Source of the DNA: an uncultured Rhodospirillales bacterium
GTDB taxonomy: Bacteria; Pseudomonadota; Alphaproteobacteria; Acetobacterales; Acetobacteraceae
Assembly (NCBI GenBank): GCA_903924855.1
Contig: CAIYCW010000040.1
Coordinates: 1 to 64,000, forward strand
DNA: 64,000 bases
Direction of reading: 5' to 3'
Part shown: positions 1 to 64,000 of the stretch, one piece after another
How the letters are laid out: each line of letters begins with the position of its first letter
Position numbering within the stretch: the stretch's first letter is position 1
The notes under the pieces: model-generated
The model's input: only the letters and a program-made list of their open reading frames with translations
Database searches by the model: none
Told to the model about the DNA's origin: nothing
Translations under genes and position numbers: made by a program

Positions 1-218
1 AAGCACAGGGGGCGCCGTGCTGCACCGCGGGCTCAAACGCCCAAGGGCAAGGCGGGCTCCCCCGTGCACCCGACTTCGTCAGCCTAAACGATCAGGCAGG
101 CGTCAAGATACAAGGGCGGCGCCCTGCTCGGGCCGAAGGCCATCTCCCCCACAGCCGCAGCCTTGCCAGCCGATCTCCCAGGGAGAATAACGGGGGCAAT
201 GCTGCGAGGGGGATCGCG
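1..218. other. Left-edge region before the pca genes, no supported gene
   Basis: A plus-strand frame is open from the first base to a TAA at 85-87 and could be the last 28 codons of a gene starting outside the window. The peptide is Arg/Pro/Ala-rich and matches nothing I recognise. The remaining 130 bases before the pca start hold a GGGGG-type ribosome binding site near 207-212 but no promoter I can defend. The gene that would complete this pathway segment (pcaB) could lie further left, but nothing visible shows this. Confidence 0.3.
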
Positions 219-1367
219 ATGTTTGTGCGTGCCAATGGGATCGACATTCATGTTGAGGTGTCGGGTCCGCCGGGCGGTCAGCCGCTGGTGTTGTTGCATT
301 CGTTGGGTACCTCTGCCCAGGTGTGGGACGCGCAGGCGCAGGCTTTGTCGCACGGGTTTCGTGTCATTCGCCCGGACATGCGTGGCCATGGGCTGACCTC
401 GCTGTTGGCGGGCCCTGGCAGCATTGAGCAATATGCAAGAGATGCGTTGGCGGTGATGGATGCGCTGGGTGTTGAGACCGCGCATGTGGCCGGGCTTTCG
501 ATCGGCGGGTTGATTGCGCAGAGCCTGGCGCATCAGGCGCCGGATCGGGTGCGGTCGTTGATTCTGTGTGACACCGCGATGGTGATTCCGCCGCCGGAGA
601 GCTGGATCGCGCGGGCGGCGCTGGTGCGGGAACAGGGCATGCAGGCGGTGGTGGAACCGGTGATCGCGCGCTGGGTGACGCCAGGTTTCCTGGATGCGCC
701 GGAGACTTCGGGGCTGCGCGCGGTGTTGTTGCGCACGCCGGCGGAGGGCTATGCGGCGGCGGCCGAGGCGATTGCGGCGTTCGATCATTCCGCCAAGACA
801 CCCATGCTTGCCATGCCGGCGCTGATCATTGTGGGCGATCAGGACCAGGCCACACCGGTTGCCAGTGCCGAGGCGATGCAGGCGGCGTTGCGCCATTCCA
901 AGCTGGTGGTGCTGCCAAATGCCGCTCATATCCCAACCGTGGAATGCCCGGATGCGGTGACATCGGCGATGCAGGCGTTTTTGCAGCCGCATATCCACGA
1001 CTATTACGACGCCGGCATGGCGGTGCGAAAGCAGGTGCTGGGCGAGGCGCATGTGGCGCGTGCCGGGGCGGCGATCACCGCGTTCGACCGGGACTTCCAG
1101 CACTTCATCACCCGCACCGCCTGGGGTGGCGTGTGGACCCGCCCGGGGCTGGATCGGCGCACCCGCAGCCTGCTCACCATCGCGATGATGGCGGCACTTG
1201 GGCATCACGAGGAGCTGAAGCTGCACATCCGCGCCAGCAAAAACACCGGTGCTAGCCCAGAAGACATTGCTGAGACTTTGATCCAGGTCGGGGTCTACGG
1301 TGGCATTCCTGCGGCAAACTCTGCCTTCCGCATTGCCAAGGAAACCTTCAAGGAGATGGAACAGTGA
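219..1367 (+). CDS. pcaL: 3-oxoadipate enol-lactonase / 4-carboxymuconolactone decarboxylase fusion
   Basis: Two consecutive steps of the protocatechuate branch of the beta-ketoadipate pathway are fused in 382 residues. Residues 1-255 are an alpha/beta hydrolase with the nucleophile elbow GLSIGG (Ser94), an acidic residue in IVGDQDQ and a late His in AAHIPT, as in PcaD enol-lactone hydrolases. Residues 275-378 match gamma-carboxymuconolactone decarboxylase (PcaC), including GHHEELKLHI and the YGGIPAANSAF end. Such PcaD-PcaC fusions are known as PcaL. The ATG at 219 follows AGGGGG by six bases. Its stop overlaps the GTG of pcaH, so the genes are probably translationally coupled. The product is cytoplasmic and yields 3-oxoadipate. 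No PcaB is in the window. Confidence 0.9.
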   Translation: MFVRANGIDIHVEVSGPPGGQPLVLLHSLGTSAQVWDAQAQALSHGFRVIRPDMRGHGLTSLLAGPGSIEQYARDALAVMDALGVETAHVAGLSIGGLIAQSLAHQAPDRVRSLILCDTAMVIPPPESWIARAALVREQGMQAVVEPVIARWVTPGFLDAPETSGLRAVLLRTPAEGYAAAAEAIAAFDHSAKTPMLAMPALIIVGDQDQATPVASAEAMQAALRHSKLVVLPNAAHIPTVECPDAVTSAMQAFLQPHIHDYYDAGMAVRKQVLGEAHVARAGAAITAFDRDFQHFITRTAWGGVWTRPGLDRRTRSLLTIAMMAALGHHEELKLHIRASKNTGASPEDIAETLIQVGVYGGIPAANSAFRIAKETFKEMEQ

Positions 1368-2092
1368 GCGATCTGACGCCTTATCGCCCGCTCGTGGGCG
1401 GCACCCAGCCGCCCTATGACGCGGGCATCTATGGCAGCACCAAGCTGCGTGCGCCGAAGCAGGCCCTGGTGCAGGTGCCGACCTCGATTACCGAGGCGAC
1501 GGGCCCGCAATTCAGCGAGAGCCGCTATCCGAGCGTGATCGACCTCACCAAGGTCAATGGCGGCGAGGCGCAGGGCCAGCGCATTGTGGTGGAAGGCCGT
1601 GTGCTGGACGAGAATGGCCGCCCGGTGCCGCACACGATGATCGAGATCTGGCAGGCCAACTCGACCGGCCGCTACCATCATCCCGGTGACCAGCATGATG
1701 CGCCGCTCGATCCGTATTTCCAGGGTGCCGGGCGCGTGTTCACCGATTCCGAGGGGCGCTATCGCTACACCTCGATCAAGCCGGGCGCCTATCCGTGGCG
1801 CAACCACCACAATGCCTGGCGGCCCAACCACATCCATTACTCGCTGTTCGGGCCCGGTTTCGGCACGCGGGTGATCACCCAGATGTATTTCGAGGGTGAT
1901 CCGCTGTTGAAGCTCGACCCGATCTTCCATTCCATCCCGGACGAGGCGGCGCGCAACCGGTTGATCGCCGATTTCGACATCGATCTCACGGTGCCGGAAT
2001 GGGCGCTCGGCTATCGCTTCGACATCGTGCTGCGCGGCCGCGACGCCACGCCGTTCGAGGATGGCAACGACCATTCGCATGAGGGCCACTGA
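1364..2092 (+). CDS. pcaH: Protocatechuate 3,4-dioxygenase beta subunit
   Basis: The 242-residue protein is the iron-bearing subunit of the intradiol ring-cleaving dioxygenase that converts protocatechuate to 3-carboxy-cis,cis-muconate. Family hallmarks are VLDENGRPVPHTMIEIWQAN, GRYHHPGD, and a segment with the Tyr of GAYPWRN and the two His of RPNHIHYSLFG, which correspond to Fe(III) ligands in characterised enzymes. It starts with GTG at 1364, overlapping the upstream TGA as GTGA, with AAGGAG at 1350-1355 at good spacing. The pcaG start follows its stop after one base, as expected for two subunits of one heteromer. Confidence 0.95.
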   Translation: MSDLTPYRPLVGGTQPPYDAGIYGSTKLRAPKQALVQVPTSITEATGPQFSESRYPSVIDLTKVNGGEAQGQRIVVEGRVLDENGRPVPHTMIEIWQANSTGRYHHPGDQHDAPLDPYFQGAGRVFTDSEGRYRYTSIKPGAYPWRNHHNAWRPNHIHYSLFGPGFGTRVITQMYFEGDPLLKLDPIFHSIPDEAARNRLIADFDIDLTVPEWALGYRFDIVLRGRDATPFEDGNDHSHEGH

Positions 2093-2093
2093 G

Positions 2094-2639
2094 ATGACGC
2101 TTGCAACCCCGATCGCCACCGCAAGCCAGACCATTGGCCCGTATTGGCATCTGCTGCCCTACAAGGGCTGGAACGACCTCACCCGCTTTGGCGCCACCGG
2201 GGATGTGATCACCATCACCGGCCGCATTGTTGATGGGGCGGGCGATCCGGTGACGGATGCCTGCGTGGAGCTGTGGCAGCCGAGCCCCGCGGCCGATGCC
2301 CATTTCGATGGGTTTGGCCGCTGTGCGTCTGATGCCGAGGGCCGGTTCAGCTTCACCACGCTGCGCCCGGGCCCGGTGGCGGGCGTGCATGGGGCTGCCG
2401 GCAATGTGCAGCAGGCGCCGCATGTGGCGATCACCATCATGGCCCGCGGGCTGATGAAGGCGCTGGCCACGCGGATCTATTTCGAGGGTGATGCCGGGCA
2501 CGATATCGACCCGGTGCTCAACCTGATCGAGGATCCGGCCCGCCGTGCCACGCTGATCGCCAAGGCTACAGGGCCTGCCGCCTATCATCTGGACATGGTG
2601 CTGCAGGGGGCCGGCGAGACGGTGTTTTTCGCCATCTGA
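2094..2639 (+). CDS. pcaG: Protocatechuate 3,4-dioxygenase alpha subunit
   Basis: This 181-residue protein is the partner of PcaH in the intradiol dioxygenase. It has the shared beta-sandwich pattern (TASQTIGPYWHL, DACVELWQPSP, DAEGRFSFTTLRPG, TRIYFEGD) but lacks the iron-binding His-x-His of PcaH, which is normal for the alpha subunit. I chose the ATG at 2094, directly after the pcaH stop. An in-frame ATG at 2061 would overlap pcaH by 32 bases and add 11 residues that do not look conserved. It is the last gene of the pca run, and a hairpin terminator follows about 60 bases later. Confidence 0.93.
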   Translation: MTLATPIATASQTIGPYWHLLPYKGWNDLTRFGATGDVITITGRIVDGAGDPVTDACVELWQPSPAADAHFDGFGRCASDAEGRFSFTTLRPGPVAGVHGAAGNVQQAPHVAITIMARGLMKALATRIYFEGDAGHDIDPVLNLIEDPARRATLIAKATGPAAYHLDMVLQGAGETVFFAI

Positions 2640-2702
2640 TCCTGACGCGGTCTGGGCTGTGGTGACGCCGGTTAACCCTGCGTCAACCAGTCCCTGCCAT
2701 AT

Positions 2703-2746
2703 TGAACCCGCAGTCTCCGCACAATCGGGGCTGCGGGTTCATTTTG
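2703..2746 (+). terminator. Rho-independent terminator after pcaG
   Basis: A perfect 11-bp inverted repeat (TGAACCCGCAG at 2703-2713, CTGCGGGTTCA at 2731-2741) with a 17-base loop is followed by TTTTG. It sits between pcaG and the chemoreceptor and probably ends the pca transcript. The ribosome binding site of the next gene starts only a few bases downstream, so a chemoreceptor promoter would have to lie inside or before this hairpin. Confidence 0.65.
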
Positions 2747-2759
2747 TGCAGGAACTGGC

Positions 2760-4760
2760 ATGCAGCGACCCAAGCTTACCATCGCACTCCAGATCCGCGC
2801 GGGCTTCGCCGCCCTGGTCCTTCTGGGTCTTGTCGTCAGCCTGCTGTCCGTGCAGCGGGAGCAGCAAGCGGGCGGCCGTGTCACGCTGCTGTCGGACCTG
2901 TCGCGCCAGAAGAACCGCATCACCACCGCAAGCCTGGCGCTGGATCGGCTGGAGCTGGCGGAGACCAATTTCCGCCTGAGCGGAGGTGCGTCCCAGAAGG
3001 CGGAGTCTCTGGCGGCCATGGAGGCTGCAAATGCCGCCATCGCCGATCTGCATGACACCGCGCGGCAGGACAGCGACCGCAGCCAGATCGCGGCGCTGCA
3101 GACGCAGCTGGCGCAACACGGCGAACAGCAGGCGGACTTCTTCCGCCTTGCCGGTGCCACCCAATCCGCCGCCGATCAGCTCAGCGCAACCGGGGCGGCG
3201 ATCAACAACGCCGGAAACGAATTGGTGGCAGCTGTCGATGGGGACACCGAGTCGACCAGTGCGGCCGCCGCCAACATCATCAGCAGACGGCTGATGCAGA
3301 TGCAGATCGTAAGCCTGCAGTTTCAGACCCGTCGCAACGCCGAGAGTGCCCGCACATTCGACAACACGGCGCGCAACGTGCAGACAATCATCGATTCCGC
3401 CCGCCAGACATTGGGCCCGGCAGCCGCCGAGCTGCCCCCGGTGGAGGCGTTGCTGACCGAGTATCGCGTCCAGTTCAAGGCATGGTCGGAGGCTGGAATT
3501 GCAGCGGACCGGCTCTACAACGGCGCGTTGCGCCCCGGTATCGGCCAGTTGCAGGAGAGTCTGCGCCAGATGGACACCGGCTTCACCGAACAGTTCCGCC
3601 AGGCGCGCGAGGCCGCTGCCCAGCAAAGCCAGAGGGGCATGATCACCGGCCTTGTCGTGGCGGGTCTGGCATTGCTGATCGGCGTGGGGCTGGCCGTGCT
3701 GATCGTGCGGCGCATCATCCCACCGCTGGCCTCCAGCACCGAGACGATGCGCCGCATGGCGGAGGGGGATCACACCACCCGCATACGGCACACCGCCCGC
3801 GCCGATGAGATCGGCGCCATGGCCCGCACGCTGGAGGTGTTCCGTGCCAATGCGTTGCGCGCCGAGGCGCTGGCCGCCAAGGAGTTGGAGGCCCAGGCGG
3901 CCCAGCGCGCCCGCAACGAGCGGCTGGAGCGGCAGATCAAACAATTCGATGCCGGCATTGCCGCGGCGACGCAGGGCCTGACGCAGGTGGCCGCCCGCAT
4001 GGAGAGCACGGCCGGCGACCTGGCGGCCACCGCGGCGCAGACCACGCAGCAATCAAGCCAGGTGCTCGGCGCCGCACAGGACACGTCGCAATCGGTTCAG
4101 AATGTCGCGGGCTCTACCGAGCAGCTGGCATCCTCGATTCAGGAGATCAGCCGCCAGGTGATGCAGTCCACCGCCGTGGCACAGCGCGCGGTGGAGGGGG
4201 CGCGCAAGACGGATGTGACAGTGCAGGCTTTGGCCACCGGCGCGCAGAAGATCGGCGAGGTTGTGGAGTTGATCAGCTCGATCGCCGGCCAAACCAATCT
4301 GCTGGCGCTCAACGCCACCATCGAGGCCGCCCGTGCCGGGGAGGCCGGCAAGGGATTTGCCGTCGTTGCCTCCGAGGTGAAATCCCTGGCCACCGCCACC
4401 GCCCGCGCCACGGATGACATCGCATCCCAGATCACCGCCATTCAGACCGCCACCCGCAATGCGGTGGAGGAGATCGGCCAGATCGCCGCCATCATCACCG
4501 AGATCAACCAGATCGGCACCGCCATCGCAGCCGCCGTCGAACAACAGGGCACCGCCACGGCACTGATTGCCCGAAATGTGGAGATGGCCGCGAGCAGCAC
4601 CGATCATGTCAGCCATTTGATTGTGGATGTTCGCGAAGCCGCCCGCCGCACCGGCAGTGCCGCCGAGGACATGCACGCAGTCTCCACCGATGTGGCAGGT
4701 CAGGCCAACGCCATGATCACCCAGATCGCCCGCTTCACCGCGGAGGTGAAGGCGGCCTGA
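2760..4760 (+). CDS. Methyl-accepting chemotaxis protein
   Basis: This 666-residue transmembrane chemoreceptor should pass ligand binding to a CheA/CheW complex. It has an N-terminal membrane helix (about 12-32), a mostly helical periplasmic region of about 250 residues, a second membrane helix near 298-320 ([20 protein letters not shown]), a HAMP linker, and a long coiled-coil signalling domain with the hairpin tip [20 protein letters not shown]. The ATG at 2760 follows AGGAA at about nine bases. No che genes are nearby, so it is an orphan receptor. Its place behind pcaHG invites the idea that it senses an aromatic acid, but nothing in the periplasmic domain proves that. Confidence 0.93.
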
Positions 4761-4987
4761 TCCAAGCGGCGACGGGGACGCGGGAGACAAGGTGCGATCG
4801 TCTCAACAATGGTCTCTTGGCCGTGGCATGTTGAGAGGCTTCGCCTGAACAGCCGCGTGTGGCTCGGTGCGCCTCAACAGGCGCGTCTCTCGAGTTACGG
4901 CGTGACAGCAGCGTCTCGCAGGCGGAGACACGAGAGCAACGTCTCGAAGGCAGATAGACCGGAGCCGCCAGTCGAGAGCCGCAACTC

Positions 4988-5013
4988 GATGCCGGCAACT
5001 TGCTGCCGGCATC
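4988..5013. repeat. Perfect 10-bp hairpin
   Basis: GATGCCGGCA at 4988-4997 and TGCCGGCATC at 5004-5013 form a perfect stem around the loop ACTTGC. It lies in the convergent gap and its 3' arm runs straight into the tandem duplication starting at 5009. Confidence 0.7.
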
Positions 5014-5038
5014 TCGAAAGCCCGCATCTCGAAAGCCT
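5009..5038. repeat. Tandem duplication of a 15-base unit
   Basis: Two adjacent copies of GCATCTCGAAAGCC plus C or T occupy 5009-5023 and 5024-5038. Degenerate TCTCGA words continue upstream, suggesting older decayed copies. Confidence 0.7.
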
Positions 5039-5113
5039 GCTGGTCGATGCCAGCGCCTGCCGGGCTGCGTCGCCCGAACATCAAGCTGTCGGTTGTGCCT
5101 CGCCAATGGCGGG

Positions 5114-6883
5114 TCAATACCGGGCGGCGGCCTCCAGCACACTGCCGATATCGCCCGAGGGGTCGATCTGCAGCACATGGGCCGAATGCCACAGGGCCAC
5201 GAACAGCAGGCTCCAGGCCGGCTGCGGGTCCTGCGCCGCGTTTGAGATGCAATGGCGCACCATATCCTTGGGCACTGTTGCGGCAATGCCGGGTTGAGCT
5301 GCGATCTGGTCGGCCAGGGCCGCCCCACGGGCTGCGATCCAGCCACCGACCGGCGGTTTGAAGCCTTTCTTGCGGGCCCAGGCTCCGGCCTGCGGGAAGG
5401 CCTGCGCCAGCCAGGACCGCAGCAAGGTCTTGCCCATGCGCAGCCCCACCTTCTCGGAATCCGGCAGGCAGAAGGCGAAATCCGCCACCATCGGGTCCAG
5501 GAACGGGGTGCGCCCCTCCACGCCATGCACCATCAGGGTGCGATCCAGCTTGATCAGCAGATCATTGGGCAGCCATTCCTGGCAATCCACCGCCTGGGCG
5601 GCCTGCACGGCACTGCGATCCCGCATGGTGGCCTCGGCCGAAGCCAATCCGTCCCGCCAGCCCGCAACACCGGCAAGGCCGGCGCCGAACACGCCGCCGG
5701 AGCGCGGTTTGCGGGCGATCCAGCGCAACGGCGCGCGCTGCTTGCGGTAGCGGGCATAGCCGCCGAACAGCTCGTCACCGCCCTCCCCGCACAGTGTCAC
5801 CTTCAGCCCGGCCGCGCGCGCGGCGCGGCCCAGCATCCAGCTTGGCAACACGGCGGCATCGGCGGTCGGGTCATCGATGCAGGCGGCGATCTGCGGGGCC
5901 AGCGCCCAGAAATCCGCCTCCCCCATCTCAACCCGGGTGCAGTCCGCCCCTTGGGCCTTGGCGAGACGCATCGCCTCCGCCGTCTCATCCACACCCTGAG
6001 CACCGGCCCATCCCACCGTGAGTGCGGTGATCCGGCTGCCGGTCACGCGCGTCATCAAGGCGAGCAAGGCCGCCGAATCGATGCCGCCGGAGAGGAAGAG
6101 GCCGTAGGGAACGTCCGATTGCAGATGTGCTGCGACCGACTGCGACAGCACGGCATCGATCTGGCGCAGCGCCGCGTCATGCCCGATGCGCTGCGGCCGG
6201 CCCGGCGGCAGCGCGCTGCGCTGCAGGCGTTCGACAATGCGGGCGCGCTCCACCACCAGCGTCTCACCTGGCAGAACGCGGAAGATGCCGGGGAAGATCG
6301 TGGCGGCACCGGTGGTGAATTTCAGCTGCAGCAGCTCCGCCATCTGCGGGCCTCCCACCTCCCGCGCGCCGAAACCTGCCGCCAGCAGCGCCTGCGGTTC
6401 GGAGGCAAAGGCGAACATCGTCTCGCTCTGCGCGTAATACAGCGGCTTGATGCCGAACGGGTCGCGCACCAGCACCAGGCGCTGCTGCAGCGGATCATGC
6501 ACGGCAAGGGCGAACATGCCGCGCAGCCGGTCGGCGAAGCCCGCGCCGAACATGTCGTAGAGGAACACCGGCGGCTCGCAATCCGAACGGGTGCGAAACG
6601 CGGTCGCACTCAGCGCCTGGCGCAATTCCGGATTGTTGTAGATCTCGCCATTGCCGATCAGCGCCGTGCCACCGACGGAGTCGTTGGAAATGCCGAACAG
6701 CGGCTGGTCGCCGGTGTCGAGATCGACGATGGCCAGCCGCACCTGCAGCAGGGCGGTGTCCGCCCGCAGCAGCCGGCCGAAGCCATCCGGCCCGCGATGG
6801 GCGATGGCGGTCTGCATCCGGTCGAGCAGGGCGATGGGTGGCGCGCTGCCGTCGCATGTCATCAGTCCCGCGATCCCGCACAT
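5114..6883 (-). CDS. asnB: Asparagine synthase (glutamine-hydrolysing)
   Basis: This 589-residue amidotransferase makes asparagine from aspartate, ATP and glutamine, or amidates a related carboxylate. The start is set by chemistry: the ATG at 6883 places Cys2 (MCGIAG) at the mature N-terminus as the glutaminase nucleophile, although the frame stays open for 147 codons upstream. The synthase half has the PP-loop LSGGIDS near residue 265 and CGEGGDELFGGY. It is divergent from a family 9 glycosyltransferase across 117 bases. AsnB paralogues also occur in surface-polysaccharide loci, where they amidate sugar acids, so the substrate could be a glycan precursor. Primary asparagine synthesis is the default reading. 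Confidence 0.88.
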   Translation of the reverse strand: MCGIAGLMTCDGSAPPIALLDRMQTAIAHRGPDGFGRLLRADTALLQVRLAIVDLDTGDQPLFGISNDSVGGTALIGNGEIYNNPELRQALSATAFRTRSDCEPPVFLYDMFGAGFADRLRGMFALAVHDPLQQRLVLVRDPFGIKPLYYAQSETMFAFASEPQALLAAGFGAREVGGPQMAELLQLKFTTGAATIFPGIFRVLPGETLVVERARIVERLQRSALPPGRPQRIGHDAALRQIDAVLSQSVAAHLQSDVPYGLFLSGGIDSAALLALMTRVTGSRITALTVGWAGAQGVDETAEAMRLAKAQGADCTRVEMGEADFWALAPQIAACIDDPTADAAVLPSWMLGRAARAAGLKVTLCGEGGDELFGGYARYRKQRAPLRWIARKPRSGGVFGAGLAGVAGWRDGLASAEATMRDRSAVQAAQAVDCQEWLPNDLLIKLDRTLMVHGVEGRTPFLDPMVADFAFCLPDSEKVGLRMGKTLLRSWLAQAFPQAGAWARKKGFKPPVGGWIAARGAALADQIAAQPGIAATVPKDMVRHCISNAAQDPQPAWSLLFVALWHSAHVLQIDPSGDIGSVLEAAARY

Positions 6884-7000
6884 GCGCCAACCCTCTGCCG
6901 AAGCCCGATGCCGCTCTACTACCGCAGCCCGACTCGCGCAAAACATGCAGCGCGAAACACCCCCATCGGCGCCACGTGCATTGCGTGCTATCGGCGCCCC

Positions 7001-7882
7001 ATGAAACGGATCCTGTTCATCTCCTCCTCGCGCATCGGCGATGCCGTGCTCACCACCGGCCTGCTCGACCATCTGATCCGCACCTATCCGGATGCGCGGA
7101 TCACGGTTGCCACCGGCCCGGTGGCGGAGGGGGTGTTTGCCCGCATGCCCAACCGCGAGCGCACCTTGCTGATGCACAAGGCCCGGTTTGGCCGGCATTG
7201 GCTGACGCTGTGGGCCGAGACCGTCACCACCGCCTGGGATCTGGTGGTGGATATCCGCGCCTCCGCCCTGTCCTATGTGTTGGTCACACGGCGGCGCGCG
7301 GTGATGCGCAAGAGCCAGGGGCACAAGATCGTCCAGCTTGCCCGTCTGCTGCGGCTAGACCCACCGCCCATGCCGGTGAACTGGACGGATGACGCCGATC
7401 GCAGCCTGGCTGCCAGCCTGCTGCAAGATGGTGCCCCGATCATCGCCCTTGCCCCCACCGCCAACTGGACCGGCAAGGTGTGGCCGGCGGAGTCTTTCAT
7501 CGCCCTCACCCATCGCCTGCGTGAGACACTGTTGCCAGGGGCGCGGATTGCCATCTTCGCGGGGCCGGGCGCGCAGGAGGCGGCGCTGGCCGCCCCGGTG
7601 CTGGCGGCGTTTTCCGATGCGATCGACCTGACAGGCAGGCTCGATCTGCCACAGGCCGCTTCCTGCCTGGCCCGCTGCGCCTTGTTCATCGGCAACGATT
7701 CGGGGCTGATGCATCTCTCAGCCGCCTCCGGCTGCCCCACGCTTGGCCTGTTCGGCCCAACCCCGTCCGCCGAATACGGCCCGGCCGGGCGATGTGCGGC
7801 TCCGGTGGTCTCGCCCACGCCGCGGATGCAGGATCTCACGGTGGAAGCGGTTCTGGCCGCCGCCAGACAGCTGTTGGGATGA
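7001..7882 (+). CDS. Family 9 glycosyltransferase (heptosyltransferase-like)
   Basis: The 293-residue protein has the N-terminal ILFISSSRIGDAVLTTGLL of the ADP-heptose:LPS heptosyltransferase family and the C-terminal sugar-nucleotide site FIGNDSGLMHLSAASGCPTL followed by GLFGPT. Relatives add heptose or related sugars to lipid A core on the cytoplasmic face of the inner membrane. At 293 residues it is a little short for WaaC/WaaF, and the acceptor cannot be read from sequence. The ATG at 7001 is chosen because the family's KRILFI start follows immediately. It is divergent from asnB and convergent with the DUF3859 gene. Confidence 0.88.
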   Translation: MKRILFISSSRIGDAVLTTGLLDHLIRTYPDARITVATGPVAEGVFARMPNRERTLLMHKARFGRHWLTLWAETVTTAWDLVVDIRASALSYVLVTRRRAVMRKSQGHKIVQLARLLRLDPPPMPVNWTDDADRSLAASLLQDGAPIIALAPTANWTGKVWPAESFIALTHRLRETLLPGARIAIFAGPGAQEAALAAPVLAAFSDAIDLTGRLDLPQAASCLARCALFIGNDSGLMHLSAASGCPTLGLFGPTPSAEYGPAGRCAAPVVSPTPRMQDLTVEAVLAAARQLLG

Positions 7883-7903
7883 GCCGCAGCCGCGAACGAC
7901 GCC

Positions 7904-8431
7904 TTACGACACGCTGGCGCTGCAATCGACCCGCACATGGAAGGTTTTGCGCAGCTTCACCTCGCCGCCGCGCAGGATGGTGAAGGTGAAATCACCCGGC
8001 TCCAGCTCGCCTGGTTCCTCGAAGGTCCAGCCATTGTAGGTCTCGCTGCCCGCCGTCACCAGCCGGGCATAGATGCCATGGGTGCCGGAATTGCCGTTGG
8101 CGTAATGCAGCATCGGGTGATCCGCCTCCACCTCCACCCGCCACAGCGGGTCCGGCAGGTCGCCGGACACCTGGTAGCGCATGCCGAACGAGGTGCCGAG
8201 CACGGCACACACCTCTGAACCCGGCCGCAGCAGGGCCACGTCATCCACCGTGTTCTGCGTGCCGGAGACGGTGTCCGGTGCCGCGGATTTGCCGACCAGA
8301 TCAAGCCGGTAGGTGCCGAAATCGGTCACCTCCAGCATGCCATCGGCACTGCGATCAATATCCGGCGGGGCCGCCAGCGCCCTGCCGACCGCTGCTGTTG
8401 CCAGCACCACAGCAAGCAGGGCCGCGCGCAT
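7904..8431 (-). CDS. DUF3859-like secreted protein
   Basis: The 175-residue protein begins with a signal peptide (MRAALLAVVLATAAVGRALA, cleavage near 20-21), so it should be periplasmic or lipid-free secreted. The core resembles DUF3859: GTSFGMRYQVSG, a central HPMLHYANG segment, TYNGWTFEEPGELEPGDFTF and a closing KTFHV strand, together suggesting a small beta-sandwich. No catalytic motif is visible. It begins three bases after the old yellow enzyme stop, so the two are probably one transcription unit. Function unknown; the DUF assignment is from memory of the family pattern. Confidence 0.7.
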   Translation of the reverse strand: MRAALLAVVLATAAVGRALAAPPDIDRSADGMLEVTDFGTYRLDLVGKSAAPDTVSGTQNTVDDVALLRPGSEVCAVLGTSFGMRYQVSGDLPDPLWRVEVEADHPMLHYANGNSGTHGIYARLVTAGSETYNGWTFEEPGELEPGDFTFTILRGGEVKLRKTFHVRVDCSASVS

Positions 8432-8434
8432 CTT

Positions 8435-9526
8435 CTACCGGCGGCCGAGACCGGCGCGCTGATACTGGCCGGGAATGTCCAGCGGCGCGCCGAGGGCGAT
8501 CGCAGCCCGCAGCGGCCAGATCGGGTCGGCCAGGATGGCGCGCGCCACGAAGACCAGATCGGCGCGGCCATTGCCAAGAATTTCCTCGGCGTGCTCAGGC
8601 GTGGTGATCAGCCCCACTGCCCCGGTGGGAATGCCCACCTCGCGGCGCACCGCCTCGGCATAGGGCACCTGATAGCCCGGATGCAGCGACGGGATCACCG
8701 GGCCCTGGGCCAGAATGCCGCCGGTTGAGCAATCGATCAGATCGACGGCGCCGGTGGCCTTCAGCAGGCGCGCGATCTCGAGTGTCTGCGCGAGGTCGAG
8801 CCCGCCTTCCATCCAATCCGTGCAGGAGAGGCGGACGAAGAGCGGCAGATCATCCGGCCATTCGGTGCGGATGGCGGCCACCACCTCCAGCAGCATGCGC
8901 GCACGGCCAGCCAGATCGCCGCCATATTGGTCGTTTCGGGTGTTGGACAGCGGCGAGAGGAAGGAATGGATCAGATAGCCATGTGCCGCATGCACCTCGA
9001 TCACCTTATAGCCGGCGTCGCGGATGCGCGCCGCGGTGTCGCGGAACTCGCCCACCACCTGCGTGATGTCGGTCTCGCTCATCACATGCGGCACGGTGGC
9101 CTTGTCGCTGAACGGCAGCGCCGACGGTCCCCACGGCACCCAGCCGCCTTCGGAGACCGGGATCGGCGCGCCGCCTTCCCATGGCCGTTGCGAGCTGGCC
9201 TTGCGCCCGGCATGGGCGATCTGCACGCCCGGCACCGCGCCGCCCATGGTGATGACCTCGGCCAGGCGCTTCATATGCGCCTGCTGCGCGTCGTCCCACA
9301 GGCCGAGGCAGCCTGGCGTGATGCGCCCGAGGGCCGAGACATGGGTTGCCTCGGTCAGCACGATGCCGGCACCGCCCACGGCGCGGGCGCCCAGATGCTG
9401 CACGTGCCAATCGGTGCCCAACCCGTCATGGGCGCTATACTGGCACATCGGTGCCACCACGATGCGGTTGCGCGCCGTGACGGAGCGGAAGGTGGCGGGC
9501 TCGAACAGCTTTGGTAGACGGGACAT
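8435..9526 (-). CDS. Old yellow enzyme family NADH:flavin oxidoreductase
   Basis: This 363-residue FMN-dependent TIM-barrel ene-reductase belongs to the YqjM/XenA branch: APMCQYSA carries the Cys that tunes FMN, HLGARAVGGAGIVLTEAT follows, the substrate-binding His is in VQIAHAGRK, the active-site Tyr region is EVHAAHGYLIHSFLSPLSN, and the phosphate site is GRADLVFVARAILADP. Members reduce activated C=C bonds of enones, quinones or nitro compounds with NAD(P)H; the natural substrate is usually unknown. It reads away from the acyltransferase across a 222-base gap holding an unusual palindromic element, and is followed after three bases by the DUF3859 gene. Confidence 0.92.
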   Translation of the reverse strand: MSRLPKLFEPATFRSVTARNRIVVAPMCQYSAHDGLGTDWHVQHLGARAVGGAGIVLTEATHVSALGRITPGCLGLWDDAQQAHMKRLAEVITMGGAVPGVQIAHAGRKASSQRPWEGGAPIPVSEGGWVPWGPSALPFSDKATVPHVMSETDITQVVGEFRDTAARIRDAGYKVIEVHAAHGYLIHSFLSPLSNTRNDQYGGDLAGRARMLLEVVAAIRTEWPDDLPLFVRLSCTDWMEGGLDLAQTLEIARLLKATGAVDLIDCSTGGILAQGPVIPSLHPGYQVPYAEAVRREVGIPTGAVGLITTPEHAEEILGNGRADLVFVARAILADPIWPLRAAIALGAPLDIPGQYQRAGLGRR

Positions 9527-9607
9527 CAGCTTGTTTCCTGATCATGGATGCGCAGCATTTGGGTGCCTGGGCGGCTGTTTGCCAAGCCAGACGCAGCCAA
9601 AGGTTGA

Positions 9608-9678
9608 AAAGTTTTTTTGCTGCTTTTTGTTCACAAAAAGAAGAAGTCCTTTTTTGAAAAAAAGGACCAAAAAACTTT
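9608..9678. repeat. AT-rich three-stem palindromic element
   Basis: An outer stem (AAAGTTTTTT at 9608-9617 with AAAAAACTTT at 9669-9678) encloses two hairpins: CTTTTTGT/ACAAAAAG at 9623-9640 and GTCCTTTTTT/AAAAAAGGAC at 9646-9667. The whole could fold as a cloverleaf on either strand. It is strikingly A/T-rich in a GC-rich region and lies between divergent genes, where a terminator is not expected. I recall similar runs in intergenic regions of acetic-acid-bacterium genomes, from memory only. Confidence 0.7.
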
Positions 9679-9748
9679 CTCACAGTGGGCTCGTGTCGAT
9701 CTTGCGCGGTTCGTTGGCGGCATCGGGGGGCTGTGGTATCCAGCTGCC

Positions 9749-10846
9749 ATGCTTGCAAAAACGGGAAAGATCGCTTTCGCCAACCAGCTGCGGGGGTTGG
9801 CGGTGCTGCTGGTGATGATCGGCCATCTGCTGCTGCTGTTCTGGCATGCGCCGGAGCTGGTGAGCGCTGCCGTGCTGGCCCCGGCCCCCCAGGCTGAGAT
9901 CCCCTGGATCGCGCATGTGCTGGCCTCGGTGCGGGAGATCAATTTCGGGGCGCTTGGCGTTTCGCTGTTTTTTCTGATCAGCGGCTTTGTGATCCCGATC
10001 TCGCTGCAGACGCGCAGCGCCGGCGCGTTTGGGCTGGCGCGGCTGTTGCGGATTTTCCCCACCTATTGGGCGGGGCTGGCCGTGCAGGTTGGCGTGCTGC
10101 TGCTGGTGGGCTGGGTGTGGAACGCCGAGCCTGATCTCAGCCTGCGGCGCGTGCTGGCCAATGCGTTGCTGCTGTTCAACTTCGCCCATGTCCGCTCGAT
10201 CGACACGGTGAACTGGACGCTGGTGGTGGAGGCGCAGTTCTACGTGCTGGCGGCGCTGGGGGCCGGCTTCCTCCGGGAAGGCCGGGTCAGCGCTCTGGTG
10301 GGTGTCTGGCTCATTTCGGTGATCGGCAATCTTGCCTTTGGGCGCATGGGCGTCATGTTGGGGGAGGCGTGGGCGACCCGCGCCATCACGCTTGGCAGCT
10401 ACAGCGCGGCATTGGGATTCATGACGCTCGGCACAGTGTTCAACTTTCATCTGCGCGGCCGACTGTCCACACGGGCGTTGTCGCTGCTCACCGGCCTGGG
10501 CTTTGCGCTGTTCGTGCTGTCCTGGGCGGTGGGCCCCAGCGCGGCCGAGACGGATCTGATCGGGGTCAGCTACGGGTTGGGGCTTGCGATCTTCGCCACC
10601 GGCTATGCCTTGCGCGACCGGTTTCGCAGCGTGGCGCTGTTCGATGGCCTCGCTGCGATCAGCTACCCGCTTTATCTGGTGCACGCGGTGCTGGGCTATG
10701 CCGTGATGCGCCATGCGATGGCGGCCTGGGGCTGGGGATATCCGGCCGCCCTCAGCCTGGCCCTTGTGCTGATCCTTGCCACCGCCACCGCGTTGCATGT
10801 GAGTGTGGAGCGCTGGAGCATTGCCGCCGGGCGGCGCGTGTCCTGA
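9749..10846 (+). CDS. Acyltransferase 3 family membrane protein
   Basis: This 365-residue polytopic membrane protein resembles OafA/ExoZ-type acyltransferases, which acetylate or succinylate extracytoplasmic polysaccharides. The opening FANQLRGLAVLLVMIGHLLLLFW contains the family's R-G-x-A and catalytic His region, LGVSLFFLISGFVIP is the second signature, and about ten hydrophobic helices follow. The ATG at 9749 was chosen because it places the conserved region close to the N-terminus; the frame extends upstream through the AT-rich element, which is unlikely to be coding. The stop overlaps the pdxY start. Glycan target unknown. Confidence 0.85.
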   Translation: MLAKTGKIAFANQLRGLAVLLVMIGHLLLLFWHAPELVSAAVLAPAPQAEIPWIAHVLASVREINFGALGVSLFFLISGFVIPISLQTRSAGAFGLARLLRIFPTYWAGLAVQVGVLLLVGWVWNAEPDLSLRRVLANALLLFNFAHVRSIDTVNWTLVVEAQFYVLAALGAGFLREGRVSALVGVWLISVIGNLAFGRMGVMLGEAWATRAITLGSYSAALGFMTLGTVFNFHLRGRLSTRALSLLTGLGFALFVLSWAVGPSAAETDLIGVSYGLGLAIFATGYALRDRFRSVALFDGLAAISYPLYLVHAVLGYAVMRHAMAAWGWGYPAALSLALVLILATATALHVSVERWSIAAGRRVS

Positions 10847-11691
10847 ACATTCTCTCGCTGCAATCCTGGGTCTGCTATGGCCATGTCGGCAATGCCTCGG
10901 CCGCCTTTCCGCTGATGCGGCTGGGGGCGGAGGTGTGGGCGGTCAACACCGTGCAGTTCTCCAACCATCCCGGCTATGGCGGCCATCGCGGTGACGTCTA
11001 TTCGGGTGCTCAGATCACTGCCCTGGTCGACGGCATTGCCGAACGCGGCGTGCTGGGCCGGTGTGATGCCGTGCTGTCCGGCTATCTGGGAGAGGCTGCG
11101 ATCGGTGAGGCGGTGCTGCATGCGGTCACAAGGGTGAAGCAGGAGAACCCGGGCGCGCTGTATTGCTGTGATCCGGTGATCGGCGATGACGGGCCGGGCG
11201 TGTATGTTCGCCCCGGCATTGACACATTGCTGCGCCACAAGCTGCTGCCCATGGCAGACATCGCAACGCCCAACCGCTTCGAGCTGTCGCACCTCACCGG
11301 GCTTCCCACCTCCACTCTGGCCGAGGCGAAGCGCGCGGTGGCGGCGCTGCAGGCGATCGGCCCGCGCACCGTGCTGGTCACCAGCCTCGTCACCGACGAC
11401 ACGCCGGAAGGCCATATCGACATGCTGGCCGGGCAGGACGGCGCGTTCCACCTTCTGCGCACACCAGTGCTGCCGGTGCGGGTGAACGGGGCGGGAGATG
11501 CGCTGTCCGGCCTGTTCCTGTTCCATATGCAAGCCAGCGGCGATGCCGCCGCGGCTTTGTCTGCCGCGGGCAGTTCCATCTTCGGCGTGCTGCGCCACAC
11601 CCAGGCAACCGGTCAGCGTGAATTGCAGATCGTGGCGGCGCAGCAGGAATTCGTCATCCCCAGCACCGTGTTTGACGCTGTTTCATGCTGA
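10843..11691 (+). CDS. pdxY: Pyridoxal kinase, apparent CTG start
   Basis: The 282-residue ribokinase-fold enzyme phosphorylates pyridoxal in B6 salvage. Evidence: ILSLQSWVCYGHVGNASAAFP at the N-terminus (PdxY/PdxK motif), a mid-protein CCDPVIGDDGPGVYV, ATPNRFEL, and the catalytic NGAGDALSGLF near the end. No ATG, GTG or TTG sits at the expected start. The codon giving the family-typical M-N-I-L-S is CTG at 10843-10845, inside the acyltransferase stop as CTGA, like the common ATGA coupling. ATT at 10849 is the alternative. The 3' end overlaps the ABC transporter start by seven bases, making acyltransferase-pdxY-ABC a coupled set. Confidence 0.88.
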   Translation: MNILSLQSWVCYGHVGNASAAFPLMRLGAEVWAVNTVQFSNHPGYGGHRGDVYSGAQITALVDGIAERGVLGRCDAVLSGYLGEAAIGEAVLHAVTRVKQENPGALYCCDPVIGDDGPGVYVRPGIDTLLRHKLLPMADIATPNRFELSHLTGLPTSTLAEAKRAVAALQAIGPRTVLVTSLVTDDTPEGHIDMLAGQDGAFHLLRTPVLPVRVNGAGDALSGLFLFHMQASGDAAAALSAAGSSIFGVLRHTQATGQRELQIVAAQQEFVIPSTVFDAVSC

Positions 11692-13424
11692 GGCTGTACG
11701 CCCGTGTGCTGGGACAGCTGCGGCCGTACTGGCGCAGTGTTCTGGCACTGACCTTGGCGAACTTCATCCTGGCGGGGCTGCAATTCCTCGACCCGCTGCT
11801 GTTCGGCCGGGTGATCGGGCTGATCTCGCGTGCCGACACGCTGGCGCCGGGGCAGCTCTGGCCGGAGGCGCGCCATGTGATTGCGATCTGGGCTGGGGTC
11901 GGGCTGGCCGCGATTGCCGCCAACATATTGATCGCGCTGCAGACCGAGCGCCTCGCCCATGGCAACCGGCTGCGCGCCATGCAGCGGTTTTTCGGCCATG
12001 TGCTGGGCCTGCCGCCGGGATTTCATGGCGCCACGCAATCGGGCGTGCTGATCAAGACCATGCTCTCCGGTGCGGATGCGATGTTCGGCACCTGGCTCAC
12101 GCTGTTTCGCGAGGCGCTGACCACGCTGGTCGCCGTGTTGGTGCTGCTGCCGCTCACCGTGCTGCTGAACTGGCGGCTGTCGATCGCGCTGATCGTGCTG
12201 GCGCTGCTGTTCTGCACCCTGGTGTTTCTGGTGATCTCGCGCACCGAGGCCGGCCAGGCGCGGGCCCAGCTTTACCAGAGCCGGCTGGTCGGCACCGCGC
12301 AGGACACGCTGGGCAATGTGCTGGTGGTGCAAAGCTTCGCCCGGCTGCCCGCCGAGTTGCGGCAATTCGAGGAGATCATCCATCAGGTGATCACCCATCA
12401 GTTTCCGGTGCTGAACTGGTGGGCGGTGGTGAATGTGATGACGCGCGGCGCCAGCACGCTCACCGTGATCACTATCGTCGCACTCGGCACCTGGCTGCAT
12501 GCGCAGGGCAAGGCCAGCATCGATGAGGTGGCGAGCTTCGTGGGCATCGCGACCCTGCTGATCGGCAAGCTGGACGGTGCGATGACCTTTGCCGCCCGAC
12601 TGTTCTTTGAAGCCCCCAATCTGCGCGAATATTTCCGCGTGCTGGACACCGCAAGCCAGGTGCCGGAGCAGCCGCACGCCCCTGCCCTGCGCCCGGGCCC
12701 GGGCTGTGTGCGCTTCGAGGGTGTCACCTTCGCCTATCCCAGCGGGGCTTCGGTGCTGCACGGCGTTGATTTCGTGGCCGAGCCCGGCAGCCGCATCGCC
12801 CTGGTGGGCCAGACCGGTGCCGGCAAATCCACCGCCATGGCGCTGCTGCAGCGCTTCTGGGACCCGACCGCCGGGCGCATTCTGATCGATGATCAGGACA
12901 TACGCGACGTCTCGATCGACAGTCTGCGCCGCGCCATCGGCGTGGTGTTCCAGGAATCGCTGCTGTTCAACCGCTCGATCCGCGACAATCTGATGATCGG
13001 CCGCCCCGAGGCCAGCGAGGCGGAGCTGATGGCGGCCTGCACGCGGGCGGAGGCGGCGGATTTCGTCCGGCATCTGCCAAACGGCCTCGACACGGTGGTG
13101 GGGGAGCGCGGCGTCAACCTGTCCGGCGGGCAGCGCCAGCGCCTGGCGATCGCGCGTGCGCTGTTGAAGAACCCGCCGATCCTGATCCTCGATGAGGCGA
13201 CCTCGGCGCTCGATGCCGAGACCGAGGCACGGGTGACCGAGGCGCTGACCGAGCTGATGCGCGGGCGCACCAGCTTCATCGTGGCGCACCGCCTGTCCAC
13301 CGTGCGTCATGCCGATCGCATCCTGGTGTTCAACCAGGGCCGGATCGTGGAAGCCGGCGGTTTTGATGCGCTGATCGCCCAGAACGGCGTGTTCAGCCGG
13401 CTGGTGGAGGCGCAGCTGGTCTGA
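11685..13424 (+). CDS. ndvA: NdvA/ChvA-like ABC exporter (permease-ATPase)
   Basis: This 579-residue half-transporter has an N-terminal six-helix domain and a C-terminal ATPase domain (Walker A GQTGAGKS, signature LSGGQRQR, Walker B ILILDEAT, H-loop VAHRLST). The N-terminal half (LYARVLGQL, DPLLFGRVIGLIS, TERLAHGNRLRAM, FPVLNWWAVVNVMTRGAST) resembles NdvA/ChvA, which export cyclic beta-1,2-glucan in rhizobia. It starts inside the pdxY end. No cyclic glucan synthase (ndvB) is in the window, so the substrate is not certain; another glucan or lipid-linked sugar is possible. Confidence 0.82.
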   Translation: MLRLYARVLGQLRPYWRSVLALTLANFILAGLQFLDPLLFGRVIGLISRADTLAPGQLWPEARHVIAIWAGVGLAAIAANILIALQTERLAHGNRLRAMQRFFGHVLGLPPGFHGATQSGVLIKTMLSGADAMFGTWLTLFREALTTLVAVLVLLPLTVLLNWRLSIALIVLALLFCTLVFLVISRTEAGQARAQLYQSRLVGTAQDTLGNVLVVQSFARLPAELRQFEEIIHQVITHQFPVLNWWAVVNVMTRGASTLTVITIVALGTWLHAQGKASIDEVASFVGIATLLIGKLDGAMTFAARLFFEAPNLREYFRVLDTASQVPEQPHAPALRPGPGCVRFEGVTFAYPSGASVLHGVDFVAEPGSRIALVGQTGAGKSTAMALLQRFWDPTAGRILIDDQDIRDVSIDSLRRAIGVVFQESLLFNRSIRDNLMIGRPEASEAELMAACTRAEAADFVRHLPNGLDTVVGERGVNLSGGQRQRLAIARALLKNPPILILDEATSALDAETEARVTEALTELMRGRTSFIVAHRLSTVRHADRILVFNQGRIVEAGGFDALIAQNGVFSRLVEAQLV

Positions 13425-13549
13425 GTGCTTGCGCCCTTGCTGCAACGCACTGCTACCCGGTTGCGGCGGATGATGGAAAAGGCGCAGGCTCGTAGGTCCA
13501 GAAGAGGCGGCCGCATCACGCAGGACCGCCCGGACCCGGAGGTCACACC

Positions 13550-13984
13550 ATGACTGTCGCCGCCATCCTCAAGCACAAGGGCCACGCCACCATCTCCGTC
13601 CCGCCGCAGGCCAGCATCGCCGAAGTGACGCATGTGCTGGCCGAACACCGCATCGGCGCCGTGCTGGTGTGCAATGAGCGCGGCGAGATGATGGGCATTC
13701 TGTCCGAACGTGACATCGTGGCGCATCTCGCCTCGCATGGCGCCAGTGCGCTCGATCAATCGGCGGAGACGCTGATGACCCGCCATGTCACCACAGCCCT
13801 GCCCCGCACGACGGTGGCCGAGGCGATGCAGATGATGACCTGCGGTCGGTTTCGCCATCTGCCGATCCTGGAACAGGGGCGGCTGGTGGGCATGATCAGC
13901 ATCGGCGATGTGGTGAAGGCGCGGATGAGCCAGCAGCAGGATGAGGTGGACGGGCTGAAGGCCTATGTCGCCGGCCACGGCTGA
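13550..13984 (+). CDS. CBS-domain pair protein
   Basis: The 144-residue protein is two CBS repeats: residues about 1-60 (VAEHRIGAVLV-type core with GILSERDIVAHLA) and 75-135 (FRHLPILEQGRLVGMISIGDVV). Such stand-alone Bateman modules bind adenosine ligands and regulate a partner. The start is supported by GGAGGT about eight bases before the ATG. It sits 125 bases after the ABC exporter. No partner enzyme is identifiable from context. Confidence 0.88.
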   Translation: MTVAAILKHKGHATISVPPQASIAEVTHVLAEHRIGAVLVCNERGEMMGILSERDIVAHLASHGASALDQSAETLMTRHVTTALPRTTVAEAMQMMTCGRFRHLPILEQGRLVGMISIGDVVKARMSQQQDEVDGLKAYVAGHG

Positions 13985-14098
13985 CATCGCAGGGAAATTT
14001 CGCCTCTCGCGTTTCTGTGCCTATCGGGATTCGCCACGACATCGTAGTGATGTTTTGTGAATGCGGCCACCTGGCCGCCCCGTTGCGGAGAGCAGAAC

Positions 14099-14542
14099 AT
14101 GCAGGCACCGATCCAGATCAAGCGCCCGGCCTGGGTGGAGGAATTCCAGGCCTTCATCATGAAGGGCAACGTGGTCGATCTCGCGGTCGGCATCATCATC
14201 GGTGCGGCCTTCACCGGCGTGGTGGGCAGCCTGGTGAAGGATGTGTTCACCCCGCTGATCGGCCTGCTGGTGGGCGGGATCGACTTCAGCAACATCTTCA
14301 TCACGCTGAAAGGCACCAGCGCGCCCACGCTGGAGGCTGCAAAGGCCGCGGGCGCCGTGACATTGAATATCGGCTTGTTCCTCAACGCGGTGATCCAGTT
14401 CCTGATCGTGGGTTTTGCGGTGTTCTGGATGGTGAAGGCGCTGTCTCGCCTGTCGCTCGCGCAGAAATCCGCGCCAGCCCCCACCAAGACCGAGTTGCTG
14501 CTGGCCGAGATCCGCGATCTGCTCAGCCAGAAGCAGGGCTGA
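14099..14542 (+). CDS. mscL: Large-conductance mechanosensitive channel
   Basis: The 147-residue protein forms a homopentameric inner-membrane channel that opens on hypo-osmotic shock. It has the N-terminal amphipathic helix EFQAFIMKGNVVDLAVGIIIG leading into TM1 (AAFTGVVGSLVKDVFTPLIG), a periplasmic loop of about 40 residues, TM2 (FLNAVIQFLIVGFAVFWMVK) and a charged helical tail. I prefer the ATG at 14099, preceded by GGAGAG at correct spacing, over 14057, which adds 14 residues rich in Trp/Cys without family similarity. chaC follows four bases after the stop. Confidence 0.95.
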   Translation: MQAPIQIKRPAWVEEFQAFIMKGNVVDLAVGIIIGAAFTGVVGSLVKDVFTPLIGLLVGGIDFSNIFITLKGTSAPTLEAAKAAGAVTLNIGLFLNAVIQFLIVGFAVFWMVKALSRLSLAQKSAPAPTKTELLLAEIRDLLSQKQG

Positions 14543-14545
14543 TCG

Positions 14546-15274
14546 GTGGACGAGGCCGTGGCGGGTGCTGACGCGCCGCCGGCGCAGACCCATGCGCTGA
14601 CCCGGGAGTTCCTGCGCTCCGGCGGGCTTGAGGAGTTTGTGCGCAGGGCCAATCCGCAGGCCAAGGTGCTGACGGAGGCCGAGCGCAAGGCAAGCCTGCA
14701 GGCGATCCTGGCACAGCGCCCCGATCGCGGGCGCGGCGTGCTGGTGTTCGCCTATGGCTCGCTGATCTGGAATCCCACGATCCATCTGGTGGGCCGCGAA
14801 CTGGCCACCTCGCATGGCTGGCATCGCAGCTTCTGCCTGGCCACCAAGGGCGGGCGCGGCGATGAGGCGACGCCTGGCATGATGCTGGGGCTTGAGCAGG
14901 GCGGCACCTGCACCGGTGCCGTGCTGCGCGTGGACGAGGACGCGATCGAGGAGGAGCTGGACATTCTGTGGCGCCGGGAGATGGTGTCCGAAGGCTATGT
15001 GCCGCGCTGGCTTCGGGTGACCAACGCCCACAATGCGCCGCTGGGCCACGCGATCGGCTTCACCATCAATCCGGCCGGGCCGAATTATGAAGGCGGTCTG
15101 CCGCATCAGGAGCTGATCCGCAGGCTGGCGCATGCCCGCGGCAGGCTTGGCACCGCGGCCGATTACCTGTTCAACACCTGCGAGGGTCTGCGCAATCTTG
15201 GCATCGTCGATCCGATGCTGGAGGAACTGGCGCTGGCGGTGGTGGCGGAGCATCAGAAGGGTGCGGGTATCTGA
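14546..15274 (+). CDS. chaC: ChaC-like gamma-glutamylcyclotransferase
   Basis: The 242-residue protein has the GGCT-fold signature LVFAYGSLIWNP, the conserved HRSFCLATKGGRG segment and, further on, NYEGGL and the YLFNTCEGL end. ChaC enzymes cleave glutathione to 5-oxoproline and Cys-Gly. The start is GTG at 14546, four bases after the mscL stop. An N-terminal extension of about 60 residues precedes the fold and is variable in this family. Confidence 0.88.
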   Translation: MDEAVAGADAPPAQTHALTREFLRSGGLEEFVRRANPQAKVLTEAERKASLQAILAQRPDRGRGVLVFAYGSLIWNPTIHLVGRELATSHGWHRSFCLATKGGRGDEATPGMMLGLEQGGTCTGAVLRVDEDAIEEELDILWRREMVSEGYVPRWLRVTNAHNAPLGHAIGFTINPAGPNYEGGLPHQELIRRLAHARGRLGTAADYLFNTCEGLRNLGIVDPMLEELALAVVAEHQKGAGI

Positions 15275-15287
15275 GCCGGAAGCGCTT

Positions 15288-15348
15288 AGAGCAAATTCCG
15301 ATCTGACTGAACCGCTTTGCGGTCAGTCAGATCGGACTAAGTTGCTCT
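15288..15348. repeat. Long imperfect hairpin I (AGAGCAA...TTGCTCT)
   Basis: The arms 15288-15315 and 15319-15348 pair almost throughout: the outer AGAGCAA/TTGCTCT and the inner CCGATCTGACTGA/TCAGTCAGATCGG, around a TTT loop. It begins 14 bases after the chaC stop. The lack of a clean T-tract and the second similar element 16 bases away suggest a dispersed palindromic repeat rather than a single terminator. Confidence 0.75.
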
Positions 15349-15364
15349 ATATATTATGATTTTC

Positions 15365-15413
15365 AGAGCACGACCGTCCGACCGACTGATTCCAATCGGT
15401 CGGACCGTGCTCT
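15365..15413. repeat. Hairpin II (AGAGCACG...CGTGCTCT)
   Basis: AGAGCACG at 15365-15372 and GTCCGACCGA at 15376-15385 pair with TCGGTCGGACCGTGCTCT at 15396-15413, leaving a three-base bulge and a ten-base loop. It shares the AGAGCA/TGCTCT outer arms with hairpin I, from which it is separated by a short A/T-rich spacer. After it, 15414-15567 holds nothing I can assign. Confidence 0.75.
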
Positions 15414-15567
15414 AGCCGCCAACCCAGGCGGTCATCACACTCTACGTGATATCGCGTATCGGTGTGCTCCGTTGCGTTAGGTTAGTGTCGTTGGGTGCTT
15501 CGACCAGGAGGTCGCCATCGACAAGGCCGATGCCAATTTTTCCCCAGTCTGGCGGCAGCACGGCGCT

Positions 15568-17886
15568 TTGCATCCGCGCGTGCCTGAACTGCGTGTTTCA
15601 GGACGGGTGCAAAGCCTGCTGCAAGGCCTGCGCCTGCCCATCAAACTGAGGCAGCCGCAGCCGCTGCCCCGAGACATCCCGCCCTCCCACTCCGGGCGGC
15701 CGCACAGCCTGCTGGTCTATCTGTTGCTGCTCACACTTGTGGTCAGCCTGCCATCGCTGGGCGTTGCCGTGCTGACCGGGATTTCGGACAGCAGGATCCT
15801 GGCGCAGATCCATCAGCGCGAACGTCATCGCATCGCGGGCAGCCTGGCGCAGGCCGTCGAGGGCGCCTTCGCCGATGCCTGCGCAGCGCTTGAAGCCATC
15901 GATATCCGCGCCCTGCCCGAGGCCAACGGGCCGGAGGCAGACGCCCAGAGGCTGCTGACCCTTGCCGCCGCCACCACCGGTGCCGGTTTTCGGTTGATGG
16001 ACACGCAGGGTCACACCCGCCTGCAGGCCCATGCCGCAAGCCTGGCCGAGCCTGCGGCGGCACGGCCCGATGACTGGCGGCATACGGTGTTGCAGTCGGG
16101 CGTGATCGGCCTTGGAGGTGCGACAGCAACCGAGGGCCAGCACCAGATCCTGATCCCGCTGCTGCGGCCGCTGCGGCAGGACGGCGTTGTGATCGGCCTC
16201 CTGGAGATGCAGCTGCCATCGGAAAAACTGGCGATGATCATGCGCCGGACCGTGGCGGATGCGCACGGCACGGGGCTGCTGATCGACCCTGAGGGCCATA
16301 TTGCCGCCGCCTCGTTTCAGGCGGAGCAGGCGGCCGCGGTGCCAGATCAGCCGATAGCCGCACAGAGTCCCGATGATCCGGATCTGATCACCGTTGAATT
16401 GCATCATCAGCCGGGCTGGCGCGTGCTGTATCGCCACGCCCAACCCGACCCTGATCTGACCGCGGGGCCGCTTGGCCGCACGATGCTCGGCTGTCTGGTG
16501 TCGCTGTTGATCAGTGCTGCGCTGATCAGCGTGCTGGGACGGCGGGCGGCGCGGCGCGTGGCCTCACTTGCCGAGCTGGCGCGCAGCGTCACCGCAGGTG
16601 GCGACCGCGCGCCGGTGACACCGCGGATGCGGATCGCCGAGTTCGAGGATCTGCGCCAGAGCATGCTGCGCGCCGATGCGGTGCTGCGCAGGCGGGGTGC
16701 CGCGGAACGCATGGCGCTGCGCGAGGCGCGCACCGGGCACGAATTGCTGATCTCCGTGGTCAACGGCACCGCGGAATCCATTCACGTCAAGGATCTGGAG
16801 CTGCGCTACGTGCTGGTCAACCGTGCCGGGTTGCAGACCGCAGGCGCGGCGCTGGAGGAATGGCAGGTGCTGGGCCGGCGCACCGCCGATCTGTTCCCCG
16901 AGGCTTTGGCCCAGCGCATCGAGGCGGCGGACCGGCTGGTGCTGGAAACCGGCCAGATCAGCAGCTTCGAGCAGGAATTCCGCACCGGCAACGCGCAGGA
17001 GACGCGATGGATCGCCATGACCATCACACCCTGGCAGGATGCGCAGGGGCGTGTGGTGGGGGTGGTCTCGGTCTCACGCGATGTCACCGAGCAGCGACGG
17101 GCAGAGCAGCGGCTGCGCCATCTGCAGGCGGAATTGCTGCGCACCAGCCGCCTTTCGGCCATGGGCGCCATGGCGGCGGGGCTGGCCCATGAGCTCAACC
17201 AGCCGCTTGCCGCGGCTACCAACTATCTCAATGCCAGCGGACGGCTGCTTGACCGGGCGGATCAACACGCCTCCGGCGCACCCAACCCCAGCCTGCGTCT
17301 TGCGCGCGAGACCGTGCTGGATGCGGCGGACCAGATGCTGCGCGCCGGCGACATCGTCCGGCGCCTGCGTGATTTCGTCGATCGCGGCGAGGCGGAGCTG
17401 CAGACCGAGGATATCGGCGAGCTGTTGCGCGAAACCTGTGACCTGCTGCGCAGCGATGGTGTGAATGCGGGCATCGCGCTTGCGGTCACGGTCGACCCCG
17501 GGCTCAGCCCGGTGCTGGCGGACCGGGTGCAGATCGGCCAGGTGTTGCTGAATTTGGTGCGCAACGCGGCGGAGGCGATCGGCCCGCAGCGAGGCGATGG
17601 CCGGATCGATGTGCGCGCACGGCTCGAACAGGGCAGCGCCGGTCAGGGTGCGGCCGCGGTGATCGAGGTGGCGGATAACGGCCCCGGCCTGTCCCCGGTG
17701 ATTGCGGAGCGGCTGTTCGAGCCGTTCGTCAGCACGAAGCGCGCCGGCATGGGCATCGGCCTCGCCATCTGCCGCACCATCGTTGAAGGCCATGGCGGGT
17801 GGCTCACCGCCCATGCCGGCGCCTGTGACGGCATGGTGTTCCGAATCCTGCTTCCTGTTCTGCCCCGTCCTGGAGAGCCCGCATGA
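15568..17886 (+). CDS. PAS-domain sensor histidine kinase (FixL-like kinase core)
   Basis: The 772-residue membrane kinase has a first TM helix about 50-72, a periplasmic sensor of about 230 residues, a second TM helix near 310-330, a HAMP-like linker, a PAS domain (about 395-510, NGTAESIHVKDLELRYVLVN to VVGVVSVSRDVTEQ), a dimerisation/phosphoacceptor helix with His541 in LAHELNQPLAAATNYL, and an ATPase domain (NLVRNAAEAI, DNGPGLSP, GMGIGLAICRTI). The kinase core is of the FixL/DctB type, but no haem-PAS His is evident. The N-terminus is uncertain: the first 45 residues are Pro/Arg-rich and a later start is possible. The stop overlaps the response-regulator ATG as ATGA. Confidence 0.88.
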   Translation: MHPRVPELRVSGRVQSLLQGLRLPIKLRQPQPLPRDIPPSHSGRPHSLLVYLLLLTLVVSLPSLGVAVLTGISDSRILAQIHQRERHRIAGSLAQAVEGAFADACAALEAIDIRALPEANGPEADAQRLLTLAAATTGAGFRLMDTQGHTRLQAHAASLAEPAAARPDDWRHTVLQSGVIGLGGATATEGQHQILIPLLRPLRQDGVVIGLLEMQLPSEKLAMIMRRTVADAHGTGLLIDPEGHIAAASFQAEQAAAVPDQPIAAQSPDDPDLITVELHHQPGWRVLYRHAQPDPDLTAGPLGRTMLGCLVSLLISAALISVLGRRAARRVASLAELARSVTAGGDRAPVTPRMRIAEFEDLRQSMLRADAVLRRRGAAERMALREARTGHELLISVVNGTAESIHVKDLELRYVLVNRAGLQTAGAALEEWQVLGRRTADLFPEALAQRIEAADRLVLETGQISSFEQEFRTGNAQETRWIAMTITPWQDAQGRVVGVVSVSRDVTEQRRAEQRLRHLQAELLRTSRLSAMGAMAAGLAHELNQPLAAATNYLNASGRLLDRADQHASGAPNPSLRLARETVLDAADQMLRAGDIVRRLRDFVDRGEAELQTEDIGELLRETCDLLRSDGVNAGIALAVTVDPGLSPVLADRVQIGQVLLNLVRNAAEAIGPQRGDGRIDVRARLEQGSAGQGAAAVIEVADNGPGLSPVIAERLFEPFVSTKRAGMGIGLAICRTIVEGHGGWLTAHAGACDGMVFRILLPVLPRPGEPA

Positions 17887-18560
17887 ATGTCGCATTCCCA
17901 CCGCAAGGTGCTGATCGCCCGCGCCTTCCCGCAATCGGTGCCGCGACGGCGCATCTGGTTGTGCACATCGTCGATGACGACGAGGCGGTGCGGCGCTCGC
18001 TTGCGGTTCTGCTGGGCTCGCACGGGCTGGACACACGGGTCTATGCCAGCGCCGAGGCGGTGCTGGAGGTGGTGGATCAGCTGGAGCCGGGCTGCCTGGT
18101 GATCGATGTCCGCATGCAGGGCATGGATGGGCTGGAATTGCAGGACGCGCTGCGAAACCTGGGCTGCAAGCTGCCGGTGGTGGTGGTGACCGGACACGCC
18201 GATGTCGGGCTTGCGGTGCGCGGGATGAAGGCGGGTGCTTTGGATTTCATTGAGAAGCCGTATTCGGAGGCGGTGCTGCTGCGCGCGATCCAGGCGGCGT
18301 TGGCCCGCTGTGAGAATGACAGCCACACGCACTCCCAGAGCGAGGCGGCGCGGGCGCGGATTGCAACCCTCACCCCGCGTGAGCGCGACGTGCTGACCTG
18401 TCTGGTGGAGGGGCGGCCAAACAAGGTGATCGCCCATGCGCTGGGCATCAGCCCGCGCACGGTGGAGATCCACCGCGCCAATCTGATGGAAAAGCTCGGC
18501 TGCCGCAGCCTGGCGGAAGCGGTGCGGGTGGCGATCGCGGCGCATTTCCACAAGGGGTGA
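17883..18560 (+). CDS. FixJ/NarL-family response regulator
   Basis: The 225-residue protein has an N-terminal receiver (HIVDDDEAVRRS, phospho-acceptor Asp75 in LVIDVRMQGMDG, Thr in VVVTGHAD, Lys in IEKPYSE) and a C-terminal LuxR-type helix-turn-helix (LTPRERDVLTCLVEGRPNKVIAHALGIS, RTVEIHRANLMEKLG). The architecture matches FixJ, TodT and StyR regulators. It overlaps the kinase gene by four bases, so it is its cognate regulator. It is convergent with ppc. Target genes are not visible. Confidence 0.93.
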   Translation: MNVAFPPQGADRPRLPAIGAATAHLVVHIVDDDEAVRRSLAVLLGSHGLDTRVYASAEAVLEVVDQLEPGCLVIDVRMQGMDGLELQDALRNLGCKLPVVVVTGHADVGLAVRGMKAGALDFIEKPYSEAVLLRAIQAALARCENDSHTHSQSEAARARIATLTPRERDVLTCLVEGRPNKVIAHALGISPRTVEIHRANLMEKLGCRSLAEAVRVAIAAHFHKG

Positions 18561-18596
18561 ATGCGACGGGGTGGGTGGCACGACCCGCCTGGGCGC

Positions 18597-21380
18597 TCAG
18601 CCAAACGCCCCCACCTCATGGGTGATCGCGGTTCCCACCTCGCGCAGCAGCCCGAACAGCCGCAGCATGGGGGCGAAGATCTCTGAATGCTCGCGCGCAT
18701 AGGCCAGATTGTCGCGCGGGCCGGCCGGCTCGCCATAATCCCGATCGGCCTCCGGATCGGCGGCGGCGGGGAACACCTCCGACAGCAGGGCCATGGCCTG
18801 TGGAATATCCAGCCGCAGGATGCGCTGCTCCATCGCGGCGCGGGTGACGCCGTGGCGGGGCGAGAAATCCGGAATGCGGGTCTCCAGCAGCCAGATGCGA
18901 TGGACCAGCGCCAGGCGCAGCGCGTGCAGCAGCACGGCGCGGGTGGACATGGCGGGAACGCCCGGCCAGGCGGCCTTCAGCGCCACGTGATCGGCCTGGA
19001 TGCGGCGGAACATCGCCTGCACCTGGGCGCCGAGCCCGAGCCGTTCGAGCGCGCGCGACACCGAGACCAGCTGCTCGTGACGGCCTTCCAGCCTGGCATG
19101 GCCGGCGCGGTCGAGCCAGGTGCCGGGGTCCAGCGTTGCCACCACGGCGCGCAGCACGTCCAGATCGGAATGCGCCATGGCGTGACGCGCAAGGTCCAGC
19201 GCCAGGCGGAAGCGCGGGCTGGTTTGCAGCATGTCCGCGAACATCGGCGGGTTGCGGCCGGCCGCCGCCCCCAGCCCGTGCAGCGTGTTGGCCATCCAGC
19301 CCAGCTGCTGCAGGATCGCGTTGTTGGGAATGGCGCGCAGTTCGCGCGGGTGGCGGATGCTGGCGGGCCCGCCCATGCCGTCCATCTGGCGGGCCGAGGG
19401 CCTGCTGCCGGTGGGGTCGAGCAGGGCCGGGCCGAAGGCGCCGAGCAGGGCGGCGTAGCCCGGGTCTTCCACCAGCGCCTGCATCTGGCCGCGCGCGGTG
19501 CCGAAGAAATCGGCGGCGAAATCGGCCTCCTCATAGATCGGGTCCTGCGGCGGGCGACCCTGGGGGAAGGCGTGTTCGGCGATGCGCGCCACACTGGCCA
19601 GCGCCAGCTCCGGCGTGCCGAACAGCACATAGCCATCACCGCCCTGGAACGCGCTTTCCTCGCGGGTGGCGATGCCGGCCTCGGCAAAGGCCTGGCGGCT
19701 GTGCGGCGGCGACAGATAGGCAAGGCGCTGCGAGAGGCTGCCCGGATGCGCGCCGCGGCCGACGCTTTCGCCGTGCGTGTCGAACAGCACCACCTCGACC
19801 GATTGCAGGCCGTAGCGCTGCAGCGCGTCCACCACTTTCAGCCGCAACCGCTCGATCAGATAGGAGGCGGCGAGCTGGCCCACATAGCGGCCGGAATCGG
19901 AGTAGCCGAATTGCAGCGCCATCCGCCCGGTCTGCGCCAGATAGGCGCGGTAATGCGGGCTGCGCAGCGCCTCCTCGATCACCCGGGCGCCGCCTTCCAG
20001 CGCATCGGCGGTCTCGAACAGGGGTGAGATCTCGATATGCCGGTCGATGCCGAGCAGCTTGGCCAGCCACAGCGCGCAGAGCAGCGTGTAGCCGGTCTCG
20101 GTCTCGGCGATCAGGAAGCGGACCCGCGTTGAGCTGTCCACGTGCTTGGCGATCTGCGCCACCGTCATCATCAGCCGGGCCGCCGAGGCCTGTTCGCTCA
20201 TCAGCGCGCCGAAATCGACCGGCACCGGGCGCACCGCATCAAGGGCCGCGTTGATCGCCACCAGCAGACCGCGGCGCTGGGACAGATCCTCCGGCTGATC
20301 GGCGAGCCCCAGGCGCTGGCGCGCCACGTTGTGCACCTGGGCCGCGTTGAGACGGACATGGGTGTGGGCGAGCGACAGGCCATGCGCCACCAGCCCCGCG
20401 CGCGCCACGGCAAGGCGCATCGCATCCTCCGGCAGGGCTGCCGCGATGGCGCGTGCGAAGGGCTCCATCAGCGTGTCGATCCCGGTCAGCGCGGTCTCGT
20501 GACCGCAGACCATGATCTGGGCGAATGCCGCCACCGCATCGGACTGCGGCGCGGTGGGACAGGCGGCCAGCTGGCGTGTGACCTCGGCTTCGGCCGCTTC
20601 GATCCGGGCTGCCAGCCCCTCCGCCACACCGATGCCCGCGATCTGCGCGCCCAGCCGTGACAGCTGCATCTGCTTCATGCGCAGGCGCAGCCGGTAGGTG
20701 TCCCACCAGAAGATGTCGTTGCGGCCATCGGTGTCGTAGCCGACCCAGGAGGCGAGGATGACCGGCACCGGCACGATCTCGTGCCAACGCCCGGGCCAGG
20801 TGTCGCGCGCCTGTTCCAGAATGGCGCGGCACAGGCCGTCCAGCGCGTCCCGCCCGTGCAGGATGGCGTGGCCGGCGCGGCTGAACTCCTGCTCCAGCGT
20901 AATCTGCTGCGGGCGGTGGCTGGCGAAATCCGGCGCGTTCCGGCCGCTGGCCCGCTCCGCCAGGGCGCGTTCGACCGGCTCGGGCAGCGAGAATGTGGGA
21001 TGGGCGGTGAAGACGGCGGCGAAGCGGGTGCGCTCGACCGCGGCGCGGAAGGCTGCGAACGGCACCGGGCTGTCCGCCGGGTCCGGCCGGATCAGCCGGG
21101 CGCCGATCTGCGCCAGGGCCTGCAGATTGGCGTGGGCTTCGGTGCCGCCGACATAGGCCGCCACGCGCTGCGCGCGATCGGCGAAGGCGGCATCGCGCAG
21201 GGCCACCACGATGGCCTCGATGATATCGAGATCGAACTCCGCCGCATCGAGCCTGCGGCTGATCGAGAGTGCCGCCGACAGGATGGGATTGCCGAACGGG
21301 TCCAGATTCGCCGCCTCCCGCAGGGTTGCGACGAGAGAGGTGAGTTCGTCGACGAGGGGGGCGATCTGTGTGTGCTGCAT
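18597..21380 (-). CDS. ppc: Divergent phosphoenolpyruvate carboxylase
   Basis: The 927-residue protein has bacterial PEPC length and order: TAHPT at 125-129, HTHVRLNAAQVHNV where the family's VRQ-x-S-x-x-H loop lies, FLIAETETGYTLL, ISPLFETADALEGG, GRYVGQLAASYLIERL, and a glycine-rich VGRGAHPGS. PEPC adds bicarbonate to PEP, giving oxaloacetate. Three hallmarks differ: TAHPT is followed by Phe rather than Glu, the usual F-H-G-R-G-G-S is F-D-T-H-G-E-S, and the chain ends GAFG instead of NTG. Catalysis is therefore likely but unproven. The ATG at 21380 is preferred to a TTG at 21416, though neither has a strong ribosome binding site. Divergent from the FNR-boxed gene. Confidence 0.8.
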   Translation of the reverse strand: MQHTQIAPLVDELTSLVATLREAANLDPFGNPILSAALSISRRLDAAEFDLDIIEAIVVALRDAAFADRAQRVAAYVGGTEAHANLQALAQIGARLIRPDPADSPVPFAAFRAAVERTRFAAVFTAHPTFSLPEPVERALAERASGRNAPDFASHRPQQITLEQEFSRAGHAILHGRDALDGLCRAILEQARDTWPGRWHEIVPVPVILASWVGYDTDGRNDIFWWDTYRLRLRMKQMQLSRLGAQIAGIGVAEGLAARIEAAEAEVTRQLAACPTAPQSDAVAAFAQIMVCGHETALTGIDTLMEPFARAIAAALPEDAMRLAVARAGLVAHGLSLAHTHVRLNAAQVHNVARQRLGLADQPEDLSQRRGLLVAINAALDAVRPVPVDFGALMSEQASAARLMMTVAQIAKHVDSSTRVRFLIAETETGYTLLCALWLAKLLGIDRHIEISPLFETADALEGGARVIEEALRSPHYRAYLAQTGRMALQFGYSDSGRYVGQLAASYLIERLRLKVVDALQRYGLQSVEVVLFDTHGESVGRGAHPGSLSQRLAYLSPPHSRQAFAEAGIATREESAFQGGDGYVLFGTPELALASVARIAEHAFPQGRPPQDPIYEEADFAADFFGTARGQMQALVEDPGYAALLGAFGPALLDPTGSRPSARQMDGMGGPASIRHPRELRAIPNNAILQQLGWMANTLHGLGAAAGRNPPMFADMLQTSPRFRLALDLARHAMAHSDLDVLRAVVATLDPGTWLDRAGHARLEGRHEQLVSVSRALERLGLGAQVQAMFRRIQADHVALKAAWPGVPAMSTRAVLLHALRLALVHRIWLLETRIPDFSPRHGVTRAAMEQRILRLDIPQAMALLSEVFPAAADPEADRDYGEPAGPRDNLAYAREHSEIFAPMLRLFGLLREVGTAITHEVGAFG

Positions 21381-21582
21381 GTGCGAAGTGTGCGTTGCAA
21401 TACCAGCTGGACGCAACGATTACTCGCTTCGGGCGGGATGGGCCGCCATGGATTTCAGCGCTCTTGCCTGAGCGGGTCTCGAATTCTGGTGCGTTGCATG
21501 TGATGTGCGTCACAGCCAAGCGAACATGTTTGTGGATTTGAAAACAGCAGAGTTGTTCCAGCCGAGCGCACAGTCATTGCCG

Positions 21583-21596
21583 TTGATCGGCATCAA
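21583..21596. promoter_or_regulatory. FNR/FixK-type box
   Basis: TTGATCGGCATCAA matches the consensus TTGAT-N4-ATCAA exactly. Its centre lies 110 bases before the GTG at 21700 and about 210 bases before the ppc start on the other strand. At the usual class II distance the plus-strand transcript would begin near 21631. The 319-base gap 21381-21699 otherwise contains only the hairpin at 21625-21652. Confidence 0.65.
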
Positions 21597-21624
21597 TTGG
21601 ATTTAGGTATCTTTCCTGACTGTC

Positions 21625-21652
21625 ATCAGCCCTGCCGCCGCAGCAGGCTGAT
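21625..21652. repeat. Leader hairpin
   Basis: ATCAGCC at 21625-21631 pairs with GGCTGAT at 21646-21652, and the inner CTGC pairs with GCAG, leaving a two-base bulge. It lies between the FNR/FixK box and the gene at 21700, close to where a class II transcript would start. Confidence 0.45.
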
Positions 21653-21699
21653 ACTCACGCAGTCGCCCCGGCAACGTGGGTGGAGGAAAGGACGGTATC

Positions 21700-22161
21700 G
21701 TGTTTCAGGCCCTGATCGATCTCGAAGCGGCAACCCAGCAGGACCAGCCCGCAGACAAGCTGAGCCGCGGCGACCATCCGCCGGAGATGTTGACCCAGGA
21801 GATATTGGCGAAGGATGACGCTGACCTCGCCGCGGAGGACGACGCGCAGGCGCGCTTCGATGACAGGCTTCTCACCGCCCTGGCCACCATGGCGGTGCGC
21901 AGCAAGCGCCGTCAGGCGGATCTTGCGGCAGCTTTGCGCCGGTCTGCGATCGACACCGATCCGCATGCGGTGGGTGAGGCGCTGGGCCGGTTGGAGCAGG
22001 CCGGGCTGATCGAGCAGATTGTCCCGCTTTATGATGGCGGTGTGCTGATGTCGGTCACCACGCGCGGCATCGAGCGGTTGAGCCTGGTGCCGCGCTGGGC
22101 GCTGATGGACACGACCGGTGCACCGATGCGCGGCCATGGCGCGGGGATGAGGCGGGGCTGA
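21700..22161 (+). CDS. Small acidic protein with winged-helix-like C-terminus
   Basis: I do not recognise a named family. The 153-residue protein has an acidic, Asp/Glu/Gln-rich first 50 residues and a second half resembling a winged helix: RSKRRQADLAAALRRS, a turn, DPHAVGEALGRLEQAGLIEQ as a recognition-like helix, then a beta wing (PLYDGGVLMSVTTRG). The start is GTG at 21700, nine bases after GGAGGAAAGG, one of the best ribosome binding sites in the window. The perfect FNR/FixK box upstream suggests induction or repression by oxygen status. It may be a transcription factor or protein-interaction adaptor (inference). Confidence 0.7.
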   Translation: MFQALIDLEAATQQDQPADKLSRGDHPPEMLTQEILAKDDADLAAEDDAQARFDDRLLTALATMAVRSKRRQADLAAALRRSAIDTDPHAVGEALGRLEQAGLIEQIVPLYDGGVLMSVTTRGIERLSLVPRWALMDTTGAPMRGHGAGMRRG

Positions 22162-22176
22162 CGCCGATCAGGCCGC

Positions 22177-25155
22177 TCAGGCCACCGCCGCGCGCAGCAG
22201 CAGACGGATGGTCTCGGTGGCCACCGCCAGGTCGCCCTCCATACCCTCGGCGGCCGATTGCGCCTCGGTGATCTGGCCGGCCCGGGCGAGGCGGATGATG
22301 CGGCGCATGCGCCGTTCGATTGCAGCCAACGCATAGGAAGCGGCAAGCCCGCCCAGAGCATGCGCACCGGCCTCAATCGCCTTGGGGTCACCGCCGGCCA
22401 AGGCCGTGCGCAGCACCGGAATCCGCTCGCGCATGTCGCCGAGGCATTGTTCCACCAGCGACAGCAAGGTGGCGGGCGACAGGCCCCGTCTCAGCTCGAC
22501 CAGGCGACTGTCATCGATGATGGCGCCGGACTCGGCGTTCTGCGACTCGTACCCGCGGCCCGGTTCCGCGGCACTGGCACCCGCGCCGGGCCTGCGCACA
22601 TTGCCCAGATAGCGCTGCACGGTGGAGAACAGCGCCACAGGCCGGATCGGCTTGCCGAGCATGTCGTCCATCCCGGCACTGAGGCAGCGCGTGCGATCAT
22701 CATTGGAGGTCGTGGCGGTCAGCGCCACGATCGGCAGGTCCGCCATCGGGCCGGACAGGGCCCTGATCCGGCGCGTTGCCTCCAACCCGTCCATATCGGG
22801 CATGATCAGGTCCATGAACACCAGGTCGTAGGGCACACGCTGCACCATGGCGATGCCGGCCGGACCGGATTCGGCGACATCCACCTTGAACCCCTCGCGG
22901 CGCAGCAAGGTTGCGGCCACGAGATGGTTGGCCGGGATGTCCTCGACGATGAGGATGCGGGCGCGTGGGCGCTGGATCAGCGACACCACATCGCCGGCCA
23001 CGGCCACGCGCGCCTGCGGTGCCACCGCCTCCAGCGGCAGATCGACATGGAACTCGTTGCCGCCGGTGGGGGCGAGGCGCAGCCCGATCCGCCCGCCCAT
23101 GGCCCGCACCAGCCGGTCGCAGATCGCAAGCCCCAGCCCGGTGCCCGGTGCGCCGGAGCTGCGTGCGTTGCGCAGGCGGGAGAACGGCACGAACAGCTTG
23201 GCGGCATCCTCGGGCGTGATCGCCGGCCCCTGGTCCTGCACCGCCATCGACAGCATCGGCTTGCCATCGGCCAGCATCATCGTGGCCTTGATGGACACCA
23301 CGCCCGGGCTTGAGAACTTGCCGGCATTGGACACCAGATTCATCATCACCTGGCGCAGACGGCCGGAATCGGCGCGGATTTGGCGCGGCAGTTCCGGCGA
23401 TACATCCAGCACCAGCCGCACGCCGCGTTTGCCGGCCTGCATCTGGAACATCGCCCGCACACCCTCCAGCAAGGGCTGCAGCTCGAACACGCTGGGGCGC
23501 AGTTCCAGCTTGCCGGCCTCGGCGTTGGAGAGTTCGAGAATGTCGTTGACCAGCTCCATCAACGCCTCACCGGCCTCGCGCGCCGTGTCCGCCAGGCGGC
23601 GCTGGGCGGGGGCGAGCTCGGATTCGTCCAGCAGGCCGAGGCAGTTGATCACCGCGTTGAGCGGCGTGCGGATCTCGTGGCTGACGATGGCGACGAAGCG
23701 CGATTTCTGTTCGGCGGCCTCGCCGGCCAGGCGGATCGCCTCCTGCTGTGCCTCCACCGCGCGCTTGCGGGCGGTGATGTCGGTGTAGAGCGTGACCAGG
23801 CCGCCGGTTGGCAGGCGGGAGCGGCGCAGTTCGACGGTGACACCGTTGGGACGCTGGCGTTCGATCACCACCGTGCCGGTGGTGGCGCGCATATCGGCCA
23901 TCCGGCGTGCCACCTCGGTGTCGATGTCGACCTCGCCGAACTCTCCCGCCTCGGCCTGGGCGCGCAACAGCACCTCCATCTTCTGGCCGACCCGCAGCAC
24001 GTCGCGGCGAAGACCGATGCGCTCGGAGAACCGCTCATTCCAGTTGACCAGCCGCATGTCGGCGTCGAGCATCATCACGCCATCGGTCATGCCGGCAAGC
24101 GTTGCCTGCAACTCGTTGGTCTTGGCCTCCGCATTGGCCTTGGCCTGGGCGAGTTCGGTGTAGGCCAGTTCGATGGTGGAGCGATCCAGCGCCAGCCGCT
24201 CCTCGCGTCGCCTGGAGGCGGAGACCTGCAGGATCAGCAGGATGGCCGCCACCACCAGCGCAAGCGACACCAGGGCCGCGAAGGTGGTCACCCCGTTGTT
24301 GCGCGCATGCGTGGGTCCGAGCGACTCCACTTCGCCGGTGCCGATCACCAGCATCAGGTCGAAATCGCGCAGACGGTGATACTGGATGCGGCGGACCACA
24401 CCATCGGCGAGCAGCTTGCCGATCCAGGTGCCATCCGACTCCCCGCCGGCCGCGGCGAAGAGGGCGTGCGCATCGCTTGGCTGGATCTGGGTCGGCACGC
24501 CGGCCGGCACCAGAACCCGCGCGTCTCCATTGTCCCGCAGCAGCGCGATCAGCCCGGATTTGCCAAGGTCCCAGCGTGGCAGATCCTGCATGCCGCGCCA
24601 CGGATCGAAGCTGACCAGCAGGTAGCCGACCGCTTGGCCTGATTTATCGCGCAGCCGGCGCAGCACGTTGAACTGGCCGGCCCCGCGCCCCTGGGTGACG
24701 AGATCATCCTGGGCGTTGGCCAGGATGGAGCTGGTGAGATCGGTGAACACGCGGTCATGCGACAGGTTGCGGCCGATCAGGATCGGCATGCTCGAGGACT
24801 GCACCACGCCGTCAATGCCGATTTTGACCATCTGGAAGCCGGGATCGCCGGCGCTGTCGTGGTCGGCAAGCCAGGTGTCGGCGTCAAACCTGTCGGGGTC
24901 CTTGGCCCAGTCATGGGCCGCCTGACCGACCAGATCCTGGGTCTGCTGCAGGGTCGACTCGACCTGCCACTCCACGCTCAGGGCCAGATTGTTCATGCTG
25001 CTGCGCAGCCAGGCCACCGCCTCGCGCTCGTCGGCCCGGGTCAGCGTGAGGGTGAACATCCAGATCACGGCGATCAGGACGATCGCCACCATGCCGATGG
25101 CCGTCTGGATCAGCAGCGCCTGCCCGGTGCGATCCGAGGACTGGCGATCAAGCAT
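22177..25155 (-). CDS. Hybrid sensor histidine kinase with receiver and Hpt domains
   Basis: The 992-residue membrane sensor has TM1 at about 13-38, an extracytoplasmic Cache-like domain to about 280, TM2 near 290-312, a coiled linker, a PAS domain (about 345-470), a kinase core with His493 in VSHEIRTPLNAV and an ATPase lobe (NLVSNAGKF, DQGPAITPE, GTGLGLAICDRLV), a receiver with Asp782 in FMDLIMPDMDG, and a C-terminal Hpt with His932 in AHALGGLAAS. It therefore carries a whole His-Asp-His relay and needs a separate output regulator, not seen nearby. The promoter region is shared with icd, which reads the other way. Confidence 0.92.
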   Translation of the reverse strand: MLDRQSSDRTGQALLIQTAIGMVAIVLIAVIWMFTLTLTRADEREAVAWLRSSMNNLALSVEWQVESTLQQTQDLVGQAAHDWAKDPDRFDADTWLADHDSAGDPGFQMVKIGIDGVVQSSSMPILIGRNLSHDRVFTDLTSSILANAQDDLVTQGRGAGQFNVLRRLRDKSGQAVGYLLVSFDPWRGMQDLPRWDLGKSGLIALLRDNGDARVLVPAGVPTQIQPSDAHALFAAAGGESDGTWIGKLLADGVVRRIQYHRLRDFDLMLVIGTGEVESLGPTHARNNGVTTFAALVSLALVVAAILLILQVSASRRREERLALDRSTIELAYTELAQAKANAEAKTNELQATLAGMTDGVMMLDADMRLVNWNERFSERIGLRRDVLRVGQKMEVLLRAQAEAGEFGEVDIDTEVARRMADMRATTGTVVIERQRPNGVTVELRRSRLPTGGLVTLYTDITARKRAVEAQQEAIRLAGEAAEQKSRFVAIVSHEIRTPLNAVINCLGLLDESELAPAQRRLADTAREAGEALMELVNDILELSNAEAGKLELRPSVFELQPLLEGVRAMFQMQAGKRGVRLVLDVSPELPRQIRADSGRLRQVMMNLVSNAGKFSSPGVVSIKATMMLADGKPMLSMAVQDQGPAITPEDAAKLFVPFSRLRNARSSGAPGTGLGLAICDRLVRAMGGRIGLRLAPTGGNEFHVDLPLEAVAPQARVAVAGDVVSLIQRPRARILIVEDIPANHLVAATLLRREGFKVDVAESGPAGIAMVQRVPYDLVFMDLIMPDMDGLEATRRIRALSGPMADLPIVALTATTSNDDRTRCLSAGMDDMLGKPIRPVALFSTVQRYLGNVRRPGAGASAAEPGRGYESQNAESGAIIDDSRLVELRRGLSPATLLSLVEQCLGDMRERIPVLRTALAGGDPKAIEAGAHALGGLAASYALAAIERRMRRIIRLARAGQITEAQSAAEGMEGDLAVATETIRLLLRAAVA

Positions 25156-25332
25156 GTGCGCATTTCATCGAAGGGCCTCGTCGGACTGTGCGCCGGACAC
25201 TAGCTTCTCCCCCCAGTCTGCGGCAACACGGCCATCCGGTCCGGGCCTTGCTGGACGGTGCCGCGGATGCGATTGTCCCGCCGCACAGACAGGACCGCAC
25301 TGGGCGCCGCCCTGGATTTTCAAGAGGACACG

Positions 25333-26553
25333 ATGGCCAAAATCAAGGTGAAAACTCCGGTTGTGGAGCTCGACGGTGACGAGATGACCCGGATCATCTG
25401 GGGCTTCATCAAGGACAAGCTGATCCTGCCCTATCTCGACATTGACCTGAAATACTACGATCTGGGCATTGAATATCGCGACCAGACCGACGATCAGGTG
25501 ACGGTCGATGCCGCACTTGCCATCAAGCAGTATGGCGTGGGCGTGAAATGCGCCACCATCACGCCCGATGAGCAGCGCGTGACCGAGTTCGGCCTGAAGA
25601 AGATGTGGCGCTCGCCGAACGGCACGATCCGCAACATTCTCGACGGAACAATTTTTCGCGAGCCGATCATCTGCAGCAACGTGCCGCGCCTGGTGCCGCA
25701 TTGGACGCAGCCGATCGTCATCGGCCGTCATGCCTATGGTGACATCTATCGCGCCACCGAAGCCAAGATCCCGGCGGCCGGTCGCGTGACGCTGAACTAC
25801 GTTCCCGCCGATGGCTCGCCGATGGTGGAAATGGAGGTGTTCGACTTCAAGGGGCCGGGCGTTGTGATGGGCATGCACAACACCAACGCCTCGATCGAGG
25901 GCTTTGCCCGCGCCAGCTTCAACTACGGCCTGGCGCGCAACTTCCCGGTCTATCTGTCGACCAAGAACACCATCCTCAAGGCCTATGACGGCCAGTTCAA
26001 GGACATCTTCCAGGCGGTGTTCGACGCCGAGTTCACTGACAAGTTCAAGGCCGCCGGCCTGACCTATGAGCATCGCCTGATCGATGACATGGTGGCCTGC
26101 GCGCTGAAATGGTCGGGCGGCTATGTCTGGGCCTGCAAGAACTACGATGGCGACGTGCAGTCCGACATCGTGGCGCAGGGCTTTGGCTCGCTGGGTCTGA
26201 TGACCTCGGTGCTGATGAGCCCGGATGGCAACACGGTGGAATCGGAAGCCGCGCACGGCACGGTAACGCGCCATTATCGCGAGCATCAGAAGGGCCGCGA
26301 GACGAGCACCAACCCGATCGCCTCGATCTTCGCCTGGACGCGCGGCCTGATCTATCGCGGCCGGTTCGACAACACGCCGGATCTGGTGGCGTTTGCCGAG
26401 GCGCTGGAAGCGGTGTGCGTGGAGACGGTGGAAGCCGGCCACATGACCAAGGATCTTGCCTCCCTGGTTGGCCCGCAGCAGCCCTGGATGAACACCCAGG
26501 CCTTCCTCGCCAAGCTGGACGAGAACCTGCAGGCGAAGATGAAGACCGCCTGA
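25333..26553 (+). CDS. icd: NADP-dependent isocitrate dehydrogenase
   Basis: The 406-residue TCA-cycle enzyme converts isocitrate to 2-oxoglutarate. It belongs to the eukaryote-like, alphaproteobacterial dimeric IDH type: [19 protein letters not shown], the substrate loop [32 protein letters not shown] with metal-binding Asp residues, and the NADP-site region [17 protein letters not shown]. The ATG at 25333 follows AGAGGA. It is monocistronic, with its own strong terminator 26 bases after the stop. Confidence 0.97.
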
Positions 26554-26578
26554 AGCACGGTCGGCATCGCGTTGTGAG

Positions 26579-26618
26579 AAGGCTGGCCGCACGATTGTGC
26601 GGCCAGCCTTTTTCTTTT
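26579..26618 (+). terminator. Strong rho-independent terminator after icd
   Basis: A perfect 14-bp stem (AAGGCTGGCCGCAC at 26579-26592, GTGCGGCCAGCCTT at 26597-26610) with the loop GATT runs into TTTCTTTT. Its A-rich 5' flank is short, so it mainly serves icd, although the minus-strand gene ending at 26681 is nearby. Confidence 0.92.
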
Positions 26619-26680
26619 GCGGGTACCGCCCTGACGTCTGCGGTCGGCACGCAGCGCGGGCTGGAGGGGATTTCGCAGCC

Positions 26681-27979
26681 CTACGCGGCGACCGGCATAC
26701 GGTCCTGCAACATGCGGTGGAAGGCGGCGAAGACGCGCTGCATCACTGGCTGCTTGTAGGCGAAGAGATCCACCGGATCGAGCGCGTGGATGACGGCGGC
26801 CAGCTCCACCTCGAACACCAGCAACCGCCCGTCCGGCGCCTCGGCACAGTCGAGCAGCAGATAGTCCAGCCCCAGGCGCTGCTGGATCAGCGCCAGTGCA
26901 TCGCGGTGGCGGGCGGCGAAGCCGTGATCGAACTGTGCCATCGCCGCCGCCTCCTGCGCGCGCTTGTGCGGCGAGGTCAGCATGCCGGCATTGACGTAGT
27001 GGATCATCCAATCCGACGAGATCGCCATGTGGCAGAGAAACGGCGCGCCATCGATCAGCGCCACACGGCGCTTGCGGAAGAACCCATCCGCCTGGCTGTA
27101 ATCGACGAACTGCGACAGCGTGAGCGACGGGGCGCGCACCGCGTCGAGATAGACGGCAAGCTCATCGGCGTTTTCCAGACGTTCCAGCAACTGCCCCGCG
27201 TGGGATTGTTCCGGCCGGACCAGGATCGGCCAGGACCCGCCCGGCAGCAGAACCGCCAGCGGATCGGCATGGGCGAGCGCCTGGCTCACCGCCTCCCGCG
27301 TGTGGGTGATCGCCTGTGGGACCAGAATGCCGGGCAGTTCGGCGAACAGGCGTGACATCCCTTCCCGGCTCAGCAGATCGATGCGGCCCTGAAGGATGCG
27401 GGCCGGATGGTTGATCACCTGGGTGGGCCAATGCGCCATCTGCTCGGCCAGCGACAGCAACAGGCCCGGCCTGCCATCTCCCACCAGGCACATCGCCAGA
27501 TCATGCTCCGGCAGGATCTCCGGCAAGGCTTCGCCCGGGGCGATGAAGACGATGTCGAGCAGGACCGGCAGATGGGCCACGATAAACTCGATCGGCATGT
27601 TGGTCTGCAGATCGCCGGGGGCCGCGATGCCGAGCAGCCGGATGGGACGTCTGGTGGCGATGGCGGCGGCACCGGGTGCCACGCGGTACAGGCGCTGCTG
27701 CGCCAGCACATCCTCCTGCAAGGCGAGGCCGATCTCGCGCTGACCGGACAACAGCGAGAGCATCTGCGTGTCGAACGCGGCGGCGATCATCGCATCCTCG
27801 GACGCGAACGGACCGGACAGGCTGCGCCCCAGCTCGGACGCCGATTCGCCGGCCAGCAGCCGGGCTGCCAGATGCGCTGCCCCCTGCACGATGGGGGGAA
27901 CAATCTCAGCCGAGAAGACGGGTGTGGCGTGACGCCAGAGGGCTGGGTGCAAGGCGTTGGCTCCGAACGGGTGCCGCAA
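26681..27979 (-). CDS. ATP-grasp-like protein of unknown function
   Basis: The 432-residue protein has no signal peptide. The C-terminal half resembles the ATP-grasp fold: GGSWPILVRPEQSHAG as a lysine-less phosphate loop region, FVDYSQADGFFRKRRVALIDG, and GRLLVFEVELAAVIHALD, the E-x-E/N metal-binding strand. The N-terminal 200 residues include a Rossmann-like PIRLLGIAAPGD and a TPR-like helical start. Relatives that I recall are peptide or glutathione ligase-like. The only suitable start is TTG at 27979, 42 bases after the transglutaminase gene, with a small hairpin between. The neighbourhood suggests a peptide-bond ligase in the same pathway. I cannot name a substrate, and the missing canonical Lys/Arg may mean it is inactive. 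Confidence 0.65.
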   Translation of the reverse strand: MRHPFGANALHPALWRHATPVFSAEIVPPIVQGAAHLAARLLAGESASELGRSLSGPFASEDAMIAAAFDTQMLSLLSGQREIGLALQEDVLAQQRLYRVAPGAAAIATRRPIRLLGIAAPGDLQTNMPIEFIVAHLPVLLDIVFIAPGEALPEILPEHDLAMCLVGDGRPGLLLSLAEQMAHWPTQVINHPARILQGRIDLLSREGMSRLFAELPGILVPQAITHTREAVSQALAHADPLAVLLPGGSWPILVRPEQSHAGQLLERLENADELAVYLDAVRAPSLTLSQFVDYSQADGFFRKRRVALIDGAPFLCHMAISSDWMIHYVNAGMLTSPHKRAQEAAAMAQFDHGFAARHRDALALIQQRLGLDYLLLDCAEAPDGRLLVFEVELAAVIHALDPVDLFAYKQPVMQRVFAAFHRMLQDRMPVAA

Positions 27980-27997
27980 GCCTTGTCGAAATTGGTT

Positions 27998-28015
27998 AAA
28001 AAAGCGCTGAAGCGC
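27998..28015 (-). terminator. Weak terminator after the transglutaminase-like gene
   Basis: Reading the minus strand, GCGC-TTCA-GCGC is followed by six or more T. The stem is only four to five bp, so termination may be partial and allow read-through into the ATP-grasp-like gene. Confidence 0.45.
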
Positions 28016-28021
28016 GTGGGT

Positions 28022-28900
28022 TCAACCGTCCACCGCCTCCAGATCGACACCCACCGTCACCCCGTGGCGGCCACCGCCCAGGATCACCCCGCGCACGGGG
28101 CTGATATCCCCATAGTCGCGCCCCCAGGCCAGCACGACATGCTCGTCGCGCACCACCAGGTCATTGGTGGGGTCGAGATCGATCCAGCCATACTCGCTGC
28201 CGAGCCAGGCACCGACCCAGGCATGCGACTGATCCGCGCCGCGCCGCGCCGGCTGGCCCGGCGGCGGGCGGGTGCGCAGATAGCCGGACACGTAGCGTGC
28301 CGGCAGACCCAGGGCGCGCAGTGCCGAGATCATCAGATGGGTGAAATCCTGGCACACCCCGGCGCGTTGCTGCAGCAGGCGGGCAACGGTGGTCTGCACG
28401 TTGGTGACACCCGGCCGGAAGGCGAAATCGCGCCGGATGCGGGTGTTGAGGTCCAGCAGGCCGGAGAGGATGGGCCGGCCGGGCGGGAAGCTGGGGGCGG
28501 CATAGGCGCCGGCCCCCGGCTCCAGCGGCAGCATCGGGCTGTCGAACATGAATTCCGCCGCCTGCCAGGCCTGGCCGCCGCCGCGCACCGCCTCCGCCAC
28601 CACGCTCTCCCAGGGCGGTGTGGCCATCGGGTCCGGTGGCAGGGGGAATTCCACCACGACATCGGCCTCCAACGTCACGGAGAAGCGCTCATGCCGGCGG
28701 TCCAGGAACATCCAGCTGACATGGTTGCCGAAATGATCCTCGGCCGAGGAGATGCGGGTGGGCTGCGGATCGGCGCGCAGGCCGGCGCTGAGCACGCGCT
28801 GCATCGGCAGATCGCGCGGTTGCAGATGCAGCATGTGGCTGGCGAGATCCACCGGCGTGGCATAGCTGTAGGTGGTGGTGTGGCTGATCCGATATCTCAC
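28022..28900 (-). CDS. Transglutaminase-like cysteine peptidase/transferase
   Basis: The 292-residue protein has a bacterial transglutaminase N-terminal domain (RYRISHTTTYSYATPVDLASH) and a transglutaminase core with the triad Cys in GVCQDFTHLMISALRALG, His in SHAWVGAWLG and Asp in WIDLDPTND. Members are predicted to hydrolyse or transfer acyl groups at glutamine or peptide bonds. It overlaps the upstream ATP-grasp/alpha-E gene by four bases, the classic arrangement of this conserved pair. No signal peptide, so cytoplasmic. Confidence 0.92.
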   Translation of the reverse strand: MRYRISHTTTYSYATPVDLASHMLHLQPRDLPMQRVLSAGLRADPQPTRISSAEDHFGNHVSWMFLDRRHERFSVTLEADVVVEFPLPPDPMATPPWESVVAEAVRGGGQAWQAAEFMFDSPMLPLEPGAGAYAAPSFPPGRPILSGLLDLNTRIRRDFAFRPGVTNVQTTVARLLQQRAGVCQDFTHLMISALRALGLPARYVSGYLRTRPPPGQPARRGADQSHAWVGAWLGSEYGWIDLDPTNDLVVRDEHVVLAWGRDYGDISPVRGVILGGGRHGVTVGVDLEAVDG

Positions 28901-31509
28901 GACACGCCCAGCAGTTCATCGGCATCGGCCGCGGTTTCGGTGGCCTCGGCCTCCTGCTCGGCGCCGGCGCCCACGCTGCGCGCCACCGGCAGCAGTGCGA
29001 AATAGCGCCGTGTGATGCGGTCTGACAGGTCGGCCAGATTGGCTGAGATCTGCTCCAGCTGCGGTGGCAGGTCGGAGGCCGCCTGCGCCTGGTCGCGCGC
29101 GGCCATCACCCCCTCCACCAAGGCCTCGATCTCGGCCAGCAGCCCGGCCGCGGCGCCTGCGAACAATTCGCGCCCGCCATCCTCCGCCAGCTCATCGAGC
29201 AGGGAGTGGATCGCCACCAGCTGGAAGGCGAGGCCGCGCGGATTGCCCTGATCGACCAGCACCAGGTCGAGCACCGGGGCCGGCTGCAGCACGTTGAGGT
29301 AGCGGGTGCGGTAGGAGATGGCGGAGTCGCACAGCTCCAGCGCCAGGCGCAGCCCGGTTTCGATGCGCGGCGGGGTCTGGTCGATGGCGATGGCGATCTC
29401 GCCCACCACCGCATGGGCGCGCTCGATGCGCCGGCCGAGATCGAGGAAGATCCAGCCGCCGCCGCGCACCATGCTCTCGGCGGCCACACCGGCCACCGCG
29501 GTGGAGTAGCGCTGGATCGCCACCATGGCGTGGCTCAGCCCGTCCAGGCTGCGGCCGACAAGCTGGACGTCCTCTCGCGCCGCGCGCAGGGCGTGGGTGA
29601 AGGTGGCATACATGTCACCGGTCAGGCGGTCGCGCACGCTTTCGGTGAGCTGAGCGATGGAGGCGAACTGGCTCATCAGCGCGCCATTGTCGCGCGTGCA
29701 GGCGAGCAGCGCGTCGGTCAGCACCAGGCTCACGCTGGCGCCGCGGGCGAAATCCGGCGGAACGCAGCCGGCCTCGGCCAGGCAGCGGGCCAGGGATTGC
29801 AGCTCGGACAATTCGCGCGGGGTGAGGCGTGTGCCGCGGGCGAGGCGGGTGACGGTGGCGCGGATCAGGCGTGCCGAGCGTTCCAGCCGTTCGACGTAGC
29901 GGCCAAGCCAGAACAGATTGTCCGCCACGCGCGATGGCAGGTCGCCGCTGGTGCGGCGGATGCGCAGAATGGGGGCGGCCATCGGCGGTGGCCCCGCGAT
30001 GTCGCCGCGTTCGTCGTTCAACACCCAGACATCCTTGGACAACCCGCCCATCGGCAGGCTGCCGGCGAGATGGGTGCCGGGTTCGAGCACGCGGCCGAGA
30101 CCGCCTTGCATCGCCATCCATTCGCCCTGGTCCTGGGCGAGAAACATGCGCAGGCTGACGGGCCGCGGCTCCAGCCCCTCGCTGACCAGGCAGGGTGCTA
30201 CCGATGGTGGCATGGCGGCGGAGGCGGCGTATTCCCAGGGCCGCTGCTCGATGCGGCGCATCAGCAAGGCGCGCTCGGCGGGCGGCATGGTGGCCAGATG
30301 CAGCGCATGGGCCTGACCGTCGGTTGCGGGGCGGATCAGCCAGGCATTGGGGTTCTGTGCAAGCCGGGCGCGGGCGCGTTCCTCGCCGAGCCACATGCTG
30401 GGAATGCTGGGCAGTTTCAGCTGTTCGCCCAGCAGGCGCTGGCACAGGGCGGGCAGGAAGGCGGCCAGCGCGGGTGCCTCGGCGGCGGCGGAGCCGGCAT
30501 CGTTGGTGATGCGGATGGAGCCCTGGCGTGCTGCGTCCATCAGCCCGGGCACGCCGATATGGCTGCGCTGGTCGAGTTCGAGCGGGTCGACCATCCGTCC
30601 ATCGATGCGGCGCAGCAGCACATCGACCTGTTTCAGGCCGCGCAGGGTCTTGAGGAAGACGATGCCGTGGCGGACGGTGAGATCGCCCCCCTCCACCAGC
30701 GCGCAGGACAGTTCGCGCGAGAGATAGAGATGCTCGAACCACTGGGCACTGCCGGTGCCCTCGGTGAGCAGTGCCACCGTGGTGCCGCCATGCTGGATCG
30801 GGCCCAGATCGGGATGCGACTGCATCTGGGACGGGCCCTGCTGCTGGGACTGCCCCATGCTTTGGGACTGCATCATGCCGCGCCTGGGTGGGGCGAGTTT
30901 CTGCAGCCCATCCTGCCAGAAATCGAAGAACGGGCGCAGCTGGCGCACCTGCATCGGGCGGAACGCCTCGGGCATCACGCGGGACAGCATGCGCCGGTTT
31001 TCGCGTGCGAAGCCGGGGCCGGCGCCGCTGCCGGTGCGATCGGCCAGCACGCACCAGGCGCCGTCCGGCCCGCGCACCAGATCGGCCGCGTAGAACTGCA
31101 GATGGGACGAGATGGTGCTGCCGCAGCAGGCGCGCAGGAACCCTGGATTGGGATAGGCCAGTGCGGGTGGCAGCGTGCCATCGGCCAGCAGGCTTTGGCG
31201 GCCGTAGAGATCGGACAGCACGGCGTCGAGCAGACGGGCGCGCTGGGCGAGCCCGGCCTCGAGATCGGCGTATTCGGATGCCGTGATCAGCAGCGGCACC
31301 GGATCGCAGCGCCAGGTGTGCTCGGCGGCGGAGGCGCCGGGCAGGATTGTGGTGACGCCCTCCTCCTCGAAGGCGCGTTGCAGGCGTGCCGCGCGCTCGG
31401 CCAGACCGCCTTGGCCGAGGGCGGAGAACGAGCCGATCAGCCCGCGCCAATGCGGCCGGATGCCACCCTTGCCGTCCACCATTTCATCGATTGCGGCAGC
31501 TCTGGACAC
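28897..31509 (-). CDS. Circularly permuted ATP-grasp / alpha-E fusion protein
   Basis: In 870 residues, the N-terminal 470 or so are a circularly permuted type 2 ATP-grasp ligase (VLSDLYGRQSLL, VLADRTGSGAGPGFARENR, FLKTLRGLKQVDVLLRR), and the last 310 are an alpha-E helical domain (LPSRVADNLFWLGRYVERLER). In many genomes these are two neighbouring genes; here they are one. The fusion is translationally coupled to the transglutaminase. I chose GTG at 31509, ten bases after AAGGAA; ATGs at 31482 and 31575 are alternatives. A short Met/Gln/Ser-rich insertion (about 30815-30885) interrupts the ligase half. Comparative genomics has linked this set to amide-bond formation and peptide modification, but no substrate is known. 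Confidence 0.88.
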   Translation of the reverse strand: MSRAAAIDEMVDGKGGIRPHWRGLIGSFSALGQGGLAERAARLQRAFEEEGVTTILPGASAAEHTWRCDPVPLLITASEYADLEAGLAQRARLLDAVLSDLYGRQSLLADGTLPPALAYPNPGFLRACCGSTISSHLQFYAADLVRGPDGAWCVLADRTGSGAGPGFARENRRMLSRVMPEAFRPMQVRQLRPFFDFWQDGLQKLAPPRRGMMQSQSMGQSQQQGPSQMQSHPDLGPIQHGGTTVALLTEGTGSAQWFEHLYLSRELSCALVEGGDLTVRHGIVFLKTLRGLKQVDVLLRRIDGRMVDPLELDQRSHIGVPGLMDAARQGSIRITNDAGSAAAEAPALAAFLPALCQRLLGEQLKLPSIPSMWLGEERARARLAQNPNAWLIRPATDGQAHALHLATMPPAERALLMRRIEQRPWEYAASAAMPPSVAPCLVSEGLEPRPVSLRMFLAQDQGEWMAMQGGLGRVLEPGTHLAGSLPMGGLSKDVWVLNDERGDIAGPPPMAAPILRIRRTSGDLPSRVADNLFWLGRYVERLERSARLIRATVTRLARGTRLTPRELSELQSLARCLAEAGCVPPDFARGASVSLVLTDALLACTRDNGALMSQFASIAQLTESVRDRLTGDMYATFTHALRAAREDVQLVGRSLDGLSHAMVAIQRYSTAVAGVAAESMVRGGGWIFLDLGRRIERAHAVVGEIAIAIDQTPPRIETGLRLALELCDSAISYRTRYLNVLQPAPVLDLVLVDQGNPRGLAFQLVAIHSLLDELAEDGGRELFAGAAAGLLAEIEALVEGVMAARDQAQAASDLPPQLEQISANLADLSDRITRRYFALLPVARSVGAGAEQEAEATETAADADELLGVS

Positions 31510-31770
31510 GCGTTGCTGGTTCCTTGCTCGGCCGGTGCGCCGATTCCCTGCGGCGCGACAGTCTGCCGGCCTCATGAGCCCATGAGGTTAACAGCCCTGT
31601 TTCAGTCTGTCGTGGCCAAGCAGGCATGATGGGTGAAGTTTTCTTGAAGCCGAAGGTGGCGGGCGGCACGCGGACGACGAAACGAAATCCGCGCCCTGGA
31701 GCAGCAAGCCGGTCCAAGTCTATCCTCGGGTGAAAGACTGCGATGATGCAGGCTGGCGGGTGAAGAAAAG

Positions 31771-33039
31771 ATGAACGACCAGGCTGATCTGTCAGCGATT
31801 TACGCCCCTGCCCTGCCACCGGCGGCCCCGCGCGGCCTGTGCACCGATTGCGGCGTGTCGCGCATGCAGAACCACAAGGCCTGCGCCACCGCGTGCCAGT
31901 TCATCCAGCCGGATTACCCGGCGCTTGAAGCCCAGGTGCATGGAAGGGCGCGCGATCCGGCGAAGCCTGACGAGCTGTATTTCGGCCCGCATCTGCGCAT
32001 GCTGCGCGCGCGCATGGCCAATCCTGCCGCGGGGGCGCAATGGACCGGCATTGTCACCGGCATCGCGGCAAGGTTGCTGGAGACGGGCGCGGTGCAGGCC
32101 GTGCTCACCATCGCCCCTGATCCCACAGACAGCTGGAAGCCGATGCCGGTGATCGTGACCGAGGCTTCGGCGCTGGCGCAGGTGCGCGGCATGCGGATGG
32201 GATATGCGCCGCTGCTGGCGCTGCTGGAGCCGGCGCGCGCGCGTGGTTTCACCCGCATCGCCATCATCGGCATACCGTGCCAGGTGCATGCGCTGCGCAG
32301 GCTTGAGGCGGAGCTGGGGTTTGAGGCACTTTATGTGATCGGCACGCCGTGTTCGGACAACACGACGACGGAGAATTTCCATCTGTTCCTCAACCTGCTC
32401 GACGAGCGGCCGGAGACGATCACCTATCTGGAGTTCCGCGCCGATTATCATGTCGAGCTGCGCTTCAGGGATGGGCGGGTGCGTGAGATCCCGTTCCTGC
32501 AACTGCCGATCTCGAAGCTGCCGGCGGATTTCTTCCCGCTGACCTGTCGCACCTGCGTGGATTACACCAACGCGGCGTCTGACATCACGGTGGGCTATAT
32601 GGGGGGTGGCGGGCAGCAATGGCTGCTGGTGCGCAATGCGCGCGGCCAGGAGATGCTCGACCTGTTGGGGGAGAGCGTGATCACCGAGGCGCCGCGCAGT
32701 GCCGGCAGGCGCAAGGCGGCGGTGGCGGGCTTCATCGCCAACACGGAACGCGCGGCCGGTGGGCTGCCGCTGCGGGCGATGCCGGATTGGCTGCGGCCGC
32801 TGATGGGCTGGCTGATGCCGAGGATCGGCCCGCGCGGGGTGGAATTCGCCCGCGCGCGGCTGGAGATGAAGGCGGCCGAATCGGTGCTGCATCTGCGCCA
32901 GCATCACCCGGCGCGCCTGCGGCGCATGGTGCCGTCGCATGTGTGGGCGCTGCTGGCGCCGTACGGCATCACGCCCAAGCCCAGCGAGATCAGAACGCCA
33001 GACGCTGCCAGGCCATCGCCGCCAGCAGCAGCGCGTTGA
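31771..33039 (+). CDS. bciB: BciB-like FrhB-family iron-sulfur flavoprotein
   Basis: The 422-residue protein belongs to the F420-hydrogenase beta-subunit family and resembles the divinyl (proto)chlorophyllide 8-vinyl reductase branch (cyanobacterial slr1923, BciB): GAQWTGIVTGIAA, APDPTDSWKPMPV, GIPCQVHALRRLE, VIGTPCSDNTT, FRADYHVELRFRDG, LTCRTCVDYTNAASDITVGYMG. Cys24, Cys27, Cys38 and Cys42 plus later ones fit two [4Fe-4S] clusters. If true to family it completes bacteriochlorophyll synthesis using reduced ferredoxin. No other photosynthesis gene is in the window, so a different substrate is possible. The 3' end overlaps the convergent TauE/SafE gene by 50 bases. Confidence 0.8.
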   Translation: MNDQADLSAIYAPALPPAAPRGLCTDCGVSRMQNHKACATACQFIQPDYPALEAQVHGRARDPAKPDELYFGPHLRMLRARMANPAAGAQWTGIVTGIAARLLETGAVQAVLTIAPDPTDSWKPMPVIVTEASALAQVRGMRMGYAPLLALLEPARARGFTRIAIIGIPCQVHALRRLEAELGFEALYVIGTPCSDNTTTENFHLFLNLLDERPETITYLEFRADYHVELRFRDGRVREIPFLQLPISKLPADFFPLTCRTCVDYTNAASDITVGYMGGGGQQWLLVRNARGQEMLDLLGESVITEAPRSAGRRKAAVAGFIANTERAAGGLPLRAMPDWLRPLMGWLMPRIGPRGVEFARARLEMKAAESVLHLRQHHPARLRRMVPSHVWALLAPYGITPKPSEIRTPDAARPSPPAAAR

Positions 33040-33754
33040 ACACCGCAAGACCGGTCCCGGCGCTGCGCATCAGCGCATCCCGCCCGCGGCCGATCGCCTG
33101 CCCCAGAACGCCCAGTGTCAGCAGGGAGGGTGTGGTGCCGAGCCAGAATGCCGCCATCGCGAACGCCCCCAGCGCCGGGCGCAGCGTGCCGGCGGCGACG
33201 GCCAGGGCCATGTAGAGCAGGCCGCAGGGCAGAAAACCGAGGATCACGCCGAATAGATAGGCGCCCGGAGTGCTGCTGCGGTCGATCCGCCGGGCGCGTT
33301 CGGCGAGCGGGGCAAACCAGCTGGCACCGCCGTCACCGGGCAGACGGCGATGCGCGGCCGCGGGTCGGATCCGGTTGAGCGCCTGGAGGGCCAGCATCAG
33401 CGCGCCTGCGAGCAACAGCACACCCGGCAGCAGACGCAGCGCGGGGAGTTGCGTCACCGCGCCGCCGGTCCAGGCCGCGACCGCGCCCAGGCCTGCATAG
33501 GTGGTCAATCGGCCGAGATGATAGGGCAGCAGCAGGCCCTGGCGCAGGCGCTGGCGCCCGCAGAGCTGCGCTGGCTTCAGCCGTGCCCAGTTGGCCGAGA
33601 CCTGCGCCAGCACGAAGGGCCCGCACATCGGCGCGCAATGCGTGGCGCTGCCGACGAGGCCCGCCAGCAGCAGCGCCAGCACAGGGCCCGCGAGACCCAG
33701 CGGCGCATCAGGCGAGCAGAGGGCGCCAAGCCGGGCCAGGAGGTGATCGATCAT
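32990..33754 (-). CDS. TauE/SafE-type (UreH-like) membrane protein
   Basis: The 254-residue protein has about six hydrophobic helices, the motif GSATHCAPMCGPFVLAQ near residue 37 (paired Cys in a membrane segment) and the repeat-like second signature GVILGFLPCGLLYMALAVAAG. This is the family annotated as sulfite exporter TauE/SafE or UreH-like, often found beside cbb3 oxidase genes, where roles in copper or thiol handling have been proposed. It is divergent from the cco operon, and the FNR/FixK box at 33789 is only 35 bases before its ATG, so both may share control. Confidence 0.82.
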   Translation of the reverse strand: MIDHLLARLGALCSPDAPLGLAGPVLALLLAGLVGSATHCAPMCGPFVLAQVSANWARLKPAQLCGRQRLRQGLLLPYHLGRLTTYAGLGAVAAWTGGAVTQLPALRLLPGVLLLAGALMLALQALNRIRPAAAHRRLPGDGGASWFAPLAERARRIDRSSTPGAYLFGVILGFLPCGLLYMALAVAAGTLRPALGAFAMAAFWLGTTPSLLTLGVLGQAIGRGRDALMRSAGTGLAVFNALLLAAMAWQRLAF

Positions 33755-33788
33755 GGTGACAGTCTCGTCATCCGCCGGTCATCCAGCC

Positions 33789-33802
33789 TTGATCTGCGTC
33801 AA
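33789..33802. promoter_or_regulatory. FNR/FixK-type box of the cbb3 operon
   Basis: TTGATCTGCGTCAA matches TTGAT-N4-ATCAA at nine of ten positions. It is 84 bases (centre) upstream of the small membrane protein that precedes ccoN and 35 bases before the divergent TauE/SafE start. cbb3 operons of alphaproteobacteria are typically activated under low oxygen by FixK or FNR at such sites. Confidence 0.85.
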
Positions 33803-33879
33803 ATCCCCCAGGGAGCCCGCATGGCAGTGTCGGCTCGGAACCCGATTGCTGCCTCAACCGCTGCCAAGGATGCATGCTG

Positions 33880-34098
33880 ATGAAGACGGAAACTGCCAAC
33901 ACGGTCGTGGGGATCTGCATGATCCCGCTGGGCCTGCTCGGATTGCTGATCGCCTCGCGCGCGCTCGATGCGGAGATGTCGGTCTTCGGCTATGGCCTGA
34001 TCCTGTTCGCCGCGCTGTTCGGCTTCAGCCTGATCAAGGACCATTACGATCGCCTTGAGGCGGCGCCGGCCCGGATGCCGGGAGCCGATCATGAGTGA
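33880..34098 (+). CDS. Small two-helix membrane protein preceding ccoN
   Basis: The 72-residue protein has two hydrophobic helices ([21 protein letters not shown] and [20 protein letters not shown]) separated by a short loop with an acidic pair, then a charged tail. The ATG at 33880 sits nine bases after AAGGA; one at 33874 is too close to it. Its last bases overlap ccoN by eight, so it belongs to the cbb3 operon. It is not CcoQ or CcoS, which are both present further on. It may be an additional oxidase subunit or assembly factor. Confidence 0.75.
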
Positions 34099-35569
34099 CG
34101 CGGTCCTGCATGGGGCGACGCTGCCCGCACGGTTGCCGCGCGTTGACTACAACGAGGCGGTGGTGCGCAAATTCATGATCGCTGCGATGTTCTGGGCGGT
34201 CGTGGCCTTCTGTGTCGGCTGCTACCTGGCCGCCGAGATGAGCTGGCCCGCCTTCAATCTCGGCTACGAGTTCACCAATTTCGGCAGGCTGCGCCCGGTT
34301 CACACCTCGGCCGCGATCTTTGCCTTCGGCGGCTCGATGCTGTTCGGCACGGCGATGTATGTGGTGCAGCGCACCTGCCGCGCCCGGCTGTTCGGCGGCT
34401 CGGCGCTCGCGGACTTCATCTTCTGGGGCTACCAGTTCTTCATCGTCATGGCGGCGCTGAGCTATGTGATGGGGTTCAGCAAGAGCCGCGAATATGCCGA
34501 GCCGGAATGGCATCTGGACCTGTGGCTGACCCTGATCTGGGTGCTGTTCGCGGTGGTGTTCATCGGCACGCTGATCAAGCGCGCCGAGCCACACATCTAT
34601 GTGGCGAACTGGTTCTACCTGGCCTTCATCCTGACGGTTGCCGTGCTGCATCTGGGCAACAACCTCACGGTGCCGGTGTCGTTCTGGGGGGCGAAGAGCT
34701 ACGCGCTGTTCTCCGGCACCCAGGATGCGATGATCCAGTGGTGGTATGGCCACAATGCGGTTGGCTTCTTCCTGACCGCGGGCTTTCTGGGGATGATGTA
34801 TTACTTCATCCCGAAGGCGGCGAACCGGCCGGTCTATTCCTATCGCCTGTCGATCTTTCACTTCTGGTCGCTGATCTTCCTCTATATCTGGGCCGGTCCG
34901 CATCACCTTGAATACACGGCCCTGCCGGATTGGACGCAGACACTGGGCATGGCGTTCTCGATCATGCTGTGGATGCCGTCCTGGGGTGGGATGATCAACG
35001 GGCTGATGACGCTGTCTGGCGCGTGGGACAAGCTGCGCACCGACCCGGGCCTGCGCTTTTCGGTCACCGCGGTGGGGTTCTACGGCATGTCGACCTTCGA
35101 GGGGCCGGTGATGTCGATCCGCCCGGTGAACGCTCTGTCGCACTACACGGATTGGGGCATCGGCCATGTGCATTCCGGCTCGCTCGGCTGGGTCGCGTTC
35201 ATCTCGTTCGGAGCACTTTACTATCTGATCCCGGTGCTGTGGGGCCGTGAGCGGATGTATTCGGTGAAGCTGATCTCGTGGCATTACTGGATCGCCACAC
35301 TGGGCATCGTGTTCTACATCACCTCGATGTGGGTGGCGGGCATCATGGAAGGCCTGATGTGGCGGGCCTATGACAGCCAGGGCTTCCTGCAATACTCGTT
35401 CATCGAGTCGATCGCAGCCGTGCATCCGTTCCTGGTGATCCGGCTTGTGGGCGGGCTGTGCTTTCTCACCGGCGCGCTGCTGATGGCCTTCAACATGATC
35501 ATGACCATCATCGGTCCGCGCCCGGCGCTGAACGCCATGCCGCAAGCAGCCTTCGTGGCGGGGGAATAA
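34091..35569 (+). CDS. ccoN: cbb3 cytochrome c oxidase subunit I
   Basis: This 492-residue, twelve-helix haem-copper oxidase catalytic subunit has haem and copper ligands in [16 protein letters not shown], the CuB region [17 protein letters not shown] and [19 protein letters not shown], and the haem pair in [18 protein letters not shown]. It reduces oxygen to water with high affinity and pumps protons in the cytoplasmic membrane. The ATG at 34091 is preferred because it gives the usual short N-terminus; the upstream in-frame codons fall inside the small gene. Confidence 0.98.
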
Positions 35570-35571
35570 CC

Positions 35572-36312
35572 ATGTCCGACATCACCAAGAAGCCCCGCTT
35601 CACCCACGGCACCATCGAACGCAACGCGTTCATTCTGCTGGTCCTGGCGCTGATCGCGATCTCGATCGGCGGCATTGTGGAGATCATCCCGCTGTTCACC
35701 ATCGAGACCACGGTGGAGCATGTGAAGGGCGTGCGGCCCTACGCGCCGCTCGAACTGGTGGGACGCAACATCTATGTGCGGGAGGGGTGTTATCTCTGCC
35801 ACTCCCAGCAGATCCGCAGCCTGCGCGACGAGGTGGAGCGCTACGGCCATTTCAGCCTGGCCGCCGAGAGCATGTATGACCATCCGTTCCAATGGGGCTC
35901 CAAGCGCATCGGACCCGATCTGGCGCGGGTGGGCGGCAAGTATTCCAACGATTGGCATTACCAGCATCTGCAGAACCCGCAGGCGCTGGTGCCGGAAAGC
36001 CTGATGCCGCGCTACGCGTTTCTGGCCACCAGGCCGATCCAGATCGACAACATCGCCGATCACCTGCGCACCAATGTCATCGTGGGTGTGCCCTACACCA
36101 GCGAGGATATCGCCCACGCGCAGGATGATCTGCTGGCGCAGGCAACGCCCGGGGCGGATGTGACCGGGCTGATGCAGCGCTATCCGAAGGCCAATCTGGT
36201 CCCCGGCAATGGCCGCACGCCCACCGAGCTCGACGCGCTGATCGCCTATCTGCAGGTGCTCGGCACGATGGTCGATTTCGCCGATCCCAGCACGGAGAAC
36301 CTGCAGCAATGA
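35572..36312 (+). CDS. ccoO: cbb3 cytochrome c oxidase subunit II
   Basis: The 246-residue membrane-anchored monohaem cytochrome c passes electrons from CcoP to CcoN. It has an N-terminal anchor ([22 protein letters not shown]), the haem site CYLCH in [13 protein letters not shown], and an axial Met in [10 protein letters not shown]. It starts two bases after the ccoN stop and overlaps ccoQ by four. Confidence 0.98.
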
Positions 36313-36503
36313 GCACGCTCATGGGTTTCGCCCACTGGTTCAACCATTACGGCATTGCCTTCATGGTACTGATCTTCCTGGGCATTTTTATCACGACCTA
36401 CTGGCCGAGCCGGAAATCCACGATCGAGCAGAACGGGCTGATCCCGTTTCTCGAAGATGAAGCCAACACCGAGTCCAGCCGGAAAACCGGAGTGCCGTCA
36501 TGA
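36309..36503 (+). CDS. ccoQ: cbb3 oxidase subunit CcoQ
   Basis: The 64-residue single-span protein ([20 protein letters not shown]) with a charged C-terminus has the size and position of CcoQ/FixQ between ccoO and ccoP, which stabilises the complex. ATGA overlaps link it to both neighbours. Confidence 0.92.
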
Positions 36504-37378
36504 CCACGCATATTGAAAAAGACCCGCATTCCGGCACCGAGACCACCGGCCATGTGTGGGACGGGCTGCGCGAGCTGAACACGCCGCTGCCGAAATGGTG
36601 GCTCTACACCTGGCTTGCCTGCATCGTCTGGGCGTTCGGTCTGATGCTGCTCTACCCGTCATTGCCGTATTTCACCGGCTATTGGCATGGTCTGCTGGGC
36701 TACTCGACCCGCACCGAGGTGATGCAGGATGTGGCGAAGATCGCCGGCCAGCGCGCGCTGGTGATGGACAAGGTGGCGGCCGCCTCCTTCGAGCAGATCC
36801 GCGCCACGCCGGCGCTGCTGGCCGAGGCGCAGACCGCGGGGCGGACCAGTTTTGCCAATAACTGCCAGCCCTGCCACGGCGCGGGCGGTGGTGGCAGGCC
36901 GGGCTATCCGGCGCTTGCCGCCGGCGCCTGGCTGTGGGGCGGCAGGCTGGAGGATATTCAGCAGACCCTGCAACACGGCATCCGCAGTGGCGCCGAGGGG
37001 GCGCGGGACAGCCAGATGCCGCGCTTCGGGGTGGATGGCGTGCTGAAGCCGGAGGAGATCGTCCAGGTCGCGAGCTTCGTGATGACACTCTACGGCACGC
37101 CGCGCCGCGAGGCCTCCGCCGAGACGGTGGCGGCAGGGGCTGCGCTGTTCGCCGACAACTGCGCCGCGTGTCATGGCGAGAAGGGCCAGGGCAACCGCGA
37201 ATTCGGTGCACCGGCGCTGGCCAGCCGCACGCATCTCTATGGTGACAGCTTCGAGATCGTGCAGGGCCAGATCACCAACCCGCATATGGGCGTGATGCCG
37301 GCCTGGGGCGGCAAGCTCGACCCTGCCACCATCAAGTCGCTGGCGATCTACGTCCATGACCTGGGCGGCGGCGAGTAG
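36500..37378 (+). CDS. ccoP: cbb3 oxidase dihaem subunit III
   Basis: This 292-residue dihaem cytochrome c receives electrons from soluble or membrane donors. It has an N-terminal anchor (WWLYTWLACIVWAFGLMLLYPS), the first haem site CQPCHGAG near 120 and the second CAACHGEKGQGN near 222, each followed by a distal Met (DSQMPRFG, MGVMPAWGG). It overlaps ccoQ by four bases. Its acidic N-terminus carries the family's EHVWDGLRELNTPLPKWW-type segment. Confidence 0.98.
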   Translation: MTTHIEKDPHSGTETTGHVWDGLRELNTPLPKWWLYTWLACIVWAFGLMLLYPSLPYFTGYWHGLLGYSTRTEVMQDVAKIAGQRALVMDKVAAASFEQIRATPALLAEAQTAGRTSFANNCQPCHGAGGGGRPGYPALAAGAWLWGGRLEDIQQTLQHGIRSGAEGARDSQMPRFGVDGVLKPEEIVQVASFVMTLYGTPRREASAETVAAGAALFADNCAACHGEKGQGNREFGAPALASRTHLYGDSFEIVQGQITNPHMGVMPAWGGKLDPATIKSLAIYVHDLGGGE

Positions 37379-37389
37379 AGGTGCCCGAC

Positions 37390-38847
37390 ATGTCCAGGAT
37401 CGACAGGCCTGACCAGCTTGCGCAAGGCGAAGAGGGCTTTCTGCAGTATTTCGCCGATCGCAAGCGGGTCTATCCCAAGCGCGTCTATGGCCGGGTCCGC
37501 AGCGTGAAATGGGCGGTGTTGGTCATCTGCCTCACGGTCTATTACGCGCTGCCCTGGCTGCGCTGGGACCGTGGAGAGGGACGGCCGGATCAGGCGATCC
37601 TGCTGGATATCGCCGATCGGCACTTCTTTTTCTTCAACATGGAGTTCTGGCCGCAGGACATCTACTACCTCACCGGGCTGTTGATCCTGGCGGCGGTGGG
37701 GTTGTTCCTGGTGACCAGCCTGTTCGGCCGGCTGTGGTGCGGGTTCGCCTGCCCGCAGACGGTGTGGACCGATCTGTTCATGTTCGTCGAACGCCAGATC
37801 GAGGGCGACCGCAACGAGCGGATGCGGCGTGACGCGGCGCCGATGAGTTTCGACACCGCCTGGCGCAAGGCGCTCAAACACGGGCTGTGGCTGGCCATCG
37901 CGTTTTGGACCGGTGGTGCGTGGATCATGTACTATATCGACGCGCCGACCGCCGTGCATGAGTTCTGGACCGGCAGTGCCGATCCGGCGGTCTACGCCTT
38001 TGTGGGCCTGTTCACCGCCACCACCTATCTGCTGGCCGGCTGGGCGCGCGAGCAGGTCTGCACCTTCATGTGTCCCTGGCCGCGGTTTCAGGCGGCGATG
38101 GTCGATGAGCAGAGCCTGATCGTGACCTATCAGGCCTGGCGCGGCGAGAAGCGCGGGCATCTGAAGGCGCAGCGCAACGCGGCCCCGGGTGAGACCTATG
38201 GCGACTGCATCGATTGCGCGGGCTGTGTCACCGCCTGCCCCACCGGCATCGACATCCGCGATGGCAGCCAGCTGGAATGCATCGGCTGCGGGCTGTGCAT
38301 CGATGCCTGCGACATGGCGCTGGCCAAGGTGGGGCGGCCGACCGGGCTGATCGCCTGGGACAATCTGGAACGCCAGGCCGCCAAGGCGCGCGGCGAGACG
38401 CTGGGCTTTCATCTGTTCCGGCCGCGCACGCTGATCTACGCCTCGGCGATGAGCCTGGCCTTCACCGTGATGGTGATCGCGATGTCCAACCGCAGCGATT
38501 TGAGCCTCTCGGTGCAGCCGGACCGTGCGCCGCTGTTCGTGCGTCTGCCGGACGGCACGATCCGGGACGGCTACACGCTGAAGATCGCCAACCGCAATCA
38601 GACCGACGCGGTGTTCGAGCTGCATCTGGAGGGCCTGCCGGGCGGGGAGCTGGCCCTGGCTGAGGCGCATGCGGATCGCGCCACCATGCTCCGGCTGCCG
38701 GTGGGGCCGGACCAGGTTGCCAGTTTCCGCGTGCTGGCCACGGCGCCGTCCCATGGTGCCTCCACCTCGGTGAATTTCGTGCTGCACGACACCAAGGGCG
38801 GCGACACCACCACCGAGGCCTCGGTGTTCCTGGGGCCGGCACAATGA
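37390..38847 (+). CDS. ccoG: cbb3 oxidase accessory ferredoxin-like protein
   Basis: The 485-residue membrane protein has several N-terminal helices, CGFACPQTVWTDLF and CTFMCPWPRFQAAM Cys clusters, two ferredoxin-type sites (CIDCAGCVTACPTG and CIGCGLCIDACD), and a C-terminal immunoglobulin-like domain with late helices. CcoG/RdxA is thought to reduce copper for oxidase assembly. AGAGG at 37377-37381 is spaced for the ATG at 37390; GTG at 37381 is the alternative. It overlaps the ccoH region downstream. Confidence 0.93.
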   Translation: MSRIDRPDQLAQGEEGFLQYFADRKRVYPKRVYGRVRSVKWAVLVICLTVYYALPWLRWDRGEGRPDQAILLDIADRHFFFFNMEFWPQDIYYLTGLLILAAVGLFLVTSLFGRLWCGFACPQTVWTDLFMFVERQIEGDRNERMRRDAAPMSFDTAWRKALKHGLWLAIAFWTGGAWIMYYIDAPTAVHEFWTGSADPAVYAFVGLFTATTYLLAGWAREQVCTFMCPWPRFQAAMVDEQSLIVTYQAWRGEKRGHLKAQRNAAPGETYGDCIDCAGCVTACPTGIDIRDGSQLECIGCGLCIDACDMALAKVGRPTGLIAWDNLERQAAKARGETLGFHLFRPRTLIYASAMSLAFTVMVIAMSNRSDLSLSVQPDRAPLFVRLPDGTIRDGYTLKIANRNQTDAVFELHLEGLPGGELALAEAHADRATMLRLPVGPDQVASFRVLATAPSHGASTSVNFVLHDTKGGDTTTEASVFLGPAQ

Positions 38848-38867
38848 ACCAACAAGGAGGCACAGCA

Positions 38868-39362
38868 ATGTCCCCACACAGCTCCGCCCATGACACAGCT
38901 TCCCCCCGGTCCGGCTGGCGGTGGTTCCCGCATGCCTCGGTGGCGGCCCTTGGTGTTGTGGTGATCGTCAATGTCGGACTGACCTGGGCCGCCCTTGGCA
39001 CCTATCCGGGCGAGGCGACCAAGGATGATTTCGGCACCTCCAACCGCTACAACGCCGTGCTGGCACTGGCCGCCAAGGAGGCGGCGCTGGGGTGGAAGGT
39101 GGACGCCACCGCCGAGGCCGGACATGCGGTGCTGCGGCTGTTCGGGCCGGATGGCAGGCCGCTTGAGGCGACGCTGGTGAGCGGTGTCGCCGAGCGTCCG
39201 CTGGGTGCTGATGTGTCGTTGCCGCTGACCTTCCGGCGTGGGCCGGACGGCGCCTATGTCGCCAGCGAGGCGTTGGAGGGCAAGGGCCAATGGGAGCTGC
39301 GCCTCTCGGTCGAGCGTGGCGCGGATCATCTGCAGGCGACACGGCGGATCATCATTCGTTGA
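38868..39362 (+). CDS. ccoH: FixH/CcoH family protein
   Basis: The 164-residue protein has one N-terminal helix (WFPHASVAALGVVVIVNVGLTW) and a periplasmic beta-rich domain with DDFGTSNRYNAVLALAAKEAALGW, the FixH signature. It is required for cbb3 assembly in relatives. AAGGAGG at 38854-38860 is seven bases before the ATG at 38868, so I prefer this over the in-frame ATG at 38844, which overlaps the ccoG stop. Its own stop overlaps the ccoI TTG. Confidence 0.9.
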   Translation: MSPHSSAHDTASPRSGWRWFPHASVAALGVVVIVNVGLTWAALGTYPGEATKDDFGTSNRYNAVLALAAKEAALGWKVDATAEAGHAVLRLFGPDGRPLEATLVSGVAERPLGADVSLPLTFRRGPDGAYVASEALEGKGQWELRLSVERGADHLQATRRIIIR

Positions 39363-41731
39363 ACGCCATCATCGACCGGCCGATTGCCCAAGGCGGCGGG
39401 TCATGCTGCCGCCATTGCGGCCTTGCCTGCCCGGAGGGCGCGGATTTCTGCTGCAGCGGGTGCGAGGCGGCGTTCGGCACCATCCAGGGGCTGGGGCTTG
39501 GGACTTACTATCTGCAGCGCCTGCTGGACCCGAATGCGCGGGCACCGCGGCCGGAGATGGTGGAGCGGGCCGATCTTGGCCCCTTCGTCCACACCCGGGC
39601 AGATGGCAGCTGCGAATTGCTGCTGACGATCGACGGTGTGCAATGCGGCGCCTGTGTGTGGCTGATCGAGCAGATTCTGGGCCGCGAGAGAAGCGTGGTG
39701 TCAGCGCGGGTAAATCTGACCTCGGGCCGGCTTGCGCTGGTCTGGCGGGGCGATGCGCAGGAGGCCGGGCGGCTGTGCGCGCTGGTGGAGCAGCTGGGCT
39801 ACAGGCTCGTGCCCTTCCGCTTTGCCGAGAGCACCGCGCGATCGGATGAGCAGGGCCGCGCGCTGATCCGGGCGCTGGCGGTTGCGGGGTTTGCCGCGGG
39901 CAATGTGATGCTGCTGTCGATCGGCATCTGGGTTGGTCTGACCGAAGGCATGGGCCCCGCCACGCGGGCATTGCTGCATTGGGTGTCGGCCTTGCTGGCG
40001 CTGCCGGCCATCGCCTATGCCGGGCAACCGTTCTTTCGCAGTGCTGTCTCGGCGTTGCGCCATGGCCGCACCAACATGGATGTGCCGATCAGCCTGGGCG
40101 TGATCCTGGTGAGCGGGCTGAGCCTGGTGGAGGCCATGCGCAACGGGGCCCACACCTATTTCGACAGCGCGATCTCGCTGCTGTTCTTTCTGCTGATCGG
40201 CCGCGTGCTGGACCATCGTGCGCGCAACCGTGCGCGCGCCACCGCCGAGCGCCTGCTGGCGCTGCGCGCGGTGGATGTGGCGGTGATCCTGCCGGACGGC
40301 ACGCTGCGGCGCATGCCGGCCGAGACGGTGGCGCCGGGGGCGCGGGTGCTGGTGGGGGCGGGCGAGCGCATCGGGGTGGACGGCGTGATCCGCCATGGCC
40401 AGACCAGCCTGGACACCAGCCTGGTGACCGGGGAGGCCCTGCCCTGCCCGGCCGGCCCAGGCAGCCTTGTGTTTGCCGGCACGCTGAACATGGAGGCCGC
40501 GATCACGCTGGAGGCCACGGCCACCGGGGCGGACACGCTGCTGGCCGAGATGGCGCGGCTGATCGATGCCGCCCAGGCCGGCAAGGGGCGGTTTGTGGTG
40601 CTGGCGGACCGGGTGGCGCGGCTTTACGCGCCGGTTGTGCATCTGTGCGCGTTGCTCACGTTTCTGGCGTGGTATGCGGCCCTTGGCGCATCGCTGGGCG
40701 AGGCGCTGCTGATCGCCTGTTCGGTGCTGATCGTCACCTGCCCCTGCGCGCTGGCCCTGGCCGTGCCGGCGGCCCAGGTGATTGCCAGCCAGGCGCTGTT
40801 CACCGCGGGTATTCTGCTGAAATCGGCCACCGCGCTGGAGCGGCTGGCGATGGTGGACCTTGTGGTGTTCGACAAGACGGGCACGCTGACCTGCCCGGAA
40901 CTGGCGCTGGTGGGCGCTTACGATCCGCAGGCCCTGCGGCTGGCAGCGGGGCTTGCCGCCAACAGCCGTCATCCGCTGTCGCGCGCGTTGTGCGCGGCAT
41001 ACGGGCCGGTGCAGCCGGAGGGTGGCGTGGTGGAACATCCAGGCCAGGGCCTCAGCCTGCAGACCGAGGCGGGCGAGATCCGGCTTGGCAGCCGGCGGTT
41101 CTGTTTGGGCAGTGCTTGCGCCGACACGGTGACCGATGCGGGTGCCGAGCTTTATCTGACCCGTCCCGGCCAGAGCGCGCTGCGCTTTTGTTTCCTGGAG
41201 ACATTGCGGCCTGATGCGGCAGAGACGGTGGCACGGCTGCGGGCGATGGGGATTGGCGTGATGCTGGCCTCCGGCGATCGGAAGGCGGCGGTGCGCGAGA
41301 TGGCGTCCTTGGCCGGGATTGGCGCGTGGCATGCGGGGCTGCGGCCGGATGCGAAGATGGCGCTGATCGAAAGGCTGCGCGGCAACGGGCATTGCGTGAT
41401 GATGGTGGGGGACGGGTTGAATGACGGGCCGTGCCTGGCGGCCGCGGATGTGTCGATGTCGCCGTCCTGCGCTGCCGATATCAGCCAGACCTTGGCCGAT
41501 CTGGTGTTTCAGGGCGCGGGGCTGGGGGCGGTTGCGGTGGCGCTTGCGGTGGCGCGGCGCACGCGGCGCGTGATGCGGCAGAATATTGGCTTGGCGATCG
41601 TCTATAACCTGCTGGCGGTGCCGGTGGCGGTGGCGGGGCTGGTCACGCCTTGGCTGGCAGCGGCGGCGATGTCCGGCTCGTCGTTGTTGGTGATGGCAAA
41701 CAGTCTGCGGCTGCGGGGGCAGCGGTCATGA
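39359..41731 (+). CDS. ccoI: Copper-transporting P1B-type ATPase for cbb3 assembly
   Basis: The 790-residue CcoI/FixI has an N-terminal Cys-rich part (CCRHCG, CCSGC), a heavy-metal-associated domain with GVQCGACVWLIEQIL, eight predicted helices with the copper-binding CPCAL, the actuator TGEALPCP, phosphorylation site DKTGTLT, HPLSRAL and GDGLNDGP. It delivers copper for CuB insertion. The best start is TTG at 39359, overlapping the ccoH stop as TTGA, because the N-terminus otherwise has no initiation codon close to the Cys-rich motif. The TTG is a weak start and may keep CcoI low. Confidence 0.95.
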   Translation: MNAIIDRPIAQGGGSCCRHCGLACPEGADFCCSGCEAAFGTIQGLGLGTYYLQRLLDPNARAPRPEMVERADLGPFVHTRADGSCELLLTIDGVQCGACVWLIEQILGRERSVVSARVNLTSGRLALVWRGDAQEAGRLCALVEQLGYRLVPFRFAESTARSDEQGRALIRALAVAGFAAGNVMLLSIGIWVGLTEGMGPATRALLHWVSALLALPAIAYAGQPFFRSAVSALRHGRTNMDVPISLGVILVSGLSLVEAMRNGAHTYFDSAISLLFFLLIGRVLDHRARNRARATAERLLALRAVDVAVILPDGTLRRMPAETVAPGARVLVGAGERIGVDGVIRHGQTSLDTSLVTGEALPCPAGPGSLVFAGTLNMEAAITLEATATGADTLLAEMARLIDAAQAGKGRFVVLADRVARLYAPVVHLCALLTFLAWYAALGASLGEALLIACSVLIVTCPCALALAVPAAQVIASQALFTAGILLKSATALERLAMVDLVVFDKTGTLTCPELALVGAYDPQALRLAAGLAANSRHPLSRALCAAYGPVQPEGGVVEHPGQGLSLQTEAGEIRLGSRRFCLGSACADTVTDAGAELYLTRPGQSALRFCFLETLRPDAAETVARLRAMGIGVMLASGDRKAAVREMASLAGIGAWHAGLRPDAKMALIERLRGNGHCVMMVGDGLNDGPCLAAADVSMSPSCAADISQTLADLVFQGAGLGAVAVALAVARRTRRVMRQNIGLAIVYNLLAVPVAVAGLVTPWLAAAAMSGSSLLVMANSLRLRGQRS

Positions 41732-41877
41732 ATGTGATTTTGTGGTTGATTTTGGGGAGCCTGCTGGTGGCGGGCGGTGGGCTTGCGGTGTTTCTGTGGT
41801 CGCTGCGCAACGGGCAGTATGAGGATCTGAAGGGGGCGGCGCAGCGGATTTTGTTTGATGAGGAGGCGGGGCGGTAG
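41728..41877 (+). CDS. ccoS: cbb3 oxidase maturation protein CcoS
   Basis: The 49-residue protein is one membrane helix (VILWLILGSLLVAGGGLAVFLWSL) followed by a conserved NGQYEDLKGAAQRILFDEE. It is the shortest gene of the operon. The ATG at 41728 overlaps the ccoI stop by four bases. CcoS is needed for cofactor insertion in characterised systems. Confidence 0.95.
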   Translation: MNVILWLILGSLLVAGGGLAVFLWSLRNGQYEDLKGAAQRILFDEEAGR

Positions 41878-41907
41878 GGGGGGGGAGGATGGCCTCGTTT
41901 GTGCCGT

Positions 41908-41944
41908 CTCCGCCAGGGGCTCCTTCTTCAGGTCCCTGGCGGAG
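41908..41944. terminator. Bidirectional hairpin between ccoS and the DUF2126 gene
   Basis: CTCCGCCAGGG at 41908-41918 pairs perfectly with CCCTGGCGGAG at 41934-41944, with a 15-base pyrimidine-rich loop. It sits between two convergent 3' ends and could stop transcription from either side, though no long T-tract is present. A second hairpin using its 3' arm (41938-41960 area) is mutually exclusive. Confidence 0.55.
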
Positions 41945-41962
41945 GTGCTTCGCACTTCCGCC

Positions 41963-44900
41963 CTACGAAAAGCGGCGGAGGTCGAGGGTTCTGGGGTGGT
42001 CGCGGCCGACGACGAGTTTGGGCTCTTGCGTCGTGCCCTGGGTGTGGCCGAAGGGAAAGAAGCGGCTGCGGCGGCGGGCCTCGGCGGCGTTGGCGTTGAC
42101 CGGGAAGTCGTCGTAGCTGCGCCCGCCCGGGTGCGAGACATGGTGCTGCATGCCGCCCAGGCTGCGGCCGGTCCAGCGGTCATAGACGTCGAACACCAGA
42201 GGTGTCTGCGCCGGGATGGTGGGGTGCAGCGCGTGCGGGGGGTGCCAGGCCTTGAAGCGCACGCCGGCCACGTATTCGCCGGCGCGGTCAGTGCGGGTCA
42301 TCGGCAGGGCGACGCCGTTGCAGGCGAGCAGATAGCGCTCCTCCACCCAGCCGCGCACGCGGGCCTGCAGGCGTTCGGCTGAGCTGTCCACATAGCGGAC
42401 GGTGCCGGCGGCGCCGGCTTCCTCGCCCAGCACGTGCCAGGGTTCGAGGGCGTGGCGCAGCTCGATGTTCATGCCGCGGACGTCGATCTCGCCGATCTGC
42501 GGGAAGCGGAACTCCAGATGCGGGGCGAACCAGTCCGCCTCCAGCGGCATGCCGTAGCCGCGCAGCTCGGCCAGCGCGTCGGTGAAGTCCTGCTCGACGT
42601 AATGCGGCAGCATGAAATCGTCGTGCAGGCGGGTGCCCCAGCGGATCATGCGGCGCTCATAGGGGCGCTGCCAGAAGGCGGCCACGGCGGCGCGCATCAG
42701 CAGCATCTGGGCGGCCGACATCTGCTGATGCGGCGGCATCTCGAAGGCGCGGAACTCGACCAGGCCACGGCGGCCTGAGGCGCTGCCGGGGTCGAACATC
42801 TTGTCGATGCAGAACTCGGTGCGGTGCGTGTTGCCGGCCATGTCGACGAGGATGTTGCGGAAGATGCGATCGGTCTGCCAGGGCGGGGTCTGCTGGAAGG
42901 GGGAGATCTGGCTGAAGGCGATCTCGAGCTCGGCCACCGCGTCGTCGCGCGCCTCGTCGATGCGAGGGTGCTGGCTGGTGGGGCCGATGAACAGGCCTGA
43001 GAACAGGAAGGAGAGGCTTGGGTGGTTGTGCCAGAAGCCGAGCAGCGATTTCAGCAGATCCGGGCGGCGCAGGAACGGGCTTTCGGCGGCGGAGTTGGCG
43101 CCCATCACCACGTGATTGCCGCCGCCGGTGCCGACATGGCGGCCATCCTGCATGAATTTCTCGGAGGTGAGGCCGACCGCGCGGGCCTCGGTGTAGAGCT
43201 GCTCGGTGCGTTCCACCTGCTCGGCCCAGCTATGGGCGGGGTGGACGTTGACCTCGATGACACCCGGATCGGGGGTGATGGAGAAATTGACCAGGCGTTC
43301 GTCGTGCGGCGGGAGGTAGCCTTCAAGGACGACCTTGCGGTTGAACTCCTCGGCCGTGGCTTCGACGGCGGCGACCAGATCGAGCCAGTCCTCGGCGGCG
43401 AAGACGGGCGGGAAGAAGACGTGCAGCAGGCCGGAGCGCGGCTCCACGCAGAGCGCGGTGCGGACCAGGTCCGGTTCTTCCTTGCCGATTTCCGGAATGG
43501 CCTGCGGGACGGGGCGGAAATTCTCGATGCTGCTCTGCAGGCCGCGCTTTTCATAGGTGCGGCGCAGGATGCGCTGGCTCGGGAAGGGCTCGACGGGGGC
43601 CATCGGGTCGGGGTCGAAGACCTGGTCGATGCTGTCCGGATCGGCCCAGGGCAGGCTTTCGAGCGGCAGGCGGAAGCCCATCGGGCTGTCTCCCGGCACC
43701 AGGAACAGCGTGTCGCCGCGCATGAACCAGCGCCCGGTCTGCCAGCGGCGTTCGCCGCGATCCAGCACGCGGCGCAGCGGCAGGACGGAGCCAACCGGGG
43801 AGGCCAGGCCTTGGGCGAAGATGCGCGCCATGCGGGCGCGCTCCATCGCGTCGGCCAGCTTGTTGTCTTCCACGATCACGTTGGCCGGCAGGCGGTGCTC
43901 CCGCCAGAGATAGTAATGCACGTCCTCATAGCCGGGCAGCATGCAGGAGGGATCGACCTGCAGGCGTTCGGCCAGTGCCTCGGTGAAGGCGCGGGCGTCG
44001 TCTGGCGTGGCGTTGTCCTGGTCGCGATCCGGATCGGCGAGGAGTTCGGGGCGGGTCCAGACCGGCTCGCCATCGGCGCGCCAATGGGCGGAGAGCGCCC
44101 AGCGCGGCAGCGGCTCCCCGGGGTAGAGCTTGCCCATGCCGTGGTGGAGTGCGGCACCTGGCGCCCAGAGCGGGGCGAGGCGGCGCATCAGGCGGCCGGC
44201 ATAGCCGCGCTTGGTGGGGCCGAGGGCGTCGAAATTCCATTCCGGGGCTTCGACATCGGTGGCGGCGACGAAGGTGGGCTCGCCGCCCATGGTCAGACGG
44301 ATGTCGGACGCGGTGAGCGTGCGTTCGACCTTCTGGCCGGCGTTGAGGATGTCCTGCCATTGGCGGGCGGTGTAGGGCTTGGTGACGCGCGGGGTTTCCA
44401 GCACGCGGCGCACGCTCATCTCGAAGCCGAACTCGACCTCGCATTTGTCGGTGCCACCGGAGATGGCGGCGGCCGATTGCGGCTCCGGCGAGGCTGCGAG
44501 CGGGATGTGGCCCTCGCCGGTCATCAGGCCGGAGGTGGCGTCCATGCCGACCCAGCCGGCGCCGGGGAGATAGACCTCGGCCCAGGCGTGCAGATCGGTG
44601 AAATCCTCGGTGGGGCCTTCCGGGCCGCCATCGATCGGCTTCACGTCGGCGACGAGCTGGATCAGGTAGCCGGAGACGAAGCGGGCGGCGAGGCCCAGAT
44701 GGCGCAGCGTGTTGACCAGCAACCAGGCGCTGTCTCGGCAGGAGCCTTTGCCGAGTGTGAGCGCTTCCTCGGGCGTGTAGACCCCCGGCTCCATGCGCAC
44801 GATATAGGCAATCTTGCTTTGCACGAGGCGGTTGATGTCGATCAGCAGGTCGATGGTGCGCTTGGGCTCACGCGGGATTTCCGCCAGCAGCGCCTCAAGC

Positions 44901-45277
44901 TTCGGTGTCAGTGCGCAGAGCTTGCGGAACGGGGCCAGTTCCTCTTCCAGCACCGGATCGTAGGTGAAGGGAAACTCCTCCGCATCCGGCTCCAGGAAGA
45001 AGTCGAACGGGTTGATGGTCGCCATGTCGGCCACCAGGTCGACGGCGACGTCGAAATGGGTAACCTTTTCGGGGAACACCACGCGGGCGAGGAAATTGCC
45101 CTGCGGGTCCTGCTGCCAGTTGAGGAAATGCGGCTCGGGCGTGACCTTGAGCGAATAGGCCAGGATCGGCGTGCGCGCGTGCGGGGCGGGGCGCAGGCGG
45201 ATGGTCTGGGGCCCCATGCTGACGGCGCGGTCATAGCGATAGGTCGTCCGGTGCGTAAGGGCTACGTGCAGGGACAT
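41963..45277 (-). CDS. Transglutaminase-DUF2126 fusion protein
   Basis: In 1104 residues, the first 300 or so contain a transglutaminase N-terminal domain and core with the triad Cys in GSCRDSAWLLVNTL, His in DLHAWAEVYLPG and Asp in GMDATSG. The rest is DUF2126 (MGGEPTFVAATD, LPPHDERLVNFSITPDPGVIEVNVHP, GGNHVVMGANSAAESPFLRRPDLL), a region predicted by others to hold a carboxylate-amine ligase fold. This is the usual partner of the ATP-grasp/alpha-E plus transglutaminase pair, here 10 kb away at 28-31.5 kb. It is likely a cytoplasmic peptide-modifying enzyme (inference). No signal peptide. Confidence 0.93.
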   Translation of the reverse strand: MSLHVALTHRTTYRYDRAVSMGPQTIRLRPAPHARTPILAYSLKVTPEPHFLNWQQDPQGNFLARVVFPEKVTHFDVAVDLVADMATINPFDFFLEPDAEEFPFTYDPVLEEELAPFRKLCALTPKLEALLAEIPREPKRTIDLLIDINRLVQSKIAYIVRMEPGVYTPEEALTLGKGSCRDSAWLLVNTLRHLGLAARFVSGYLIQLVADVKPIDGGPEGPTEDFTDLHAWAEVYLPGAGWVGMDATSGLMTGEGHIPLAASPEPQSAAAISGGTDKCEVEFGFEMSVRRVLETPRVTKPYTARQWQDILNAGQKVERTLTASDIRLTMGGEPTFVAATDVEAPEWNFDALGPTKRGYAGRLMRRLAPLWAPGAALHHGMGKLYPGEPLPRWALSAHWRADGEPVWTRPELLADPDRDQDNATPDDARAFTEALAERLQVDPSCMLPGYEDVHYYLWREHRLPANVIVEDNKLADAMERARMARIFAQGLASPVGSVLPLRRVLDRGERRWQTGRWFMRGDTLFLVPGDSPMGFRLPLESLPWADPDSIDQVFDPDPMAPVEPFPSQRILRRTYEKRGLQSSIENFRPVPQAIPEIGKEEPDLVRTALCVEPRSGLLHVFFPPVFAAEDWLDLVAAVEATAEEFNRKVVLEGYLPPHDERLVNFSITPDPGVIEVNVHPAHSWAEQVERTEQLYTEARAVGLTSEKFMQDGRHVGTGGGNHVVMGANSAAESPFLRRPDLLKSLLGFWHNHPSLSFLFSGLFIGPTSQHPRIDEARDDAVAELEIAFSQISPFQQTPPWQTDRIFRNILVDMAGNTHRTEFCIDKMFDPGSASGRRGLVEFRAFEMPPHQQMSAAQMLLMRAAVAAFWQRPYERRMIRWGTRLHDDFMLPHYVEQDFTDALAELRGYGMPLEADWFAPHLEFRFPQIGEIDVRGMNIELRHALEPWHVLGEEAGAAGTVRYVDSSAERLQARVRGWVEERYLLACNGVALPMTRTDRAGEYVAGVRFKAWHPPHALHPTIPAQTPLVFDVYDRWTGRSLGGMQHHVSHPGGRSYDDFPVNANAAEARRRSRFFPFGHTQGTTQEPKLVVGRDHPRTLDLRRFS

Positions 45278-45332
45278 TTTGTGCTCTCAGATCAGGACTG
45301 TTGCGCAGCCGAATACCCGGCTGCGTGTGACA

Positions 45333-45344
45333 CGTCACGTGACG
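45333..45344. promoter_or_regulatory. Perfect 12-bp palindrome upstream of the DUF2126 gene
   Basis: CGTCACGTGACG is a perfect palindrome, and GTGACACGTCAC at 45327-45338 overlaps it. It lies 55 bases before the minus-strand start at 45277, where an operator could be. A related CGTGACG/CGTCACG pair precedes dctP. The binding protein is unknown. Confidence 0.4.
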
Positions 45345-45386
45345 GTGGTGCAAGGCTGATGCCAGCCCGGGCCGATCGGTGCAGGC

Positions 45387-46496
45387 TCAGGCAAAGCGGC
45401 GCGGATCGATCTGTGCCAGGATTTTGGCGGCGTCACCCGGGTCACGCCCGCAGACAAGGTCCGCCACCAGGCGGCCCGCGGCGGGCGAGGTCTGGATACC
45501 ATAGCCGCCCTGCCCTGCACACCAGAAGAAACCATCCCTGTCCTGATCAAGGCCGATGGCAAGGCTGCGATCGGGCGTGAAGCTGCGCAGCCCGGCCCAG
45601 CGGTGTTCGACGCGCCGGATGTCGAGTGTGAGCGCCTGCTGCACGCGGTCGATGGCAATGGCGACGTCCAGCTCGTCCGGCTGGATGTCCTGCGGGTCCA
45701 TGTCGGTCTCGTCGGCGGGGGACAGCATGAGGCGGGTGCGGGCCTCGGGCCGGCAATACCAGCTGTGATCGACGTCGCCGAGCAGGGGCCAATCGGTGGG
45801 CGTGAAGGGCGCCGGGTCGACGATGACACCGGTGCGGCGCTTGGGTTGCAGGCCGATCGGGCGGCGGCCGGCCTGGATGGCCACCTCGTCCGCCCAGCTG
45901 CCGGCCGCGTTGATGAGGATGGGAGCGTGATAGAGTGCGCCGCCGGTGACCTCGATCTGCCAGAGGCCGGAATGGCGTTCGATGCGCCCGGTGCGGCTGC
46001 GCAGGGCGAGCGTGCCGCCCTGGGATTTCAGCTGGCGCAGAAAGCCCTGGTGCAGGGAGGCGACATCCATGTCGAACGCGTCGCGCTCGATGCACGCGCG
46101 GCTGGCGTAATCGGGGTTGAGGGCGGGCACCCAGCGGCGCAGCTCGGCGATGGATATCTCCTCCAGCCCCTGGCCTTCGGCGAGTTTTTCATCGAGATGC
46201 GCCAGCTGCGCGGGCGGTGCGAGGCTTACCACCGGGCGCTGGGACATCAGCGGCACCTCAGTGAAGCCCGGCGGCGGGGTTTCGAAGAACGGGCGGGACA
46301 GGCCAGTGAGCACCTGCACATCCGGCGGGCCGTAATTCAGGATCCACACCCCGGCGGAACGGCCGGTGCTGTGATAGCCGGCCACCTCCTCCGCCTCGAT
46401 GAGGGCCACGCGGTGGGTCTGGCTGGCAAAGGCCGCGGAGGACGCGCCCGCGATGCCGGCGCCGATGATGAGGATGTCGAAGCTGTGAGTGTCCAT
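45387..46496 (-). CDS. DauA-like FAD-dependent D-amino-acid dehydrogenase
   Basis: The 369-residue protein has the FAD motif ILIIGAGIAGASSAAFA and features close to D-arginine dehydrogenase (DauA) of Pseudomonas: AGYHSTGRSAG, LQPKRRTGVIVDP, MLSPADETDMDPQDIQPDELD, EHRWAGLRSFTPDRSLAIG and GQGGYGIQTSPAAG. It would oxidise D-amino acids or related amines, with electrons to FAD and a quinone. It is read from the same strand as mobR, 48 bases downstream, so they may be cotranscribed. The substrate cannot be confirmed. Confidence 0.85.
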   Translation of the reverse strand: MDTHSFDILIIGAGIAGASSAAFASQTHRVALIEAEEVAGYHSTGRSAGVWILNYGPPDVQVLTGLSRPFFETPPPGFTEVPLMSQRPVVSLAPPAQLAHLDEKLAEGQGLEEISIAELRRWVPALNPDYASRACIERDAFDMDVASLHQGFLRQLKSQGGTLALRSRTGRIERHSGLWQIEVTGGALYHAPILINAAGSWADEVAIQAGRRPIGLQPKRRTGVIVDPAPFTPTDWPLLGDVDHSWYCRPEARTRLMLSPADETDMDPQDIQPDELDVAIAIDRVQQALTLDIRRVEHRWAGLRSFTPDRSLAIGLDQDRDGFFWCAGQGGYGIQTSPAAGRLVADLVCGRDPGDAAKILAQIDPRRFA

Positions 46497-46544
46497 GCGC
46501 TGAGCATTCCCTGGTCCGGTGCGGCAGGCAAGCGGTGGGGATGC

Positions 46545-47009
46545 TCAGGCGGCGGTTTCGCTTGGGAGTTGATCGTGAGCGAGGGCGGGTTCGTGGCCTT
46601 GGACCAGCAGGGCGAGCAGGCGCATGATCTGCTGGCGATCGGGCTCGGACAATGGGGCGAGCAGGCGCTGCTGGACCTGATGCACGTCGGGCTCGACCGC
46701 CTGCAGCACAGCCAGGCCCGCCTGTGACAGATGCAGCAGCTTGATACGGCGGTCATGCGGGCTTGGGCTGCGCGCCACCCAACCCTTGGTCTGCAGCCGG
46801 TCCAGCACATCGCCCAGCGTGGAGCGGTCGAAGGCGACGAGGGCTGAGAGCCGTGTTGCGTCCACGCCGGGATTGTCGCGGATGGCGGCCAGGGCTGCGA
46901 ACTGCACCGAGGTGAGGCCGGAGGCCGCGCATTGATCGGCGAAGATCGCCATGGAGATCTGATGCACGCGGCGGATCAGATGGCCGGGCATGGCGGAAAA
47001 CTCGGTCAT
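46545..47009 (-). CDS. mobR: MarR-family regulator (MobR-like)
   Basis: The 154-residue winged-helix regulator has a dimerisation region around HLIRRVHQISMAIFADQC, the DNA-binding segment VDATRLSALVAFDRSTLGDVLDRLQTKGWVARSPSPHDRRIKLLHLS, and a helical end. It starts at the ATG at 47009 and is divergent from mobA by 81 bases. In Comamonas testosteroni a MarR-type MobR represses mobA and is released by 3-hydroxybenzoate; this arrangement matches. Ligand identity is inferred from context. Confidence 0.88.
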   Translation of the reverse strand: MTEFSAMPGHLIRRVHQISMAIFADQCAASGLTSVQFAALAAIRDNPGVDATRLSALVAFDRSTLGDVLDRLQTKGWVARSPSPHDRRIKLLHLSQAGLAVLQAVEPDVHQVQQRLLAPLSEPDRQQIMRLLALLVQGHEPALAHDQLPSETAA

Positions 47010-47033
47010 GGGACCTCGGATGATAGATTGACC

Positions 47034-47054
47034 GTATACTGAATGAATGTATAC
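47034..47054. promoter_or_regulatory. Candidate MobR operator in the mobR-mobA gap
   Basis: Two GTATAC sites at 47034-47039 and 47049-47054 are separated by nine bases, so their centres are 15 bases apart. Each is self-palindromic. They lie 25 bases before the divergent mobR ATG and 37 bases before the mobA ATG, so one bound MarR dimer could block both promoters. Confidence 0.55.
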
Positions 47055-47090
47055 AGAGGATGTCCACGCAAGAACAATGGGGGGCTCGGC

Positions 47091-48998
47091 ATGCAATTCT
47101 ACCTCAACGGCTACCGGCCGGGTGATCCCGATCTGGTGGCGCCGAGCGAGGCCGCGGCGGCGCGGGCGCCGGGCCTGGCCGATACGATGGATGTGCTGAT
47201 CGTGGGCACCGGGCCCGCCGGCATGCTGCTGGCCGCCCAGATGGCGGCGTTTCCCGGCATTCACACCTGCATCATCGAGCGGCGGGACGGGCCGTTGCAG
47301 GTGGGCCAGGCGGATGGCGTGGCGTGCCGCACGGTGGAGATGTTCGACGCGTTCGGCCTCAGCGAGCGGCTGGTGCGGGAAGGCTATTGGGTGAACGAGG
47401 TGGCGTTCTGGCGCCCCTCCCCCGAGGATCGCTCCCGCATCGTGCGGACCGGGCGGGTGCAGGACACGGCGGATGGGCTTTCGGAGTTTCCGCATCTGAT
47501 CGTCAACCAGGCGCGGCTGCTGAGCCTGTTGGAGGAGAGGATGATGACATCCGCCGCCCGGCTTGCGGTGCAGTATGGCTGGGAGTTCGTCTCGCTTGCG
47601 GTGGAGGAGGCGAACGCGCATCCGGTGGCGGTGACGTTGCGGCATGTGGCCTCGGGCGAGACGCGCGTGGTGCGGGCCAAATATGTGGTGGGCTGTGACG
47701 GCGCGCGCAGCCGGGTGCGCGAGGCGATCGGGCTGCAGCTGAAGGGCGATTTCGCCAACCATGCCTGGGGCGTGGTGGACATGCTGGCGGTGACGGATTT
47801 TCCGGATATCCGCCTCAAGGCCGCCATCCAGTCCGCCGATGCCGGCAATATTCTGCTGATCCCGCGCGAGGGCGGCTATCTGGTGCGGCTTTATGTCGAT
47901 CTGGGCGAGGTCGATCCGGCCAATCGCGAGGCGGTGCGCAGCATCACGCAGGAGCAGGTGATTGCCACCGCGCAGCGCGCCTTGCACCCGTACACGCTGG
48001 ATGTGCGCAGCACCGCGTGGTTTGCCGTCTATCAGGTGGGGCAGCGCCTGACCGAGCGGTTTGACGACGTGCCGGAGGAGGTGCGCGCCACGCGGCTGCC
48101 GCGCGTGTTCATCGCGGGCGATGCCTGCCACACGCACAGCGCCAAGGCCGGTCAGGGGATGAACGTGTCGATGCAGGATGCGTTCAATCTGGGCTGGAAG
48201 CTGGCCTCGGTGCTGGAGGGCCGCGCGCGCCCCGAACTGCTTGCCACCTACAGCGCGGAGCGCCAGCCGGTGGCGCAGGTGCTGATTGATTTTGACCGCG
48301 AATGGTCGAAGATCATGGGCTCGCCGCCGAAGGACCCGGCGCGGCCGGAGCTGGGTGGGGTTGATCCGGCGGAGCTGCAGGCGGCGTTCGTGAAATCCGG
48401 CGCCTATACCGCGGGTGTCGGCACGCATTATCCGCCGCACACGATGCTGACGGCAGAGGCCGCGCACCAGCATCTGGCCCAAGGCTTCACCATCGGCATG
48501 CGGTTTCACTCCGCCCCGGTGATCCGGCTTGCGGACGCCAAACGGCTGCATCTGGGCAATGTGGCGCGGGCGGATGGGGCGTGGCGGCTTTATGCCTTTG
48601 CCGATGCGCAGGGCGTGCAGATGCGTGCGCTGATGGCGTTCCTGGCGGAGGATGCGGCCTCCCCGGTGCTGCGATTCACGCCGAAAGGGGCTGACATCGA
48701 CAGCGTGATCGATGTGCGGGGGATTTTCCAGCAGGGGCATCGCGATCTGCGTGTGGAGGAGCTGCCGGCCCTGCTGCTGCCGCGCAAGGGCGTGTTCGGG
48801 CTGATCGATTTCGAGAAGGCGTTCACGCCCGACCTGAAGACCGGGCCTGACATCTTCGATCTGCGCGGCATTGACCGCGTGCGGGGCGCGCTTGTGGTGG
48901 TGCGGCCGGATCAGTTCGTGGCGCATGTGCTGCCGCTGGACGCGCATGCGGAGCTTGCGGCGTTCTTCGCGGCGTTCATGGTGGATCAGACGGGATAG
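47091..48998 (+). CDS. mobA: 3-hydroxybenzoate 4-monooxygenase
   Basis: The 635-residue flavin monooxygenase resembles Comamonas MobA throughout: N-terminal QFYLNGYRPGDPDLVAPS, FAD site VLIVGTGPAGMLLAAQ, GQADGVACRTVEMFDAFG, FIAGDACHTHSAKAGQGMN and the thioredoxin-fold end RGALVVVRPDQFVAHVLPL. It hydroxylates 3-hydroxybenzoate to protocatechuate using NADPH and oxygen, feeding the pcaHG genes at the other end of the window. The ATG at 47091 gives the family's normal N-terminus and is preferred to a start at 47043. Regulated by the divergent mobR. Confidence 0.92.
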   Translation: MQFYLNGYRPGDPDLVAPSEAAAARAPGLADTMDVLIVGTGPAGMLLAAQMAAFPGIHTCIIERRDGPLQVGQADGVACRTVEMFDAFGLSERLVREGYWVNEVAFWRPSPEDRSRIVRTGRVQDTADGLSEFPHLIVNQARLLSLLEERMMTSAARLAVQYGWEFVSLAVEEANAHPVAVTLRHVASGETRVVRAKYVVGCDGARSRVREAIGLQLKGDFANHAWGVVDMLAVTDFPDIRLKAAIQSADAGNILLIPREGGYLVRLYVDLGEVDPANREAVRSITQEQVIATAQRALHPYTLDVRSTAWFAVYQVGQRLTERFDDVPEEVRATRLPRVFIAGDACHTHSAKAGQGMNVSMQDAFNLGWKLASVLEGRARPELLATYSAERQPVAQVLIDFDREWSKIMGSPPKDPARPELGGVDPAELQAAFVKSGAYTAGVGTHYPPHTMLTAEAAHQHLAQGFTIGMRFHSAPVIRLADAKRLHLGNVARADGAWRLYAFADAQGVQMRALMAFLAEDAASPVLRFTPKGADIDSVIDVRGIFQQGHRDLRVEELPALLLPRKGVFGLIDFEKAFTPDLKTGPDIFDLRGIDRVRGALVVVRPDQFVAHVLPLDAHAELAAFFAAFMVDQTG

Positions 48999-49005
48999 GG
49001 CGCGG

Positions 49006-49371
49006 TCAGCCGCGCTGTTTTCGGTAGGAGTTCTTCACGACGATCTTGTCGCCGCGAAAGGTGAACACGTCGCAGCCGGTCACCTCGACTTTGCGACCGT
49101 CGCTGCGCGTGCCGGTGAAGACCCATTCGGACAGGCCGCGATCCCCCGAGAGGAAGTGGCGGGCGTTGCTCCACTGCGCGTCCGGGAAGGTGGCGAAGAC
49201 CTCCGTATAGCCGCGCTGGACCGCATCACGACCGGAATACACGGTGCCGTTGGCGTCGGGACCGGACGATGACTGGAAGACGCAGTCATCGGTCATGAAC
49301 GACATCAGGCTGTCCACGTCGTGCCGGTTCCAGGCGGCACAGAAGGCTTCCAGGATTTCGATCGTCATCAT
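49006..49371 (-). CDS. SnoaL-like (NTF2-fold) protein
   Basis: The 121-residue protein has the NTF2/ketosteroid-isomerase-like pattern: AFCAAWNRHDVDSLMSFMTDDCVF, a middle GRDAVQRGYTEVFATFPDAQW and GCDVFTFRGDKIVVKNSYRKQ. Members are small cone-shaped proteins with catalytic or ligand-binding roles; the active residues cannot be assigned. It starts 63 bases after the dctM stop on the same strand, so it is likely the last gene of the TRAP operon, and it is convergent with mobA. Confidence 0.85.
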   Translation of the reverse strand: MMTIEILEAFCAAWNRHDVDSLMSFMTDDCVFQSSSGPDANGTVYSGRDAVQRGYTEVFATFPDAQWSNARHFLSGDRGLSEWVFTGTRSDGRKVEVTGCDVFTFRGDKIVVKNSYRKQRG

Positions 49372-49434
49372 GGCTGAGGTCCTTTGCGGGCGGGGGCATT
49401 GCCTGTTGCCGACGCGATCTCAACCGCCGGCCGG

Positions 49435-50781
49435 CTACTTGTTATACACCGCATCCGGCAGCCACATGGCGATGCCGGGCAGGAAGCTGAGGATGACGAC
49501 GCCGATCGCCATCAGCAGCACGAAGGGGATGGTGCCGCGGATGATCGGGCCGAGGCCGATATCGGGGGCGATGCGGTTGATGACGAAGATGTTCAGGCCG
49601 ACCGGCGGGTGGATCAGCCCCATCTCCATCACGATCGCCATCACCACGCCGAACCAGATCAGGTCGAAGCCGGCGGCGCGCAGCGGTGGCAGGATGATGG
49701 GGGCGGTCATCAGGATGATGGAGACCGGCGGCAGGAAGAAGCCGAGGCAGACCACCAGCAGCAGGATGGCGGTGAGCAGCATCCATTTCGACAGATGCAG
49801 TGCCACGATCGCCTCGGCGGCCGATTGGCTGATGTGCAGATAGCTCATCACGTAGGAGTAGAGCAGGCTCATGCCGATGATCATCAGCAGCATGCCGCTT
49901 TCGCCGAGCGTGCCCTGGAAGATGGGTTTGATGTCCGACAGGCGCACGGTGCGGTAGACCACGGCGACCAGGATCATCGCCATGACGGCGCCCAGACCCG
50001 CGGTCTCGGACGGGGTGGCGATGCCGCCATAGAGGGCGACCATCACGCCGGTGAGCAGGACGAGGAAGGGCAGCACGCGCGGCAGCGAGGTGAGGCGCTC
50101 GCGCATGGTGAAATGCTCGTCGGCCAGGATCGGGTGATGGGCGGCTTCGCCCACCGCTCCCTTGGCGGCGCGGGCGTATTCGCGGCGCCATTGGAAGACG
50201 GCGAAGAGGGCGAAGAGGATGACCAGCAGCACGCCCGGGCCGAGGCCTGCGAGGAAGAGGCGGCCGAGCGATTGTTCGGAGGCGACGGCGTAGAGGATCA
50301 GCACGATGGAGGGTGGCAGGAGGATGCCGAGCGTGCCGCCTGCGGCCACCAGCCCTGCCGCGAAGCCGGGGGAATAGCCACGCCTACGCATCTCGGGGAT
50401 GCCGGAGCTGCCGATGGCGGAGCAGGTGGCGGGGCTGGAGCCCGCCATCGCCGCGAACAGGCCGCAGGCCAGCACGACGGCCACGCCAAGCCCGCCCGGC
50501 ACGCGGCCGAGCCAGGTGTGCAGCGCGTCGTAGAGATCCTTGCCGGCGCGGGATTTGCCGATGGCCGCACCCTTGAGGATGAAGAGCGGGATGGTCAGCA
50601 GGGTGATGCTCGCCAGTTCCTCGTAGACATTCTGGGCGATGGTATCGAGCGAGGCCGCCGGCATGAACAGCGCCATGAAGATGGTGGCGACGCCGCCCAG
50701 GGCGAAGGCGATCGGGATGCCGGAGAACAGGGCGGCGATCGTCGCCCCGCCATACATCAGGCCAAGCTGCAGCGTGGTCAT
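49435..50781 (-). CDS. dctM: TRAP transporter large permease (DctM)
   Basis: The 448-residue permease of the ion-coupled TRAP family has twelve or so helices, the motif GGTLGILLPPSIVLILYAV, and GLIHPPVGLNIFVIN near the end. It carries out solute import driven by the cation gradient. The ATG at 50781 overlaps dctQ by four bases; an in-frame start at 50859 falls in dctQ and is rejected. Confidence 0.95.
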   Translation of the reverse strand: MTTLQLGLMYGGATIAALFSGIPIAFALGGVATIFMALFMPAASLDTIAQNVYEELASITLLTIPLFILKGAAIGKSRAGKDLYDALHTWLGRVPGGLGVAVVLACGLFAAMAGSSPATCSAIGSSGIPEMRRRGYSPGFAAGLVAAGGTLGILLPPSIVLILYAVASEQSLGRLFLAGLGPGVLLVILFALFAVFQWRREYARAAKGAVGEAAHHPILADEHFTMRERLTSLPRVLPFLVLLTGVMVALYGGIATPSETAGLGAVMAMILVAVVYRTVRLSDIKPIFQGTLGESGMLLMIIGMSLLYSYVMSYLHISQSAAEAIVALHLSKWMLLTAILLLVVCLGFFLPPVSIILMTAPIILPPLRAAGFDLIWFGVVMAIVMEMGLIHPPVGLNIFVINRIAPDIGLGPIIRGTIPFVLLMAIGVVILSFLPGIAMWLPDAVYNK

Positions 50782-51308
50782 TTCGTTTTCATCACCTGAA
50801 CGGCCTGCTGAACGGCGAGCAACGCCATGCCGGCGGTCATGCACGCATAGGGGATCCACAGGGGCGGACCCCAGGAGGTTGGCGTGGTCTGGTCATCCAC
50901 CCAGGCTTCGACCAGCAGCTGCCAGCTTTTCCAGGTGAAGAAGACAACGAAGATGCAGGCCAGCAGATCGGCCAGGCGCCGGCGCAGCGCGTCCACACGC
51001 GGCGGCAGCAGCATGGAGAGCGCATCGATACCGACATGGCCGCGCCGTGCCTGGGTCCAGGCGGCGGAGCCGAAAGTGGCGCCGATCAGCAGGAAGGTGG
51101 AGAGCTCGTCCTGCCAGTCGCTGGCGATGCCGAGGAAGTAGCGGCCGATCACCTCCCAGGTCAGCACCAGGCCTGCGGCCGTGATGGCGAGGGCCGAGAG
51201 CACGGCGAGCGCGTCGTTGACCACGTTCAGCACCGACTGCACCGCGCCGAGGAGGCCCTCGCGCGGTGCGTCGATCGTGGTCAGATCGAGTTCGGCGTGG
51301 GCTGTCAC
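50778..51308 (-). CDS. dctQ: TRAP transporter small permease (DctQ)
   Basis: The 176-residue protein has four hydrophobic helices: VVNDALAVLSALAITAAGLVLTWEVIGRYFLG, then FLLIGATFGSAAWTQARRGHVGIDAL, the family's conserved region, and two more. It forms the membrane complex with DctM. ATGA-type overlaps join it to both neighbours. Confidence 0.93.
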   Translation of the reverse strand: MTAHAELDLTTIDAPREGLLGAVQSVLNVVNDALAVLSALAITAAGLVLTWEVIGRYFLGIASDWQDELSTFLLIGATFGSAAWTQARRGHVGIDALSMLLPPRVDALRRRLADLLACIFVVFFTWKSWQLLVEAWVDDQTTPTSWGPPLWIPYACMTAGMALLAVQQAVQVMKTK

Positions 51309-52324
51309 GCCACCGCCTCAGCGAGTTTCAGCAGGTCGGCGCAGGACTGGTTGCGCTTGGCGAAATCGGCCCAGGCGGTGGCCTGCGCGATCTGCTTCCA
51401 CTTGCCAAGGGCTGCGTCGTTGAAGTCGGTGACGGCGACGCCGGCCTTGCCGTAGATCTCGGCCAGCTTGTCATCGTCCGCCTTGGCGTTCTGCAGCGCG
51501 AAGGCTTCGAGCTTCTGGCCCACGGTGTCGATCGCCTTGCGGTGCGCCTCGGGCAGGCTGTCATAGATGGATTTGGACATCAGCAGCGGCTCGAACATGA
51601 ACCAGAAGCTGCCCTTGCGGCCGGTGGTGACGTTCTTGGCGATCTCCTGCAGGCGGAACGAGATCAGGCTGGTGGAGGAGGTCACCGCGGCATCCAGCGT
51701 GCCGGTCTGCATGGCGGCGTAGGTTTCCTCCGAGGTGACGGAGGAGATGATGCCACCGGCGTCCTTCAGCATCAGATCCATCTCGCGCGAGCCACCGCGG
51801 ATCTTGAGGCCCTTGGTGTCATCAGGCGAGACGATGCTGCCGGCGCGGCTGGCGACACCGCCGGCCTGCCACACCCAGGTGACGATCTTGACACCCTTGC
51901 TGTCCAGCACCTCGGTGAGGCGCTGGCCGACGGGGGCGGATTTCCAGGCCATGCCCTGCTCATAGGTGGAGACCAGGCAGGGCATCAGGCCGATATTGAC
52001 CTCCGGCACCTCACCGCCGGCATAGGCCAGCGGGTAGGCGGTGAAGTCGAGCGCGCCGCGGCGCACGGCGGAGAACTGTGCCACGGTCTTCATCAGCGAC
52101 GAGCCGGCATAGATCTCGAAGGAGAGTTCGTTGTTGGTGGCGGCGGAGACGTCGCGCGCGAAGATGCGGGCCATGCGGTCGCGGAAATCGCCCTGCTCAA
52201 TGGTGCCGCCGGGGAATTGGTGGCTGATCTTGAGTGTGCGGGTTTCGGCGCGGGCGGAGGTGGCGCGCAAGATGGCGGGGGCGGCCAGCAGGCTGCCCAG
52301 GACGGTGCGGCGAGCGATGGTCAT
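51305..52324 (-). CDS. dctP: TRAP transporter periplasmic solute-binding protein (DctP)
   Basis: The 339-residue protein has a twin-arginine-like signal (MTIARRTVLGSLLAAPAILRATSA) and a DctP fold with KISHQFPGGTIEQGDF, GALDFTAYPLAYAGGEVPE, a central LKIRGGSREMDLMLKDAG and a substrate-binding Arg. The ATG at 52324 has GAGGAA eight bases upstream. It heads a dctP-dctQ-dctM-snoaL operon. Proximity to mobA suggests uptake of an aromatic acid; the ligand is not readable from sequence. Confidence 0.93.
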   Translation of the reverse strand: MTIARRTVLGSLLAAPAILRATSARAETRTLKISHQFPGGTIEQGDFRDRMARIFARDVSAATNNELSFEIYAGSSLMKTVAQFSAVRRGALDFTAYPLAYAGGEVPEVNIGLMPCLVSTYEQGMAWKSAPVGQRLTEVLDSKGVKIVTWVWQAGGVASRAGSIVSPDDTKGLKIRGGSREMDLMLKDAGGIISSVTSEETYAAMQTGTLDAAVTSSTSLISFRLQEIAKNVTTGRKGSFWFMFEPLLMSKSIYDSLPEAHRKAIDTVGQKLEAFALQNAKADDDKLAEIYGKAGVAVTDFNDAALGKWKQIAQATAWADFAKRNQSCADLLKLAEAVA

Positions 52325-52344
52325 GTCGGCATTTCCTCGTGCAG

Positions 52345-52364
52345 CGTGACGGTTATGCGTCACG
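52345..52364. promoter_or_regulatory. Inverted repeat in the dctP promoter region
   Basis: CGTGACG at 52345-52351 and CGTCACG at 52358-52364 form a perfect 7-bp inverted repeat around GTTATG, 21 bases upstream of the dctP ATG. It resembles an operator more than a terminator because no T-tract follows. The rest of the 149-base gap to the next gene shows nothing else. Confidence 0.4.
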
Positions 52365-52473
52365 ATTCTGGGGTGGCTCATAGCGCAGAGCCGCCAAACC
52401 TCAAACAGCCGATTCTTGATGAAACGAACATGAAACCGTCGACAAACGATCACAATAGACGCGACGGCACCGC

Positions 52474-53361
52474 TCAGGTTGGCGGTGCCACATTCATCGC
52501 ACCGGCCGGCGCGGGCGTCTTCATCATCGCACCGGTCATCGGGATGAAGAACACGCCGACATCCTTGCGCGAGTGGATCTTGCCCTGCTCGTCCTTTGTG
52601 TAGACGTAGAGGAACTGGCCGCGCTTGAAGGGCTGGCCGATCGGGATCAGCGCGCGGCCGCCCGGCTTGAGCTGGCGGAACAGCTCGGGCGGGGCGTATT
52701 GCGCGGCGCAGGTGATGATGATGATGTCAAACCCGCCCTCGACCTCGGGCCAGCCGAAATAGCCATCGCCCACGCGGGTCTGCACATTGTCATAGCCGAG
52801 CGGGGCGAAGATCTTGTGCACCGCGTTGCCCAGCGGCTCGATGATCTCGATCGAATAGGCCTGTTTGACGATGCGGCTGAGCAGCGAGCTCTGAAAGCCG
52901 CTGCCGGTGCCGATCTCGAGTGTGACGTCGCCCGGCTTGGGGGCGGCGACCTGGGTCATGTAGGCCTGGCCCAGATAATCCGACAGCGCCGAGCCGTAGC
53001 CGAGCGCCCAGGGTTTCGGGTTTTCCTCGTAGCAGTCGCCGGGCGTCGCGCGCTTCACGTCGTACTGGTAGTGGAAATACTCGCGCGGCACCGCCTCGAA
53101 CGCCGCCATCACGGCGGGATCGGCGGAGCCCAGGCGCTCCTTGAGGTATTTGGCGATCAGCGCCATGGCGGCCGGCTTGCGCTTCTGGATGGCGTCGAAC
53201 TGCGCCTGGCTGAGATCGACCGGCCGGCCCGAGGCGGCCATGGCGGTCATGTAGGCCTCCCGCGTCCAGCCCGTGCTGGTGGCGGCGCGCACATGGGGGG
53301 CGGCCAGCGGCGTTGCAGCGGCGGCTGCGATCAGGCTGCGGCGGGTGATCAATGCGGTCAT
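52474..53361 (-). CDS. Tat-exported isoaspartate O-methyltransferase-like protein
   Basis: The 295-residue protein has a twin-arginine signal (ITRRSLIAAAAATPLAAPHVRA) followed by a PCMT fold: VPREYFHYQY, GSALSDYLGQAYMTQ, and the SAM site LEIGTGSGFQSSLLSRIV with later GGRALIPIG. PCMT repairs isoaspartyl residues in the cytosol; an exported version would need SAM outside, so a different role is possible. The ATG at 53361 overlaps the membrane-protein stop, so they are translated together. Third gene of the operon. Confidence 0.85.
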   Translation of the reverse strand: MTALITRRSLIAAAAATPLAAPHVRAATSTGWTREAYMTAMAASGRPVDLSQAQFDAIQKRKPAAMALIAKYLKERLGSADPAVMAAFEAVPREYFHYQYDVKRATPGDCYEENPKPWALGYGSALSDYLGQAYMTQVAAPKPGDVTLEIGTGSGFQSSLLSRIVKQAYSIEIIEPLGNAVHKIFAPLGYDNVQTRVGDGYFGWPEVEGGFDIIIITCAAQYAPPELFRQLKPGGRALIPIGQPFKRGQFLYVYTKDEQGKIHSRKDVGVFFIPMTGAMMKTPAPAGAMNVAPPT

Positions 53362-55766
53362 GACAAGGCCTTGCCGTCTCGGATGGAATCGCGGGGAAAC
53401 ACTGCGTTGGCCGCCACATACAATGCCAACGCAGAAATAAGAACAGCACTGTGACCGGCCTGCCATGCAATGAGATTGGCAAGCGGCGTGGACACCACGG
53501 AAAACGCGCCGTTCAGCCCCCAGGCCCAGGGCATGAACCCGTCCTTGCCGGTGCCGCTGAGCCCCAGCGGGAATGGCAGGCCAAGGGCGATCGAGATCGG
53601 CGCCACCGCCAGGATCACCAGGGCGGCGCGGCTGAGGAAGCTCAGATCGAGGGTGGACAGGATGGCATCCTGCTGGACGAAGTAGAGCAGTGTGCCCCAG
53701 CCCACGATCACCAGCATGGCGATGTCGATGCCGCGCCTTGGCGTGCGGGCGAAGCGCGCGCTGAGCATGCTGCCGAGACCCGAGAAGATCAGCATCGCGG
53801 TCAGCACGATGGCGAAGCCGCTGGTGCGGTCGTTGAGGTAGAAGCTGGCGCGGTCGATGGCATAGAGCTCCAGGAACAGGAAGCCAAGGCCGAGGCAGGC
53901 GAAGTAGCTGGCCGCCCGCCAGGCGCTGATGCCGGGGGCGCGCACCCGACGCCCCGCCACCAGCGGCACCGCGAGCACCAGCAGCGCGATCACCACCGCC
54001 TGCGCCAGCACCGCCAGATTGACCAGGGCGCCGATCTCCGCCTGTGGCAGGATCTCCAGCCGCGACAGGATGTGGCCGAGCTGCGACAGGCGCAGCACAT
54101 TGTAGAATTCCGGCCGGTCGAACGAGATCGGCCGCAGGTCGAACGCCTCCGCCGAGACGGTGCGTTCGCCGCGCAGCACCGGCAGCGCCTCGTCGGCGAT
54201 GGCGTCGTGTGCGCCCTCCCCTGAGGTCACCTCGCCATCGGTGAACGAGACGGCGGGCAGGTCGTTGAAGATCTCGGGCTTGGGCGCTTTCTCGATGCCG
54301 GGGAAATAGGAGATGTCGAAGCTGCGATCGGCGCAGAATTGCTGGGCGGCGGCGATGCGGGACGCCTGCCAGGCCTCGGGCGAGACCAGGATGCGCACAT
54401 TCCAGGCCGAGCGGTAGACGAGGACATGGTCCTGCGGGTTGGGGATGCCGGCCATCACCAGGGCCGCGCGCACCGTTGCCAGCACGCGCACCGCATAGGC
54501 CGGGAATTCGCGGATCGACACCGGGATCGACACGATGCCGTCATGCGAGAGGGCGCCGAGATAGACGGCGATCGCCTCGGCGGTGAAGGCGGATTGGTTG
54601 GCCTCGGTGGTGTCGACGAACTCGCCTGCGATGTCGATGATGTCGTAGACGGTGCCGCGGGCGGCGGCGAGCGGGCTGCGGCCGCTGGCGATCAGCCGGC
54701 CGTCACTGCTGCGCATCATGCCGCGAAGCGCGGGTTCCGGCTCCAGCACCAGAGCCCCGGTGGCGCCGAGCTGGGCGGCCTCGGCCGGACGGAAGCCGCC
54801 GGAGCTGCCGAGCATCAGCACGCGGGCCTGCGGTTTCAGCGCATAGGGCAAGGCGCCGAGCGTGGCAGGGGCGTAGCCGGCATCGAGCTTGCCGGGCTTG
54901 GGCAGGGCTGCGATGCGGTTGCCGTCGCGATACAGGCCGAGCGTGGTGGGCGGGCCCGGGATGCCCATCGGGCCGGCATCGTTGGAGATGTCGGTGTCCA
55001 CCCGTTCGGTGAAATCATCGAGGATGGTGTAGAGCCCGCGCGCCGAGCGGATCTCGCCCAGGATCTTGGCGTCCGGCGTGTGCAGCGGCGCATAGATCGC
55101 CTTGAAATCGTTGTAATCGGCCTGATTGCCAGCGATCAGCAGTGCCTCCGCCCCGCCAAGGGCGAGCAGCGCCACCGGCAGCACCAGGCGCCAGCGCGGA
55201 ACAAAGCCGGAGGCCAGCGCCAGTGGCACCAGCAGGCAGGGCAGCAGCATGAACGGGTGCACCACCGACATCAGCGCCAGTGCGGCGAGCGAGCCGACGC
55301 CGGCGCCGGTCAGGTCATAGCCATAGACCAGGCCGATCACGCTGTCGTTGAGGACGAAGAACAGGCTGACATAGAGGCCCGCGAGGAAGAAGAATGGCAG
55401 CAGCGCCACGTAATAGAGAAAGATCAGGCCGAGCTGTGGCCACAGCGTGGCCTGGTTCTGCAGTTGCAGCGGGTTGAACGGGTTGGTGGTGACGAAGTGA
55501 AACCCGACAGCTGCCACAACGATCAGACAGGCCGGAAGCCAGGCCTGCAGGAACGCGCCGTGGCGGGCGAAGAACGGCCGCGCCAGCGCCATGGCAACGC
55601 CCGAGAAGGCGAAGCCGGCCAGCACGATGGAGATCACCCAGTAGCCATACTCCGACCATTTCGCGACGGCGAAATACCGGGTCAGCGCGATTTCGAAGCC
55701 CACCGTTGCCAGCGAGACCAGAAACAGCGGTGCGAGTTTCGCCACCGCCGCCATGCGCTGTTTCAT
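53358..55766 (-). CDS. Spermidine-synthase-like polytopic membrane protein
   Basis: The 802-residue protein has about six N-terminal helices, a central soluble Rossmann-like region (ARVLMLGSSGGFRPAEAAQLGA, ALVLEPEPALRGMM) resembling polyamine-synthase/methyltransferase folds, and six more C-terminal helices. Membrane-fused spermidine synthases of this size exist, but the acidic catalytic Asp pair is not evident in LEPEPAL. It is coupled by four-base overlaps to the hydrolase upstream and the Tat PCMT downstream. The biochemical role is unknown. Confidence 0.75.
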   Translation of the reverse strand: MKQRMAAVAKLAPLFLVSLATVGFEIALTRYFAVAKWSEYGYWVISIVLAGFAFSGVAMALARPFFARHGAFLQAWLPACLIVVAAVGFHFVTTNPFNPLQLQNQATLWPQLGLIFLYYVALLPFFFLAGLYVSLFFVLNDSVIGLVYGYDLTGAGVGSLAALALMSVVHPFMLLPCLLVPLALASGFVPRWRLVLPVALLALGGAEALLIAGNQADYNDFKAIYAPLHTPDAKILGEIRSARGLYTILDDFTERVDTDISNDAGPMGIPGPPTTLGLYRDGNRIAALPKPGKLDAGYAPATLGALPYALKPQARVLMLGSSGGFRPAEAAQLGATGALVLEPEPALRGMMRSSDGRLIASGRSPLAAARGTVYDIIDIAGEFVDTTEANQSAFTAEAIAVYLGALSHDGIVSIPVSIREFPAYAVRVLATVRAALVMAGIPNPQDHVLVYRSAWNVRILVSPEAWQASRIAAAQQFCADRSFDISYFPGIEKAPKPEIFNDLPAVSFTDGEVTSGEGAHDAIADEALPVLRGERTVSAEAFDLRPISFDRPEFYNVLRLSQLGHILSRLEILPQAEIGALVNLAVLAQAVVIALLVLAVPLVAGRRVRAPGISAWRAASYFACLGLGFLFLELYAIDRASFYLNDRTSGFAIVLTAMLIFSGLGSMLSARFARTPRRGIDIAMLVIVGWGTLLYFVQQDAILSTLDLSFLSRAALVILAVAPISIALGLPFPLGLSGTGKDGFMPWAWGLNGAFSVVSTPLANLIAWQAGHSAVLISALALYVAANAVFPRDSIRDGKALS

Positions 55767-56638
55767 GGAGTGACCCGCCGCGCCAGGAAGTCTCGCAGCG
55801 CGGTGTTGAACCTTGCAGGATCGTCGACGAACAACGCGTGGCCCAGATCGGGAATCACCATGGTCTCCGCTTGCGGATGATGTGCGGCAAGATTGCCCGC
55901 CTGCCCGGCGAAGGCCGGTCGCACGATGTAGAACACCGGGCACGTGGCCGCATAGACCGCCTCTTTCCAATAGCTGCGCGGCACGGCGTAGGACAGCAAC
56001 TGGCTGGCGGCCCGTTCGGGGGTGCGCAGGGCGGCCTGTGTCAGGCGTTGCAGGTAGGGCTCCGGCACCGGGCGGTGGAACATCGAGCGCACGAAGCCTG
56101 CCATGAACTGGGCATGGGTCTGTGGCGGCACCTTGTGATAGGGCCGGCGCGGTGGGGCGGGGGGCGGGTCCTCCCCCACCGAATTGTCGATCAGCACCAG
56201 GCCTGCCAGCCGGACGTCGCCGTGGGTGTGGATATAGGCCAGGCTGTCGAGTACGCCGAGCGACCAGCCGATCAGCACCACGCGGGCGGGGGCCAGGGCG
56301 TTGATGAGGTCCGCCACATCCTCGCCGCGCCGCGCATAGGTGTAACCCTGATCGGGCACGTCGCTGCTGCCCTGGCCGCGCGGGTCGAGCACCACCACGC
56401 GGTTGGTGCGGGAGAAGGCGTCGATCTGCGGCTGGAAGATCCAGCCCGGCATGGTCCAGCCGGGCACGAAGACCAGAACCGGGGCCGCGCGGGACGGCTG
56501 GGGCTGTGTCGGGCCGAGATCGATGATATGCAGCCGCACGCCGTCACTGGTGGTCAGGATGCGGTCCGCGGCCCGCGCGGACGCGCAGAGGGCCAGCATC
56601 AGAATCGACAGTGACAGGCAAAAGGCGATCTTGCGCAT
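55763..56638 (-). CDS. Secreted alpha/beta hydrolase
   Basis: The 291-residue protein has a signal peptide (MRKIAFCLSLSILMLALCASARA, cleavage about 23), oxyanion FVPGWTMPG, nucleophile Ser126 in GWSLG, an acid near 245 and a His in DLGHALF. It should be periplasmic. It is the first gene of the operon, and its stop overlaps the next ATG. The substrate is unknown. Confidence 0.87.
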   Translation of the reverse strand: MRKIAFCLSLSILMLALCASARAADRILTTSDGVRLHIIDLGPTQPQPSRAAPVLVFVPGWTMPGWIFQPQIDAFSRTNRVVVLDPRGQGSSDVPDQGYTYARRGEDVADLINALAPARVVLIGWSLGVLDSLAYIHTHGDVRLAGLVLIDNSVGEDPPPAPPRRPYHKVPPQTHAQFMAGFVRSMFHRPVPEPYLQRLTQAALRTPERAASQLLSYAVPRSYWKEAVYAATCPVFYIVRPAFAGQAGNLAAHHPQAETMVIPDLGHALFVDDPARFNTALRDFLARRVTP

Positions 56639-56695
56639 GGGGCGAAGTGAGGCTGGCCCCCCTCTCCTGTCAACGCTTGCGACCCACGAGGCATC

Positions 56696-56902
56696 ATGAA
56701 CGATCGTCCAGACAATACCGACCCGGATCAGCCGCAGCGCAAGGGCGCGCTGATCGCCATCATCGTCATCGCGGCCATCGTGGTGGGCGGGTATATGCTC
56801 AGCGCGAAGCTGCGCAGCAGCACCGCCACCGAGGATTGCCTGATGGCGGGGCGAAAGAACTGCGCGCCGATCGCGGCCGATGGCGGGGGTGTCGCGAAAT
56901 AG
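56696..56902 (+). CDS. Small single-pass membrane protein
   Basis: The 68-residue protein has a charged N-terminus with Asp/Gln/Pro, one helix (ALIAIIVIAAIVVGGYMLSA) and a C-terminal tail with two Cys (EDCLMAGRKNCAPI) that could form a disulfide outside. No family is recognised. It is divergent from the hydrolase operon and precedes the metallo-beta-lactamase gene by 90 bases. Confidence 0.65.
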   Translation: MNDRPDNTDPDQPQRKGALIAIIVIAAIVVGGYMLSAKLRSSTATEDCLMAGRKNCAPIAADGGGVAK

Positions 56903-56992
56903 CCAAACCGCAACGCAGGGGCTGAATTTCGCATGGCGATCGGGGCAGAGCGCTTGCTAGCCTGCTGAAAAATCAGCTTGGGGAAGCGCATC

Positions 56993-57949
56993 ATGAACAT
57001 CACCCGCCGTCATGGCCTGGCTGTTGGGCTGGGGCTTGCCACGTTGTCCGGTGCTGCGCGTGCCGCGGCCCCTTTGGCCAAGATGCAGGCGCCGAGCTTT
57101 TATCGCACCCGCGTGGGTGACACCGAGATCACCATGCTCAATGACGGCATCGGCACGCGGCCGCTCGCCGGCTTTGTGCGCAACGCGTCTGATGCCGAGT
57201 TGCGCCAGGCGCTGGGTGAGGCGTTCCTGCCCAATGATGTCTACACCACCAACTACACGCCGATGGTGATCAACACCGGGCGGAAGCTGATTCTGATCGA
57301 CACCGGCAATGGCGAGTTCGGCAGCGCCGATAACGGCCTGCTGCTGCAGAACTTTTTGGCGGCCGGCTTCACGCCGGATCAGCTCGATGCCGTGGTGTTC
57401 AGCCATTTCCACCCCGATCATTACAACGGTTTTCGCAGGCGTGATGGCAGCCTGGTGTTTCCCAACGCCGAGGTGATGGTGCCCGAGCCGGAATGGAATT
57501 TCTGGATGGATGATGCGCGCATGACCCAGACGCCGGAGGCGCAGCGCGGCAATTTCATGGGTGCCAGGCGCGCGCTGGGCCCGGTTGCAAGGAACGTCAC
57601 GCTGTATCGCTGGGGCCAGGAGGTGGCGCCGGGGGTGCTTGCGATCGCAGCCCCTGGCCACACGCCGGGGCACACGGTGTTTGCCATCACCTCCGGCACG
57701 GCGCGGTTCATGATGATGTCCGACATCACCAACAACACGTCTGTTTTCGTCAAACACCCGGACTGGTCGATGATCCTGGATCTGGACGGTGAGATGGCGC
57801 GCCAGACCCGCCACCGCATGCTGGACATGGCGGCGGCGGAGGGCATGGAGTGCGCGTTCTATCACGCGCCCTTCCCCTCGGTGGGCCATATTCTGCGCAC
57901 CGCCGGCGGCTATGAACTGGTGCCATCACAATGGGTTGCGCGGCTTTAG
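56993..57949 (+). CDS. Tat-exported metallo-beta-lactamase-fold hydrolase
   Basis: The 318-residue protein begins with a twin-arginine signal (ITRRHGLAVGLGLATLSGAARA) and has the metal site HFHPDH (His138, His140, Asp142, His143), a His in GHTPGH and a later Asp in MMSDITNN. Such proteins hydrolyse lactones, thioesters or phosphoesters in the periplasm. The ATG at 56993 has GGGGAAG nearby. It is convergent with the SCO1 gene. Confidence 0.9.
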   Translation: MNITRRHGLAVGLGLATLSGAARAAAPLAKMQAPSFYRTRVGDTEITMLNDGIGTRPLAGFVRNASDAELRQALGEAFLPNDVYTTNYTPMVINTGRKLILIDTGNGEFGSADNGLLLQNFLAAGFTPDQLDAVVFSHFHPDHYNGFRRRDGSLVFPNAEVMVPEPEWNFWMDDARMTQTPEAQRGNFMGARRALGPVARNVTLYRWGQEVAPGVLAIAAPGHTPGHTVFAITSGTARFMMMSDITNNTSVFVKHPDWSMILDLDGEMARQTRHRMLDMAAAEGMECAFYHAPFPSVGHILRTAGGYELVPSQWVARL

Positions 57950-57971
57950 GGCACGACCAGCCCGGATGACC

Positions 57972-58571
57972 TCACCCCGCCAGCTGCGCCTTCAGCGCCG
58001 CCGTCAGTTCCTGCGGCTGCATGCCGGGGCGGAACAGGCTGCGCATCCGGCCATCCGGGCCCATCAGGTAGAGAAACGAGGAATGGTCCATCAGATAGTC
58101 GGTGGTGGCCTTGCTGTCTGAGCGTGCGTAGTAGACGCGATAAGCCTTGGCGACGGCTGCGATCTGTTCGGGCGTGCCGGTGAGGCCTATCAGCCGGTCG
58201 TCGAATTGTTTGGTGTATTCGCCCATCGCCTTGGGCGTGTCGCGCTGCGGGTCGATGGTGATGAACAGCGGCACCAGCTTGGCCGCATCCGGCCCCAGGG
58301 CGGCAAGGCTTGCGGCCACGGTCTGCAGTTCGGTCGGGCAGACATCGGGGCAGAAGGTGTAGCCGAAATAGACCAGCATGAAGCGGCCGCGGAACTGCTG
58401 GTCGGTGACGGTTTTGCCGTCCGGATCGGTGAGGCTGAACGGCCCGCCGATCTGGATCTGGCCGGGCGTGCCTGGCGGTGTGTCGGATTGCATGCGCCAC
58501 CACATGCCCGCCCACAGCCCACCGCCCACCACCAGGATCAGCAAAGCCAGCACGCGTGACAGTCGGGCCAT
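57972..58571 (-). CDS. SCO1/SenC family copper chaperone
   Basis: The 199-residue protein has an N-terminal anchor (RVLALLILVVGGGLWAGMWW) and a thioredoxin fold with the copper-binding CPDVC (Cys74, Cys78) and His163. SCO proteins deliver copper to haem-copper oxidases on the periplasmic side. It lies 70 bases downstream of the giant gene and 16 kb from the cbb3 operon. Confidence 0.93.
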   Translation of the reverse strand: MARLSRVLALLILVVGGGLWAGMWWRMQSDTPPGTPGQIQIGGPFSLTDPDGKTVTDQQFRGRFMLVYFGYTFCPDVCPTELQTVAASLAALGPDAAKLVPLFITIDPQRDTPKAMGEYTKQFDDRLIGLTGTPEQIAAVAKAYRVYYARSDSKATTDYLMDHSSFLYLMGPDGRMRSLFRPGMQPQELTAALKAQLAG

Positions 58572-58641
58572 GTTGAGTATCTCCTGCCGACGATTGGTGG
58601 CGAGGAGATAGCAAGAAATCCAAGGCCCTGACAGAGAGCCG

Positions 58642-61600
58642 TCAGACGACCAGGCTGTGGCCGATCTGGAGGCTGGAGGCCTGGGTGTTGTGCAGATCGG
58701 CGAGCAGGTAGCTGCCCGCGCTGGTGCCGACCGAGACCACCGTGTCCACCCCGTTCTGCGTCAGCAGCAGGTTGGCGGCGGTGAAGCCGCCCGCCTGCAG
58801 GGCGCCGTGCACGTTGAGCACGTCGCCCTGGGCGGCAGAGAAGCCGGCCACGTCCATCGACACCACGCTCGAACCGATCGGCCCCAGCGCCAGGACGCTG
58901 TAGATGTCATCCCCCGCGGCACCGCCCACGATGGCGTGGCCGGTGGTGACGCTGACATGGTTGCTCCAGCCGGCAAGCGTCACCTGGTCGGTGCCGCCGG
59001 TGATGTTGACCGTGTCCGAGCCGTTGCCCGCGGTGATCGCCCAGCTGCCCGAGCCGGTGTTGACGGTGATCAGGTTGTCGTTGCCGGCCGCCTGGATGGT
59101 GCCGCCATTGGTGCCGCCGGCGGTGCCCACGGTGATCGTGCTCTGCCCCGCCACACCGCCGATGAAGCTCTGCCCGTCACCGATGGTGATCGTGTTGGTG
59201 TAGCCGTAGGTGTCCACCGTGCCGTTGCCGGTCAGCGTGATGGTGGAGCCGCCCAGATTGCCCTGGACGGTGTTGTTGGCGCCACCCATGACGATCGTGT
59301 CCCCCTGGCCGGTGGCCACGAGATCGTTGTTGCCGCCGGACAAATGGAAGGTGGAGTTGCCGTCATCCCCGGTGACGGTGAGGCCGCCATTGGTGTCGGT
59401 GACGTCGTTGTTGTAGCCGAACAGCTGCAGCGCGGTGATGCCGGCGCCGACATTGAGGCCCTGCACGCTGCTGGTCTCGATCAGCGTGGTGACACCCGGC
59501 GTGGCGGGCGCAACCGTGATCACCGGCGGGGTGGCCACCGGCTGCGGGGCCGGTGTGGTGACCACAGGCACGGTGCCTGCGGGCGGCAGGGTGATCGGGG
59601 CCACCGGAACCGGCGTCGTCACCGGGGCGGGGGCGGCGGCGACCGTGCCGCCCGGGGTGGTGAATTGCGGCAGGTCCTGGGTGTTGAAGCTCAGCTCCTC
59701 GATCGGTGCCGCCGTGATGCTGTCGACGAAGGTGAGCCCGTTGCCGTTGACGGCGGTGCCGTTGCCAAGCTGGGTGGGGCCCACGAACTGGATGATGTCG
59801 GTGCTCGACAGCACCAGCTCCTGGATGCCGTTGACCAGTTTGATCACGCCGCTGCCGCTGCTGTAGCCGTAGACGGTGAGCGTATCGACAGAGGCGCGCA
59901 GGCCGTTGTCGATGGTCAGCAGGCCGTCGCCCTTCTCGTAGTAGATGGTGGTGGACAGGCCACCGGTGGTGATCAGCGAGCCGTTGCCGCCGGCGATGAT
60001 GGTGTTGTTGCCGGAGCCCGAATAGACCTGGTTCGCGCCAAGCCCGCCCATCAGATAGGCGTTGCCCGAGCCGCCATCGAGATAGGAGCTGCCGGTGCCG
60101 CCGGCGAACAGGAAGCCGTTGGCGGCCGATTGCGTCTGCGTCTGCAGCGTGCCGCAGCTGGTGCCGATATCCTCGTTGGAGGAGGCGTTCAGACCCAGCT
60201 CGATGATGTTGTTGTTGCCATCGAGCACCACGACGTTGTTACCCGGCGAGCCGGTGTGCACGTTGTTGTCGCCGGGGCCCACGATGACCTGGCCGCCGGT
60301 GAAGCTCGCATATTGCTGACCCTGGGACAGCTGGATCGGCGTTGCGCCGTTGAAGTTGCCGTTGAACTCCAGCCCGGCATTGGCGCTCTGCACCAGGCCG
60401 CCCGGTGCCACCGTCAGAGTGTCGGTCAGGCCCGAGGCGTTGACGTCGCTGTCCAGCAGCGGGTTGCCGCTGGCGTGTTCGACATCGCTGAAATCCATGC
60501 CGGCCGGTGCCACGACCTGCACCGTGTAGGTGCCGGAGGCGAGGTCCTTGAAGTCGTAGCCGCCATGGATGTCCGTGGTGGTGCTGGCGACCTTGTTGCC
60601 CGAGGAGTCGAGCAGGAGGACGGTCACACCGGCGATGCCGGCATCGCCGACATGGTAGGTGCCGCTGCACTGGCCGTCGAAGAACACAAAGGCCTTGATC
60701 TCGCCGGGGGCTGCAACGCCTGCGTCGTTGTGGCCGGTGTCGGTGCCGGAATAGACCTGGATGTTCTGGATGTCGCCCGCCGTGTCGGCGTGGTTGTAGA
60801 CCGTGGCGGTGGGCGATGTTGGGATCTTGGTGATGATCTGATCGGCGCTGGGGATCACCTCGACGCTGTAGGTGCCGGGGATCAGACCGGTGAACTGATA
60901 GTCGCCCACCGTGCCGGAGGCGGTGCTGGTCAGTTGAGCGGTGGTGCTGATGCCGGTGTCGGTGCCGTTGTTGAACAGCTCGACCTTGACGGTCCCGATG
61001 CCGGTCTCGCCGTTGTCCATCTGGCCGTTCTCGTTGGTGTCGAAGAACACCTCGCCGGAGAGCGAGCCGAGCTTGTAGAGGCCGGCATTCTGGTTGGGGG
61101 TGTTTTCGCCGGCATAGACATTCACGGCCGCCGTGGTGCCGGTGGCATCGACGATGCTGTCGATCGCCGCGTTGGCGTTGGTGCCGATCGGCGAATAGCC
61201 GGCATAACCGCTGTCGGTGATCTGGACGTAGTAGCTGCCCTGATCGAGGCCGGTGAAGCTGTAGGCGCCGTTGCTGTCGGTTGCCGTGGTGTCCACCTTG
61301 CCGCCGATCACCACCGGGGCGTGGGTGGTGGCGCTGTAGAGGGTGACGGTGGCGCCGGCGATGGCGTTGTCGGTGAGACCGGAAGCGGTGTCCTTGACGC
61401 CGTTGTCGTTGAAGTCCTGGAACACGATGCCGGACAGCGAGCCGGCCGGCACGTTGAAGCTGGCGGTGCTGTTGGCGCTGACCGCTGCACCGTTGTCGGT
61501 GCCCGGGGCGGTGTATTCGGTGACGACGGCCTTGTTGGAGATCGCATCGCCCACGTGCGAGCCGTTGTTGAGCAGGGTCTGATAGTCGATCTCGATCGAG

Positions 61601-64000
61601 GAGGCCGGGCCATAGAAGCCCTGGCCGTTCAGCGTCTGCTGATCCGGCAGGGTGATGGTGTTGCCGACCGGCGTGATGGTGGAGGTGGTTTTGACGCCGT
61701 TGATGATCTCGGTGACCTGGACCGGGCCGGTGATGGTCTCGGTCGTGGGCACGATGTCGCTGATCGTCACGTCATAGGCGGGCACGTTGTTGGTCGGCGT
61801 GACGGTGATCGTGTAGTCCTGCAGATAGCCAGAGGAGGTGCCGGCGATGGTGGCGGCATCCTCATGGCTGGATTTCACGATGTTCACCGTGGGTGCCACC
61901 ACGGCGACATTGGCCGTGGCCTGCGTGCCCACAGTCTTGCCCGCGGTGACGGTGCTGATCGTGTTCTCCAGGGTCTGGCCGGCGGTGGCCGTGTTGGACA
62001 CCAGCGCCTGGTAGGAGATCGTGACCGTCGAGGGCTGGGTGGCCTTCACCGCGCCGAGGTCGAACTGCACGCCGCCGGAGATGGCGCTTTCGGTGAGTGT
62101 CAGGGCGCCGCCGGTGCTGCTGGTCAAACCGGTGCCGACATTGGTGATGACGGCACTGTTGGCCACGTAGGAGAGGCCGGTGGGCAGCGTGTCCTTCAGG
62201 TCGAGATCGGTCGAGGTGCCTTCCGGCACGGTCACGGTCACGGTGTAGGTGGCGACGTCGCCTGCCTCGATCCGATCACCGGTGGTGCCGTTGGCTGCGT
62301 TGAGCGTGAGGTCGCTCACAGAGGCCAGCGTCTTGGTGGTGGTCGGGTAGGCCAGCGTCACGTTCGCGGTGGAGGACGTGCCGTTATAGGTCTGCTGGGT
62401 GCCCTGCGTGTCGGTGGAGGGCAGCGTCTGGTCGGTGAAGTTCGCCTTGTTGAGGTAGCTGGCGTCGAACGCGTCGGTGGTGTTCACCGTGCCGTCGAAG
62501 GTGATGCTGTAATTGGCGCCGGCATCGACTTCCGGCAGCACGACGGTGAGCACGCCGTTGGTGATGCTGGCCGTGGTCGGGGTGATCAGCGTGGTGCCGT
62601 TATAGACCTGCAGTGAGGAGGCATCGACGTTGATGCCCGTGCCGATCTGGGTGGCCAGGTTGTCGGTGATGGTCACGTTGTAGGCGGTGGCGGCGGTCGA
62701 GGCGTCGGTCACGGCGAGCTTGTACTGAACCTCGTCATTGGCCATCACGCCGGTGATGGTGGATTTGTAGCCGCCACCCTGGGTGACGTTCTCGACCGTC
62801 TTGGTGACGGTCACCTTGGGGGTCAGCAGGTCGACGTTGGCCTGATCCTGAGCGTTGACCGGCGTGGTGCTGCCCGGTGCGGTGGCGGCCACGTTCGCGG
62901 TGTTGGTGAGCACCGTGTCCGGTGCGCCCTTGTTCAGGTTGGACTGGGTGGCGTTGGCAAGGGCGGTGATCGTGTAGGTGATCGTGTCATCACCCGCCTG
63001 GCTGTTGTCGGCCACGACCACATTGTTGAGCGTGATGCCGGAGCTGCTGATGGTGGTGCCCACCAGACCGGCGGCGGGCGCCCCGTTGGCCGAGGTGATG
63101 CCGGCGCCGACCGCGGTGATCTGGGCGGAGACGAAGGACAGGCTCTGCGCGCCGTTGTTGGGCAGCGAGTCGGTCAGATCGACGCTGCCATAGGAGCCGG
63201 CATCGAGGGTGGTGACGACGGTGTAGGTGACCTGTTCGCCCGCGCGCACCGTGACATTGTCCGCGGCGGTGACGGATTCCGAGGTGGAGGTGACGTTCTT
63301 TTTCTCGGTCGGCAGGGCGGTCTGGACCGCGACCGAGGAGGTCAGATTGCCGGGCGACGGGCCGTTGGCGAAGTTGGTGCCGCCGTTGACGCCCTGATAC
63401 TGGGTGACGGTTGCGGTGTTGGTCTCGGTCACCTGCGGCTCGGGCGTGTTGGCGCCCAAGGTTGCGGTGTAGTCGAGCAGCACGATGTCGCTGCCGGTGG
63501 ACGGCGCCGTGCCGTTGTCGGCGCCGATGGAGGCGATGTCCACGCCGGTGCCGTTGAACAGATCGGCCGCCGCCTGCGCGGCGCTGAGTGGGTTAAGCGT
63601 GTTGGGGTCGAACAGCTGGATCGCGTTGCCCGCGCCGTCGGTGGCGGTGACACCGGTCACCGAGCCGGCGGCGATGACGGAGGGCAGGCTGTCCTTGACC
63701 ACGGTGTTGTAGGCGGTCGAGTTGCCGGAGTTCTGCACAGCGATGACGTAGGTGACCTGATCGCCCGCCTGCGCGCCGGTGGCGCCGAAGCCGGGGGCGG
63801 CCACGTTGAGGGCGCCGACATTGCTGTCTGTGATCACGTCGCCGGATTTCAGCACGCCGTTGCTGAAGTCACCGACCTGGGAGCCGGTGAGCACCTCGGT
63901 GGCGCCGGTGGTGCCGGCATGGGAGATGCCGGTGACGCCCTTGATGACGTTGATCTCGGGCTGGGCCAGCACGACCTGTGCGATGCTGCTGCCGGTGGTG
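58642..64000 (-). CDS. Giant repetitive surface/secreted protein, partial at the right edge
   Basis: The frame is open to the window edge (at least 1786 residues), so the N-terminus is missing. From the N-terminal side there are several DUF11-like repeats (TVTKTVENVTQ..., VNIVKSSHEDAA...), three SdrD-type B repeats (61443-60370), a glycine/asparagine-rich hemolysin-like segment (GGSGNAYLMGG), a Pro-rich linker (about 59500-59660), and a beta-roll-like end closing with a hydrophobic QIGHSLVV. It is likely secreted by a type I system (ABC, MFP and TolC genes not in window), or surface-anchored. Function may be adhesion or biofilm (inference). Confidence 0.88.
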   Translation of the reverse strand, partial: TTGSSIAQVVLAQPEINVIKGVTGISHAGTTGATEVLTGSQVGDFSNGVLKSGDVITDSNVGALNVAAPGFGATGAQAGDQVTYVIAVQNSGNSTAYNTVVKDSLPSVIAAGSVTGVTATDGAGNAIQLFDPNTLNPLSAAQAAADLFNGTGVDIASIGADNGTAPSTGSDIVLLDYTATLGANTPEPQVTETNTATVTQYQGVNGGTNFANGPSPGNLTSSVAVQTALPTEKKNVTSTSESVTAADNVTVRAGEQVTYTVVTTLDAGSYGSVDLTDSLPNNGAQSLSFVSAQITAVGAGITSANGAPAAGLVGTTISSSGITLNNVVVADNSQAGDDTITYTITALANATQSNLNKGAPDTVLTNTANVAATAPGSTTPVNAQDQANVDLLTPKVTVTKTVENVTQGGGYKSTITGVMANDEVQYKLAVTDASTAATAYNVTITDNLATQIGTGINVDASSLQVYNGTTLITPTTASITNGVLTVVLPEVDAGANYSITFDGTVNTTDAFDASYLNKANFTDQTLPSTDTQGTQQTYNGTSSTANVTLAYPTTTKTLASVSDLTLNAANGTTGDRIEAGDVATYTVTVTVPEGTSTDLDLKDTLPTGLSYVANSAVITNVGTGLTSSTGGALTLTESAISGGVQFDLGAVKATQPSTVTISYQALVSNTATAGQTLENTISTVTAGKTVGTQATANVAVVAPTVNIVKSSHEDAATIAGTSSGYLQDYTITVTPTNNVPAYDVTISDIVPTTETITGPVQVTEIINGVKTTSTITPVGNTITLPDQQTLNGQGFYGPASSIEIDYQTLLNNGSHVGDAISNKAVVTEYTAPGTDNGAAVSANSTASFNVPAGSLSGIVFQDFNDNGVKDTASGLTDNAIAGATVTLYSATTHAPVVIGGKVDTTATDSNGAYSFTGLDQGSYYVQITDSGYAGYSPIGTNANAAIDSIVDATGTTAAVNVYAGENTPNQNAGLYKLGSLSGEVFFDTNENGQMDNGETGIGTVKVELFNNGTDTGISTTAQLTSTASGTVGDYQFTGLIPGTYSVEVIPSADQIITKIPTSPTATVYNHADTAGDIQNIQVYSGTDTGHNDAGVAAPGEIKAFVFFDGQCSGTYHVGDAGIAGVTVLLLDSSGNKVASTTTDIHGGYDFKDLASGTYTVQVVAPAGMDFSDVEHASGNPLLDSDVNASGLTDTLTVAPGGLVQSANAGLEFNGNFNGATPIQLSQGQQYASFTGGQVIVGPGDNNVHTGSPGNNVVVLDGNNNIIELGLNASSNEDIGTSCGTLQTQTQSAANGFLFAGGTGSSYLDGGSGNAYLMGGLGANQVYSGSGNNTIIAGGNGSLITTGGLSTTIYYEKGDGLLTIDNGLRASVDTLTVYGYSSGSGVIKLVNGIQELVLSSTDIIQFVGPTQLGNGTAVNGNGLTFVDSITAAPIEELSFNTQDLPQFTTPGGTVAAAPAPVTTPVPVAPITLPPAGTVPVVTTPAPQPVATPPVITVAPATPGVTTLIETSSVQGLNVGAGITALQLFGYNNDVTDTNGGLTVTGDDGNSTFHLSGGNNDLVATGQGDTIVMGGANNTVQGNLGGSTITLTGNGTVDTYGYTNTITIGDGQSFIGGVAGQSTITVGTAGGTNGGTIQAAGNDNLITVNTGSGSWAITAGNGSDTVNITGGTDQVTLAGWSNHVSVTTGHAIVGGAAGDDIYSVLALGPIGSSVVSMDVAGFSAAQGDVLNVHGALQAGGFTAANLLLTQNGVDTVVSVGTSAGSYLLADLHNTQASSLQIGHSLVV
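60370..61443 (-). repeat. Three tandem SdrD-type B domains in the giant protein
   Basis: Three units begin near 61443, 61068 and 60705 and are about 375, 363 and 336 bases. The first two start GSLSG-x-VF-D-x-N-x-NG and the third GEIKAFVFFDG, with a later GxYxFxxLxxGxYxVxV core in each. This is the calcium-binding SdrD/CnaB-like fold typical of surface proteins. Confidence 0.75.

Follow-up and report, generated by a model that had tools for sequence, protein, structure and literature searches.

A conserved hydrolase, MFS-SpeE and Tat-type PCMT gene trio in Acetobacteraceae, a subtype of a wider gene pair with a possible role in extracytoplasmic methylation

The window analysed here is a stretch of 64,000 nucleotides from an uncultured Rhodospirillales bacterium of the family Acetobacteraceae, and is part of contig C40 (CAIYCW010000040.1) of an assembly of 154 contigs that is estimated to be 84.5% complete. 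Three adjacent genes on its minus strand (56638-52474) encode a secreted alpha/beta hydrolase (291 aa; 55763-56638), an 802-aa membrane protein (53358-55766) and a 295-aa PCMT-family protein with an N-terminal Tat-type signal (52474-53361). A sequence-only reading had placed three genes joined by four-base overlaps here, which we confirmed: both joints are ATGA on the minus strand, one shared by the hydrolase stop and the membrane protein start (55763-55766) and the other by the membrane protein stop and the PCMT start (53358-53361). Longer open frames exist for the membrane protein (from 55970) and the PCMT (from 53466); the starts at 55766 and 53361 were favoured because of the ATGA overlaps and the N-termini of homologues.

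Genes for a TRAP transporter (DctP/DctQ/DctM; 49435-52453, minus strand) lie directly downstream of the trio, and the DctP N-terminus contains an RR signal-like segment. We rejected the trio as part of a TRAP operon, because TRAP genes follow it only in the window and in four other loci of the window's genus; at one locus of another genus (L065) they are found upstream of the trio on the other strand. Divergent from the trio, a metallo-beta-lactamase-fold protein (PF00753) with an RR signal-like N-terminus is encoded at 56978-57949 on the plus strand, and also occurs in four other loci. Further along the minus strand are a SCO1/SenC-family protein (PF02630, 181 bits; 57972-58571) and, near the window edge, a repetitive surface-type protein of 1776 aa that contains SdrD_B and SpaA domains (58642-63972), whose longer open frame runs to the edge itself.

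The trio was followed in 36 genomes: that of the window itself, seven more from its genus and 28 from the rest of its family. Twenty of these contain the membrane protein, and exactly those 20 also contain the hydrolase (E at most 1e-40); a PCMT with 66% identity or more is present in those 20 and in one more (G014), where it lies at a contig end. In 18 of the 20 genomes all three genes sit side by side on a single contig, and in the other two (G019, G032) the set is divided between contigs. Scanning of named genomes showed the whole trio adjacent in 73 of the best 80 of 232 relatives of the membrane protein, the closest relatives among the matches listed being Acetobacteraceae/Rhodospirillales. 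Four of the seven loci without an adjacent trio end less than 220 bases from the membrane gene match (L095, L131, L149, L150), and in a fifth (L127) the PCMT lies at a contig end, some 1.25 kb farther along. Flanking genes vary among 21 compared trio loci, where no other biosynthetic gene is constant, and this conservation amid variable surroundings led us to reject a chance operon. The trio is therefore conserved elsewhere, as the sequence-only reading needed, except that the hydrolase is not universal: no hydrolase match was found beside L128 and L146 (Brevundimonas; PCMT present), L204 or L205, and a hydrolase essential to the system was rejected on these four loci. An S66 peptidase gene lies upstream of L128. 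At L066 (8439-13988, minus strand; genome G021), MFS-SpeE and PCMT occupy one open frame with no stop between them, which could be a natural fusion or an assembly error.

The hydrolase matches the Pfam family Abhydrolase_6 (66.2 bits, cut-off 26.3), and an alignment of 77 sequences shows S126 and H267 each conserved in 95% or more. Its signal-like N-terminal segment (about 56638-56567, minus strand) recurs as a hydrophobic N-terminus in 75 of 76 hydrolase homologues from trio loci. We consider the hydrolase to be an accessory component that may act on a methyl ester or on the same substrate as the PCMT.

The membrane protein had no Pfam family match, MFS and Spermine_synth included. When 61 family members (60 of the 80 relatives and the window's own, as used for the MFS-SpeE alignment) were compared with Pfam, the best match (E 0.003) was to an unrelated DUF in three members, with no MFS family among the matches listed; a sequence search of the family against PDB chains returned nothing meaningful. 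An AlphaFold model of the protein (mean pLDDT 87, pTM 0.89) had spermidine synthases as its top Foldseek matches (3gjy, E 7.9e-4). Re-examination of the Foldseek candidates with VIA-align ranked MFS transporters first (SV2A 9okg, Z 25.2, rmsd 3.6, 349 aligned; FLVCR2 8qcy, Z 21.6; EfpA 8ufd, Z 18.6; and GLUT3), and placed the spermidine synthase matches at about residues 226-530 (6bq2, Z 14.8, rmsd 3.6, 229 aligned; 3gjy, Z 15.1). The protein, here called MFS-SpeE, is thus predicted from its model to have a 14-helix MFS fold with an inserted spermidine-synthase-fold domain (residues 213-577, between TM7 and TM8; 54036-55130, minus strand). Positive charges, counted over 14 helices with hand-set ends, fall mostly on the loops that place both termini inside and the SpeE domain in the periplasm, and we predict that this domain faces the periplasm. 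The likeness to SV2A is a fold match only, and the fold matches of the membrane protein and of the PCMT are not proof of function.

The description "spermidine-synthase-like" therefore has no counterpart at the sequence level for this membrane protein and gains support from its predicted structure, with distant relatives matching weakly: six that were scanned reached at most 22.0 bits against Spermine_synth (cut-off 22.9), and the best match of distant relatives to the aminopropyltransferase model PRK03612 was E 7.5e-9 (34.5 bits, against a curated cut-off of 472 bits). We inspected the residues of the SpeE domain in its motif-I region. By eye, the wider relatives described below have a GxGGG-like motif followed by an acidic residue, whereas the trio has GxSGG in 58 of 61 sequences and a following [ED]P[ED]P in 44 of 61. 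This replacement of the usual motif, together with the incomplete retention of the acidic one, suggests that the trio's SpeE domain is possibly degenerate, and it may bind no nucleoside.

The PCMT of the window begins MTALITRRSLIAAAAATPLAAPHVRA. Its Tat-type segment (residues 1-26; 53284-53361, minus strand) reads TRRSLIA and then a hydrophobic stretch, and cleavage would be expected near HVRA-A. The RR pair is invariant in 18 of 18 aligned PCMTs; by rule, RR with an uncharged hydrophobic stretch was found in 73 of 76 PCMT homologues, with RR visible in the other three, and in only 17 of the 76 hydrolases encoded at those loci. Five Caulobacterales loci (L128, L135, L138 of Caulobacter ginsengisoli, L139, L146) have RR followed by the lipobox LA[AG]CD, a Tat lipoprotein signal with Asp at +2; the lipobox rule picked up a sixth locus (L085, GAACA), apparently by chance. 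Tat exports folded proteins, and in E. coli lipoproteins with Asp at +2 stay in the inner membrane. PCMTs of distant relatives have Sec-like or Tat signals, and 34 of 36 measurable PCMTs of the wider pairs reach a mean hydropathy of 1.6 over 14 residues, the two lowest (1.39) being one place counted twice. Of nine control PCMTs, the four that were measured reached up to 1.13, two had no upstream sequence and three were not measurable, one of which (L030) is itself of the exported type. The earlier proposal that the RR segment is a Tat signal was thus borne out, as far as sequence can tell, by its conservation and by its replacement with a Tat lipoprotein form.

The PCMT matches PF01135 (126.4 bits, cut-off 20.3) and falls below the curated NCBIfam cut-offs for PIMT (PRK00312, 144.5 against 188; TIGR00080, 108.6 against 159.05). 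Its model has the PIMT fold (Foldseek E 2.1e-16 to 3lbf), with moderate confidence (pLDDT 75) that is poorest near an altered loop (residues 117-123). We aligned 52 trio PCMTs (51 of the 76 matches and the window's own, leaving out four truncated sequences and others). SAM motif I, LEIGTGSG (residues 148-155; 52897-52920, minus strand), is present in 49 of the 52, IEII, with the acidic residue that follows motif I, in 51, and GDG in all; the form E[IVL]GTGS[GA] is present in all 30 aligned PCMTs of the pairs. Three loop types were distinguished among these PCMTs, namely QTISQP, VTISGPH and the trio's SxLSDYLGQAYM, which is found in all 52 trio sequences. PCMTs of the wider pairs keep, after GxGxT, the canonical S-x-P loop of the kind carried by solved PIMTs, which has a role in isoaspartate binding; trio PCMTs lack it and have GYGSALSDYLGQAYM in its place in the window (residues 121-135; 52957-53001, minus strand). 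The window's genome has one other PCMT match above 32 bits, L002 on contig C13 (88.9 bits), which is 26% identical to the trio PCMT.

Beyond the trio, a family profile matched 26 genomes of 385 sampled Alphaproteobacteria, a few of them weakly. A PCMT gene was found near MFS-SpeE in 20 of 24 wider loci, upstream in 18 and downstream in two (L204, L205); at L184 it lies 5 kb upstream. Of the four loci without a near PCMT, two (L206, L207) are weak partial matches. The other two belong to genomes considered as having MFS-SpeE without a PCMT (G220, G392) and rejected as such, since both encode a cognate PCMT elsewhere (82% identical to that of L200), the one in G220 with one internal stop. The hydrolase profile had no match in the 24 wider loci. 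At L205 (10515-12221, plus strand; genome G221), two tandem trio-type PCMTs lie behind one MFS-SpeE, and this genome additionally carries a pair of the other type (L203).

Among 398 sampled Pseudomonadota, 165 matched at E 1e-3, largely via nothing more than the SpeE domain. A PCMT lies within the 1.5 kb flank of every one of the 22 returned loci of at least 452 bits; these 22, which were scored for the PCMT, include the window and two loci already in the class sample (G098, G101). A strong partial MFS-SpeE match (G580:C165, 609.6 bits) was not among the 22. No PCMT was present in the 1.5 kb flank of the eight loci returned with about 240 bits or less, nor in the 19 kb around two of them. Searches of plasmids yielded 7 and 8 records, most of them partial matches. 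Plasmid-borne pairs occur in Phyllobacterium zundukense, in Microvirga sp. VF16 (with transposases nearby) and in Paraburkholderia sp. PGU19, where the partners are annotated as "protein-L-isoaspartate(D-aspartate) O-methyltransferase" and "SAM-dependent methyltransferase"; in Rhizobium jaguaris the PCMT and MFS-SpeE genes are divergent. Occurrence of the same pair on plasmids and in varied taxa shows that the pairing persists across orders and replicons.

We compared the partners across 54 loci, nine of them picked from the 80 trio loci, of which 52 had both proteins. In 51 of the 52, the nearest MFS-SpeE relative has the same PCMT loop type; the remaining locus carries a variant of the trio loop that differs by one residue. 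Pairwise distances of the two proteins correlate over the 52 loci (r 0.84; 0.89, 0.74 and 0.51 within types), a correlation also expected from common descent. The core of the system is an exported PCMT with MFS-SpeE, found well beyond the window's lineage, and the trio is a subtype of it.

PCMT export is wider than this partnership. In the best 30 PCMT loci obtained with one exported PCMT as the query, 13 have a hydrophobic N-terminus and 17 do not; MFS-SpeE lies beside five of the 13 and none of the 17. Eight of the 13 exported PCMTs have no MFS-SpeE within 1.5 kb (L273, L274, L276, L278, L279, L283, L299, L301), on which we rejected the proposition that an exported PCMT always needs MFS-SpeE; two of those genomes carry MFS-SpeE elsewhere (G051, G347) and six have no match. 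Comparison of the wider neighbourhoods of seven of these eight loci and three additional matches showed no common neighbour, except between L303 and L304, which are close relatives, and for one frame shared by L306 and L311. SAM motifs are clearly damaged in L299 and L301, and L273 reads GIGGG. The idea that loss of the partner equals loss of the SAM site was dropped, since only L299 and L301 are clearly damaged and the motif-I Ser also varies in cytosolic PCMTs.

To our knowledge, SAM is not expected to cross membranes unaided, and SAM-dependent enzymes are for this reason regarded as cytoplasmic. Export of a PCMT is unusual, since the methyl donor that it needs is believed to be confined to the cell interior. 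The sequence-only reading had argued that such export makes sense only with a methyl donor outside or with a different cofactor, or if the PCMT has a new task, for instance modifying a periplasmic substrate made by the membrane protein. Since the SAM motifs are intact in the PCMT, availability of SAM outside is more likely than use of a different cofactor. The soluble domain of the membrane protein is likewise predicted to be periplasmic. The membrane protein is transporter-like and may therefore supply the donor rather than make the substrate.

Our preferred reading, which we hold tentatively and with less than even confidence, is that these genes form a module at the inner membrane and periplasm for extracytoplasmic carboxyl methylation, with MFS-SpeE supplying or handling the methyl donor. 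The PCMT, predicted to be exported by Tat (or in relatives through Sec-like or Tat-lipoprotein signals), would meet the donor at the outer face of the inner membrane. The MFS part may carry S-adenosylmethionine or a closely related compound through the membrane, or swap it for the spent product; the donor may then be received or handed on by the SpeE-fold domain. In pairs with the canonical loop, the PCMT would methylate isoaspartyl residues in envelope proteins or peptides. The changed loop and the hydrolase of the trio suggest another carboxyl acceptor in that subtype, where the hydrolase would be accessory. The identities of donor and acceptor and the role of the hydrolase are putative, and architecture and co-occurrence are what point to donor supply. 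SAM handling by MFS-SpeE is likewise putative, which we counted against the mechanism, as we did the exported PCMTs without an adjacent partner and the degenerate-looking SpeE domain of the trio. A broader version, which we regard as somewhat doubtful, is a general periplasmic system in which MFS-SpeE moves SAM across the inner membrane and retrieves the spent product, the pair repairs isoaspartyl damage in the envelope, and the trio of Acetobacteraceae and Caulobacterales is a derived form with a new target and an added hydrolase.

A different and rather unlikely possibility, close to what the sequence-only reading had in mind, is that the genes serve a pathway for a small molecule on the outer side of the inner membrane. 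MFS-SpeE would export a polyamine- or lipid-like compound, modify it or do both, the PCMT would methylate this compound instead of a protein, and the hydrolase would finish it. The union of an MFS fold with an aminopropyltransferase fold would suit such a pathway, as would the altered PCMT loop and the secreted hydrolase of the trio; however, PCMTs of the wider pairs retain the canonical PIMT loop, the 24 wider loci showed no hydrolase of this family, and the trio has no further constant biosynthetic neighbour. Less probable again is that the exported PCMT fold no longer uses SAM and binds or chaperones damaged envelope proteins, with MFS-SpeE as a sensor or another kind of transporter. The damaged motifs of the two partnerless PCMTs, and the general expectation that the periplasm holds no SAM, are in line with this, but retention of the SAM motifs in 49-52 of the 52 trio PCMTs and in every aligned pair PCMT speaks against it. 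We consider it improbable that Tat carries the folded PCMT out together with bound SAM, and that the enzyme acts once or rarely, with MFS-SpeE as no more than its membrane anchor or docking site: the folded cargo of Tat, the strongly conserved RR of the trio and the Asp+2 lipoproteins of Caulobacterales would allow it, yet many wider pairs have Sec-like signals without RR, by which a bound cofactor would not travel, and a 14-TM MFS fold exceeds a mere anchor. That the RR segment is no signal and the PCMT is cytosolic is very improbable, for although export is a prediction, RR is kept while the rest of the segment diverges, relatives substitute Tat-lipoprotein or Sec-like signals, and the measurable control PCMTs have no such segment.

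If extracytoplasmic methylation of this kind is correct, Bacteria would possess a general system for it. The widespread pairing of an exported PCMT with intact SAM motifs and a transporter-like partner with a SAM-enzyme fold predicted on its outer face makes the presence of extracytoplasmic SAM directly testable. Periplasmic proteins can age and form isoaspartate, and we found no described repair route for periplasmic isoaspartate in the open-licence PubMed Central literature. Among the matches listed from that literature, available to us in excerpt, there was also no described periplasmic PCMT, MFS-SpeE operon or bacterial periplasmic SAM transporter, in agreement with the earlier remark that no pathway of this composition had been described. 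The individual parts are all variants of known folds, and it is their combination that lacks a described counterpart in these open-licence excerpts.

The PCMT shares its fold, Pfam domain and SAM motifs with PIMT (Pcm; PF01135; PDB 3lbf, 4l7v), and the pair relatives also share the loop; it differs in its predicted export, in scoring below the curated cut-offs and, in the trio, in the loop GSALSDYLGQAYM. E. coli Pcm has been argued, in the part of that work available to us, to salvage aspartate from isoaspartyl peptides (PMC10857468). Another alphaproteobacterial protein of PCMT fold is a chain of the respiratory complex I of Paracoccus denitrificans (PDB 8qby, chain t), to which the trio PCMT is only 18% identical in the structural match. 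The soluble domain of MFS-SpeE has the SpeE fold of spermidine synthase and of the membrane polyamine aminopropyltransferase (PF01564, PRK03612), whereas the membrane protein matches neither model and carries the domain within a 14-TM protein of MFS fold. With MFS transporters such as SV2A, FLVCR2 and EfpA it shares its predicted membrane fold, but it has no MFS Pfam match and includes the SpeE-fold domain, and its transporter role is a prediction from the model. The closest analogy in how the system might work is MsrPQ, in which an exported enzyme is fed by an inner-membrane partner. MsrPQ is an envelope system for the repair of methionine sulfoxide in periplasmic proteins, as described in the portion of the source available to us (PMC12503329). 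The likeness would lie in the mending of periplasmic proteins by an envelope system, with different enzymes and chemistry and with no homology claimed.
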